Positions 1 through 43,453 of a stretch of DNA of 43,453 nucleotides are shown piece after piece; position 1 is the first letter of the stretch, and each line of letters begins with the position of its first letter. The stretch is from an uncultured Bacteroidia bacterium. Its GTDB lineage: Bacteria > Bacteroidota > Bacteroidia > NS11-12g > UBA9320. The notes beneath the pieces were generated by a model. It was not told the DNA's origin and made no database searches. It saw nothing but the letters and a program-made list of their open reading frames with translations. The position numbers and the translations under genes were made by a program. The stretch is from the NCBI GenBank assembly GCA_905478335.1, contig CAJQIC010000002.1:1-43453 (forward strand). Reading direction: 5' to 3'.

Positions 1-116
1 ACGGTCACAACTTAACTTACGCCTTAGAGTTAGATCCTACTGCTGGATCTTACGCTCAAATCGATTTCGATGAAGACGTAACGTTAACAATCACTTACAC
101 AATATCTAACCTTTAA
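1..116 (+). CDS. 3' end of a small secreted subunit-like protein (partial)
   Basis: The frame is open from the window edge to the TAA at 114-116, so only the last 37 residues are visible. The tail has an alternating hydrophobic pattern and ends TLTITYTISNL. It closely resembles the tail of the gene at 3841-4404 (YLTITYTISD, with GHQLIYEL matching GHNLTYAL here). It is therefore a paralogue of that small secreted protein and part of the same locus. A strong terminator follows directly. The function is not known. By context it may be a surface or pilus-like subunit; that is inference. The paralogy rests on direct comparison of the two translations. Confidence 0.75.
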   Translation, partial: GHNLTYALELDPTAGSYAQIDFDEDVTLTITYTISNL

Positions 117-122
117 TATCTT

Positions 123-147
123 CTAGTTACCTCTCTGGGGTAACTAG
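123..147 (+). repeat. Perfect 9-bp inverted repeat (stem-loop) after the partial gene
   Basis: CTAGTTACC at 123-131 is the exact reverse complement of GGTAACTAG at 139-147, with a 7-nt loop. It has no T-tract of its own. It sits between the stop codon and the terminator hairpin at 164-193, so it may be a 3'-end RNA hairpin that protects the transcript or aids termination. Confidence 0.6.
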
Positions 148-163
148 CTATTACAATACTATT

Positions 164-193
164 AGGTCGCCTCCAAAGAGGTGACCTTTTTTT
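164..193 (+). terminator. Rho-independent terminator
   Basis: AGGTCGCCTC (164-173) pairs with GAGGTGACCT (178-187) across a 4-nt loop, with one G-U pair. It is followed by a run of seven T ending at 193. It would end the transcript of the partial gene at 1-116 and separate it from the pseudogene/usher-like operon. Confidence 0.85.
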
Positions 194-329
194 GTCGGGT
201 CAACACACCGCAAACCCAACGCTGTTCTCTTATAGAGACACTTTAAAAAACCGTGAAAAAGTAATATTCTAAAGGTGGTTTGGTTTTTGTTGATTCGTAT
301 ACTAGACAAACATTGTATACACAGAACAT

Positions 330-1133
330 ATGAAACATTTATTATCCTTAACTCTAGTTCTTATATCATTCACAATGGCAAACGCAAGTTTGGTTATTGT
401 AAACGGCCTTTCACATTAGCACACCGTGCAAAATGGCCTAAAGTCTCAAGGTTCGATAATCATCAAAAACACTTCTGAGACCTCTAGAAGAGCCAGAATT
501 TACAAAACTGATGTAGTACATAAATGCGATGGGCAAACAACATTTGTTGAAGGTTCAGAGCGAGACCGTTGTAACTCTGAATGGACGTTGCTCTCAGACA
601 ATGAGATAATAATAGCATCTAAACAATCTTATACCTTAACCTATGAATTGAACCCAGGACAAGATGTTGAAGGCGTTTGAAGCTACTGGGGTGTTATCAT
701 GGTAGAAGAGATTAAAGACCTAGACACCATAAGCCCTCAGAGAGGTGTAACCGTAACTTCTCTTATTCACTACGCGATTCAAATTATTTCCAATTTTGAT
801 TCAGAATCAGTTAAAGATTTAGAAATTTTCGGTGTCGACATCGACACAACCAAAGAAAACAACCTAGTTTCTATTAGCGTTAACAACAAAGGGAACTTCA
901 TGTTGAAACCAATCATGATTCTTGAATTGTACAACGACCTAGGCGAACAAGTATATCGAACTGAAATCCCATACCAAAAAGTATATCCAGGCTTCTGCAA
1001 GTTGTTTGAACTTTCCATTAACGACGTTCCAAAAGGTACGTACAATGGTATAATAGTGGCGGATTGTGGAGATGAAAACATCTATGGAATAAACATAGAA
1101 ATAGACGTCCCAGAACCTAAAACAAAAATTTAA
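330..1133 (+). pseudogene. Periplasmic chaperone-like protein, broken by two in-frame stop codons
   Basis: One reading frame runs from ATG 330 to TAA 1131-1133 (268 codons), interrupted by TAG at 417-419 and TGA at 678-680. No frameshift is seen. It starts with a signal peptide (MKHLLSLTLVLISFTMANA). Then come SLVIVNGLSH-stop-HTVQNG, a Cys-containing Ig-like domain with ERDRCNSEWTLL, a segment ending GQDVEGV-stop-SYWGVIMVEE, and a second beta domain ending EIDVPEP. The SYWGVIMVE block and the two-domain layout recall a family of Bacteroidota periplasmic proteins similar in outline to pilus chaperones; that assignment is from memory of the family. The fragment after the second stop has no signal peptide and could not be exported alone. 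The next gene begins 5 nt downstream. Single substitutions can explain both stops, and the lack of indels suggests recent decay. Confidence 0.8.
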
Positions 1134-1138
1134 CCTAT

Positions 1139-3844
1139 ATGAGACATAGGCTCTACATCAGGGCTGTTTTATTCGCATTAATTCTTACGAGTGGCGCAGC
1201 ACAGGCACAAATTAGCCTTACGCTGTCCAACCTGCCTGAAGGTGAAGTCAAACCAGGAAAAACCCAAACTATTGTTTTAAACGTCGCAAATAAGACGAAA
1301 GACACGCTAGACCTTCGTTTAGATTTAAAAATACCTAAACCGCTTAGGGCACTAATATTTAACAAAAAAGTCAACCTTTTACCCAATAAAAGCTCTCCAC
1401 TTCTCATCCCGATATCAATCCCACGTGCTACTACATCTGGCAATTATTCCCTTGAATTTGGGATTAAGCAAGACGGAAAGTCCCTGGCTACCCAAAAAGT
1501 GAGTTTCGCTATTGCAAAAATTACCGATGTAAACGTAGAACTTATTGAATACCCACCTTATGCCAGATCTGTGGACACGATTAAAGCCCGGTTCATGATT
1601 ATGAACAACGGTAATGCGCCGGAGCAGCTACTGTTAACAAGTAGAAACGGCATAATCAAAGCCAAAAAATTACAAACCATACCAGCGGATTCAACCGTAT
1701 TCATAGACATGTGGATTCTTAACGACCCCAAAACGTATGAAGTTGAAGATCAACTTATTGATTTGTTCTGCGACATTACAGACATCAGCCAATCTGTAGG
1801 AGACCAAGAAATTATCAAGGTGTACCCAGCACGTACTGTTAAAGTTGATCCGTTTTTTCGCTACCCAATTTATGTGAATGCGAGTTATTTTACTCAAAAC
1901 ACGAACGGTGCTTTTTACAACACGATTACGCAATATCAAATTTCAGGAAAAGGCCCACTCGATATAAACAAAAAGCACAATTTAAATTTCGCTTATCGTG
2001 GCCCTGGTGCAGTGCGAATTACTCGGATAGGTAATTTTTCACAAAAATTCGTTCACTATAGTACGAACAAAACAAATGTGTTTATAGGCGAGAAAACCTT
2101 TGGTTTGTCTGATCTTACAGAAAACTTCAGGTTTGGAACTGGAATAGAATTCAACACCAAGGTTCACAAGACCTTTTCATTTGGGGGCTATTACAATAGG
2201 CCTATTTTCCAACCAGAAATTCGCGAACAATTTGGAAGCTTCGTTAGCTACCATACGCAGAAGCAATACACCTATCGCATAAACTCTCTGAATAATTATT
2301 TAAGTGAAGGACAAACCATAAACCTAACGTCGCTCCAAGTTGACTTCACCAATTTTACCGATTGGAGATTTACTGCAGAGGCTTCTCGTAGTTTTAGCGC
2401 AGGCAAAGATGGAAGTGCTGCATCATACAACACCAACATAAGCTTTAACAAATTTAGACTAAGCAGCAGTGGACTATACGCCGACAAAAACTATAGAGGG
2501 TACTACAACAACTCGTTAAATTTAAGTCTAAACACGTCCTACACCATGGATAAGATTAGCTTTCAAGTGAATGGGAACTACTCCAACTCAAACCCCAACC
2601 TTGATACCGTATTTAGTGTTGCTCCAATATCTTTCTTTATGAGTGCTGGTGTTCTTGGCAAGTTTACAAAGCATTTTGACATGCAGGTATTGGGGGTGTA
2701 TAGAGAAAAAACAGATCGCCTCGCATCAAAGAATTTCGATTATACGGAAAACCGTGTTCGGTTAACAATGGGATACAAACGAGGCAAAATATCGTCAAGA
2801 TTCCTAACAGAAGCAGGAAATACAACAAACAAGCTTACTGTTGGATCTGCACAAAGTTTCGGTTACGATGCGCAATTACAACTGAGCTATCGGCCAAAAC
2901 CTAATTTTTGGATCTCCTCCTTTACGCAATACCTTAACAACAACAGATTTACACAAGAAACTGAGAAGTATTTACTTTATGGTATGGATGCCAACGTGCG
3001 GAAAGGGAAAAAATTCACCATGACGCTCGAGTTTCAAAACCAATACTTGGTCGAAGACCTTTACAATGACCGAAACTTATTAAACCTTAAACTAGGCTAC
3101 CAAATAACCCGACACCAACTGCTTCAGCTAACAGCCAACAGAGGTATCTTACACCAAGCTCCTGTCCGCAAAGACTGGTTCATTTCTGCAAACTACAGTG
3201 TAAGGTTAGGTCTACCGATGGTCCGCACGATGGCTTTAGGTTCTCTTGAAAGAAAGCTTATCAACGGTGGTGTTAATTCTGTTGACAATGTTGTCCTTAT
3301 GCTAGATGGGCAGTTAATAACCACCAATGAAGATGGTTCTTTCACCTTTAATAATGTTAGACCAGGCAAGCATCAATTATTCTTAGATCGAGCCACAATT
3401 GGTGTGCGAGACCTTCCGAATCAAAAACTCCCTATTGAGGTTGACATTTTTGCTGAAAAATCGAGTACTGTGTCTATTACCATGACCAGAAGTGCACGTG
3501 TTACGGGTCAGGTTAAGCTGGAAAAAGTCCGCTCTTTCCAATCGAAAAAGAAAGAAGTAAAACTCCCTTCCATTATTGTTGAAGCCTCTATGGGCGAAGA
3601 AAGCTTTTTGACTCGAGCAGATATGTATGGCAATTTTGTTTTTGGCAGCCTAAGACCCGGATTATGGAAAATTAGGCTAGTTCCCACATACTGGAAAGAT
3701 GACTTTATCATTAAAACGCCGTATCTTGAGATGGACTTAAAAGCTGGACAGGACGAAACGATTGAAATGAGTATTAAACCTAAACAACGCAGGGTGAAAT
3801 TTTTTAACAATTCGGGTAACCGCCTAAAAGTTGGAGGAAAATGA
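1139..3844 (+). CDS. Usher-like outer-membrane protein (Ig-like N-domains, barrel, two C-terminal beta-sandwich domains)
   Basis: 901 residues. A signal peptide covers about 1-23 (cleavage after AQA). Residues 25-225 form two Ig-like/NEW3-like domains (SNLPEGEVKPGKTQTIVLNV near the start). From about 235 to 690 there are many alternating Tyr/aromatic strands typical of a large outer-membrane barrel. Residues about 700-785 contain a carboxypeptidase-regulatory-like fold (TTNEDGSFTFNNVRPGKHQL), and 785-885 a second one (GNFVFGSLRPGLWKIRLVP). The N-domain, barrel and two-C-domain order parallels that of fimbrial ushers, and a chaperone-like pseudogene precedes it. No plug domain or clear usher signature was recognised, so 'usher-like' is inference; it could be a different barrel transporter. 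Its stop overlaps the next start as ATGA (3841-3844), implying translational coupling. Confidence 0.65.
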   Translation: MRHRLYIRAVLFALILTSGAAQAQISLTLSNLPEGEVKPGKTQTIVLNVANKTKDTLDLRLDLKIPKPLRALIFNKKVNLLPNKSSPLLIPISIPRATTSGNYSLEFGIKQDGKSLATQKVSFAIAKITDVNVELIEYPPYARSVDTIKARFMIMNNGNAPEQLLLTSRNGIIKAKKLQTIPADSTVFIDMWILNDPKTYEVEDQLIDLFCDITDISQSVGDQEIIKVYPARTVKVDPFFRYPIYVNASYFTQNTNGAFYNTITQYQISGKGPLDINKKHNLNFAYRGPGAVRITRIGNFSQKFVHYSTNKTNVFIGEKTFGLSDLTENFRFGTGIEFNTKVHKTFSFGGYYNRPIFQPEIREQFGSFVSYHTQKQYTYRINSLNNYLSEGQTINLTSLQVDFTNFTDWRFTAEASRSFSAGKDGSAASYNTNISFNKFRLSSSGLYADKNYRGYYNNSLNLSLNTSYTMDKISFQVNGNYSNSNPNLDTVFSVAPISFFMSAGVLGKFTKHFDMQVLGVYREKTDRLASKNFDYTENRVRLTMGYKRGKISSRFLTEAGNTTNKLTVGSAQSFGYDAQLQLSYRPKPNFWISSFTQYLNNNRFTQETEKYLLYGMDANVRKGKKFTMTLEFQNQYLVEDLYNDRNLLNLKLGYQITRHQLLQLTANRGILHQAPVRKDWFISANYSVRLGLPMVRTMALGSLERKLINGGVNSVDNVVLMLDGQLITTNEDGSFTFNNVRPGKHQLFLDRATIGVRDLPNQKLPIEVDIFAEKSSTVSITMTRSARVTGQVKLEKVRSFQSKKKEVKLPSIIVEASMGEESFLTRADMYGNFVFGSLRPGLWKIRLVPTYWKDDFIIKTPYLEMDLKAGQDETIEMSIKPKQRRVKFFNNSGNRLKVGGK

Positions 3845-4404
3845 AAAAACTAGTAGTCTTCTGTTTCATAACCTTTGCAAGTTTAGGCGCTTTGCATGCC
3901 CAATCGTATTGGAGTTATGATGATCATGGTTTGAGCCTCAAAATGCCTGAGATTAGTTTGATTAGTGTAATGCCAGCCAACTATACCGTAAACCTTTCTT
4001 TAGGTTTACCAGACCGTGCCGGCGACAAACCTGGAGAAACCGGCGATTCAAAAGATGATAACACCTGGTTAAATTATAGCTGTTCAAGAAAATATAGAGG
4101 GAGCTTCAAAAAGGTTTATGCGCAAATTACTTCAGGAAGTGTTCCGGATGGGTTGGCCGTCAATTTAGAAGTCAAAAATCTTCAACAAAATGGCCGTGGC
4201 ACCTGGGGTCGACGATATTCAAACTCCATAACCTTATCAAACCAACCACAAGTTGTTGTGCACAGAATCGGCGGAGGTTGCACACGAAGGGGTACAAGTT
4301 TTGGACACCAATTAATTTACGAACTCAAACTTACCGACATAGACCAACTGGTCGTAGATGACGATAAGACCTATTTAACCATCACCTATACAATTAGCGA
4401 CTAA
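3841..4404 (+). CDS. Small secreted protein, putative subunit of the usher-like locus
   Basis: 187 residues with a signal peptide (cleavage after about residue 20, LHAQ). The mature part begins with alternating hydrophobic residues (LSLKMPEISLISV). It has a Gly/Asp-rich linker (GDKPGETGDSKDD), two cysteines (NYSCSRKY and GGGCTRRG) that could form a disulfide, and a C-terminal strand YLTITYTISD. The C-terminal third matches the partial protein at 1-116. There is no T9SS sorting domain. The start overlaps the usher-like gene's stop (ATGA) and its own TAA overlaps the next ATG (TAATG at 4402-4406). Family unknown. A pilin-like or surface-subunit role is inferred from size, export signal, paralogy and operon position. 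Confidence 0.7.
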   Translation: MKKLVVFCFITFASLGALHAQSYWSYDDHGLSLKMPEISLISVMPANYTVNLSLGLPDRAGDKPGETGDSKDDNTWLNYSCSRKYRGSFKKVYAQITSGSVPDGLAVNLEVKNLQQNGRGTWGRRYSNSITLSNQPQVVVHRIGGGCTRRGTSFGHQLIYELKLTDIDQLVVDDDKTYLTITYTISD

Positions 4405-4865
4405 TGAAACAGACAGCACTTTGCCTCTTTCTTGTTTTGGCAGTAACGGCGGTATTTGGTCAACAAATTCGTATTCGTGGTAGTGTGGATTTTTCCTTCA
4501 ATTTAACAAACATTCAGCCTGGGGAAGACTACAGTGTAGAAACCGAAAGCAAACATGATGGTGTTCGGATGGATATAAAAAACTTAAGAAGACAGGCGTA
4601 TTGGCGTGTGACTGTAAACAAGTCAGACATCAATTGGGACAATAATGTTAAGATATACGTTAGGCGGACGAGTTCGGGAAACGGAAACGGTTCCCTTTGG
4701 GGTTGCTCCAACTACACACAAATTCGGAATATGCCGCAAACTGTGTTGCAAGGTCAAGGGGCACTTAATAATATTTACTTACAATACAAATTGGACGGAA
4801 TATCATTATCCCTACCTGCAAACACCTACAATACAGACATAATCTATACGTTGTATGAGCAATGA
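4404..4865 (+). CDS. Small secreted protein, second putative subunit of the usher-like locus
   Basis: 153 residues with signal peptide MKQTALCLFLVLAVTAVFGQ. The mature protein is beta-rich. It starts QIRIRGSVDFSFNLTNI, contains one Cys (LWGCSNY), and ends with an alternating strand, TDIIYTLYEQ. It has the same size class and a similar terminal-strand pattern as the 3841-4404 product, but it is more divergent, so the homology is suggestive. Its start overlaps the previous stop by one base, and its last 11 bases overlap the bioY start. No known family recognised. It is probably exported to the periplasm or surface by the same locus. Confidence 0.65.
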   Translation: MKQTALCLFLVLAVTAVFGQQIRIRGSVDFSFNLTNIQPGEDYSVETESKHDGVRMDIKNLRRQAYWRVTVNKSDINWDNNVKIYVRRTSSGNGNGSLWGCSNYTQIRNMPQTVLQGQGALNNIYLQYKLDGISLSLPANTYNTDIIYTLYEQ

Positions 4866-5376
4866 TGTAAGTAGCTCTTTTCTTAAGAAGTTCGTAATTT
4901 CTTTAATCGCATTAATGGCCATTGGCCCGTTATCCATCAACATTCCAACAGTACCGCTTACTCTGCAAACATTTGTACTGGTTGTTACGGCGTATTGGTT
5001 TGGATGGCCTTCGGTTATTGCAGCTGCCATTTATGTATTGGCTGGACTAACAGGTTTACCAATATTCAGTGGATTTGAAGCAAATACAGAAATCTTGCAA
5101 TCAACTTCTGCTGGTTTTGTTATAGGGTTTCCAGTAATGGCTGCCTGTATTTCTCTTGTCAAACGAAACACAAAAAGACTGACCTATCTCTTTGTCTTGT
5201 TTGTAACTGCGCACTTGGTTCTAATTTTGTTCGCATACCTATATAATTCATTATCGGGTTTGTCATTTCCTTCGTTGTCATACGTTTTCACCAATTTAAC
5301 GCCATCACTATTGGTCAAAAGCGCCCTAGCCGGCTTGGTTGTAAAATATGTCCGATTGCCAAACCCTCTGGCTTGA
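4855..5376 (+). CDS. bioY: BioY-family biotin transporter (ECF S component)
   Basis: 173 residues with about five to six membrane segments. It has the BioY hallmarks: PLSINIPTVPLTLQTF near residue 25, then YVLAGLTGLPIFSGF and SAGFVIGFPVMA. BioY binds biotin in the inner membrane; it works with a shared energising module (EcfA/EcfT) or alone. No EcfA or EcfT gene is nearby. The ATG at 4855 lies inside the end of the preceding secreted-protein gene (11-nt overlap), so expression is probably coupled to the usher-like operon, which is an odd setting for a vitamin transporter. The start is chosen because the first membrane helix follows soon after. The stop at 5374-5376 is followed by about 100 nt of non-coding DNA before the TPM gene. 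Confidence 0.88.
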   Translation: MSNDVSSSFLKKFVISLIALMAIGPLSINIPTVPLTLQTFVLVVTAYWFGWPSVIAAAIYVLAGLTGLPIFSGFEANTEILQSTSAGFVIGFPVMAACISLVKRNTKRLTYLFVLFVTAHLVLILFAYLYNSLSGLSFPSLSYVFTNLTPSLLVKSALAGLVVKYVRLPNPLA

Positions 5377-5461
5377 TTCGTTTCAATCAACCGAATTTAG
5401 ATCAGCTGGAAGAGTGCAACGTAATTAGTCTTAAGACTTTTTAACCTAATCCATTTTCTGT

Positions 5462-5469
5462 TACATTTG
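5462..5469 (+). promoter_or_regulatory. Bacteroidota -7 promoter element (TACATTTG)
   Basis: TACATTTG matches the TAnnTTTG consensus of Bacteroidota promoters. It lies 6 nt before the ATG at 5476, so the transcript would begin within a few bases of the start codon. No convincing -33 TTG was seen at the right distance. Confidence 0.5.
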
Positions 5470-5475
5470 ACCTAT

Positions 5476-5994
5476 ATGACTGGCCGCTTATTTGTCAAAA
5501 ATTCGATTCTATTATTCCTATTAATCGTTGTTGGTTGCCAGACAACCGCACAGGAAAATGAATGTTCAAAATATCCTAAACCAATTGGGCATGTCAATGA
5601 CTTTGAAGCGGTTTTGACTTCTGAAGAGATTTCACAACTAGAAACGTACTTGAGGGAATACGAAGGAATTAGCACCGTAGAATTGGCAATTGTCACGACC
5701 AAATCGTTCGAACCGGACACCTCTTTATTTGACTACTCACTTAACCTTGCTAATTGCTGGGGTGTGGGTAAGGCCAGTGATAACAATGGTGTTTTAATTG
5801 CTATTAGTATGAAACAACGGGCTGTAAGAATTCAGCTTGGCACTGGATTAGAAGACGTGTTTACAGACGAAGAGGCTCAAGTGGTCGTAGATGAGTACCT
5901 CATTCCACACTTCAAAAAAGGATTGGTATACAAAGGAATACGTGTTTCTCTTTCTGAAATCTTTAAGCAGCTTTTACCGTTGCAGGACGAGTAG
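5476..5994 (+). CDS. TPM-domain lipoprotein
   Basis: 172 residues from ATG 5476. The N-terminus MTGRLFVKNSILLFLLIVVGC has a lipobox (VVGC, Cys21), so it is a predicted lipoprotein. The rest is a TPM domain (PF04536, YgcG/TLP18.3 family): PIGHVNDFEAVLTSEEI, then TTKSFEPDTSLFDYSLNLA, WGVGKASDNNGVLIAIS and the helix ending in the last 30 residues. The family is widespread and some members have been reported as acid phosphatases or in photosystem repair; the role here is unknown. The usual C-terminal transmembrane tail of longer homologues is missing. A TTG nine bases upstream (5467) is in frame, but it falls inside the promoter element, so ATG 5476 is preferred. Confidence 0.82.
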   Translation: MTGRLFVKNSILLFLLIVVGCQTTAQENECSKYPKPIGHVNDFEAVLTSEEISQLETYLREYEGISTVELAIVTTKSFEPDTSLFDYSLNLANCWGVGKASDNNGVLIAISMKQRAVRIQLGTGLEDVFTDEEAQVVVDEYLIPHFKKGLVYKGIRVSLSEIFKQLLPLQDE

Positions 5995-6008
5995 GTCCAC
6001 TACCTTTG
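5980..6008 (+). promoter_or_regulatory. Promoter with -33 TTG and -7 TACCTTTG
   Basis: TTG at 5980-5982, 18 nt spacer, then TACCTTTG at 6001-6008: a good match to the Bacteroidota sigma-ABfr consensus. The -33 part lies inside the end of the TPM gene. The element ends 3 nt before ATG 6012, so the predicted start of transcription falls at or next to the start codon. Confidence 0.7.
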
Positions 6009-6011
6009 CAC

Positions 6012-7091
6012 ATGCAAAAAAAAGACGGGTTAAAAATCAAACGTTACCCAGCATCTAACAATAGATCACTGCAAGCATGGAGTGCAGCCGACGAGTATAT
6101 CCTAAGGCATATAAAGGAACTAGACCTTAGTGAGAAACACATCTTGATTTATGGCGATTCATTTGGCTATTTAGCGACACAAATAAAAGCGAAATCAATA
6201 TGTATTGCAGTGGATGGCGCTGCCCAGAAAGGAGCCATCATTAAGAACCTTGAAGACAATAAGGTTAAGTCACCAGTAACATTTATCACCCTAACCGAAG
6301 AAACACCAGAAAAGTGTGCTATAGCCTTTATTAAAATTCCTAAATCACTGGAACAATTTGAGCTTTTCTTGCACCATTTCATGCACAACGCTTCGCAAGA
6401 TTCTGAGATTGTTTGCGGTTTTATGACGCGACACTTCTCAAAGCAATTGGTTTCAATTTGTGAGGATTATTTCGAGGAAGTTAGCCAGTCGTTAGCTTGG
6501 AAAAAGGCGAGATTACTGATTTGCAAAAAGGGTAAAAAATTAGAAAAAAAGACCTTAATCAACACAATCTCGTTCAATAATGAGCCAATTTCACAACATT
6601 ATGGCGTTTTTTCATCCAATTCCATAGATGCGGCGACTCAGTTGTTGATGGCACAAATTAAGACCGTTGAGGACGAAACCAAAGTAATGGATCTTGGTTG
6701 CGGCAATGGGATAATTGGGTTACATCTCATGAAACTAAACGACACCATCGACCTTCATTTGGTAGATGATTCATTTATGGCTGTTGAAAGCGCGAAATTG
6801 AACATCCAAAACGCAACCTTCCACCATGCATACAATCTGGATTCGTTTTCAGATAACTCATTTGATTTAATCGTTACTAATCCTCCATTCCATGTTGGGC
6901 ACGAAATAGACATTAGTGTTCCAATACGTTTGTTCAAAGAGGCCCATGATAAGTTAAAAGTTGGTGGATTGTTCTATGTTGTAGCAAACAATCACTTGAA
7001 TTACAAAACACACTTAAGCAAACTGTTTAAAGAAATAGAGGTTGCCGAAGACAATGAGAAATTTACAACATACAAATGTTGCAAAACCTGA
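6012..7091 (+). CDS. rlmG: RlmG-like 23S rRNA guanine-N2 methyltransferase
   Basis: 359 residues, close to the ~375 of RlmG. The family has two methyltransferase-like halves. The N-terminal half (to about 180) is degenerate, and the C-terminal half is catalytic. The SAM-binding motif is VMDLGCGNGIIGL near residue 225; the next acidic strand is LHLVDDSFMAVESAKLN; the catalytic motif is IVTNPPFHVGH (NPPF). The tail FYVVANNHLNYKTHL matches RlmG's terminal strand-helix. RlmG methylates G1835 of 23S rRNA (E. coli numbering) using SAM. RsmC is the closest alternative, but the C-terminal motifs favour RlmG. A TTG at 6006 is in frame but overlaps the promoter, so ATG 6012 is chosen. Confidence 0.82.
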   Translation: MQKKDGLKIKRYPASNNRSLQAWSAADEYILRHIKELDLSEKHILIYGDSFGYLATQIKAKSICIAVDGAAQKGAIIKNLEDNKVKSPVTFITLTEETPEKCAIAFIKIPKSLEQFELFLHHFMHNASQDSEIVCGFMTRHFSKQLVSICEDYFEEVSQSLAWKKARLLICKKGKKLEKKTLINTISFNNEPISQHYGVFSSNSIDAATQLLMAQIKTVEDETKVMDLGCGNGIIGLHLMKLNDTIDLHLVDDSFMAVESAKLNIQNATFHHAYNLDSFSDNSFDLIVTNPPFHVGHEIDISVPIRLFKEAHDKLKVGGLFYVVANNHLNYKTHLSKLFKEIEVAEDNEKFTTYKCCKT

Positions 7092-7159
7092 CACTAAAAG
7101 CAGGTGTTATATGAGTCAACAGCACCCGCATTATAGCCTAATTACACACTAGTTCGTAA

Positions 7160-8341
7160 TTATAATCTTTCGTAGACCCCAGCAATTCCCTGACCTCCAC
7201 CAATACAAGCGGTCACCACTCCATAACGTTGCTCACGTCTTTTCATTTCATTCAATAATTGAATGGTCAGTTTTGCTCCAGTACACCCAAGCGGATGTCC
7301 AAGGGCAATAGCACCACCATTTACATTGACCTTATCCGTATCAAGATCTAACTCTCGGATTACGGCTAAACTTTGTGACGCAAATGCCTCATTCAATTCA
7401 ATCTGATCGATATCGGCAAGTGTTAACCCGGCTCGTTTCAACGCTCGTGGTACGGCTTCAACTGGGCCAATACCCATGTACCTTGGATCAACGCCTGCAC
7501 TAGAAACCGAAACAAGTCGAGCCATTGGTTCAAGACCTTGGGCCTTCATCATTTCTTCACTCATAACGATGACAAATGCTGCACCATCTGATGTTTGACT
7601 TGAGTTTCCAGCGGTAACCGAGCCCCCTTGCTTGAATGCTGGTCTTAATTTGCCAAGCACTTCCAAACTTGTATCACGTCTTGGTCCTTCGTCTGTGTCA
7701 ACTACAAACGACCTTTGCTTACGTTTTCGTTTCTCAGCATCGTAGTATACCTCATTTACGGTATAGGGGACAATCTCATCTTTAAACTTACCAGCCTCGA
7801 TTGCCGCAATTGCTTTTTGATGGGAGGTATAGGCAAAGGCATCTTGATCTTCTCTACTCACATTAAACTTTAACGCTACTTCTTCTGCTGTCAGCCCCAT
7901 CCCCAAAAAATAATCCGGATGGTCTTTGGCAATGCTGTAGTTCGGCACCGTCTTAAAGCCAACCGTAGGCACTAAACTCATGCTTTCTGTGCCCCCTGCA
8001 ATAATGCAGTTGGCCAAGCCAGCTTGTATCTTACCTACAGCCATGCTAATGGTTTCCAATCCGCTACCACAATAACGGTTGACTGTTGCGCCACCAACAT
8101 TCAAAGGCAGTTTCGATTTAACGCCTACCCATCGTGCCATCTGTAAACCTTGCTCTGCTTCTGGCACAGCATTTCCAACTAATAAATCTTCGACAACGCT
8201 TGGGTCGAATCCAGCAGTGTTATCAATCAAATGATCGATGACCGCCGCGCCAAAATCTACTGGTGACGTGAACCGAAATCCTCCTTTGTTTGCCTTTCCT
8301 ACGGCGGTGCGGAATCCACTGATTATATATGCATGTTTCAT
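7160..8341 (-). CDS. fadA: Acetyl-CoA acyltransferase (3-ketoacyl-CoA thiolase)
   Basis: 393 residues, the normal thiolase length. The active-site nucleophile is Cys91 in [11 protein letters not shown]. The C-terminal catalytic motifs are [17 protein letters not shown] (His) and [16 protein letters not shown] (Cys). The enzyme performs the last step of beta-oxidation, thiolytic cleavage of 3-ketoacyl-CoA. It is the third gene of the fadE-fadN-fadA operon, 11 nt after fadN, and is probably controlled by the divergent MarR-type gene at 12744. Its stop faces rlmG with a 68-nt gap that holds no clear terminator. Confidence 0.93.
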
Positions 8342-8352
8342 AGCTGACTTGT

Positions 8353-10761
8353 TTAATTTCGTAATGGCTTCCCTGTTTTTAAAATATGCTGAATTCGCTC
8401 CAGTGTTTTCCTTTCTCCCAATAAAGACAAAAAGGCTTCTCGTTCTAAGTCGAGTAAGTATTGCTCCGAAACCTCTGTTGGCTGAGACAAATCACCACCG
8501 GCCATCACAAACGCTAACTTCTTAGCAATTTTTTGATCGTGTTCAGACGCAAATCCACTAATGCCAAATGCTTCAATTCCGGCATACATGGTGCCTAAAG
8601 CCGTTTGACCTAAAACCATAATATCTTCTCTTTCCACTGGTCTGGAGTATCCAGAGTTTGACAACTCAACCACTTTATTCTTCGCCTCTGCAATCAATCG
8701 GCTCTGATTAATCACAACCGAATCTTTGTCGCTGTGCAGAACACCAATATCGAAAGCCTCGTACCCTGACGTGGCCACTTTAGCTGTTGCAATTGTTGTA
8801 AATCGTTCTTGTAGTGCAGGTAATTGCGGGTCGCCTGTATAAAATCCGTCACTTGTTCGAACAACAAATTCTTTAGTGCCACCACCTCCAGGTATTAAAC
8901 CGGCACCAAATTCGACCAGGCCAATATAAGTCTCTGCAGAAGCAAGCGTAGCATCTGCATGCAAACTCATTTCACATCCACCGCCCAGGGTTAAACCGTG
9001 TGGCGCCATGACTACCGGTACAGACGAATACCTAAGACGCATTACCGTATTTTGAAAATACCGAATCGCCATGTTTAGCTCATCATATTCTTGCTCAATG
9101 GCCAACATAAGCATCATGGCCAAATTTGCTCCAGCCGAAAAGTTTTGGGCATCATTTCCGATAACCACACCCTTCCAGTTCTGTTTTTCTGCTATATCGA
9201 TTGATTTATTGATTCCTTGTAATATCTCAGAACCAATGGCATTCATTTTGGTGTGAAACTCTAAACACAGCACGGCGTCACCTATATCATGAAGACTTGC
9301 ACCCTTGTTGCCCCATACCAAATCATTGTTGCGATAGTTATTTAGCGCAATACTCTCTTTGGAGCCAGGAATGATTTCATATGATTTATTATTGACGTTA
9401 TAAAAATAACGGGCTCCGTTTTCAGTCTTGTAAAAACTCGATGCTCCACTAGAAAGCATGTCGATCACCCACTGATTTGGTTGTATGTTTTCTGATTGCA
9501 TGGTGTCAACAACTCGCTGAACACCTAATATATCCCATGTTTCGAACGGCCCAAGCTCCCAACCAAATCCTGCCCGCATGGCATCATCAATTTGGTACAG
9601 ATGGTCGGCAATTTCTGGGATGCGATTACTTGAATAAGCAAAGACTCGCATGTTTAACGTATTGAAAAACATAGATGCTTTGTCTGTCCCTTTAGCCAAG
9701 ATTTTAAGTTTATGAGGAAGGCTATCAACCTTTCTTGCTGCCCCTATCGATTCAAATCGAGGGCTTGTTTTTGGTTTATACTCAAATGTTTTTATGTCAA
9801 GCGCCTTAATCAAGCGTTTGCCGTTCTCGTCTTTAGACTTCTTATAAAATCCTTGCCGCGTTTTGTCGCCGAACCATTCGTTCTCAACCATTTTTTGAAC
9901 AAACGATGGAATCTCGAACAAATCCTTGGCTTCGTCTTCAGGACAATTCTGTCCGACCCCTTGTGCTACTTTAACAAGGGTATCAATTCCAACCAAATCA
10001 CAGGTTCTAAAAGTTGCAGACTTGGGTCTTCCGCTCACCGGGCCAGATATGGCATCAACTTCTTCAACCGTTAGATCCATTTCTTGCATAAGATGGAAAA
10101 TGGCCATAATACTAAATACACCAATTCTGTTTGCAATAAAGGCTGGTGTGTCTTTACACAAAACCGTCTGCTTGCCAAGAAACAAATCCCCATAACGCAT
10201 CAAAAACGTTGTGACTTCGGGATCCGTTTTTGCGGTAGGTATGATTTCTAATAACCTTAAGTAGCGTGGAGGATTGAAAAAGTGACTCCCACAAAAATGT
10301 GCTTGAAACTCTTCTGACCTGCCTTCGAGCATCATTGAAATCGGAATCCCTGATGTGTTTGATGTTACAAGCGTCCCAGGTTTTCTGTGCATTTCAACTT
10401 TTTCGAAAACTTGCTTTTTGATCTTCAAGTTTTCGATAACTGCTTCAACTGTCCAGTCTACCTTCGACAACCACTGCATATCGTCATCAAAATTTCCGGT
10501 AGTTATATTTTTAGCAATATCTTTTGAATATACGGGTGAAGGATTTGACTTAAGTGCCGTTTTTAGCGCTGCATTAACAATTCTATTTCTTGCCTTAGGA
10601 TCGTCCTTTTCCTCGTCTGTCAAATCAAAAGGGACTATATCCAATAAAAAAACTTTAAGGCCTATGTTGGCAAAGTGACAAGCCAACCTACTACCCATTA
10701 TCCCTGAACCTAGAACGGCTACAGAATTAATTTTACGATTACTAGCTTTGATTACCTCCAT
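8353..10761 (-). CDS. fadN: 3-hydroxyacyl-CoA dehydrogenase / enoyl-CoA hydratase, bifunctional (FadN type)
   Basis: 802 residues. An NAD-binding Rossmann motif is at the N-terminus (VAVLGSGIMGSRLACHF), followed by the hydroxyacyl-CoA dehydrogenase domain (GSHFFNPPRYLRLLEIIP, then KDTPAFIANRIG). The C-terminal part is a crotonase domain with oxyanion motif FSAGANLAMM and the Glu-containing blocks GGGCEMSLHADATLAS and YIGLVEFGAGLIPGGGG. The dehydrogenase-first order is that of FadN of Bacillus subtilis, not FadB. It hydrates enoyl-CoA and oxidises 3-hydroxyacyl-CoA. It lies between fadE (7-nt gap) and fadA, the same gene set as fadNAE in Bacillus. Confidence 0.9.
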   Translation of the reverse strand: MEVIKASNRKINSVAVLGSGIMGSRLACHFANIGLKVFLLDIVPFDLTDEEKDDPKARNRIVNAALKTALKSNPSPVYSKDIAKNITTGNFDDDMQWLSKVDWTVEAVIENLKIKKQVFEKVEMHRKPGTLVTSNTSGIPISMMLEGRSEEFQAHFCGSHFFNPPRYLRLLEIIPTAKTDPEVTTFLMRYGDLFLGKQTVLCKDTPAFIANRIGVFSIMAIFHLMQEMDLTVEEVDAISGPVSGRPKSATFRTCDLVGIDTLVKVAQGVGQNCPEDEAKDLFEIPSFVQKMVENEWFGDKTRQGFYKKSKDENGKRLIKALDIKTFEYKPKTSPRFESIGAARKVDSLPHKLKILAKGTDKASMFFNTLNMRVFAYSSNRIPEIADHLYQIDDAMRAGFGWELGPFETWDILGVQRVVDTMQSENIQPNQWVIDMLSSGASSFYKTENGARYFYNVNNKSYEIIPGSKESIALNNYRNNDLVWGNKGASLHDIGDAVLCLEFHTKMNAIGSEILQGINKSIDIAEKQNWKGVVIGNDAQNFSAGANLAMMLMLAIEQEYDELNMAIRYFQNTVMRLRYSSVPVVMAPHGLTLGGGCEMSLHADATLASAETYIGLVEFGAGLIPGGGGTKEFVVRTSDGFYTGDPQLPALQERFTTIATAKVATSGYEAFDIGVLHSDKDSVVINQSRLIAEAKNKVVELSNSGYSRPVEREDIMVLGQTALGTMYAGIEAFGISGFASEHDQKIAKKLAFVMAGGDLSQPTEVSEQYLLDLEREAFLSLLGERKTLERIQHILKTGKPLRN

Positions 10762-10768
10762 AGTTCAA

Positions 10769-12535
10769 TTAATAAGGGTATTTATTTGCTTCAATCATTT
10801 TGTCGGCAACCGCTTGACGCGCTGCAATTGTGTTAAAAGGCTCGTATTTGGTAAATCTTTTGACACCAATTAACATCATCCGTAATTCATCACCCTCTGC
10901 GAATCCGCATATGGCATGTTTGCCAGACATATGGACACGTTCGAGCGCATCACTTAGGTATGTTTTCGACATAAGGATTTGTAATTCAGCCGATGCTTCT
11001 CCATTCAAGTTAATCATCTTTTCTGTTCGAAGAATCGCGCTTTCAGCCGTAAATACATCAATCACCATGTCTGCCAGGTTCATTAAAATTTCCTGTTGCT
11101 TTTCTAGCTCCATCATGTATTTCTGGGCCGCTGCACCTGCAGCTAGCAAAATCGCTTTCTTGGCGTTCTTGATTGCATTCTTCTCAGCATAAAAAGGCCC
11201 GTCTTCCTCCTCGTCATCAAAACTTGGGATCTCCATCAATTCCTCCTGAATTTTCATTGCTGGGGTCATGATGTCCAACTGACCTTTCATGGCTTTTTTC
11301 ATCAACTGACCAACAGCAAGCATCCTGTTTATTTCATTCGTCCCTTCAAATATGCGATTGATTCTAGCATCGCGATACATGCGCGCGACAGGATATTCTT
11401 CCGAGTATCCAGTTCCACCAAAAATTTGGACGGCTTCGTCAATTACAAAATCTAAGGCTTCAGAACCCAACACTTTTAGGATCGCACACTCAACACTATA
11501 TTCCTCCGCAGCTTTTAGTTTAGCTTCTTCCTTACTCAGTCCTTCTTTCTTTAATTCTTCGATTTTATCCGTGATTAAATCCGCAACACGGTAGGTAGCA
11601 GAATCAGTGGCAAAGGTTTGGATTGCCATTTCGGCAAGTTTGTGCTTTATAGCGCCAAAACCAGAAATTGCCTGGCCAAATTGATGTCTCTCATTGGCGT
11701 AATTTGTTGCAATGTCAATGGCTTTTTTACAACCACCCATTACCATAGCACAAAGTTTGAATCGACCAATGTTAAGCACATTGAAAGCTATTTTATGCCC
11801 TTTACCTATTTCCCCAAGTAAGTTGTCCTTTGGTATACGAACATTTTCAAAAAATACTTGGCGCGTACTTGAGCCTTTTATTCCTAACTTAACCTCTTCG
11901 TCTCCCAGTGTTAGTCCTGGCGTGTCTCTTTCCACAACAAACCCGGTAAACTTATCTCCATCCACTTGAGCAAAGACGATATACAAATCAGCAAACCCTG
12001 CATTTGTAATCCACATTTTTTGGCCATTGAGCACCCAATGTTCACCATCAAGAACCGCTTTTGTTTTAGCCGCAAGTGCATCAGATCCAGAATTAGGCTC
12101 GGTCAAACAATAACTTGCTTTGAGCTTACCGGAAGCCAAATCGGGCAGGTATTTATCTTTCTGTTCTTGTGTACCAAAATATAAGATGGGCAAGGTCCCG
12201 ATTCCTGTATGAGCAGCAACTGCTACACCAAAGGACAACGCCTTACCAAGCTCTTCACTCAAAACGGTTTCTGTGTTGAAGTCAACGCCCATTCCGCCGT
12301 ATTGCTCCGGCACACCTGCTCCTAGCATTCCCAAATCACCAATCTCCTCTAACAGATTTGGCACCATGTCAGGGTTTTCTAGTTGCTTATCAATTTTAGC
12401 AATGTTGGGCCAAATTTTTGCCTCGATAAAATCGATTGCCATTGACCTAAACATCAGTTGTTCTTCATTCAACTCTTCTGGCACAAAAACATCGTTTGCC
12501 AGTTGCTCTTTGATTAAAAATTCTCCGCCTTTCAT
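10769..12535 (-). CDS. fadE: Acyl-CoA dehydrogenase with C-terminal extension
   Basis: 588 residues, about 200 longer than a basic acyl-CoA dehydrogenase. FAD/substrate motifs are CLTEPNSGSDALAAKT and WITNAGFADLYIVFA. The catalytic Glu lies in RIFEGTNEINRML near residue 400. The extension after about residue 410 is helical, as in very-long-chain and FadE (YngJ-like/B. subtilis FadE) enzymes. It oxidises acyl-CoA to trans-2-enoyl-CoA and passes electrons to ETF. It is the first gene of the fad operon, read away from the MarR/OhrR-like regulator, with 208 nt between their starts that hold palindromes. The ATG at 12533-12535 is used. IKEQLANDVFVPEELNEEQL follows as the usual N-terminal helix. 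Confidence 0.9.
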   Translation of the reverse strand: MKGGEFLIKEQLANDVFVPEELNEEQLMFRSMAIDFIEAKIWPNIAKIDKQLENPDMVPNLLEEIGDLGMLGAGVPEQYGGMGVDFNTETVLSEELGKALSFGVAVAAHTGIGTLPILYFGTQEQKDKYLPDLASGKLKASYCLTEPNSGSDALAAKTKAVLDGEHWVLNGQKMWITNAGFADLYIVFAQVDGDKFTGFVVERDTPGLTLGDEEVKLGIKGSSTRQVFFENVRIPKDNLLGEIGKGHKIAFNVLNIGRFKLCAMVMGGCKKAIDIATNYANERHQFGQAISGFGAIKHKLAEMAIQTFATDSATYRVADLITDKIEELKKEGLSKEEAKLKAAEEYSVECAILKVLGSEALDFVIDEAVQIFGGTGYSEEYPVARMYRDARINRIFEGTNEINRMLAVGQLMKKAMKGQLDIMTPAMKIQEELMEIPSFDDEEEDGPFYAEKNAIKNAKKAILLAAGAAAQKYMMELEKQQEILMNLADMVIDVFTAESAILRTEKMINLNGEASAELQILMSKTYLSDALERVHMSGKHAICGFAEGDELRMMLIGVKRFTKYEPFNTIAARQAVADKMIEANKYPY

Positions 12536-12576
12536 GTGTGTTTTTTTAGTTTGTCATGATGATTTTAAGTCGTAAG

Positions 12577-12594
12577 CTTGTAATCATGTACAAG
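12577..12594. promoter_or_regulatory. Palindrome, candidate operator 1 of the MarR/OhrR-like regulator
   Basis: CTTGTAATCATGTACAAG: arms CTTGTA and TACAAG are exact reverse complements around a 6-nt core. It lies 42 nt upstream of the fadE start. The core word (TTGTA/TACAA) is the type bound by OhrR proteins. It is shared with the second palindrome at 12664-12679 and with GTACAA at 12692-12697. Confidence 0.6.
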
Positions 12595-12663
12595 TCCTTA
12601 TTCAAAAAAACGGATAATTTCTGTCTAAAAAAAGATATTTTCATTAAATTGTCGCATACAACT

Positions 12664-12679
12664 ATGTCTTGTACGACAT
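12664..12679. promoter_or_regulatory. Palindrome, candidate operator 2 of the MarR/OhrR-like regulator
   Basis: ATGTCTTGTACGACAT: arms ATGTC and GACAT are exact reverse complements around TTGTAC. It lies about 65 nt upstream of the regulator's ATG at 12744 and could mediate autoregulation. A half-site, GTACAA, follows at 12692-12697. Confidence 0.55.
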
Positions 12680-12743
12680 TTTACACTAAACGTACAATAC
12701 ATGGTCATTAACCGCAGATTTCAAACCGAAAATTGAAAAAATA

Positions 12744-13190
12744 ATGGAAGAAAACTCAAACCTATTTTTACCCGAGCAAGTATGCTTCCCTTTATATGCA
12801 AGTTCACGTATGATTACGCGGTTGTATCAACCGCTGTTAGAAGCATTTGAGATTACCTATCCACAATACCTGGTAATGTTGGTTTTATGGCAGCACAAAA
12901 AATTAAGCGTCACGGAGCTAGGGAGTAAATTATTTCTTAAGACAAACACCCTTACGCCCTTAATACGAAAAATGAAGGAGAAAAAACTCCTTACGAAACA
13001 GCGGTCAAATAAAGACGAACGAACCGTATTTGTGAGCTTAACTACTAAAGGTCAGGAACTTGAAGAAAAAGCCAAAGACGTTCCAAAGGAACTCATAAAG
13101 TCTTTAAACATGTCTTCGAAAGACCTTGAAGACATCCGTGCCATCATGTGGCGTTTTCTGGATAATTTTATAGAAACAAAAGAAAGCTAA
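12744..13190 (+). CDS. OhrR-type MarR family redox-sensing repressor
   Basis: 148 residues. The sequence EQVCFPLYASSRMITRLY followed by ITYPQYLVMLVLWQ closely matches OhrR of Bacillus subtilis. The peroxide-sensing Cys15 of that protein aligns with Cys14, and its partner residues Tyr29 and Tyr40 align with Tyr28 and Tyr39. The winged helix covers about residues 55-110 (VTELGSKLFLKTNTLTPLIR, then DERTVFVSLTTKG). Family members repress as dimers and release DNA on oxidation by organic or fatty-acid hydroperoxides. Here it is divergent from the fad operon rather than next to ohr, so it probably controls beta-oxidation. Whether acyl-CoA or peroxide is the true ligand is not known. The stop is one base from the convergent lipA stop. 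Confidence 0.85.
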   Translation: MEENSNLFLPEQVCFPLYASSRMITRLYQPLLEAFEITYPQYLVMLVLWQHKKLSVTELGSKLFLKTNTLTPLIRKMKEKKLLTKQRSNKDERTVFVSLTTKGQELEEKAKDVPKELIKSLNMSSKDLEDIRAIMWRFLDNFIETKES

Positions 13191-13191
13191 C

Positions 13192-14079
13192 CTACTTTAG
13201 ATGCTTTTCAGCATGGTAGGATGAACGGACCAACGGCCCACTTTCCACAAATTCATAACCCATTGTATCTGCCCAATCTTTGTATTTGGCAAATTCTTCT
13301 GGCGTAACATAACGATCTACTTTCAGATGCCTTGGTGTTGGTTGCAAGTATTGCCCCATCGTTATAATATCAACTCCAACGGCCCTCAGGTCTGCCAAAG
13401 TTTCTCGTATTTCCTCTTCCGTTTCGCCCATGCCAAGCATTAAACCACTTTTGGTTTTCATGCCCTTTTCGCGCAAATATTTAAGCACTTCCATACTTCT
13501 ATCATACTTCGCCTGTACACGCACTTCTCGCGACAAACGCCTTACGGTTTCAATATTATGTGAAACAATTTCTGGATGGACCTCAATCACGTTGTCCAAT
13601 TGATCTGTTCGTCCTTGGAAATCAGGAATCAAGGTTTCCAAAGTTGTATCTGGATTCCACTTTCTTATTTCCTGCACAGTTTTAGCCCAATGCTCGGACC
13701 CACCATCTTTCAAGTCATCTCGATCAACGCTTGTTACCACGGCGTGTTTAATACCCATAATGCTTATGGATTGAGCAACTTTGAACGGTTCCGTCGCATC
13801 CAATGGCTCTCCGGCTCCAGTGGCCACGTTACAAAACTGGCACGACCGTGTGCATGTATTTCCGCCAATCATAAATGTTGCCGTTCCTACACCCCAGCAC
13901 TCTCCAATATTTGGGCATTTCCCACTTTCACAAATGGTGTGAAGTCCGTGTTCTTTCACGAGATTTTTCATCTCGGAATATTTACCTCCACCAGCGATAT
14001 CAACTTTTAGCCAATCAGGTTTTACCCTAGATTTTTGTACAATTTTAACCGGTGGTTTGTTTTCTATCTTATTTGCCAT
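13192..14079 (-). CDS. lipA: Lipoyl synthase
   Basis: 295 residues, typical LipA length. It carries both iron-sulphur clusters: the auxiliary CESGKCPNIGEC (C-x4-C-x5-C) and the radical-SAM CTRSCQFC (C-x3-C-x2-C). The C-terminal RSSYHAEK supplies the conserved Ser ligand. It inserts two sulphur atoms into the octanoyl chain on lipoyl-domain proteins. It is transcribed alone. A TAACTTTG element lies 8 nt before its start. Its 3' end is tail-to-tail with the regulator at 12744-13190, separated by one base. Confidence 0.96.
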   Translation of the reverse strand: MANKIENKPPVKIVQKSRVKPDWLKVDIAGGGKYSEMKNLVKEHGLHTICESGKCPNIGECWGVGTATFMIGGNTCTRSCQFCNVATGAGEPLDATEPFKVAQSISIMGIKHAVVTSVDRDDLKDGGSEHWAKTVQEIRKWNPDTTLETLIPDFQGRTDQLDNVIEVHPEIVSHNIETVRRLSREVRVQAKYDRSMEVLKYLREKGMKTKSGLMLGMGETEEEIRETLADLRAVGVDIITMGQYLQPTPRHLKVDRYVTPEEFAKYKDWADTMGYEFVESGPLVRSSYHAEKHLK

Positions 14080-14087
14080 AAGTCTTG

Positions 14088-14095
14088 CAAAGTTA
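14088..14095 (-). promoter_or_regulatory. -7 promoter element of lipA (TAACTTTG)
   Basis: Read on the minus strand this is TAACTTTG, matching TAnnTTTG, with 8 nt between it and the lipA ATG (14077-14079). It predicts a leader of only about five bases. Confidence 0.55.
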
Positions 14096-14189
14096 GATTT
14101 TAGTTCTAATCACGTTGCATCCATGTCATAACATTTTAAAGTTAAAAGCGTTTTACGCTAAACCACTCAAGAACCGCGTTATTAATCTT

Positions 14190-14197
14190 TAAATTTG
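14190..14197 (+). promoter_or_regulatory. -7 promoter element of porZ (TAAATTTG)
   Basis: TAAATTTG matches TAnnTTTG. It lies 10 nt before ATG 14208. Its position makes the in-frame GTG at 14199 unlikely as the start, because transcription should begin near 14201. Confidence 0.5.
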
Positions 14198-14207
14198 TGT
14201 GAATATC

Positions 14208-16514
14208 ATGATGTCGAGACTATTCATCTTTTTGATTTGTGCCTGCTTCTCTTTTCAAGCCTTTGGACAAAAGGCTGAAGTTCCTATAGGTGAATGGCGG
14301 ATTCATTTACCTTACAATGCAGTGAACAGTATAGCAGAAAGCCCTAACTTTTTATTTGTTGGTGCTGAACGTGGCTTCTATAGCTTCCATAAAAAATCGG
14401 GAGAGATGGAACTATACTCAAAGGTAAATGGCTTCTCCGACGTTGAAGTGCAAAAGCTTAAGTACCACACAGGTCTAAATATATTGCTGATTGCCTATGA
14501 GAATACAAATATTGACATCTTTCAAGGCAACTCAATTTTTAACATCTCAGACATTTTAAGAAAATCTATACTTGGTCAGAAAACGATAAACGATATCCAT
14601 TTTGAAGGAGACTTAGCCTATTTGTCTTGTTCATTCGGCATCGTAATCATTGACCTTGAAACTAAATCTGTAAGAGACTCGTACTTAAACATAGGCCCGA
14701 ATGGGGTTGCAACGTCTATAAACTCGTTGGCGTTTTACAAAGACTCCATTTTTGCAAGCACGCCGATTGGCATTCTTAAAGCACCTGTAAATGGCCTTAA
14801 CCTTAGTGATTTTAATAGTTGGGATGGCCCAATCCAAATGCCCAACAATGCATTTTCTGATCAAGCCAAATTGATCCGTGCTTTTAACGGCAAGTTGTAT
14901 TGCGAAATCAGACAGCGATTGCGGGTGTATGATGGCATCGAATGGATCTTCAAAGGTGACACCATTCCTCAATACACCAGAGATACTCGGAGTATGGAGA
15001 TTTGTCATGACCATCTGGTTTATGTTCAAGTTCCAGACAGACCAGAAGTATCTCCAGGCATAACCATAATTGACCCTAAAGGTAATGAACGATTTTTAAA
15101 AGAAAACGTCAACAATTTCGCAATCCTTGACAATGAAATGAGTGTTTGGACGGGTGGAGATTTCACAGGACTGGTAAAAATTGATAAAAATGGACAATAT
15201 GGCTTTACCAAGCCGAATGGGCCACAGCGTTCAACCTCCTTCTCCATGACTCCTATTGGAAACGAAATGTGGGTAGCTGGCGGTGGCACCTCGCCCCAAT
15301 GGAATCCAATATTTAGTAAAGCCGGATTTTATCGATTTGAAAATGGTATTTGGAAAAGAAGATTGGATATTCCAGAAATTGAATTTGCGTCTGACATTTT
15401 AACCATTGCCGCCGACCCATCTGGAAGCGAGGTTTTTATTGGCAGCCATACGGTTGGAGTCATTCACCTAAGAAACAATCAACTCGTTGACATTTACAAC
15501 GACCAAAACAGCATACTGTCTAAAAGTCCCGGTGGATTTGTTCAAGCTGATGGATTGGCTTACGACTCGAAAGGAAATGTTTGGATTACCAATTATGACT
15601 CCGACGAACCTTTAAAGGTACGTACGCCTAAAGGCGAGTGGAATGGATACGAATTGCCCTCCGATCGACCTACCGAAATTATAGTCGACAACTTTGATCA
15701 AAAATGGATGGTTAGTCGAGACTTCTCCACTGGCATCATGGTTTTTAAAGAAACGGAAGGGGTTTTATCGAGCGACAGAGACATCTTTTCGTTACAAAAC
15801 TCTGTTGGTCGAGGTAGTTTACCGAGTAATGAAGTTAATGCCCTTGCGTTAGACCAAGACGGCGAAATTTGGGTTGGTACAAGTGAAGGCTTAGCCGTTT
15901 TCTACAACCCAGGAGGCGTGTTCGATCCTGACCGTCCTGAGTTTCGAGAAGCAAAACGTTTTATTATAGATGACGGACAAGACGTAGGTTACTTGCTTGG
16001 AAGTGAAGTCATAAATGACATTCAAGTGGATGGTGCAAATCGCAAATGGGTGGCCACTACTACAGGCGTGTGGCTCATTGCCGCAGATGGTTCGGAAGTC
16101 CTTAGACATTTTACTGAACAAAATAGTCCGTTGTTGAGCAACGAAGTGAACTGTATTGGTATTTTAGACAAAACAGGCGAGGTTTTTTTTGGCACCTCAA
16201 GAGGAATTGTTTCTTACCGCGGTGATGCAACAGGTGCGTCTGATTTACACGGCGATGTAACCATTTTTCCAAATCCGGTTCGCCCAGGCTATAGCGGCCC
16301 AATTACCATTAACGGTTTACCTACAAATGCAACGGTTAAGATAACAGATGTTGCAGGTCGTGTGGTATACGAAATGATTAGTAACGGGGGTACTGCCGTT
16401 TGGGACGGTAACAATTTTAATGGAGAGCGCGCTCAGACAGGCATTTATCTGTTTATAACGGCAAACGAGGACGACAAAGACCCTAAGGTAACTAAACTTC
16501 TTTTGGTCAATTAA
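14208..16514 (+). CDS. porZ: PorZ-like type IX secretion protein (two-propeller, with sorting domain)
   Basis: 768 residues from ATG 14208, close to the 776 of Porphyromonas PorZ. A signal peptide (MMSRLFIFLICACFSFQAFG) is followed by GEWRIHLPYNAVNSIAESP, a PorZ-typical opening. Repeated beta-propeller blades include VWITNYDSDEPLKV and EIWVGTSEGLAVFYNP (two-component-regulator propeller type). The last 85 residues are a T9SS sorting domain (VTIFPNPVRPGYSG, then TGIYLFI). PorZ is a surface component of the attachment complex that delivers anionic LPS to T9SS cargo. The neighbour recO follows with 1 nt between them. The alternative is a general propeller cargo protein, but length, domain order and recO adjacency favour PorZ. 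Confidence 0.8.
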   Translation: MMSRLFIFLICACFSFQAFGQKAEVPIGEWRIHLPYNAVNSIAESPNFLFVGAERGFYSFHKKSGEMELYSKVNGFSDVEVQKLKYHTGLNILLIAYENTNIDIFQGNSIFNISDILRKSILGQKTINDIHFEGDLAYLSCSFGIVIIDLETKSVRDSYLNIGPNGVATSINSLAFYKDSIFASTPIGILKAPVNGLNLSDFNSWDGPIQMPNNAFSDQAKLIRAFNGKLYCEIRQRLRVYDGIEWIFKGDTIPQYTRDTRSMEICHDHLVYVQVPDRPEVSPGITIIDPKGNERFLKENVNNFAILDNEMSVWTGGDFTGLVKIDKNGQYGFTKPNGPQRSTSFSMTPIGNEMWVAGGGTSPQWNPIFSKAGFYRFENGIWKRRLDIPEIEFASDILTIAADPSGSEVFIGSHTVGVIHLRNNQLVDIYNDQNSILSKSPGGFVQADGLAYDSKGNVWITNYDSDEPLKVRTPKGEWNGYELPSDRPTEIIVDNFDQKWMVSRDFSTGIMVFKETEGVLSSDRDIFSLQNSVGRGSLPSNEVNALALDQDGEIWVGTSEGLAVFYNPGGVFDPDRPEFREAKRFIIDDGQDVGYLLGSEVINDIQVDGANRKWVATTTGVWLIAADGSEVLRHFTEQNSPLLSNEVNCIGILDKTGEVFFGTSRGIVSYRGDATGASDLHGDVTIFPNPVRPGYSGPITINGLPTNATVKITDVAGRVVYEMISNGGTAVWDGNNFNGERAQTGIYLFITANEDDKDPKVTKLLLVN

Positions 16515-16515
16515 T

Positions 16516-17238
16516 ATGCTGACTAAGACTCGTGGCATAGTTGTTCGTAACACAAACTTTAAAGACAACAGCGTAATCAGCCACATCTATACGCAAGATT
16601 ATGGCTCCCAAAGCTTCATGCTACATGGTGTCCGAAATCATAAAGGAGCGATAAGGCCATCTCACATTATGTCGCTTAGCTTGGTTGACTTGGTTTTTTA
16701 TAAAAAAGACAACGCCGGAATTCAGCAAATAAAAGAGCTTAGGTGCAGCCCCGTTTTACAAACCATACACTTTGACATTTTAAAAAACAGCGTGGCGCTG
16801 TTTATAGCAGAAATCATAAATGCCACGGTGCCTGAAGAGGAACAAAATGAAGACCTTTTTCTTTTCTTGGAGCAGTTTATTCAGATGTTAGACTTAGAAG
16901 ATGAGCGTATTGGGAATTATCCGATTTACTTTTTGGTGCACCTCACAAGATACCTAGGGTTTTATCCAAAAGGTCAATACAACGAAAACCAAGTATTTAA
17001 TCTGAATGAAGGCCTGTTTATTGACCAGGCTTACGAGCACATCAATTGTTTAAGTCCGGAAATGAGCAGGTCTTTGTGGCAAATGCTGTATACCTCCACT
17101 GAGCGTTTAACTGATATCCATTTTCCTAGAATAGTAAGAGGGAATCTTTTAGATCGACTTTTACTCTATTACGAAATCCATGGTTTGCATGGTCGAAAAA
17201 TAAAGTCTCACAAAGTATTACGAGAAGTCTTGTCTTAA
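16516..17238 (+). CDS. recO: DNA repair protein RecO
   Basis: 240 residues. The N-terminal OB fold starts KTRGIVVRNTNFKDNSVISHIYTQDYG, seen as the family's usual opening. The helical C-terminal part contains YPIYFLVHLTRYLGFYP. No zinc-binding Cys pair is present, as in many Bacteroidota RecO. It helps RecR load RecA on single-stranded DNA in RecF-pathway repair. It starts 1 nt after the porZ stop and is followed immediately (no gap) by the acylphosphatase ATG, so the three genes form an operon. Confidence 0.88.
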   Translation: MLTKTRGIVVRNTNFKDNSVISHIYTQDYGSQSFMLHGVRNHKGAIRPSHIMSLSLVDLVFYKKDNAGIQQIKELRCSPVLQTIHFDILKNSVALFIAEIINATVPEEEQNEDLFLFLEQFIQMLDLEDERIGNYPIYFLVHLTRYLGFYPKGQYNENQVFNLNEGLFIDQAYEHINCLSPEMSRSLWQMLYTSTERLTDIHFPRIVRGNLLDRLLLYYEIHGLHGRKIKSHKVLREVLS

Positions 17239-17514
17239 ATGAATAAACGTGTCCACATTACAGTTTCAGGAGTAGTTCAAGGTGTCTTTTACAGGAAGTA
17301 TACCGCTAATAAATGCATGGAATTTGATATACTTGGCTCTGTTGAGAACCTGCCTAACGGTAAGGTTTTTATTGATGCCATTTCAAATGATCTGCACTTA
17401 GATAAACTAATAAAATGGTGTTGGACAGGCTCACCGTTTTCAAACGTAACTGGTGTCGAGGTGAACGAGGTAGAAATTGAACATCTACCAAAGGGATTTA
17501 TCATTAAGCGATAA
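17239..17514 (+). CDS. Acylphosphatase
   Basis: 91 residues, the standard size. The catalytic Arg19 lies in VSGVVQGVFYRKY (phosphate loop), and Asn37 lies in GSVENLPNGKVFI. It hydrolyses the carboxyl-phosphate bond of acyl phosphates such as acetyl- or carbamoyl-phosphate in the cytosol. Its ATG directly follows the recO stop codon. The C-terminus lacks the usual F-x-x-R/Y end beyond GFIIKR, but the fold signature is complete. Confidence 0.93.
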   Translation: MNKRVHITVSGVVQGVFYRKYTANKCMEFDILGSVENLPNGKVFIDAISNDLHLDKLIKWCWTGSPFSNVTGVEVNEVEIEHLPKGFIIKR

Positions 17515-17520
17515 TTGGAA

Positions 17521-17528
17521 TATCTTTG
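17521..17528 (+). promoter_or_regulatory. -7 promoter element (TATCTTTG) before the Wzi-like gene
   Basis: TATCTTTG fits TAnnTTTG and lies 6 nt before ATG 17535, just after the acylphosphatase stop. It suggests that the Wzi-like gene has its own promoter although it follows the recO group closely. Confidence 0.5.
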
Positions 17529-17534
17529 TCTTGT

Positions 17535-19211
17535 ATGAGGTCAACGTTGCGTTTTTACATCTGTTTATTGTTGGGCTTAACGGCATTTATGGCCAGAAGT
17601 CAACAGCCTTTGCTTACGCTCAATGAAGAATACTATCACTTGGTTGACCGCTATGCCATTCTGAGCGATGACACATTAAATCTCTGCACATCGATCAAAC
17701 CGTTTAGAAGAAACCAAATTCCAAATGTGATCAATGGCAATATTCAATCTAGATTTTTTTCTAGTGCCGATGGATTTAACTTCAACATACTTGAAAACGA
17801 CAATTGGAATATTTTACCCGCAGAAAATGCTTCACTCTTAAACATAAATCGTGCGAAGTGGAAGAATTTCTATCAATTCAAGGGTTCATTTTTCTCTGTC
17901 AATCAACCCGATTTTAATCTCATAGTAAATCCTGCTTTAGCTTTCGCAACATCAAACGATGGTTGGCGAAACACGCGTGGCCTGGAGTTGCGCGGTAGTA
18001 TTGGGAACAGGGTTGGGTTTTACTCTTTTGTCTCCGAAAATCAGCTCAAATTCCCCGATTATTTAGAATCTGAAATTGAAACACTTGGTGTAGTGCGAGG
18101 CACCGGGTTTATCAAAACTTTTGGCAATAGTGGTTATGACTTTTTCAATGCGCAAGGTTATGTCACCTTCAGAGCGACTGACTTCATTCAGGTACAGTTT
18201 GGACACGACAAAAATTTTATTGGAAACGGATATCGGTCCTTAATATTAAGTGACATAGGAAAAGAGAACTTGTTTCTTAAACTCCACACCCAAGTGTGGC
18301 GATTTAATTACATCAACCTGTTTTCGGAGTTAACTGATTTTGAGTCGAATAGAGCCCCTAAACAGCAAAAAAAATACAGTGCGTTCCACTATTTAAACTT
18401 TAACATCATACCAGGCAAATTAGACGTCGGTGTATTCGAAAACATTGTATTTGCACGAAACGACAGCAATCAACAACAAGGATATGAGATAGGGTACTTA
18501 AACCCAATTATCTTTTATCGCGCTGCAGAGCATAGTTTGAATAGTACCGACAATTCACTAATTGGTTTGGATGCCAAATGGAATTTTGCTAAAGGATTCT
18601 CGCTTTACTCTCAGTTCATCTTAGACGAGTTTCACAAAAATGAACTCATTAACAGGACTGGAAGCTGGGTGAACAAATGGGCGTTTCAGGCAGGCCTTAA
18701 ATACTTAAATGTCGCTAATGTTAAAAATCTGGACCTCCAGGTTGAAACCAATATTGTACGACCCTATGTATACAGCCACTTAAAGACAGACCAATCTTGG
18801 AGTCACTTTGGACAACCATTGGCTCACCCAATGGGGGCAAATTTTAAAGAAATGTTGGGGATTATTCGATACCAACCAACACCACGAATCAATCTTGTAG
18901 CCAAGTACTTTAACATAAGCCATGGCGCTGACAGCCTTTTGGTCGGGCAAACGGCTCACTTTGGAGGAAACATTCTTGCTGACTACAACAATCGTCCGAA
19001 AGAAGACGGAATAAAAATTGGAGATGGCGTAAAGCGGGTTACGCAGGTAGTTGATCTAACACTATCGTACCAACTCTATATGCGCACATTTTTGGATATC
19101 CGATTCGTTCTTCGTGAATCAACATCGGATACACCATTGCCGTCTCAATCCACAAGCTTATTCATTGCCGGTTTGCGTATGAATCTTGCTGGTCAACGGT
19201 TCGACTATTAA
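17535..19211 (+). CDS. Wzi-like capsule assembly / outer-membrane barrel protein
   Basis: 558 residues from ATG 17535. A signal peptide of about 25 residues ends ARSQ. The rest has the strand pattern of an outer-membrane barrel of the 'capsule assembly Wzi' family: FIQVQFGHDKNFIGNGYRSL, IGYLNPIIFYRAAEHSL and SLIGLDAKWNFAKGFSLYSQ are characteristic blocks. Related flavobacterial proteins include the gliding-associated RemB, so a role in surface polysaccharide or motility is possible but unproven. An in-frame TTG at 17526 lies inside the promoter element and is not used. The stop is 3 nt from the convergent barrel gene's stop. Confidence 0.72.
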   Translation: MRSTLRFYICLLLGLTAFMARSQQPLLTLNEEYYHLVDRYAILSDDTLNLCTSIKPFRRNQIPNVINGNIQSRFFSSADGFNFNILENDNWNILPAENASLLNINRAKWKNFYQFKGSFFSVNQPDFNLIVNPALAFATSNDGWRNTRGLELRGSIGNRVGFYSFVSENQLKFPDYLESEIETLGVVRGTGFIKTFGNSGYDFFNAQGYVTFRATDFIQVQFGHDKNFIGNGYRSLILSDIGKENLFLKLHTQVWRFNYINLFSELTDFESNRAPKQQKKYSAFHYLNFNIIPGKLDVGVFENIVFARNDSNQQQGYEIGYLNPIIFYRAAEHSLNSTDNSLIGLDAKWNFAKGFSLYSQFILDEFHKNELINRTGSWVNKWAFQAGLKYLNVANVKNLDLQVETNIVRPYVYSHLKTDQSWSHFGQPLAHPMGANFKEMLGIIRYQPTPRINLVAKYFNISHGADSLLVGQTAHFGGNILADYNNRPKEDGIKIGDGVKRVTQVVDLTLSYQLYMRTFLDIRFVLRESTSDTPLPSQSTSLFIAGLRMNLAGQRFDY

Positions 19212-19214
19212 AAC

Positions 19215-21995
19215 CTAGCCACCCCAGTAACGTCTTCTGGAGGTCTGCTTCTTCTTCCCTTTACGTATGCTATATTTTACGCTAAACATAAAAAACTGAG
19301 TGATTGCATTCTGTCTTGTTTCGGAAAATGAGTTTCCAAAAAAGTTTCTATCAATGTTTTGGTTTTGGTTCAATATGTCGTAGCTAATAAGTCCTAAGGT
19401 CCATTTTTGCATCGAATCCAAAGTCCAATTCACTTCAGCGTTTAGTAACGATATCAGTTGCTTTTGTCCGACTTGTTGGCCTTCAAAATAAAATACATCA
19501 AACTCACTAGACACTTGAATTCTATCCGTAATGTCGTAAACAAAATCAGTGACAATATTGTGAGACCAGTAACTTGGATTTACCGAAACAAAACCTGCTG
19601 TTTGAACTGAATAGTTCGGTTCGTACTCCACGTTTATTTCTAAATCATCAAATTCAAATGACACATCAATCCCAGGTGACAAATTAAAACGACTGTTTTT
19701 ATACAATTCACCGTTAAGCTCTGTATAAAATTGATTTCTGTTTGCGCCAGCACTTAATCCCACTTCCATGTTTAACTTCGGTACAACAAAGCTGTAATAC
19801 ATATTGACGCCATTCCACAAAGTACTTTTTCTATTTTGATAGGTAGTGAAACTCACGTTGTTTGTGTCTCTGATCTGAGAAGTCATCACAGCGTTTGGCG
19901 TAAAACTATGGTTTGTATTTACTGAGAAGTACCTGTTTTTCGATCGATTTTGCTTGTTGTAGTTAGCACCCCAGTTATAATTTACATAAGGGTCTAGGTT
20001 AAAATCACCCTGAAGCGTGTAGATAGGGTTTTGAATGTTTGCGATTGGATTGATTTGATTAGATCCTGGGAATTGTTCGTTGGTTCCGAACCAGGTTCCA
20101 AACCTATGTTTATTTCGTTTGGAGTGTCCGATATAAAACTCTACCGATGGCATCAAATAGTTTTCCAGAAACCGTTGATCGCCTGCTTCGGTTAATTCCC
20201 TATCCACATCAATATTGATTACACCAAGTCCAACACTTGTATACCAACCTTTTTTCTTTTTTCCATTTCTTGAAAAACCCACTTTTGCCTTAGATACACG
20301 ATATCTTGTGTCAATCGTTGGGCTTTGGTTTTGGAAGGTGGAATCGTTAACCAAATCAAGTCTTCGCATGTTGAAGTCTCCAATGGTCATTTTATTACTT
20401 AACGAGAAGCTTAAATTATTAAAGCTATCAAGACCAAAATTCATCTTATAACGTCCAAAAAGAATCGTCCCTGAACCAGAGATTGCATCACTGAATTGAA
20501 ATGGCAAATTTGGCGAGAACTGTGTTTCGTTTAAGGAGTATCCAGACACCCATTGTGAGGTATCTCCCGCATTATTCATTTCTGTTCCAAACTCCAGATT
20601 AAAAGAGTTTCTAGAGTCTTTCAACTTGTGTCTCCAAATAACTCGGGATTTCAGGTTGTTGTTAAACTGTGCTCTATCCACTCGAGACATAGAGGTGTTA
20701 AGAAATCCTCCCTCGTTAAACGATGTTCTGTTTTCTGAAAGGCTTATCGTTTTATTAGATCCTTTTGAAAAATCTCCCTCTGCCCCAATTTCTATCCAGT
20801 TCAATGTATCTGGTTTCCACGTGTATTTAAAAATCCCTTTATGCTGGCCGTTCGTACTGTTCGCATCGTATGAAGAATTACTCAGTATCACAGCGTCTGG
20901 CAAATAGTTTTCCGCCTTTGTTGTCGAAACAAGGCTATTTGACCGGTTCATCAAAAAGTAACTCGCGTCAATTGAGGCCTTGTCACTAATCTTTAAATGC
21001 GCGTTGGTTCCTAAAACACCGTTTTCTTGCCTTCCCTTGTCTGTGCTGCCTAACCATTCATTTTGGTTATACCAAAAAGTACGTTGTCCTAAGTTAATCC
21101 CTCCAGCTCCGTTCAACATTTGGTAATATTCTCTCCAATCAAAACCGTTTTGATTTAGGTTATTTAAATTTCCAATCGCTGTAATTTGGTTTTCATCTTT
21201 AAAATAGTTGACTGTTCCCTTAGCCAGATAGGTATCTTCTGTACCTCCGCCAACTTCTAGTTTGCCAAAATACCCTTTGTTGGCTTCCTTTTTGAGCACA
21301 AGGTTTATCACCTTTTCTCTGTTACCATCATCCACTCCAGAGAACTCGGCATCATCGGACTTCTTGTCCAATATTTCTACTTTTTCTAGAGATTCTGCAT
21401 CTATGTTTTGTGTCGCTTTAGTCGGGTCATTTCCAAAAAACTCTTTTCCATTAACCAAAACTTTGATGACCTGTTCTCCCTGGGCTGTAACCTTGCCGTC
21501 TTTTGCGACTTGAACTCCAGGTAGTTTTTTCAAAAGGTCTTCAACCGTAGCATTGTTCTTCGTTTTAAATGCATTCGGATTATATACCAAAGTGTCTCCG
21601 CGAATTACCATTGGTATTGCCTTGGCCTCAATTAACGCAGTAGAAAGCATTTCGCTTGAGGCTTCTAGGTATATGGCATCTAAAGCAATATCGACATTAT
21701 CAACCGTAACCGCTTTGGTAACTAGACTGAATCCCGCATGGAAAACCTGCAACATATATTGGCCTGACTGAATATTTTTGAAAACATATTTCCCGTCGTC
21801 ATCTGTAAAACCAAATCCCGCCGAACTGCTATCTGAAGATTTCAAGAGAACAACACTCGCATAATCAACCGCGGATTTGTTTTTTAAATCTAAAATTTTA
21901 CCGGTTACTTGAACATTTTGACTGCTTGCTGTGTTTGCTGATAGAAGAATTAGCAAAACAAACAGACAAAGGTTAATTAGGTTCTGAGGTCTCAT
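19215..21995 (-). CDS. TonB-dependent-receptor-like outer-membrane barrel protein (OMP_b-brl_3 type)
   Basis: 926 residues. The signal peptide ends SANTASSQ. Residues about 28-112 are a carboxypeptidase-regulatory-like domain (DDDGKYVFKNIQSGQYMLQV). A plug-like part follows with VEDLLKKLPGVQV and VLVNGKEFFGNDP, then EKVINLVLKK. The remaining ~650 residues form a large barrel. Such proteins resemble SusC/TonB receptors but often lack a clear TonB box, and the ligand is unknown. The last strand (FSVKYSIRKG) is followed by a very basic tail ending SRRRYWGG. It is monocistronic, with a TACATTTG promoter element 4 nt before its start. Confidence 0.85.
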   Translation of the reverse strand: MRPQNLINLCLFVLLILLSANTASSQNVQVTGKILDLKNKSAVDYASVVLLKSSDSSSAGFGFTDDDGKYVFKNIQSGQYMLQVFHAGFSLVTKAVTVDNVDIALDAIYLEASSEMLSTALIEAKAIPMVIRGDTLVYNPNAFKTKNNATVEDLLKKLPGVQVAKDGKVTAQGEQVIKVLVNGKEFFGNDPTKATQNIDAESLEKVEILDKKSDDAEFSGVDDGNREKVINLVLKKEANKGYFGKLEVGGGTEDTYLAKGTVNYFKDENQITAIGNLNNLNQNGFDWREYYQMLNGAGGINLGQRTFWYNQNEWLGSTDKGRQENGVLGTNAHLKISDKASIDASYFLMNRSNSLVSTTKAENYLPDAVILSNSSYDANSTNGQHKGIFKYTWKPDTLNWIEIGAEGDFSKGSNKTISLSENRTSFNEGGFLNTSMSRVDRAQFNNNLKSRVIWRHKLKDSRNSFNLEFGTEMNNAGDTSQWVSGYSLNETQFSPNLPFQFSDAISGSGTILFGRYKMNFGLDSFNNLSFSLSNKMTIGDFNMRRLDLVNDSTFQNQSPTIDTRYRVSKAKVGFSRNGKKKKGWYTSVGLGVINIDVDRELTEAGDQRFLENYLMPSVEFYIGHSKRNKHRFGTWFGTNEQFPGSNQINPIANIQNPIYTLQGDFNLDPYVNYNWGANYNKQNRSKNRYFSVNTNHSFTPNAVMTSQIRDTNNVSFTTYQNRKSTLWNGVNMYYSFVVPKLNMEVGLSAGANRNQFYTELNGELYKNSRFNLSPGIDVSFEFDDLEINVEYEPNYSVQTAGFVSVNPSYWSHNIVTDFVYDITDRIQVSSEFDVFYFEGQQVGQKQLISLLNAEVNWTLDSMQKWTLGLISYDILNQNQNIDRNFFGNSFSETRQNAITQFFMFSVKYSIRKGKKKQTSRRRYWGG

Positions 21996-21999
21996 TTGA

Positions 22000-22007
22000 C
22001 AAATGTA
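22000..22007 (-). promoter_or_regulatory. -7 promoter element (TACATTTG) of the barrel-protein gene
   Basis: Minus-strand TACATTTG lies 4 nt before the ATG at 21993-21995. A TTG at 22024-22026 lies 16 nt further upstream, close to the expected -33 distance. A leaderless or 1-nt-leader mRNA is predicted. Confidence 0.6.
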
Positions 22008-22085
22008 TTCTAGTAAAGGAAACCAACGTTTGAAGAGCCATTATTGTTCGACAAATGTCATAAAAATTACTACAGGCTTTTTACC

Positions 22086-22093
22086 TACCTTTG
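22086..22093 (+). promoter_or_regulatory. -7 promoter element (TACCTTTG) of the desaturase gene
   Basis: TACCTTTG matches TAnnTTTG, 47 nt before the ATG at 22141. Unlike its neighbours, this gene would therefore have a leader of about 44 nt. Confidence 0.5.
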
Positions 22094-22140
22094 CGCCAGG
22101 TTAAAACAGGGCTTGACTTTGTTTATTAATCAAACAGTTT

Positions 22141-23229
22141 ATGAGTTTAAAAACAGTACAATTTCCAAGACCATCGGCAGGCGACTTTTACAACACAGCC
22201 CGCAAAAGAGTACACGACTATTTTAAAGAAAAAGGTATTTCTAAGCATGCGAATGCTAGTATGGTTTTTAAAACAATAGCCATGCTATTAATTTACTTCG
22301 TTCCCTATTTCTTAATGGTAACAGGAGTGTTTACCAACATATGGCTAATATATGTTTGTTGGGCACTTATGGGCTTTGGAATGGCAGGCATCGGTTTGTC
22401 AATTATGCACGATGCAAATCATGGGGCTTATTCTAAGAACAGACAAATCAACACCATCATTGGCCAAGTTATATGGTTTGTTGGGGGTTCTAGTGTGAAC
22501 TGGAAAATACAACATAACGTATTACACCATTCTTTCACAAATGTGGATCACATGGATGAAGATTTGGAAACCATTCCAATCCTTCGATTTTCGCCACACA
22601 AAAAGCACATGAAAATTCAGAAATACCAGTTTATCTATGCTTGGTTTTTCTACGGTCTAATGACTATCATGTGGGCTACCGTTAAAGACTTTAACCAGTT
22701 AAACCGGTACAAAAAGAAAGACCTTATCAAAACGCAAAAGAAAAGCTACGCCAGATTGTTATCCGAATTGATTATCGTGAAATCAATCTATTATGTGTTG
22801 TTTTTAGTTATTCCGTTGATTTTCGTTCCACTTGCTTGGTGGCAAATCGTTCTTGGATTTTTAGCCATGCACTGGATTGCTGGCTTTATCCTTGCGGCAA
22901 TTTTCCAACCAGCACACGTAACGCCTGATGCGTCATTCCCATTACCAGACGACCAAGGCAACATGGAAAACAAATGGGCTATTCACCAATTAATGACCAC
23001 GATGAACTTTGCTCCAAAGAGCAGACTTTTTTCTTGGTATGTTGGTGGGCTTAACTATCAAGTTGAACACCATCTATTTCCTAATATTTGTCATATACAC
23101 TACAAGCGTATATCAGAAATTGTAAAGAAGACAGCAGAAGAATTCAACCTTCCGTATTACTCTCAACCCACATTTTTAGGGGCATTAAAAGCACACAATT
23201 CGCTGTTAAAGCAATTGGGTAAAGCTTAA
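22141..23229 (+). CDS. Membrane fatty acid desaturase (front-end/acyl-CoA type)
   Basis: 362 residues with four or more membrane segments. All three histidine boxes are seen: HDANH (residues 90-94), HNVLHH (125-130) and QVEHH near 303 in GGLNYQVEHHLFPNICHIHY. Gln replacing the first His of the third box is typical of front-end (delta-5/6-like) desaturases and the linoleoyl-CoA desaturase group. No cytochrome b5 domain is fused, so electrons come from another carrier. It introduces a double bond into membrane acyl chains, probably for fluidity control; substrate and position are not predictable. A strong terminator follows. The in-frame ATG at 22141 is used. Confidence 0.9.
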   Translation: MSLKTVQFPRPSAGDFYNTARKRVHDYFKEKGISKHANASMVFKTIAMLLIYFVPYFLMVTGVFTNIWLIYVCWALMGFGMAGIGLSIMHDANHGAYSKNRQINTIIGQVIWFVGGSSVNWKIQHNVLHHSFTNVDHMDEDLETIPILRFSPHKKHMKIQKYQFIYAWFFYGLMTIMWATVKDFNQLNRYKKKDLIKTQKKSYARLLSELIIVKSIYYVLFLVIPLIFVPLAWWQIVLGFLAMHWIAGFILAAIFQPAHVTPDASFPLPDDQGNMENKWAIHQLMTTMNFAPKSRLFSWYVGGLNYQVEHHLFPNICHIHYKRISEIVKKTAEEFNLPYYSQPTFLGALKAHNSLLKQLGKA

Positions 23230-23249
23230 TATCTATAAAATATTTTTAC

Positions 23250-23280
23250 AAGCACATCAATTGTATTGATGTGCTTTTTT
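23250..23280 (+). terminator. Rho-independent terminator after the desaturase gene
   Basis: AGCACATCAA (23251-23260) pairs perfectly with TTGATGTGCT (23266-23275) over a 5-nt loop, followed by a T-run to 23280. It isolates the desaturase gene from the Kelch-type gene downstream. Confidence 0.88.
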
Positions 23281-23335
23281 GTGCAATATGGTTTTGTCTT
23301 TTGTACCTTGGATTTTAGTTAATACAAGCAGACAA

Positions 23336-24937
23336 ATGAAAAAAATAACTCTTCTCTTCGGACTCATTATTACCCTATTTTTTCAATCAAACGCGCAACA
23401 CCGTTTTAATTATTCCATTTCGTTAAACCCGATTACCGTTGACCAGTTACCTGGCTTGCACTCTTTCGCTTTTGGACAGCACGAGAACAAGTGGGTACTT
23501 ATCGGTGGTCGCACGGACGGGTTGCATGCCAGGCAGCCATTCGCTTCATTTCCTAAAAGCGATAACAATACACGTATTTATGTTGTAGACATTTCCGCTA
23601 AAAAGATGTGGTCAGCTTCTATAACCACATTGTCAAACGCGTTGAGCGAACAATTGCAATCAACAAATATGAATTTCCATCAAATCGAGGATACATTATA
23701 TGTTATCGGTGGTTATGGTTATTCCGATACAAAGCAAGACCACATCACCTATCCATATCTAACCACAATAACCGTTTCTAGTTTAATTGACGACGTCATC
23801 AATGGAAACGCAATTGCTGATAACTTCCAGCAACTGGAAGATTCGGTTTTTGCAGTTTGTGGCGGACAGCTTAATCACCTCAACAACGACTTGTATTTAG
23901 TTGGAGGACAAACCTTTACTGGACGTTATAACCCCATGGGTCACAATACGTACGTTCAAAGTTATACCAATGAAATTCGCACATTTCGGGTTCAAAACAA
24001 GAATAATTCGCCCAGTTACTCAAACTACAAAGCGACCAATGACCCCGTTCATTTAAGGAGAAGAGATTATAACTTGTTACCTCAGATCTATCCAGACGGG
24101 TCAAAAGGATTTATGATTTCTTCAGGTGTTTTTCAATCCACTGTAGATCTTCCATTCTTATATCCTGTTGACATTGATGCCAATGGGTATTCGCCAAATA
24201 CAGGATTTAACCAGTATTTAAGCAACTACCACAGTGCCAGGGTCTCATTGTTTGATAGCTCAGAAAACGCCATGCACATGTTGTTTTTTGGCGGCATGAG
24301 CCAATACTATTACAACGACACAACCTTGATTAAAGACGACGACGTTCCTTTTGTAAACACCATTAGTCGGTTGAGTAGAAATTCATCAGGAGTGCTCAAG
24401 GAATTTCAAATGCCTGAACAAATGCCGGGCCTTGTTGGTTCAAGCGCTGAATTCATTGCAAACGAGACACTTTCTCATACCGATACGGAAATCATTCTTC
24501 TTCAACCAAACGACCCTGACAGCTTATTGATTGGTCACATTGTTGGGGGTATTCATAGCCCTTCCAAAAACCCCTTTAGTGCAAACAACACGGGCACAAC
24601 AAAGGCCTCGGAAACGATTTATGAAGTTGTTCTTGTTAAAGCTGATGTTAATTCGGCACAACCCATAGACGGACAGAATCCGTTTAAAGTTACATTCTTA
24701 CCAAACCCGATTGTTAACCACATCGGCATACAGTTTAACACAAATGCTTCTCATCAAGTCCATTATTTTATCGCAAATAGTGTTGGACAAATCTTACAAA
24801 CTGGGTCATTTCGAAAAGAATCAGGGACTATGAAAAACACCATTGAACTCGACAAAAACATATCCGCCCAGCAGCTCATCATTACACTTGTGATTGACGG
24901 TAAGTTCTTTATTTCAGAAACCTTAGTGAAGCACTAA
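23336..24937 (+). CDS. Kelch-like propeller protein with T9SS sorting domain
   Basis: 533 residues from ATG 23336 (MKKITLLFGLIITLFFQSNAQ is a clear signal peptide; the longer upstream frame would bury it). Kelch-type glycine pairs recur: WVLIGGRTDG, LYVIGGYGYS, LYLVGGQTF and MLFFGGMSQ. The last 85 residues look like a type A sorting domain (FLPNPIVNHIGIQF, then a Lys-rich strand pair). It is predicted to be secreted by the T9SS and to sit on the surface; the ligand is unknown. A weak TACCTTGG lies about 30 nt upstream. Its TAA overlaps the convergent TAG of the barrel gene at 24934-24937. Confidence 0.78.
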   Translation: MKKITLLFGLIITLFFQSNAQHRFNYSISLNPITVDQLPGLHSFAFGQHENKWVLIGGRTDGLHARQPFASFPKSDNNTRIYVVDISAKKMWSASITTLSNALSEQLQSTNMNFHQIEDTLYVIGGYGYSDTKQDHITYPYLTTITVSSLIDDVINGNAIADNFQQLEDSVFAVCGGQLNHLNNDLYLVGGQTFTGRYNPMGHNTYVQSYTNEIRTFRVQNKNNSPSYSNYKATNDPVHLRRRDYNLLPQIYPDGSKGFMISSGVFQSTVDLPFLYPVDIDANGYSPNTGFNQYLSNYHSARVSLFDSSENAMHMLFFGGMSQYYYNDTTLIKDDDVPFVNTISRLSRNSSGVLKEFQMPEQMPGLVGSSAEFIANETLSHTDTEIILLQPNDPDSLLIGHIVGGIHSPSKNPFSANNTGTTKASETIYEVVLVKADVNSAQPIDGQNPFKVTFLPNPIVNHIGIQFNTNASHQVHYFIANSVGQILQTGSFRKESGTMKNTIELDKNISAQQLIITLVIDGKFFISETLVKH

Positions 24938-26106
24938 TAGCTCCATTTAAAACGGACAAAAACTGCATTTGATAAGGCAGAAACCTTATCGTCGACAACA
25001 CCTAAGAAACTTTGCCCGACCAATGAGAGGTCGAGGTTTTGTTTTAAGCTAATAGATATTGTTGGCATAGCAAATACCCCTCCAAGATCAACGGCTATAA
25101 TTGAAGCTAAACTGGCATTAACCAAGGGATTTATAGCTCCAGACCCTTGTATAAACAGGCTATACTTATTGGGCATTAAATTTTTTAAATCCAATTGCCC
25201 CCCTGCAGATCCAGAAAGTGTCAGTAGCTTGTTTAAGTCATTTGTACCATTGCTGTTATGCAATCCACTGACCAGAACATACATCCCGTTACTAAATGAC
25301 ATATCCCAAGATATAGAAGTTAGTACTACTTGACTAAGGCTGTCTTCAAGTGGTTGAAAGAACGTTGATTCTCCTTTAAACCCCGCATTTTTAATATTAC
25401 CAGCCCAACCGAAACCTAACGCAACATCTTGATTGTATTTACCTGCTAATACTTGGAAGTCGTAATTCTTCTTATTGAAACGATACATTCCAGCAAATAC
25501 TGCGTCATCAAAGTCTTCCGTAATCTTATAGGCAAACTGAACACTGCTGTTGTTTTTCAAATAACGTTGCACTTTGACAGCATCAGAACCGGGTCGTTCT
25601 TCGTAATCAAAATCAGCATAATTCAGCACGTTGAATAAATCATTCGGGTTCCAAACGATGTTTTGTCCCCAATTAATACGTTGACGGCCAAGTCGTATAT
25701 CCCACTTGTTAGTTGAATAATTCAGACACAATCGGTCAATAGCGGTGTGTGCTACAAAATTTCCGGTGTTAATCCAACTCCAACTCATGTCGATGAGCCC
25801 TGGGTCTTGCTCAAGCAAATCGCCGTAACCAGGCGCATACTTCATAAATTCACCGTAGAATGCCCGATTTCGCAGCTCTAAACCAAGCTGCCATGAGGTA
25901 TCCAACTGCAACCGTGTATTTAATCTATGGTGTAATAAATTCTGCTGAAGGGTTTGCGTGGTATTATTGGAATCGTTTGCGAACGAAACAATTCGCATGT
26001 CTTTGAAATACCCCCTGTAAGAAAAGCGCTCTTTGAGGGATTGCGCTTGACCAAGAGATACCTGACCAAGGCACAGCAAAAAAAATATGGCCTTTATTGG
26101 GCTCAA
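24934..26106 (-). CDS. Outer-membrane barrel protein of the LolA/FtsX/ABC operon
   Basis: 390 residues. The signal peptide ends about residue 22 (GQAQ). The remaining sequence has alternating strands and ends FVRFKWSY with a terminal aromatic, typical of an outer-membrane barrel. Motifs include WDIRLGRQRINWGQNIVWNPNDLFN, of which IRLGRQRINWG and WNPNDLFN recall DUF1302-type porins. It starts with TTG (26104-26106), 3 nt after the ATPase stop; no ATG is available before residue 35 or so. It is the last gene of the operon 30000-24934, so it is likely the outer-membrane partner of the ABC system. The exact family is uncertain. Confidence 0.7.
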   Translation of the reverse strand: MSPIKAIFFLLCLGQVSLGQAQSLKERFSYRGYFKDMRIVSFANDSNNTTQTLQQNLLHHRLNTRLQLDTSWQLGLELRNRAFYGEFMKYAPGYGDLLEQDPGLIDMSWSWINTGNFVAHTAIDRLCLNYSTNKWDIRLGRQRINWGQNIVWNPNDLFNVLNYADFDYEERPGSDAVKVQRYLKNNSSVQFAYKITEDFDDAVFAGMYRFNKKNYDFQVLAGKYNQDVALGFGWAGNIKNAGFKGESTFFQPLEDSLSQVVLTSISWDMSFSNGMYVLVSGLHNSNGTNDLNKLLTLSGSAGGQLDLKNLMPNKYSLFIQGSGAINPLVNASLASIIAVDLGGVFAMPTISISLKQNLDLSLVGQSFLGVVDDKVSALSNAVFVRFKWSY

Positions 26107-26109
26107 AGC

Positions 26110-26793
26110 TTACCGTTTTTCATCCTTTACAATCTTCCCATCTTCTAAAGTAATGACCCGTCTTGCCCGGTCAATAACTCTTTGGTCGTGGGTAGAAAAA
26201 ATGAACGTTACGTTTTCCTCTTGATTTAGTTTGAGCATGAGGTCTAACAGGTTCTCTGCGGATTTTGAATCCAAATTTGCCGTTGGCTCATCAGCCAAAA
26301 CAAATTTTGGTCGAGAAGCAAGTGCTCTTGCAACCGCAACTCTTTGTTGCTGACCTCCAGACATTTCACTTGGCCTTTTATCGGCTTGCTCAACAATTCC
26401 GACTTCATCCAATAATTTCATTACCCGCTCGGTGCGTTGTTTCTCTGGAGTGCCTTGAAGCAACATAATAAACTCAGTGTTTTCTTTTGCCGTAAGTACT
26501 GGAATTAGGTTGTATGACTGAAAAACAAAGCCAATATGCTCAAGTCTGAACTTAATCAGGTTGCTTTCATTCATACTGCTCAATTCAACCCCATCTACCT
26601 TCACACTGCCTGACGTTGGTCGATCTAAGCCTCCTACAATATTCAACAAGGTCGTTTTGCCTGATCCTGAAGGGCCGACTACCGCAGTAAACTCTCCCTC
26701 TTCGATGTTTACCGTTACATGATTAACCGCATGTACCGGAATTGGGCCTTCGTCATAGACCTTAGTAAGGTTGTTTGTCTGAATTACACTCAT
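26110..26793 (-). CDS. LolD/MacB-type ABC transporter ATPase
   Basis: 227 residues. Walker A is GPSGSGKTT, the signature is MSGGQQQRVAVARAL, Walker B is FVLADEPTANLD, and the switch His lies in IFSTHDQRV. It matches the LolD/MacB/FtsE subgroup by size and by its position next to two FtsX-like permeases. It powers extraction or export of a lipid-linked or periplasmic substrate, inferred from the context. The gene is 2 nt after the second permease. Confidence 0.92.
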   Translation of the reverse strand: MSVIQTNNLTKVYDEGPIPVHAVNHVTVNIEEGEFTAVVGPSGSGKTTLLNIVGGLDRPTSGSVKVDGVELSSMNESNLIKFRLEHIGFVFQSYNLIPVLTAKENTEFIMLLQGTPEKQRTERVMKLLDEVGIVEQADKRPSEMSGGQQQRVAVARALASRPKFVLADEPTANLDSKSAENLLDLMLKLNQEENVTFIFSTHDQRVIDRARRVITLEDGKIVKDEKR

Positions 26794-26795
26794 CT

Positions 26796-28007
26796 CTATA
26801 TTTTTCTTATTGCCTCTACGGGTTTCAAACTCAATGCTTTTAAGGCTGGATATACTGCAGCCAGAATTGCCATAAACAATACCATTATGGTCACGTTTAT
26901 ATAACTTTCTGTATCTAAATACGGAAAAACAGTACTACCAAATCCTTGTGTTTCATATGCCGCTCCACTTAAGTCTATTCCATTTTTACCGAAGTATCCT
27001 ACCGTCAGTCCTGATAAGAGCAATCCAATTGGAGCGCCAATCATGGTCATAAAAACGGTTTCATACATTATCATTTTAAAGACACGATTTTTGGTCATTC
27101 CAATCGCCATTAACATCCCTATTTCCCTTACTCTTTCTAATACGGCCATCAACATGGTATTGACGATGCTAAACAGTAATGCTACAAGAATAATCCCAAC
27201 GATAATGAATAGGTAGGTGTCAAACGCTTCTATCATCATGCGCATACCTGGTGATAAATCTAACCATGGAAGCACTTCTAAATCGGAATAATTTTCTTGA
27301 AAACTATCGGCAATGGCTTCGGACTGATTGTGGTCATTTAACCAAACGGCTATTTCATTAGACCCAGTTTCTATACCATACCCCTGACGCATTTGATCCA
27401 GTTTGACAAATGCCGTCATCTTATCATACATGGGGTTACCTGAGTTATAAATACCAACCACCTTGAAGGCTATATCTGTCATTTGTCCTTCAACATCCAA
27501 CATCTTAAAGATGATTTTTGAATTCATTTTGACGCCATATTCCTCTGCTGTTTTTTCGCTTAAAACAATCGGGCGTTTTTTGGTTGATTCGAAATAACTT
27601 CCTTCAATGACTTTGGTATAGATATCCGAAACTTTTTTCTCATCGTCTGGATTAACGCCGACGAGTTTTATCATTCCATTTTTACGACTCGACGCCAAAC
27701 CACCCATTGAAATCATGCGTTCGGAAACAGCTTCTACAGCAGCTTCTGACCTGAATGCATTGGCCACTTCTGCACCATTCTTCATGTACAAACTGCCGTC
27801 GTATTCATCCCTAAATTTGGGCACATGTACTTGAATGTGTGACATCTCTGTTTGTATCACATCTTCCACCTTCGACTTCATCATACCCTGAACAAAGGCA
27901 GAACCAAACACTCCGGCCCAAAGTCCAAGACTTATGGCAGTTATCACAACAAAGCTTCTCACTTTGTTACGCCAAATATTCTTCCATGCAATTTTTACTA
28001 ATAACAT
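26796..28007 (-). CDS. FtsX-like (LolC/E, MacB) ABC permease
   Basis: 403 residues. One N-terminal transmembrane segment follows the motif KIAWKNIWRNKVRSFVV. A large periplasmic domain covers about 50-260, and three C-terminal segments lie at about 270-395 (VREIGMLMAIGMTKNRVFKMI between them). This is the MacB/LolCDE topology. It is probably paired as a heterodimer with the 404-residue homologue upstream, 10 nt away. Confidence 0.88.
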   Translation of the reverse strand: MLLVKIAWKNIWRNKVRSFVVITAISLGLWAGVFGSAFVQGMMKSKVEDVIQTEMSHIQVHVPKFRDEYDGSLYMKNGAEVANAFRSEAAVEAVSERMISMGGLASSRKNGMIKLVGVNPDDEKKVSDIYTKVIEGSYFESTKKRPIVLSEKTAEEYGVKMNSKIIFKMLDVEGQMTDIAFKVVGIYNSGNPMYDKMTAFVKLDQMRQGYGIETGSNEIAVWLNDHNQSEAIADSFQENYSDLEVLPWLDLSPGMRMMIEAFDTYLFIIVGIILVALLFSIVNTMLMAVLERVREIGMLMAIGMTKNRVFKMIMYETVFMTMIGAPIGLLLSGLTVGYFGKNGIDLSGAAYETQGFGSTVFPYLDTESYINVTIMVLFMAILAAVYPALKALSLKPVEAIRKI

Positions 28008-28017
28008 GCTTTATCTG

Positions 28018-29232
28018 TTAGCTACGCATTTCATTAACAGCGTTTATTTTTAATAATTTAAGGAAAGGATAAATGGCAATAACCGAGGCGATAAGTCCAA
28101 CAATTATGGCTTGCTCAATGAATATCCCTGGAGCCAAAGACGTCTTAATTACGGCCTCAATACCATATTCTTCAGCCATTTTTGCCACCTCTTCTCCATA
28201 TCGTACCGGTTTCACAAAAAATGTATAACACACGGGAAATGCACATATCAATCCTAATATCGACCCCAAAATGGATAGAATCAAGATTTCACCCCAAACC
28301 ATTAATGCGAGTTTAACACGTTTCATCCCAACGGCAACCAATACGCCAAATTCATGTTTTCTTTCGGCTAGCATCATCAACATGGTACCAAATATGCCAA
28401 ATGAAATGACGAGATATAGAATAAACATAAACACATACCCCTCCACTTTATCCGTCTCAATCATGTTGACCAAATCAGGATTTAACTCCTTCCAATTCAT
28501 GGCTTCGTAGTCGTCTCCCAATTTCTTTTGCAAGTTTTTGGCTGCTGCTACTCCTTTATCGCCGGAGCCTGTTTTTAATATTATACTGGTAACCAATCCA
28601 TCAGTAGCAAAAAAATTACTTGCTGCCTTCATAGGTAAAAAAACAAGTTGCTTGCTTAACTCTGGTGATCCAAACTTTACGATTCCTTTTATAGGGTATT
28701 TACCAACCGCACTGCGGCCTTGATAACCTCCGCCAATCAAAACCAATGTATCATTCACACCGATTTTAAGATATTTTGCCAGACCATTGCCAATCAGAAT
28801 CGCTTCATCATCAGGTAAGAGGTATTCGCCTTCAACTACACGCTCGTCAAGCTTGGTATACGTTTTTTCCTTTTCGACGTCAACGCCAATTACTGCGCTA
28901 CCCTTTGTTATGTTGTACATGGCCGCCAATGCAAAGCCTTCAACACGTGGAAGATATCCATCGATGTTGTTTTCTACATCCAACGTTTTAACCATTGCTT
29001 CGTCAACTTCGAACGCATAATCCAGTGTTTTTTCAGTCCAGAAATCCTTTAAATGAATTTGTGCGTACCCACTAAAATCGCCTGCAGTGGATTTGATCAT
29101 GTTTTCGTACATCCCTTCCTTAATACTCATGGTTAAGGTTGACAGCACAACGGCAAAGATGATCATGCCAAGCGTAATGGCCGTACGCCGCTTACTTCTC
29201 CAGATATTTCTCCAAGCGAGTTTTAGTATCAT
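28018..29232 (-). CDS. FtsX-like ABC permease, second copy
   Basis: 404 residues with the same topology as its neighbour: LKLAWRNIWRSKRRTAITL, one segment, a periplasmic domain, then three segments with HEFGVLVAVGMKRVKLALM. The sequence differs from the 26796-28007 product, so they are homologous but not recent duplicates; a LolC/LolE-like heterodimer is likely. It starts 3 nt after the LolA-like gene. Confidence 0.88.
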   Translation of the reverse strand: MILKLAWRNIWRSKRRTAITLGMIIFAVVLSTLTMSIKEGMYENMIKSTAGDFSGYAQIHLKDFWTEKTLDYAFEVDEAMVKTLDVENNIDGYLPRVEGFALAAMYNITKGSAVIGVDVEKEKTYTKLDERVVEGEYLLPDDEAILIGNGLAKYLKIGVNDTLVLIGGGYQGRSAVGKYPIKGIVKFGSPELSKQLVFLPMKAASNFFATDGLVTSIILKTGSGDKGVAAAKNLQKKLGDDYEAMNWKELNPDLVNMIETDKVEGYVFMFILYLVISFGIFGTMLMMLAERKHEFGVLVAVGMKRVKLALMVWGEILILSILGSILGLICAFPVCYTFFVKPVRYGEEVAKMAEEYGIEAVIKTSLAPGIFIEQAIIVGLIASVIAIYPFLKLLKINAVNEMRS

Positions 29233-29235
29233 TGA

Positions 29236-30000
29236 TTATTTGACTTTTTTCATATTCTGCACGGTAAAGAAGTCATCTCCTATAGGTGTTGTAAAATCAA
29301 TGGATTTATACTCCAACGTTGTCTTTTGTGTTTTTTTAGTTGCTGGTATTATTTCCATTTTTGAAGCAATCATTTTGCCTCCCATCATTTTTACATTTAA
29401 ACCTGTAAACGTATTAACCAACTCTTCATCTTCATCATAAAACTCGGCTTTCATTTGGATATAATCCTTCACATCAATCCACGAAATTACCTTGCCCCAG
29501 ACCACCGCAGCATCTTCTTTGGCCACAGACTCAATTTTGTAACACGACTTTCCACCCATCATTTCTTTTCCTAAAAGGGTATGTTCAAAGTCTTTAACCA
29601 TCGAACTTTCTTTTACCAAATCGTCATTGGTGAGGTCTGTTCCCATCCAACTTTGACTCATCATACTTGGGGGTAGTTTTATGGTACGCTCAACCGAAGG
29701 AATCCAATTCCACACTTCTTTGTCCTTTTTCAAAAAAACCGTGCCTTTGTCTCGGGCTGGAGCAGTTATAAGCGTCATACTGTATTTAGTGCCTTTTGCC
29801 CAGGACTTTAATTCCATCGTGCGGCTCCACTTTGGCCGTTGAATCGTAATCGCCATTTCGGCTGTTGTTTGTGTACCTCGAAATTTGTCTTCTGCTTTTT
29901 TTATGATTTGATCTACTGATGGGTCAGCCGTTGTAAAAGCTATGGTAGATAATGTCGCGACAACAAGTAACGCAACAATTCGGAAATTTGATTTTTTCAT
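29236..30000 (-). CDS. LolA-like outer membrane lipoprotein-sorting protein
   Basis: 254 residues. The signal peptide is about 24 residues (VVATLSTIAFTTA). The mature part starts DPSVDQIIKKAEDKFRG and contains VWNWIPSVERTIKLPPSMM, QSWMGTDLTNDDLV and SCYKIESVAK, blocks typical of COG2834 LolA/LppX-like lipid carriers. It probably shuttles a lipid or lipoprotein through the periplasm. It heads the five-gene operon with two permeases, an ATPase and a barrel. It differs from the housekeeping LolA in length (about 180-200 residues), so a special substrate is plausible. No promoter element was recognised upstream (30001-30179). Confidence 0.85.
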   Translation of the reverse strand: MKKSNFRIVALLVVATLSTIAFTTADPSVDQIIKKAEDKFRGTQTTAEMAITIQRPKWSRTMELKSWAKGTKYSMTLITAPARDKGTVFLKKDKEVWNWIPSVERTIKLPPSMMSQSWMGTDLTNDDLVKESSMVKDFEHTLLGKEMMGGKSCYKIESVAKEDAAVVWGKVISWIDVKDYIQMKAEFYDEDEELVNTFTGLNVKMMGGKMIASKMEIIPATKKTQKTTLEYKSIDFTTPIGDDFFTVQNMKKVK

Positions 30001-30179
30001 TGAGAATTCTTTAGTCTAAACATTGCAAGAAATGTTCCAACAAATCTTCTAACACTTCAAAGTTTCGGAATAAATTTCCTCATTTAAAAGTAATTGGAGA
30101 GAAACCTGATTAAATAAGCATAACATCAGACAAGGAACTGATGAAAATCAACTTAATCAAACGTGGAAATCACATCGAT

Positions 30180-31010
30180 TTAATCCATTGAATGATGCAC
30201 CAAACCCTGTACACTAAAAGGCAAACCTATGCGTCGTTGCTGCTTAACAACACCAATCATTACACCAAACTTGCCGTCTTCAACTCGCTCGATTTCTTGG
30301 TTATACATTTTGGATATAGCCCCGTCGAGGTATAACGCATTGGCGCAGTCCAAAACATCCCGAAACAAACTCGCAAAATCAAAGAAGTTTGTTTTCTGAT
30401 TTGAAATCACAAAAACAATATGGCCATTTTTATCAACCCCCACGCCGTTTCTAATATGAAGATTTTTGGAGCCTTCATTTAATACGGGATGCAGGTTATT
30501 GTTAATGACTAACATTGGCCCAGATTGGGTGGCATACTTTATTGATTTTTTATCGCGCTGTGCCCGAAATGCCTTGGTTTGTTCCACAAACGGGTTCCTG
30601 TTTACATCGACACCAAATACCCCATTCGGTTCTAGATAGAAATTGCCGTAACCCGAGTCTAATTTGAGCGGCGTCACTTCAATATTTTTGTCAATAAACA
30701 AGCCTAATGGTTCAAATGATTTGGTAAACATCCCTCCATTTACTGCAAACACAAGCTCAAACGACGACTGACCAATATGACTTTTGAACTTGTCAAAAGT
30801 TCTAAGTTGATTCCCCGCTGAGTCCGTATAACCAAATACAATATTTGACGCATCCTTTACGGTATACACATCAAAACTTTGGTCTTTAAACTGAATTGTT
30901 TTGGAATTCGACTGTGTGCTTTTTCCTGCCCAAACAAAAACGGATATGGCCAATAACAAGCCAAACCCGACAAATGGAAGAATCCGCGCTACCTGTTTGC
31001 GTCCTGCCAT
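30180..31010 (-). CDS. Phosphodiester glycosidase family protein (NAGPA/DUF2233)
   Basis: 276 residues. One N-terminal hydrophobic segment (FVGFGLLLAISVFVWAG) suggests an anchored or secreted protein. The PF09992-type core shows FAVNGGMFTKSFEPLGLFID, then GPMLVINNNLHPV, RNGVGVDKNGHIVFVIS and NALYLDGAISKMY. Family members include the uncovering enzyme that removes GlcNAc from phosphodiesters; the bacterial substrate is probably a cell-wall or exopolysaccharide phosphodiester. Its start lies 22 nt inside the upstream M48 gene, so the two are translationally linked. Confidence 0.8.
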   Translation of the reverse strand: MAGRKQVARILPFVGFGLLLAISVFVWAGKSTQSNSKTIQFKDQSFDVYTVKDASNIVFGYTDSAGNQLRTFDKFKSHIGQSSFELVFAVNGGMFTKSFEPLGLFIDKNIEVTPLKLDSGYGNFYLEPNGVFGVDVNRNPFVEQTKAFRAQRDKKSIKYATQSGPMLVINNNLHPVLNEGSKNLHIRNGVGVDKNGHIVFVISNQKTNFFDFASLFRDVLDCANALYLDGAISKMYNQEIERVEDGKFGVMIGVVKQQRRIGLPFSVQGLVHHSMD

Positions 31011-31813
31011 TCTTTGTAATATCGTAAAGCTTCAGGCATGTCTTTAGCTAATGCCGACGATCGTTTTGTTGGATTCGGGTGCGTACTTAAAAACTCTGGT
31101 GGTCGAGCACCGCTTGACAGTGCATTCATTCGTTCCCAAAATACTGGAGCCTCTTCTGGGTTGTAACCGGCCATTGCCATAAACATAATCCCCATATGAT
31201 CTGCTTCACTCTCATGTTTGCGACTGAAAGGCAGCATAACGCCCAGTTGCGTACCTGCGCCGTAGGCCAATTGAAATAGTTGTTGTGTTTCTTCTGGTTT
31301 GTCCATTACTGCAACACTTAATGCGACACCGCCTAGCTGTTGAACCAGTCCGTGACTCATCCGCTCGTTTCCGTGGCGTGCAATGGCGTGGGCAATTTCA
31401 TGACCCATTACTACTGCCACACCTGTTTCTGTTTGACAAATCGGTAAAATCCCTGAGTAAAATACCACCTTCCCTCCAGGCATGCACCAGGCATTTACAG
31501 TTGGGTCATCTACTAAATTAAACTCCCATTGGTAGTTTTTTATCTCCGTACTGTCTGCTGTTGTGCTCAAAAAAGTTTCTACGGCTTTAGAAATGCGCAT
31601 TCCTGCATTACTTACCATTTGTTTGTTTGAGCCTTGATTAACAACACTTGACGTATCTAAAAAGCTGGAGTATGATGTTAAACTCATTGCAACCAGCTCA
31701 CTTTCAGGCAATAGCTTCATTTGCCGTCTCCCAGTTAGCGGTACAGTCGCACAAGCGTATAGCATTACACTAACTATTATTACCGCAACAATGTTCTTTT
31801 TCTTGTTTCTCAT
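30989..31813 (-). CDS. M48-family metalloprotease, lipoprotein
   Basis: 274 residues. The lipobox LYAC gives lipidated Cys21. The zinc motif HEIAH is at 138-142, and the third ligand Glu lies in RKHESEADHMGIMFM. The layout (PLTGRRQMKLLPESELVAM at the N-terminus) matches the LoiP/YfgC-like periplasmic M48 group, which degrades misfolded outer-membrane proteins in E. coli (BepA, LoiP). Its likely role is envelope quality control. It overlaps the glycosidase gene by 22 nt, probably as an operon. Confidence 0.87.
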   Translation of the reverse strand: MRNKKKNIVAVIIVSVMLYACATVPLTGRRQMKLLPESELVAMSLTSYSSFLDTSSVVNQGSNKQMVSNAGMRISKAVETFLSTTADSTEIKNYQWEFNLVDDPTVNAWCMPGGKVVFYSGILPICQTETGVAVVMGHEIAHAIARHGNERMSHGLVQQLGGVALSVAVMDKPEETQQLFQLAYGAGTQLGVMLPFSRKHESEADHMGIMFMAMAGYNPEEAPVFWERMNALSSGARPPEFLSTHPNPTKRSSALAKDMPEALRYYKEWQDANR

Positions 31814-31917
31814 ACACTACATGAATCAAATCTTATTCCAAATATCTAAATTATCTCCTATTCTAAATAGTTAACGCATAAAAACGTTTGGACACTGTTT
31901 GGTTCTGGTAAAAAATC

Positions 31918-31925
31918 TAACTTCG
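31918..31925 (+). promoter_or_regulatory. Weak promoter element of the dipeptidase gene (TAACTTCG)
   Basis: TAACTTCG differs from TAnnTTTG by one base. A TTG lies about 16 nt upstream. It ends 19 nt before ATG 31945. Confidence 0.3.
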
Positions 31926-31944
31926 TCTCCGTAAAAATAAAAGC

Positions 31945-33306
31945 ATGAATCAAAAGGAGTATATCGACAAAAATCAAGAGCGTTTTTTAAATGAATTATT
32001 GGATTGGTTGCGCATTCCATCTATAAGTGCTGACCCAGCGTTTGCTGATGATGTGCATAGAGCTGCAGCTTTTGTAGCTGATAAATTAAAAACCATTGGT
32101 GCTGAGAACGTTTCCATTGAAGAAACAGCCGGCTACCCTATTGTATATGCAGACAAAATTGTAGATGCAAATAAACCGACTGTTTTGGTTTATGGTCATT
32201 ATGACGTTCAACCATCTGTTCCAGATGAGTTATGGGAAACGCCAGCGTTTGAACCCGATATCCGTGATGGTAATATATATGCACGAGGAGCCTGCGACGA
32301 CAAGGGACAAGTTTTTATGCACGTGAAGGCATTTGAAACGATGATGCAGACAGACTCTTTGGACTGCAACGTAAAGTTCATGATCGAAGGAGAAGAAGAA
32401 GTTGGTTCGACCAATTTGGGTATCTATCTGCGTAATAACATTGAAAAACTAGCTGCAGATGTTGTATTGGTTTCCGATACGGGTATGATTGCCAACGACA
32501 TCCCAAGTATCGATACTGGTTTGAGAGGATTGAGCTACGTAGAGGTTGAAGTTACGGGTCCGAATATCGATTTACATAGTGGCACGTATGGAGGCGCTGT
32601 AGGCAATCCCATCAACGTGTTGTGCGATATGATATCAAGTCTTCACGACGAGAACAGACATATCACAATACCTGGATTTTATGACAGAGTAGATATAATG
32701 AGTGATGCTGATCGCGCAGAAATGGCCAAAACACCTTTTAGCCTGGATGCGTATAAAGCGGAATTAGATGTTGACGATGTACTGGGCGAAAAAGGATATT
32801 CGACCATTGAAAGAACTGGCATTAGGCCAACTTTAGATGTAAACGGAATTTGGGGAGGTTATACCGGAGAAGGTGCTAAAACCGTGTTGCCGAGTAAGGC
32901 TTATGCTAAAATTTCGATGCGTCTTGTTCCAAGCCAAACAAGTAGCGAAATATCTGACATGTTCAAGAATCATTTCGAAAGCATTGCGCCAAAATCGGTA
33001 AAAGTAAAGGTAAGCCTTCACCACGGTGGTGAGCCGGCAGTAACCCCAACAGACAGCAAAGCGTATCGCGCAGCAAGTAGAGCGATGGAAGCTACATTTG
33101 GCAAAAAACCAATTCCAACTAGAGGAGGAGGAAGTATACCGATCGTTGCTTTGTTTGAAGAAGTTTTAGGGCTTAAAACGGTTTTAATGGGCTTTGGTTT
33201 GGATAGTGATGCGATACATTCACCAAACGAAAAATATGGCATTTTCAATTTCTACAAAGGCATTGAAACCATTCCGTATTTCTTCAAGTATTTCGCAGAA
33301 GAATAA
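31945..33306 (+). CDS. M20-family dipeptidase
   Basis: 453 residues, the usual length. The metal/catalytic motifs are VYGHYDVQP (His/Asp), GACDDKGQ (bridging Asp), IEGEEEVGS (catalytic Glu and metal Glu), SDTGM (Asp) and DSDAIHSPNEKY (His). The middle dimerisation insertion contains DLHSGTYGGAVGNP. This CNDP/carnosinase-like group hydrolyses dipeptides in the cytosol (no signal peptide). It is monocistronic, tail-to-tail with the beta-helix lipoprotein gene with 7 nt between stops. Confidence 0.92.
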   Translation: MNQKEYIDKNQERFLNELLDWLRIPSISADPAFADDVHRAAAFVADKLKTIGAENVSIEETAGYPIVYADKIVDANKPTVLVYGHYDVQPSVPDELWETPAFEPDIRDGNIYARGACDDKGQVFMHVKAFETMMQTDSLDCNVKFMIEGEEEVGSTNLGIYLRNNIEKLAADVVLVSDTGMIANDIPSIDTGLRGLSYVEVEVTGPNIDLHSGTYGGAVGNPINVLCDMISSLHDENRHITIPGFYDRVDIMSDADRAEMAKTPFSLDAYKAELDVDDVLGEKGYSTIERTGIRPTLDVNGIWGGYTGEGAKTVLPSKAYAKISMRLVPSQTSSEISDMFKNHFESIAPKSVKVKVSLHHGGEPAVTPTDSKAYRAASRAMEATFGKKPIPTRGGGSIPIVALFEEVLGLKTVLMGFGLDSDAIHSPNEKYGIFNFYKGIETIPYFFKYFAEE

Positions 33307-33313
33307 CCCATTT

Positions 33314-34747
33314 TTACGGTTTATACTCAAAAGCTCCTGCGTCAGGAGTGCCGTTTCTTAACGCCTCGTCGAAGTCGCGTGTAACGCCGAGAGATGCCCC
33401 AATATCGATGGCACCAGAACTTGCTTCGAGGTGGTAATCGTGCTTTAATACGTCTACAAATGCTGGGCTTATATTGACTTTATTGTTTATATGCTCACCA
33501 ACAAATTTTCTTTCTGTTCGAACTAGGTTGTTGTTGAACAAGGTATCTCCAAAAAACGCTTGATCAGGCACATTTTTAAATATGCCTAGAGATAACTCTT
33601 CTTGCAATCCTCCGTCGACAATACAATTTTGGATATCGTACACGGTTCTAAAAATTCCCGTGATTTGAAAAAACTCATTAATCTGCACGTTGTTTAAAGC
33701 AAACGTTGGTTCTCGACGGCTAAAGTCGAAATTATAGGTAGTAAAATTGCAATGCTTCAAATCATAGCGCCCTCCCCATAGGCCTAAAAAGGTATACCGG
33801 CCGCAGTTCGTAAAGACACTATTCGTTGCTTTGATATAGGCTGTTTTGCCTGACAACCCATCAAAACTCATGTTACGGACTTCCGTATTCTCGACTGTAA
33901 CATTTGGTGTAGCATTTTGTACCGTTTGAATATCACTACTGTCGCAGTATATACCGACTGTGCCGTTTTTAATTTCGGCATGTTTGATTTGATTCCCTTT
34001 ACTCAAGTAGTCGAGCCAAATTCCGCCCCACTGACCAGCAACCTCTTCAAATTGCGGTTGTAATCGATCTCCTTCAAATTTCACCTTTTCGTCTTTGGTG
34101 CCTTCAATAATTAAGGTTCCTTCCACGTACAACCAAGATCTTGGTGCAAAGTGCATTTTGACGCCTTCCTTGATGGTAAGCGTACAATTTTCTGGCACAT
34201 ATAAATACCCATGCACAACATACGGTTTAAGCTTGTCGTCTAAGGTCTCGTTGCAGACCGTATCCCGCAAGAAATAATGGCCGTCTTGTCCCCAAGCAAT
34301 GAGTTGCACATTCTGTTGATTTCCATTGGTGGATATCTCGATTGAATCTCTTACAATAAGTGGTAAAGATTGAGGGTCATTATTGGGGTCGATAGACAAT
34401 TCTACGAAGACAAATACAGAGTCGTTCCCACCAATTTCAATGTCATTTACCTCAGGCCCAACTTCTCCATCTACGTTTATTCTAAACACAGAATTACTGC
34501 CCCCAGACAACCTAAAATTGGTTTTTACTGCCTCACTATATGGATTGACAACAACAAATTGATGGTTAACCGAAAGTGGGATGCGTGGCATACTAGAGGT
34601 GAAAACAGTATCGAAAAACACCGTGTCAGAACTGAAATTTAAGTTCGCATCTGTATCGGTAAAGAAGGTATTATCGTCTTTACAACTTGACAGCATCGAC
34701 AATAAAATCGATACAAAAAGTGCTCCGAACCAAAACCGTTTCCACAT
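33314..34747 (-). CDS. Right-handed beta-helix lipoprotein
   Basis: 477 residues from the ATG at 34745-34747. The N-terminus MWKRFWFGALFVSILLSML leads to lipobox LSSC (Cys22). A further in-frame start at 34828 would add 27 residues ahead of the signal sequence. The promoter element at 34753-34760 supports the shorter form. The central part has parallel-beta-helix features (LYVPENCTLTIKEGVKM, EGTKDEKVKFEGD, VTVENTEVRNMSFDGLSGKTA). The C-terminus DAGAFEY is the usual end of choice-of-anchor-Q-like proteins. The function is unknown; a surface polysaccharide-binding or lyase-like role is possible but no catalytic residues are recognised. Confidence 0.78.
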   Translation of the reverse strand: MWKRFWFGALFVSILLSMLSSCKDDNTFFTDTDANLNFSSDTVFFDTVFTSSMPRIPLSVNHQFVVVNPYSEAVKTNFRLSGGSNSVFRINVDGEVGPEVNDIEIGGNDSVFVFVELSIDPNNDPQSLPLIVRDSIEISTNGNQQNVQLIAWGQDGHYFLRDTVCNETLDDKLKPYVVHGYLYVPENCTLTIKEGVKMHFAPRSWLYVEGTLIIEGTKDEKVKFEGDRLQPQFEEVAGQWGGIWLDYLSKGNQIKHAEIKNGTVGIYCDSSDIQTVQNATPNVTVENTEVRNMSFDGLSGKTAYIKATNSVFTNCGRYTFLGLWGGRYDLKHCNFTTYNFDFSRREPTFALNNVQINEFFQITGIFRTVYDIQNCIVDGGLQEELSLGIFKNVPDQAFFGDTLFNNNLVRTERKFVGEHINNKVNISPAFVDVLKHDYHLEASSGAIDIGASLGVTRDFDEALRNGTPDAGAFEYKP

Positions 34748-34752
34748 ATCAG

Positions 34753-34760
34753 CAAATGTA
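34753..34760 (-). promoter_or_regulatory. -7 promoter element (TACATTTG) of the beta-helix lipoprotein gene
   Basis: Minus-strand TACATTTG ends 5 nt before ATG 34747. It decides in favour of that start codon and predicts a leader of one or two bases. Confidence 0.55.
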
Positions 34761-34865
34761 AAGTTTGTATGGCATAACAACGCTGAAATTGATAGACTGT
34801 TGCACTGGGATGATGTTTTACTTTTCATTTTGATTTGGATTTAGATTGCCATCCAAACCAAACTC

Positions 34866-36074
34866 ATGAAAACATTTATACCTATACTTCTTACCTTATT
34901 TCTCAGCAGCAGCCATATAAACGCATCAGGACAGCAAGACAGTGCAATAGACGATATTGGCGACATTGCGTTTGTCGCCTACAGTTATGGCAGTCAAGAT
35001 GGGTATGCCTTTGTGTTGTTAGATGATTGCCCTAACGGTACTGTAATCAAATTCATTGATGAAGAATGGACTGGGTCTTCATTCCATTCAACCAATGGAG
35101 AAGGAGAAAATACCTGGACCAACAATACGGGTACATACATATCTAAAGGTACGGTGATCATTGTTCAAAATGCCGACAACAATCCGAGCGTAAATATTGG
35201 AACCGTAACAGAATCTAACGCCGGATTCGACATCGCGTCTAGCAGTCCTGACCAAATCTTTGCGATAATAGGCAGTCGTGCCTCTCCTACCTTCTTAACC
35301 ATGGTTGGACACACCTCTTTGCCCAACAACGGTTCTGGAGCAAGACAGACACTCAGTGGCACAGGCTTGGTTGAGGATTCAACCTCCATATACCTTGCAA
35401 CGGAAAAAATTTACAAAGGGCCTAACACATGTGGGACGTTAAGCTCTTGTCACACCTCAATCAACGATAACGCGAATTGGCAAACAATCTCAGGAAGTGT
35501 ACAATTCCCCAAAGACGTTTATTCAGCTTTGGGAGGCTCAGCGTTACCCGTTTTGTTGACGGTTTTTGAGCTGAAAGAAACACAAGACTCCATTCACCTG
35601 CATTGGATAACCGCCAGCGAAATAAATAACCAGGGTTTCTTTATTCAATGTAAAACGCAACTAGGCTCTTGGAAACCCATTGCTTTTATTGATGGTCAAG
35701 GCACCACGTCCGTTAGTCATCGGTATACGTATTCGTTTACGTCAATGCCTACAGAGACGGTCTACTACCGATTAAAACAGGTAGATTATGATGGACAGTA
35801 TACATTCAGCAACGTTTTGCAGTGGAGAAACGAGGTTACCCCGTCTAAAAACATCTATTGGTATCAATCTGAGGATGATGTTGTATTTGACGCATACACC
35901 TCTCGTATTCAATCGATTGAGTTATATAATCATTTGGGCAAAAAAATATATCAATCCGTTACGCCAACCCAACCCGTGCATGTTTCACTAGATTATTTTA
36001 GTCATCAACCATGTTATGCGTTGTTGAAGACAGATGAAAGACTGGAATTGATTGTGGTCGTAGTAGACGACTGA
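34866..36074 (+). CDS. Secreted hypothetical protein with FN3-like C-terminal region
   Basis: 402 residues with a signal peptide (MKTFIPILLTLFLSSSHINA). Residues about 30-220 contain IAFVAYSYGSQDGYAFVLLD and TVIKFIDEEWTGSSFH, a pattern seen in Bacteroidota surface proteins of unknown role (LTD/choice-of-anchor-like). The part after residue 230 contains LHWITASEINNQGFFIQ and VYYRLKQVDYDGQYTFSNVL, the common Bacteroidota cargo module that normally precedes a T9SS sorting domain. The final 80 residues resemble a degenerate sorting domain (SIELYNHLGKKIYQS) but do not end with the typical K-x-V-x-x tail, so T9SS export is uncertain. The stop is 2 nt from gpsA's convergent stop. Confidence 0.65.
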   Translation: MKTFIPILLTLFLSSSHINASGQQDSAIDDIGDIAFVAYSYGSQDGYAFVLLDDCPNGTVIKFIDEEWTGSSFHSTNGEGENTWTNNTGTYISKGTVIIVQNADNNPSVNIGTVTESNAGFDIASSSPDQIFAIIGSRASPTFLTMVGHTSLPNNGSGARQTLSGTGLVEDSTSIYLATEKIYKGPNTCGTLSSCHTSINDNANWQTISGSVQFPKDVYSALGGSALPVLLTVFELKETQDSIHLHWITASEINNQGFFIQCKTQLGSWKPIAFIDGQGTTSVSHRYTYSFTSMPTETVYYRLKQVDYDGQYTFSNVLQWRNEVTPSKNIYWYQSEDDVVFDAYTSRIQSIELYNHLGKKIYQSVTPTQPVHVSLDYFSHQPCYALLKTDERLELIVVVVDD

Positions 36075-36076
36075 TT

Positions 36077-37084
36077 TTAGTTTAATGCGTTAAGCAATTT
36101 CTCAATCACGGACTTGGCACGTTTACCATTGTAAACGACTTCATAAACAAAATCCGCCAGTGGCATGTCGACGCCCAGCTTTTGGTTCATGTCATGAACA
36201 GTTTTTACGGCGTAGTATCCTTCTGCCACCATGTTCATTTCTAGCTGGGCAGACTTAACTGAATATCCTTTGCCAAGCATATTACCAAATGTTCTATTCC
36301 TACTAAATTGAGAATAAGTAGTAACCACAAGGTCTCCTAAGTATGCGGAGTCGTCAATATCTCTTTCAATTGGATTAACAGCTGCAATAAACCTTTTGAT
36401 TTCGCGTATGGCATTTGACACCAACACGGCTTGGAAGTTGTCTCCAAACCTTAAACCATGGCAGATACCGGCGGCAATTGCGTAAACGTTCTTAAGCACC
36501 GCAGAATACTCCGTTCCATAAATATCATCCGTTGTGGAGGTCTTGATAAACGCTCCTTTAAGCATGTTGGAAACCCTGTTTGCCGTTTTGCTATCTTCTG
36601 AAGCAATGGTTAAATAGCTCAGCTTCTCAAGTGCTACTTCCTCTGCATGGCAAGGACCCGTAATGACGCCAATTAAGTTGGGGTCGACCTTGAGTCTATT
36701 TTTAAAATAATCTCCAAGAATTTCACTTGTTTCTGGGATTAAACCTTTGACAGTAGACACAATAATTTTATCCGAAAAAAGTGCCGTATCAGTTGAAGAC
36801 AATGATGTATGAACGAATGCCGAAGGAATTGCGAGGATAACAATGTCGGCCGAATCAACGCATGTCTCAATGCTTGACGTCACCCTGAGGTGTTCTAAAT
36901 CGAAGGTGATTGAACTCAGGTAATCACGGTTGTGTCTGTGTGAATTCAAGTATTCTGCCTTCTGCTCGTTACGTATCCACCAATGAACCGTTTTGGGCTG
37001 GTGGTTGTCTAGCAGTATTTTAACCAATGCGGTGGCCCAGCTACCTCCTCCTAAAACTGCAATAGATGTGTGTGTGTTATTCAA
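36077..37084 (-). CDS. gpsA: Glycerol-3-phosphate dehydrogenase [NAD(P)+]
   Basis: 335 residues, the normal length. The nucleotide-binding motif is AVLGGGSWATALVKIL. The active-site Lys lies in EYSAVLKNVYAIAAGICHGL and the Arg in SRNRTFGNMLGKG. It reduces dihydroxyacetone phosphate to sn-glycerol-3-phosphate for phospholipid synthesis. The start is TTG (37082-37084); the frame is open upstream only to a TAG at 37106-37108 and offers no ATG, so TTG is accepted. It is monocistronic. Confidence 0.93.
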   Translation of the reverse strand: MNNTHTSIAVLGGGSWATALVKILLDNHQPKTVHWWIRNEQKAEYLNSHRHNRDYLSSITFDLEHLRVTSSIETCVDSADIVILAIPSAFVHTSLSSTDTALFSDKIIVSTVKGLIPETSEILGDYFKNRLKVDPNLIGVITGPCHAEEVALEKLSYLTIASEDSKTANRVSNMLKGAFIKTSTTDDIYGTEYSAVLKNVYAIAAGICHGLRFGDNFQAVLVSNAIREIKRFIAAVNPIERDIDDSAYLGDLVVTTYSQFSRNRTFGNMLGKGYSVKSAQLEMNMVAEGYYAVKTVHDMNQKLGVDMPLADFVYEVVYNGKRAKSVIEKLLNALN

Positions 37085-37128
37085 CGTTGCGAAGTAAACC
37101 CTCGACTACCGGATTTCAAAATCTATGA

Positions 37129-38571
37129 TTAGTAAGGTGTAATGCTAATCTCACCAGTATTGTAGAAGTGCAATGTAATTTGAGCATAGAGCACTTTAAA
37201 CTTCGCGTTGTTTAAGTCGTTCTGCGCCTGCCCCCAAGCGTTTAACGCAAGTATCATATCTGCCGTTGTTGAGACTCCCGCATTAGCAGATTTCAATACA
37301 AAATCATAATTTTCCTTTTGGGCTTTTTCATTCGCCTTAGCCGACTCAACCTCAACCAAAGCGTTTTCATATTGCGTATACGCCTGGGTGATGTCTGCCA
37401 CCACTTCAAGTTTAATACGCTCTAAATTATTCCTGCGCAGCATCGCATTTAGTTTGGCGTCTCTTACGCCAGACCTTGCCTGATTTCCATTAAAAATAGG
37501 CACAGATAAACTTACACCAACTGTTTGTCCGAAGTTGTCATTGAGCTGCTGACCGAATGCAGATACCCTCGTCTCATACGAGGTAAACTCAGTAACAACT
37601 GGTTGGCTCGTTGATTCTACGTAACCAATAGGACTTGTAGATTTCTGGAAGTTAAATCGCTCTAATCGTGTTTCTGAATACAAGGTATTAACGTTACCGA
37701 ACACTGCTAACCGCGGATAAAACGCACTTTTGGAAATATCAATGTTAATTTCTGCAGACCGTACTTGCGCTTCAGCTAGTTTGACATAGCTCATCCTTGC
37801 CAAGGCATTATTAATTATACCGTCTTGCGTCCAGCTTGTTATAGGTGCAACTTCATCTAAAGATGGATGCACAATTTGAAACTCTTTGCTGTCTAACTGC
37901 ATCATCTGCTTCAACCTCAAGTTGGCCAACAATAAGGAACTCTTAGCAGATTGAATATTCATTTGATCTCGTGCATCTTGCGCCTTTAAGTTCAAGTATT
38001 GCTGCTGGTTGGTGGCTCCTGCCTCGAATAATTTTTTGGCTTGTTCTAACTGCGTAACCGTAGATTTATTCACTACAGTAAATGATTTCAATTGATTCTC
38101 TGCAAGAATGACTTGCAAAAAGGCATCTGCAACGTTGGTGAGTATTTGATTTCGTTGGGCCTGCTCCTCAATTTTTGCACGCTCTACTTCATTTTTGGAC
38201 CGTAGGATAGAATTGGTAATCCTATTTCCGTTGTACAGCACAACACTGCTGGTTAAAGAAAAATTATTAGACTGAATGCTACGGGTAACAAATTGGTTCG
38301 AAAAGGGGTCAATAGATCGACCAAAATTATAATTGTGAGAACCACTCGCACTTAACGTAGGGTAGCGACTATCTTTATTTAGCTTGAGATTGTTCTCTGC
38401 CATATCCACAAAGATCTTTTGATCTGCAAGCGTAAGATTTTTTGCCGCTGTATAAGCAATACAATTGTCTAAGGTCCAATTCCCATTGATTTCCGTCAAT
38501 AAAGAATCAGATTGTGCTTGAGTCGAACTGTATCCAAAAAGCAATAATCCAAGTATGGTGAAAAGTCTCAT
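37129..38571 (-). CDS. TolC-family outer-membrane efflux protein
   Basis: 480 residues with a signal peptide (MRLFTILGLLLFGYSSTQAQ). Two outer-membrane-efflux repeats are seen, starting LDNCIAYTAAKNLTLADQKI and RMSYVKLAEAQVRSAEINID, with long coiled helices rich in Ala/Gln/Asn and Pro-bounded turns. TolC proteins form the trimeric outer channel of tripartite pumps. No pump or adaptor gene is adjacent; gpsA follows downstream (44 nt), so its partner lies elsewhere. A TAGCTTTG element is found 16 nt before the start. Confidence 0.87.
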   Translation of the reverse strand: MRLFTILGLLLFGYSSTQAQSDSLLTEINGNWTLDNCIAYTAAKNLTLADQKIFVDMAENNLKLNKDSRYPTLSASGSHNYNFGRSIDPFSNQFVTRSIQSNNFSLTSSVVLYNGNRITNSILRSKNEVERAKIEEQAQRNQILTNVADAFLQVILAENQLKSFTVVNKSTVTQLEQAKKLFEAGATNQQQYLNLKAQDARDQMNIQSAKSSLLLANLRLKQMMQLDSKEFQIVHPSLDEVAPITSWTQDGIINNALARMSYVKLAEAQVRSAEINIDISKSAFYPRLAVFGNVNTLYSETRLERFNFQKSTSPIGYVESTSQPVVTEFTSYETRVSAFGQQLNDNFGQTVGVSLSVPIFNGNQARSGVRDAKLNAMLRRNNLERIKLEVVADITQAYTQYENALVEVESAKANEKAQKENYDFVLKSANAGVSTTADMILALNAWGQAQNDLNNAKFKVLYAQITLHFYNTGEISITPY

Positions 38572-38587
38572 TTGTCTAATAATTACG

Positions 38588-38595
38588 CAAAGCTA
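38588..38595 (-). promoter_or_regulatory. -7 promoter element (TAGCTTTG) of the TolC-family gene
   Basis: Minus-strand TAGCTTTG matches TAnnTTTG. It lies 16 nt before the ATG at 38569-38571, within the 110-nt divergent region shared with the deacetylase gene. Confidence 0.45.
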
Positions 38596-38681
38596 ATTCG
38601 GATACAAATTTGGTCATTTTTGAATCGACTAAGCTATTTATTATTTCTATATTATTAATAGAATTCAGTTAAACTTGAACC

Positions 38682-39293
38682 TTGAACTGGTTTACACATA
38701 GCGGTAAGGTATTTAAACCTTTTTATCCAACATTGACATGGGACAAACCTACTGCAGAGAAAAAGGTCTATTTGACTTTTGACGACGGACCAACCCCAGA
38801 AGTAACCGAATACGTTTTGTCCGTGTTGAAAGCGTATGGTTTTAAGGCTACATTCTTTTGCATCGGCGAGAATGTCGCAAAAAATTTGGCCCTTTATGAA
38901 AAAGTAAAAGCGGAAGGCCATCACATTGGAAACCACACATACACCCATGTAAACGGTTTCCATACGTCTAATTCAGCATACTTCGAAGACACCAAACGCG
39001 CCTCAGAAATAATTGACTCAACGCTGTTTAGGCCCCCTTTCGGGCGAATAAAGAGAAGTCAAATTCGACACATAAAACAAGACTTCAATATCATTATGTG
39101 GTCTATTCTTTCGGGTGATTTTGACACAAGCCTCGATTTACATCGGGCTGAAAGAAGAATAAAATCACTAACAAAACCAGGTGCAATTGTCGTATTTCAC
39201 GACAGCACAAAAGCGTATAAAAATTTAAAAGCACTATTACCGAAATACTGTGCATACTTAACGGATAAAGGGTACACGTCGTGTGGGTTATAA
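38682..39293 (+). CDS. NodB-domain polysaccharide deacetylase
   Basis: 203 residues. The NodB motifs are all present: VYLTFDDGPTPEVTEY (catalytic Asp), GNHTYTHVNG (metal-binding His pair), RPPFGRI, and VVFHDSTKA (catalytic His). No signal peptide is seen, so the N-terminus is unusual for an envelope enzyme. The start is TTG 38682; an in-frame TGA lies just upstream at 38676 and no ATG precedes the NodB domain. It de-N-acetylates GlcNAc-containing glycans. It overlaps the glycosyltransferase start by 13 nt, pointing to a shared polysaccharide task. Confidence 0.88.
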   Translation: MNWFTHSGKVFKPFYPTLTWDKPTAEKKVYLTFDDGPTPEVTEYVLSVLKAYGFKATFFCIGENVAKNLALYEKVKAEGHHIGNHTYTHVNGFHTSNSAYFEDTKRASEIIDSTLFRPPFGRIKRSQIRHIKQDFNIIMWSILSGDFDTSLDLHRAERRIKSLTKPGAIVVFHDSTKAYKNLKALLPKYCAYLTDKGYTSCGL

Positions 39294-40405
39294 TCATCAT
39301 CTCAATTGTAGTTGTAGCTATATTTTTCAGCATTCAACTCTTGAGTCTTTTTGCAATTAATAAGACTCCCAATACGGCAACATATTCAGGAAGTCAGCTC
39401 CCAAAAATCTCTTTGCTCCTTGCTGCACGTAACGAAGAAAAACTCATTCAGCGCAGTTTGATCGCCATAGACCAACTTAACTACCCAAAAGACAAATTAG
39501 AAGTTTTAATTGGAGATGATGACAGTGATGATAAGACAAACGAACTCATTAGAGAATTTATACAAGATAAGCCGCAGTTTAAACTGTTTTCGATAAATCA
39601 GCAATTAGGCAAGGCGCGCGGAAAAGCAAATGTACTGGCACATTTGGCGCACAAAGCCAGTGGTACCTATTACTTCATAACAGATATAGACGTAAAACTA
39701 CCGAGCAATTGGATTAGGTCTTTACTGAATCAATTTTCAGATAAGGTGGGCATCGTATCAGGAACAAGCACTTGTGAACCAACGTCAAGTCTGTTCTCTA
39801 CATTTCAATCCATAGATTGGTTACATTTTATGGGATACATCCAAAGCTTTGCCAACATAGGCGTAGCATGTACTTCGGTAGGGAACAACATGGCCGTAAG
39901 AGCCAAGGCTTACTGGGAAACAGGCGGATATGAAAACATAGACTTTTCTATCACCGAAGACTACAAACTATTTAAAGAAGTAACCGAACTTGGCTGGGAT
40001 TGGAGCACAATTCTTAATGCAGACAGTTTGGGTATGGCGTGGCATATACCAAGTTTTACAGAGATGTTACACCAGCGCAAACGATGGCTAATTGGGGCAC
40101 AAGAATTACCCATACTGTGGGAATTTCTGATTGTTTTATATGGCTTGTTTGTGCCAGCGGTAATTGTATTACTGTTTTTCGCACCTATCCATGCAGTATC
40201 ACTTTGGTTGTTAAAAACCGGCATTCAAACGATATACATTAAACAACTCACAAAGCGTGTTGAGCTGGTCGATTATTCGCTAGCGCATGTATTGCTGTAT
40301 GAAATATATTTAATCGTAAATACGGTGAGCACTGCCCTATTTTATTTTTTACCCATCCCTTCAATTTGGAAAGGACGTACATATCATAAGTCAGATTTAA
40401 CGTAA
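39281..40405 (+). CDS. GT2-family glycosyltransferase, membrane-bound
   Basis: 374 residues starting at GTG 39281 inside the end of the deacetylase gene. The first 25 residues form a membrane segment (VIIIISIVVVAIFFSIQLL). The GT-A domain has ISLLLAARNEEKLIQRSL, IGDDDSDDKTNELI, ITDIDVKLPS (DxD type), FSITEDYKLFKEV (acceptor Asp), and QRKRWL (Q-x-x-R-W). C-terminal hydrophobic segments follow (FLIVLYGLFVPAVIVLLFF and beyond). It resembles processive or hopanoid/cell-surface GT2 enzymes; donor and acceptor are not known. It was probably co-transcribed with the deacetylase and lgt. Confidence 0.86.
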   Translation: MWVIIIISIVVVAIFFSIQLLSLFAINKTPNTATYSGSQLPKISLLLAARNEEKLIQRSLIAIDQLNYPKDKLEVLIGDDDSDDKTNELIREFIQDKPQFKLFSINQQLGKARGKANVLAHLAHKASGTYYFITDIDVKLPSNWIRSLLNQFSDKVGIVSGTSTCEPTSSLFSTFQSIDWLHFMGYIQSFANIGVACTSVGNNMAVRAKAYWETGGYENIDFSITEDYKLFKEVTELGWDWSTILNADSLGMAWHIPSFTEMLHQRKRWLIGAQELPILWEFLIVLYGLFVPAVIVLLFFAPIHAVSLWLLKTGIQTIYIKQLTKRVELVDYSLAHVLLYEIYLIVNTVSTALFYFLPIPSIWKGRTYHKSDLT

Positions 40406-40414
40406 TATTGAATC

Positions 40415-41224
40415 ATGTACCCCAAGCTTTTTTCCTTTCGAACCCCTAGTTTTCTGCAAGGTATACTCCCGGATCAGATAACATTGTACAGTTATGGGCT
40501 TATGATTGCAATTGGCATCATGGTATCCTATTGGTTTGTCAATCGACGAACTAAAAAGTTCGGAATTTCAAAAGACGAATTATCGATCATGTTCATTTGG
40601 TCGATTTTTGCCGGTTTTGTTGGTGGCAAATTGTTTTTCTTTTTTGAAGATTTCTCGAAATACCTAGAAAACCCATCTCTGTTTTTAAATATTACGGGTG
40701 GTGGATTTGTTTTTTACGGCTCTGTATTGTTCGTTATACCGGTAATCATTTTTTGGTTGAAGAAGAAAGGTATAGCCATTCGACCTTTTTTAGACATTGT
40801 GGCCTTTGTTGGACCAATCATTCAAGCCTTTGGCCGAGTGGGTTGCTTTCTGTCTGGATGCTGCCACGGTAAAGCTTGTTCAAATTTTTTAGGTGTTACA
40901 TTCTCGCATCCTGATAGTTTGGCCAATCCTAAAAACATCCCCTTATACCCAACTCAACTTTTTGACATAGGTATTAACATTATCATTCTTCTGGTTTTGT
41001 TCTGGATTGAGAAACGCCAAAAATTTTCTGGCCAGCTGATGTTATTATATTTAATGATGTACGCTGTAGGCCGGTCAATTAACGAATTGTATCGGGGAGA
41101 CGAAGAACGCGGGTTTGTGCTTGGTGGCTTGCTCTCACACTCTCAATTTATTGCCATTTGTATTTTTGCCATTTGCACCGTCGTTTGGTTTAGATGGCGT
41201 AAAAGACCTGAGGAGTCAATTTAA
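40415..41224 (+). CDS. lgt: Prolipoprotein diacylglyceryl transferase
   Basis: 269 residues, seven membrane segments. The Lgt motifs are LYSYGLMIAIGIMVSYW at about 25-42 and the signature FGRVGCFLSGCCHGKAC (the Bacteroidota form with Cys), followed by PLYPTQLFDI and GRSINELYRGDE. It transfers diacylglycerol from phosphatidylglycerol to the lipobox Cys of prolipoproteins, so it serves the many lipoproteins in this window. It follows the glycosyltransferase by 9 nt. Its stop codon overlaps that of the convergent DUF4286 gene by 4 bases (TTAA). Confidence 0.93.
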   Translation: MYPKLFSFRTPSFLQGILPDQITLYSYGLMIAIGIMVSYWFVNRRTKKFGISKDELSIMFIWSIFAGFVGGKLFFFFEDFSKYLENPSLFLNITGGGFVFYGSVLFVIPVIIFWLKKKGIAIRPFLDIVAFVGPIIQAFGRVGCFLSGCCHGKACSNFLGVTFSHPDSLANPKNIPLYPTQLFDIGINIIILLVLFWIEKRQKFSGQLMLLYLMMYAVGRSINELYRGDEERGFVLGGLLSHSQFIAICIFAICTVVWFRWRKRPEESI

Positions 41225-41526
41225 ATGGTTTCCAAAACCGTTCTAAATGCGATTACGCTTTCACCATATTTAGCAAGCGTCTTTGCCTTCAAAGCAGGCC
41301 CAAAATTCACGCTATAATCCTGAAGGTCTTCGCGTGTATTTAATCGGTATTGAATGTTAAAACTTGTTCCTGTATCGGTTACGTCGTGTGGATCGATTTG
41401 AAACATTTCGTGTGATAGAAATTTACCTGTGGCCATTACTTCAGGCAGATGTTCGTTACGCATCCAAGACATCCAATCCTCTTTGATGGAATCTTCAACC
41501 AAACAAGTTACACTATAAATAATCAT
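41221..41526 (-). CDS. DUF4286 family protein
   Basis: 101 residues. MIIYSVTCLVEDSIKEDWMSWMRNEHLPEVMATGKF and the end FRTVLETI match the DUF4286 (PF14114) pattern from memory (WMxxEHIPEVLATGxF, FRTELE). A small ferredoxin-like (dimeric alpha-beta barrel) fold is likely. The role is unknown. It lies 2 nt downstream of tRNA-Ser on the same strand and may be co-transcribed with it. Its stop overlaps the lgt stop. Confidence 0.8.
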   Translation of the reverse strand: MIIYSVTCLVEDSIKEDWMSWMRNEHLPEVMATGKFLSHEMFQIDPHDVTDTGTSFNIQYRLNTREDLQDYSVNFGPALKAKTLAKYGESVIAFRTVLETI

Positions 41527-41528
41527 TG

Positions 41529-41615
41529 CGGAGAGAGAGGGATTCGAACCCTCGGTACCCTTACGAGTACACTACCTTTCCAGGGTAGCCCGATCAACCG
41601 CTCTGGCACCTCTCC
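41529..41615 (-). tRNA. tRNA-Ser (anticodon GGA)
   Basis: On the minus strand the acceptor stem GGAGAGG pairs with TCTCTCC (one G-U). The anticodon arm is CTACC-CTGGAAA-GGTAG with anticodon GGA. A long variable arm (GTGTACTCGTAAGGGTACC) and the T arm GAGGGTTCGAATCCCTC follow. The discriminator is G73; CCA is not encoded. The long variable arm and the G73 are characteristic of serine tRNAs. Confidence 0.95.
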
Positions 41616-41631
41616 AAGGCGGTAAAGTTAG

Positions 41632-42408
41632 TTAAATACTAAACAGTTCTTTTGCGTTTTGTGTCGTTATTTCAGCAACTTCAGCTATTGATACCTCTTT
41701 GACATCAGCAAGCCTTTGCGCGATTAAAGGAATATAAGAAGACTCATTCCTTTTTCCTCGATACGGAACAGGAGCTAAATATGGCGCGTCCGTTTCTAAA
41801 ACAATGTGTTGCAAATCAACATCCTTCATTACCTTATCCAATCCGCTGTTTTTGAATGTAAGAACGCCACCAATACCGAGTTTAAATCCAAGGTCAATAA
41901 TCTTGTTTGCTTCATCAATACCATCACCAAAACAGTGAAATACGCCTGTTAAATTATCGGCAGAGAATGTTTCGACAATCTCTATCACTTCTTGTGTGGC
42001 ATTTCTAGTGTGCAATGCAACAGGCAAATTATGTTCAATGGCCCATTTGCACTGGATTTCAAGGGCTTCTTTTTGTATATCGAACGTTGTTTTGTCCCAG
42101 TACAAATCCATTCCAATTTCGCCAATGGCAATAAACGAATGCTTTGCAAGCTTGGCTTCCATAAAATCCAATTCCTTTTTATAGGTCTCCTCCTTCACAG
42201 AACATGGGTGCAGGCCTATCATGGGTATAAAAACCTCACTTTTCTTTGAGGTAAGATTCATCATCGCTTCAAATGAATCCATTTCGATATTAGGCAAAAG
42301 CACTTTAGATACTCCGTGTTGCTCCACGCGAGCAATTACCTCGTCCATGTCCTCTTTAAAGTCATCTGCATATAGATGACTGTGGGTATCAATATAGTTT
42401 AGTCCCAT
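41632..42408 (-). CDS. tatD: TatD-family hydrolase / nuclease
   Basis: 258 residues. Metal-binding motifs are IDTHSHLYADDF (HxH), IAIGEIGMDLYWD (Glu), LPVALHTRNA (His), GVFHCFGDG (His) and LETDAPYLAP (Asp), with the family tail PYRGKRNESS. TatD enzymes are metal-dependent 3'-5' DNA/RNA exonucleases linked to DNA repair and apoptotic-like DNA degradation. Its start overlaps the end of the enoyl-CoA hydratase gene by 10 nt. Confidence 0.93.
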   Translation of the reverse strand: MGLNYIDTHSHLYADDFKEDMDEVIARVEQHGVSKVLLPNIEMDSFEAMMNLTSKKSEVFIPMIGLHPCSVKEETYKKELDFMEAKLAKHSFIAIGEIGMDLYWDKTTFDIQKEALEIQCKWAIEHNLPVALHTRNATQEVIEIVETFSADNLTGVFHCFGDGIDEANKIIDLGFKLGIGGVLTFKNSGLDKVMKDVDLQHIVLETDAPYLAPVPYRGKRNESSYIPLIAQRLADVKEVSIAEVAEITTQNAKELFSI

Positions 42409-43181
42409 GTAATTTTGGTCTTGTTTAAGAACGCGTCGATACCTTTTTTACAATCTTCTTTTTCTCGCATTTGTGCATTGGATAACGCCGCATAATCAAG
42501 TGCATCGTTTAAAGACAGTTCTGGTACTTTGGCTATCATCTCTTTTATCATTTCAACACTTTGGCCTGACGTTCTTGCTATCAACTTTTGAGCAAAATCG
42601 TTTGTGAATGCCTCAAGTTTATCCGCAGCCATCGCAGCATTTGTGAGCCCTAAATTTACTGCGCGGTCAGCATTAAATATTTCACCTGATAGCAGAATTT
42701 CTTTTGCTTTGCCTTCGCCGATTTTTCTTAATAGAAAAACCATTACAATGGCCGGAACAAATCCAATTTTAACTTCCGAGTATCCAAACTTCGACTCGGT
42801 TGTAGTAAAACAATAATCAGTTACTGTTGCTAACCCACAACCTCCAGCAATGGCTGGACCATTAACCATAGATATTACAACCTTAGGAAAGGTATAAATG
42901 GTTTTAAACAACTCCATCAGATGTTTACTGTCTGCAATGTTTTCTTCTAGGCTATTGCGTTGTAATTGTTGTAGGTATGACAAGTCGGCACCTGCACAGA
43001 ACACATCACCAGAGGAGCGTAAAATCACAACTTTACAGTGTAATTCATCCTTTGCTAGTTGAAATGCTTCTTTGAGTTCAGAAACAAATACCTCATTTAA
43101 TGCATTCTTTTTTTCGGGGCGGTTTAAAGTGATGTACCCGACTTTGTCGTTCACCTCCCAAGTAACGTATTGAAATGTCAT
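42399..43181 (-). CDS. Enoyl-CoA hydratase/isomerase family protein
   Basis: 260 residues. Crotonase motifs: LNRPEKKNALNEVF, SSGDVFCAGADLSYLQQL (oxyanion), and VNGPAIAGGCGLATVTDYCF. The first catalytic Glu position of canonical hydratases (GGGCE) is Gly-Leu here (GGCGLAT), while SEVKIGFVPAIV retains a Glu before the second loop. One of the two acid/base residues may be missing, so it may be an isomerase, a hydrolase or a methylglutaconyl-CoA hydratase rather than a simple hydratase. It is followed by tatD (10-nt overlap). A TATTTTTG promoter element lies 4 nt before its start. Confidence 0.85.
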   Translation of the reverse strand: MTFQYVTWEVNDKVGYITLNRPEKKNALNEVFVSELKEAFQLAKDELHCKVVILRSSGDVFCAGADLSYLQQLQRNSLEENIADSKHLMELFKTIYTFPKVVISMVNGPAIAGGCGLATVTDYCFTTTESKFGYSEVKIGFVPAIVMVFLLRKIGEGKAKEILLSGEIFNADRAVNLGLTNAAMAADKLEAFTNDFAQKLIARTSGQSVEMIKEMIAKVPELSLNDALDYAALSNAQMREKEDCKKGIDAFLNKTKITWD

Positions 43182-43185
43182 GGCA

Positions 43186-43193
43186 CAAAAATA
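43186..43193 (-). promoter_or_regulatory. -7 promoter element (TATTTTTG) of the enoyl-CoA hydratase gene
   Basis: Minus-strand TATTTTTG lies 4 nt before ATG 43179-43181. It sits just past the terminator of the upstream gene. A leaderless transcript is predicted. Confidence 0.5.
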
Positions 43194-43198
43194 GGCAC

Positions 43199-43230
43199 AA
43201 AAAAACCCCGACGTTTCCGTCGGGGTTTTT
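43199..43230 (-). terminator. Rho-independent terminator of the T9SS cargo gene
   Basis: CCCCGACG (43206-43213) pairs with CGTCGGGG (43218-43225) across a 4-nt loop. It is flanked by seven A's on one side and T's on the other, so it can act on either strand. It lies downstream of the partial gene at 43266-43453 on the minus strand. Confidence 0.9.
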
Positions 43231-43265
43231 ATATGAGGTTGAAAAACCTCTAGTCTTATTTGTTA

Positions 43266-43453
43266 TTAGTTAGCAATTGTAACTCTCTGCATTGCAGAAG
43301 TGTTACCATTGATTACCTGTACCATATAAACACCTGCTGCAACGTCAGTCATATCTACATTGTAAACACCGCTCGCGTCAGTGTTAACTGTTTTGATAGT
43401 CTTACCTGTTGCGTCCATGATAACGATGTTTAAGTCGCTCTCTGGGCTTAATA
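43266..43453 (-). CDS. C-terminal end of a T9SS cargo protein (partial)
   Basis: Sixty-two residues of the C-terminus are visible, ending at TAA (43266-43268). The sequence (LSPESDLNIVIMDATGK, then GVYMVQVINGNTSAMQRVTI) is a type A sorting domain: a D-x-x-G-K turn, the G-V-Y/M-V strand and a final V-x-x-x-N end. It would be recognised by the T9SS and the protein exported to the surface. The rest of the gene is outside the window, so its main function is unknown. Confidence 0.85.
   Translation of the reverse strand, partial: LSPESDLNIVIMDATGKTIKTVNTDASGVYNVDMTDVAAGVYMVQVINGNTSAMQRVTIAN

Follow-up and report, generated by a model that had tools for sequence, protein, structure and literature searches.

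The genes at the start of a 43,453-nucleotide stretch of DNA from an uncultured Bacteroidia bacterium, referred to throughout as the window, raise the question of whether some members of the Bacteroidota assemble surface fibres by a route resembling the chaperone/usher pathway. The best-studied fibres of this phylum are the type V pili, and the cassette described here would represent a second, chaperone/usher-like route, and many genes now labelled 'hypothetical' or 'carboxypeptidase regulatory-like' would thereby acquire a function. The system is unnamed in both Pfam and NCBIfam, and a search of open-access titles and abstracts (most subscription journals lie outside that coverage) turned up no account of it. 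With a probability of about 0.7, the locus is best read as encoding a donor-strand machinery for fibre assembly, similar in operation to the chaperone/usher pathway and forming a separate, uncatalogued branch.

As in that pathway, a single operon unites genes for a chaperone, an usher-like protein and several subunits. This conserved operon occupies positions 1–4865 of the window, position 1 being also the first base of contig C2, and the gene coordinates bear out an earlier, preliminary description of the locus as a row of tightly packed plus-strand genes. The contig starts inside the gene for subunit A, of which the 3' end is present (1–116; subunit A profile match G000:C2:3-110, E = 4.7e-5). 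A terminator-like hairpin with a T-tract (164–194, plus strand), preceded by a second hairpin, separates it from the gene for a two-domain PapD/WxLIP-like chaperone (330–1133), the region 115–215 scoring z = −6.0; the equivalent gap of the related locus L009 also contains a hairpin (z = −4.1), and inspection by eye revealed hairpins in the corresponding gap of several relatives. There then follow genes for a 901-residue usher-like outer-membrane protein with a signal peptide (1139–3844), present as previously described, for subunit B, a secreted pilin-like protein of 187 residues (3841–4404), and for subunit C, a secreted protein of 153 residues from a nine-member family with the C-terminal strand YTLYEQ (4404–4865). 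Of the two to three small secreted proteins initially proposed, these last two stand; the third candidate (4855–5376, plus strand), which overlaps the end of the cassette, was rejected as a fibre subunit because its 173-residue product is a BioY biotin-transport protein (Pfam PF02632, E = 2.5e-19), and the system therefore has only two downstream subunits. A BioY gene directly downstream of the cassette is absent in L012 and L013. Bases 1–127 of the window recur in reverse complement at the end of contig C74, where they lie beside another subunit A gene, and contigs C2 and C74 probably join via a repeat within a tandem array of subunit A genes.

A full-length homologue of subunit A (188 residues) is located upstream of the chaperone gene in L009 and is 31% identical to subunit B of the window, itself a member of the subunit A family by a profile match of E = 2.9e-43, a value obtained with the window sequence included in the profile. 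Subunit C matched the A/B profile weakly (E = 3e-4); among the closer relatives, its gene is conserved at the end of the cassette. Examined by eye, the subunits terminate in a strand (TVTYTISD, for example), and their signal peptide is followed by an alternating segment; the signal peptides mostly end in AQ without a lipobox cysteine. A profile search of the PDB with the subunit alignment recovered no relative, the WxL family had no match among the subunits, and a comparison with FimA/Mfa-type subunits resulted in only two of 40 touching FimA-like_C (best E = 0.005). Further subunit genes of the family occur elsewhere in the window genome (L070–L072): three in tandem at C54:3889-5839, one at C3:30091-30627, and a full-length gene at C74:19202-19765.

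Among 58 genomes, comprising that of the window and its relatives, the barrel protein was present in six, and the order A–chaperone–barrel–B–C was recorded in five relatives wherever the contigs allow. Of the 395 Bacteroidota genomes sampled for a survey, 21 were matched by the barrel profile and 42 by the chaperone profile, the gene order recurring in approximately 5%; every one of 18 near-full-length barrel genes was accompanied on the same strand by a chaperone gene within ~0.5 kb, and several loci hold from three to about six subunit-family genes. With the exception of the chaperone gene, the cassette genes of the window are intact, and their divergence from the nearest relative, L009 (pS ~0.8; pN 0.11–0.18), indicates purifying selection. 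The conservation of gene order, which the preliminary description proposed as a check, is thus a matter of observation, and, taken together with the evidence of selection, the order in the five relatives and the 18 survey loci establishes that the gene set is real and far beyond chance.

The AlphaFold2 model of the 901-residue protein (pLDDT 85.4; pTM 0.61) places two Ig-like domains at the N-terminus (residues 25–125 and 131–229, encoded by 1211–1513 and 1529–1825), followed by a barrel of ~26 strands (residues 239–696; 1853–3226) and two C-terminal beta-sandwiches (residues 701–784 and 786–881; 3239–3490 and 3494–3781), all on the plus strand. The barrel and paired C-terminal domains previously proposed were thereby retained in the model, while the single Ig-like N-domain was replaced by two. 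A structural match to ushers was found by Foldseek, in which FimD/PapC structures filled places 1–11 (best E = 2.1e-15), LptD being the next group of barrels (7e-9); the low TM-scores of the usher model (0.2–0.3) and its pTM were nevertheless counted against a chaperone/usher reading. With VIA-align, the barrel was matched first to MtrB (Z 21.2) and second to PapC (Z 16.9; residues 236–880), with AlgE tied with PapC: since MtrB fits the barrel better than PapC, and AlgE equally well, the barrel alone is not specific to ushers. The PapC match covers the C-domains in addition to the barrel, and on the modelled structure it is this combination that constitutes the stronger argument for an usher.

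An insert of plug size was sought in vain, none of more than 12 residues being present in any of 22 members and no loop of the model barrel exceeding ~13 residues, which raises the question of how so large a pore stays closed. The resemblance of this plug-less barrel to pores of the MtrB/AlgE type lends itself to an alternative in which the barrel secretes individual beta-sandwich adhesins in a two-partner-like manner, the chaperone does no more than guard against misfolding, and donor strands are not exchanged. Such a secretion pore seems very unlikely in view of the dedicated chaperone with its conserved donor-strand-like motif (discussed below), the C-terminal sandwiches positioned as usher C-domains, and the multiple paralogous subunits per locus, and fibre assembly by donor strands is preferred to it.

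In Pfam searches, PF00577, PF13954 (PapC_N), PF13953 and PF00345 (PapD_N) had no match in the cassette proteins, and PF00577 was found in none of the 58 genomes; the positive controls FimD and FimC returned E = 1e-228 and 3e-38, respectively. Comparison by hhalign of the three alignments with single K-12 sequences of FimC, FimD, FimF, EcpB and EcpC likewise gave nothing significant. The N-terminal region of barrel proteins gave matches to NPCBM/Ig families, and CooC_C, the family found at the C-terminus of CS1-type ushers, was matched in two barrel proteins (best E = 1.3e-5, below the curated cut-off). The cassette resembles FimC–FimD and PapD–PapC in gene order, in chaperone fold, and in its large barrel with two C-terminal sandwiches, but differs from them in the ~26 rather than 24 strands predicted for the barrel and in the two Ig-like N-domains modelled in place of PapC_N; with the Pfam Usher and PapD families unmatched, the plug missing and the N-domain different, it is not a member of the classical family. 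EcpC of the E. coli Ecp system, grouped here with the class 5 and other alternate chaperone–usher systems, is similarly devoid of PF00577 and has a CarboxypepD_reg-like C-domain, but includes at 283–350 a TcfC E-set domain, an insert that the barrel family does not have. Barrel proteins of the distant loci L046, L048, L050, L053, L054 and L056 carry long C-terminal extensions; SPOR domains are present in those of L045, L046, L054 and L059, and C-terminal LysM domains in those of L049, L055, L057 and L058, either of which may tether some barrel proteins to the cell wall.

The structure of the chaperone was modelled on the intact homologue from L009 (pLDDT 90.7), and consists of two Ig-like domains in a PapD-like arrangement. 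WxLIP provided the best fold match (Foldseek E = 1.1e-14; Z 17.1), followed by the chaperone/usher pathway (CUP) chaperones CfaA (6e-11), CsuC (5e-9), Caf1M and FimC (2e-8), with Z values of 12–13. The PapD-like fold suggested for the joined frame is thereby recognisable in the model at Z ~13, although TM-scores were low (~0.5) and were again counted against a chaperone/usher reading. The sequence profile of the chaperone had WxLIP as its only confident PDB match (E = 3e-7, near-full-length). Weak Pfam matches to WxLIP_PGBD were recorded in nine of 23 chaperones (best 2.7e-6) and to WxLIP_HBD in five of the 23 (best 7e-9); neither family was matched by the L009 chaperone, and that of the divergent locus L084 matched WxLIP_PGBD above the cut-off. 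As judged by these profiles, the chaperone has a closer relative in WxLIP than in PapD.

The residue spacing of PapD served for comparison with a conserved motif of the chaperone, in which an arginine followed by a tyrosine is invariant in all 23 sequences, and the positions −7 and −5 are hydrophobic, again in 23 of 23, with mostly polar residues between. In CfaA, R125 stands in place of Lys112 of PapD, I118 and Y120 precede it, and the F1–G1 loop is long (PMC4133393). The spacing from −7 and −5 to the arginine equals that from I118 and Y120 to R125; two hydrophobic positions are conserved in the present chaperones, whereas CfaA needs four. At the level of sequence, the motif supports a role for this segment as a chaperone strand lent to subunits.

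The affinity with WxLIP proteins (DUF916–DUF3324; E. faecium 9i25/9i1y), which also comprise two Ig-like domains and are predicted to insert a beta-hairpin strand into WxL (PMC10599100), would tie Gram-negative pilus chaperones to Gram-positive WxL surface proteins. It also suggests an alternative, namely a WxL/WxLIP-like surface scaffold in which the two-domain protein stays on small beta-sandwich proteins, the barrel only exports or anchors, and no polymer is formed. Closest kinship by both sequence and fold, the Pfam matches to the two WxLIP families, and cell-wall-binding SPOR or LysM domains in several barrel proteins are consistent with a scaffold of this kind, which is considered unlikely all the same: WxLIP proteins have a C-terminal membrane helix, WxL partners and no outer-membrane barrel, whereas no such helix is present in the L009 chaperone model or sequence and no WxL genes were recognised; the invariant arginine is without a counterpart in the aligned WxLIP segment, which has alanine at that position; and the three to six subunit genes of several loci, including five in tandem, mostly near-identical, in L084, are what would be expected for a polymer. 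A donor-strand fibre system is favoured, its nearest known pieces being those of class 5 systems, with CfaA of CFA/I as the best CUP chaperone by Foldseek and CooC_C from CS1 CooC, together with the Gram-positive WxLIP. Type V pili (FimA/Mfa1) also belong to the Bacteroidota, and are likewise fibres of beta-sandwich subunits whose strands are thought to exchange. In P. gingivalis they are formed from precursors that undergo processing, and neither a chaperone nor an usher has been described for them (PMC5789003); the present cassette differs in having chaperone and usher-like genes, and in subunits that have no conserved lipobox cysteine.

The preliminary proposal of a surface-fibre system related to, or convergent with, the chaperone/usher pathway thus survives in its usher match, PapD-like fold and gene order, but requires amendment with respect to the BioY gene, the N-domain, the missing plug and the WxLIP-like chaperone sequence. 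Under the favoured donor-strand reading, subunits A, B and C would reach the periplasm via their signal peptides, where the chaperone would cap each of them by lending the strand that precedes the conserved arginine, with its hydrophobic −7 and −5 positions, the arginine itself holding the subunit's end. The chaperone–subunit complex would then dock on the 901-residue outer-membrane barrel, the Ig-like N-domains and C-terminal sandwiches of which may receive and pass on subunits; the N-terminal extension of the next subunit would displace the chaperone strand, and the growing fibre would exit through the barrel pore to the surface. Subunit A, set apart by the terminator-like hairpin, is a candidate for an abundant shaft subunit, with B and C as putative minor, tip or base subunits.

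Whether the copy in the window genome is itself functional turns on the chaperone gene, rightly described at the outset as broken. The suggestion of separate pieces to be joined did not hold, a frameshift being ruled out by the presence of both stops, TAG at 417–419 and TGA at 678–680, within one continuous frame (330–1133). In addition, codon 768–770 specifies histidine where arginine is invariant in 23 of 23 relatives. The chaperone genes of the relatives stay intact, and a search of the window genome revealed no second chaperone copy. Given two nonsense codons and no second chaperone, the cassette probably does not function in this genome, provided that the stops are not errors of the consensus; the adjoining genes remain intact and conserved, so that the loss is either recent or in part such an error. 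That the copy is really intact, the two stops being sequencing or assembly errors or read through, is a question independent of mechanism. The purifying selection on the remaining genes, the contig start adjoining the locus, and an in-frame stop in the related genome G004 all lend this some credence, but the concentration of both stops and the loss of the invariant arginine in a single gene renders it rather unlikely. The stop in G004 is a single in-frame TGA in the barrel gene (L009:7399-10101), other relatives having complete, uninterrupted sets, and the nonsense codons in the cassettes of these two related genomes may reflect decay or draft-genome errors.

Beyond the closer relatives, the divergent locus L084 contains, in addition to its five tandem subunit genes and chaperone gene, genes for a 934-residue barrel-like protein and a 477-residue, tip-like protein with a pilin-like strand at its end and no match in the PDB; L074–L076 and L080 carry a counterpart of 341–343 residues. 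We infer that the divergent proteins of 930–1240 residues are barrels because they have the appropriate size and position and match the profile in part. The divergent locus L081 includes a subunit (L081:6387-6971) that matches DUF4402 (PF14352; E = 2.5e-7), a family that the window subunits do not match. Chaperone homologues without an adjacent barrel gene occur at L077:6609-7514, L078:6777-7637 and L079:2213-3076, and were counted against a chaperone/usher reading.

A tblastn search of plasmids with the chaperone produced Deinococcus matches, while the same search with the barrel protein produced no match. Plasmid 2 of Deinococcus deserti (L087:8444-12831) holds a shorter cassette in the order subunit–chaperone–barrel–small subunit, in which the chaperone (E = 1e-51), the barrel (4e-38) and the small subunit (2e-5) were all matched, and two other Deinococcus plasmids contain chaperone and barrel-like genes. 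It may tentatively be suggested, at somewhat less than even odds, that the machine spans Bacteroidota and Deinococcota, that the ancestry of its chaperone is shared with WxLIP and not directly with PapD, and that with its plug-less usher it represents a separate or older chaperone/usher branch linked to WxL systems. The D. deserti chaperone is annotated as a FimB/Mfa2 family fimbrial subunit, which looks to be a misnomer.
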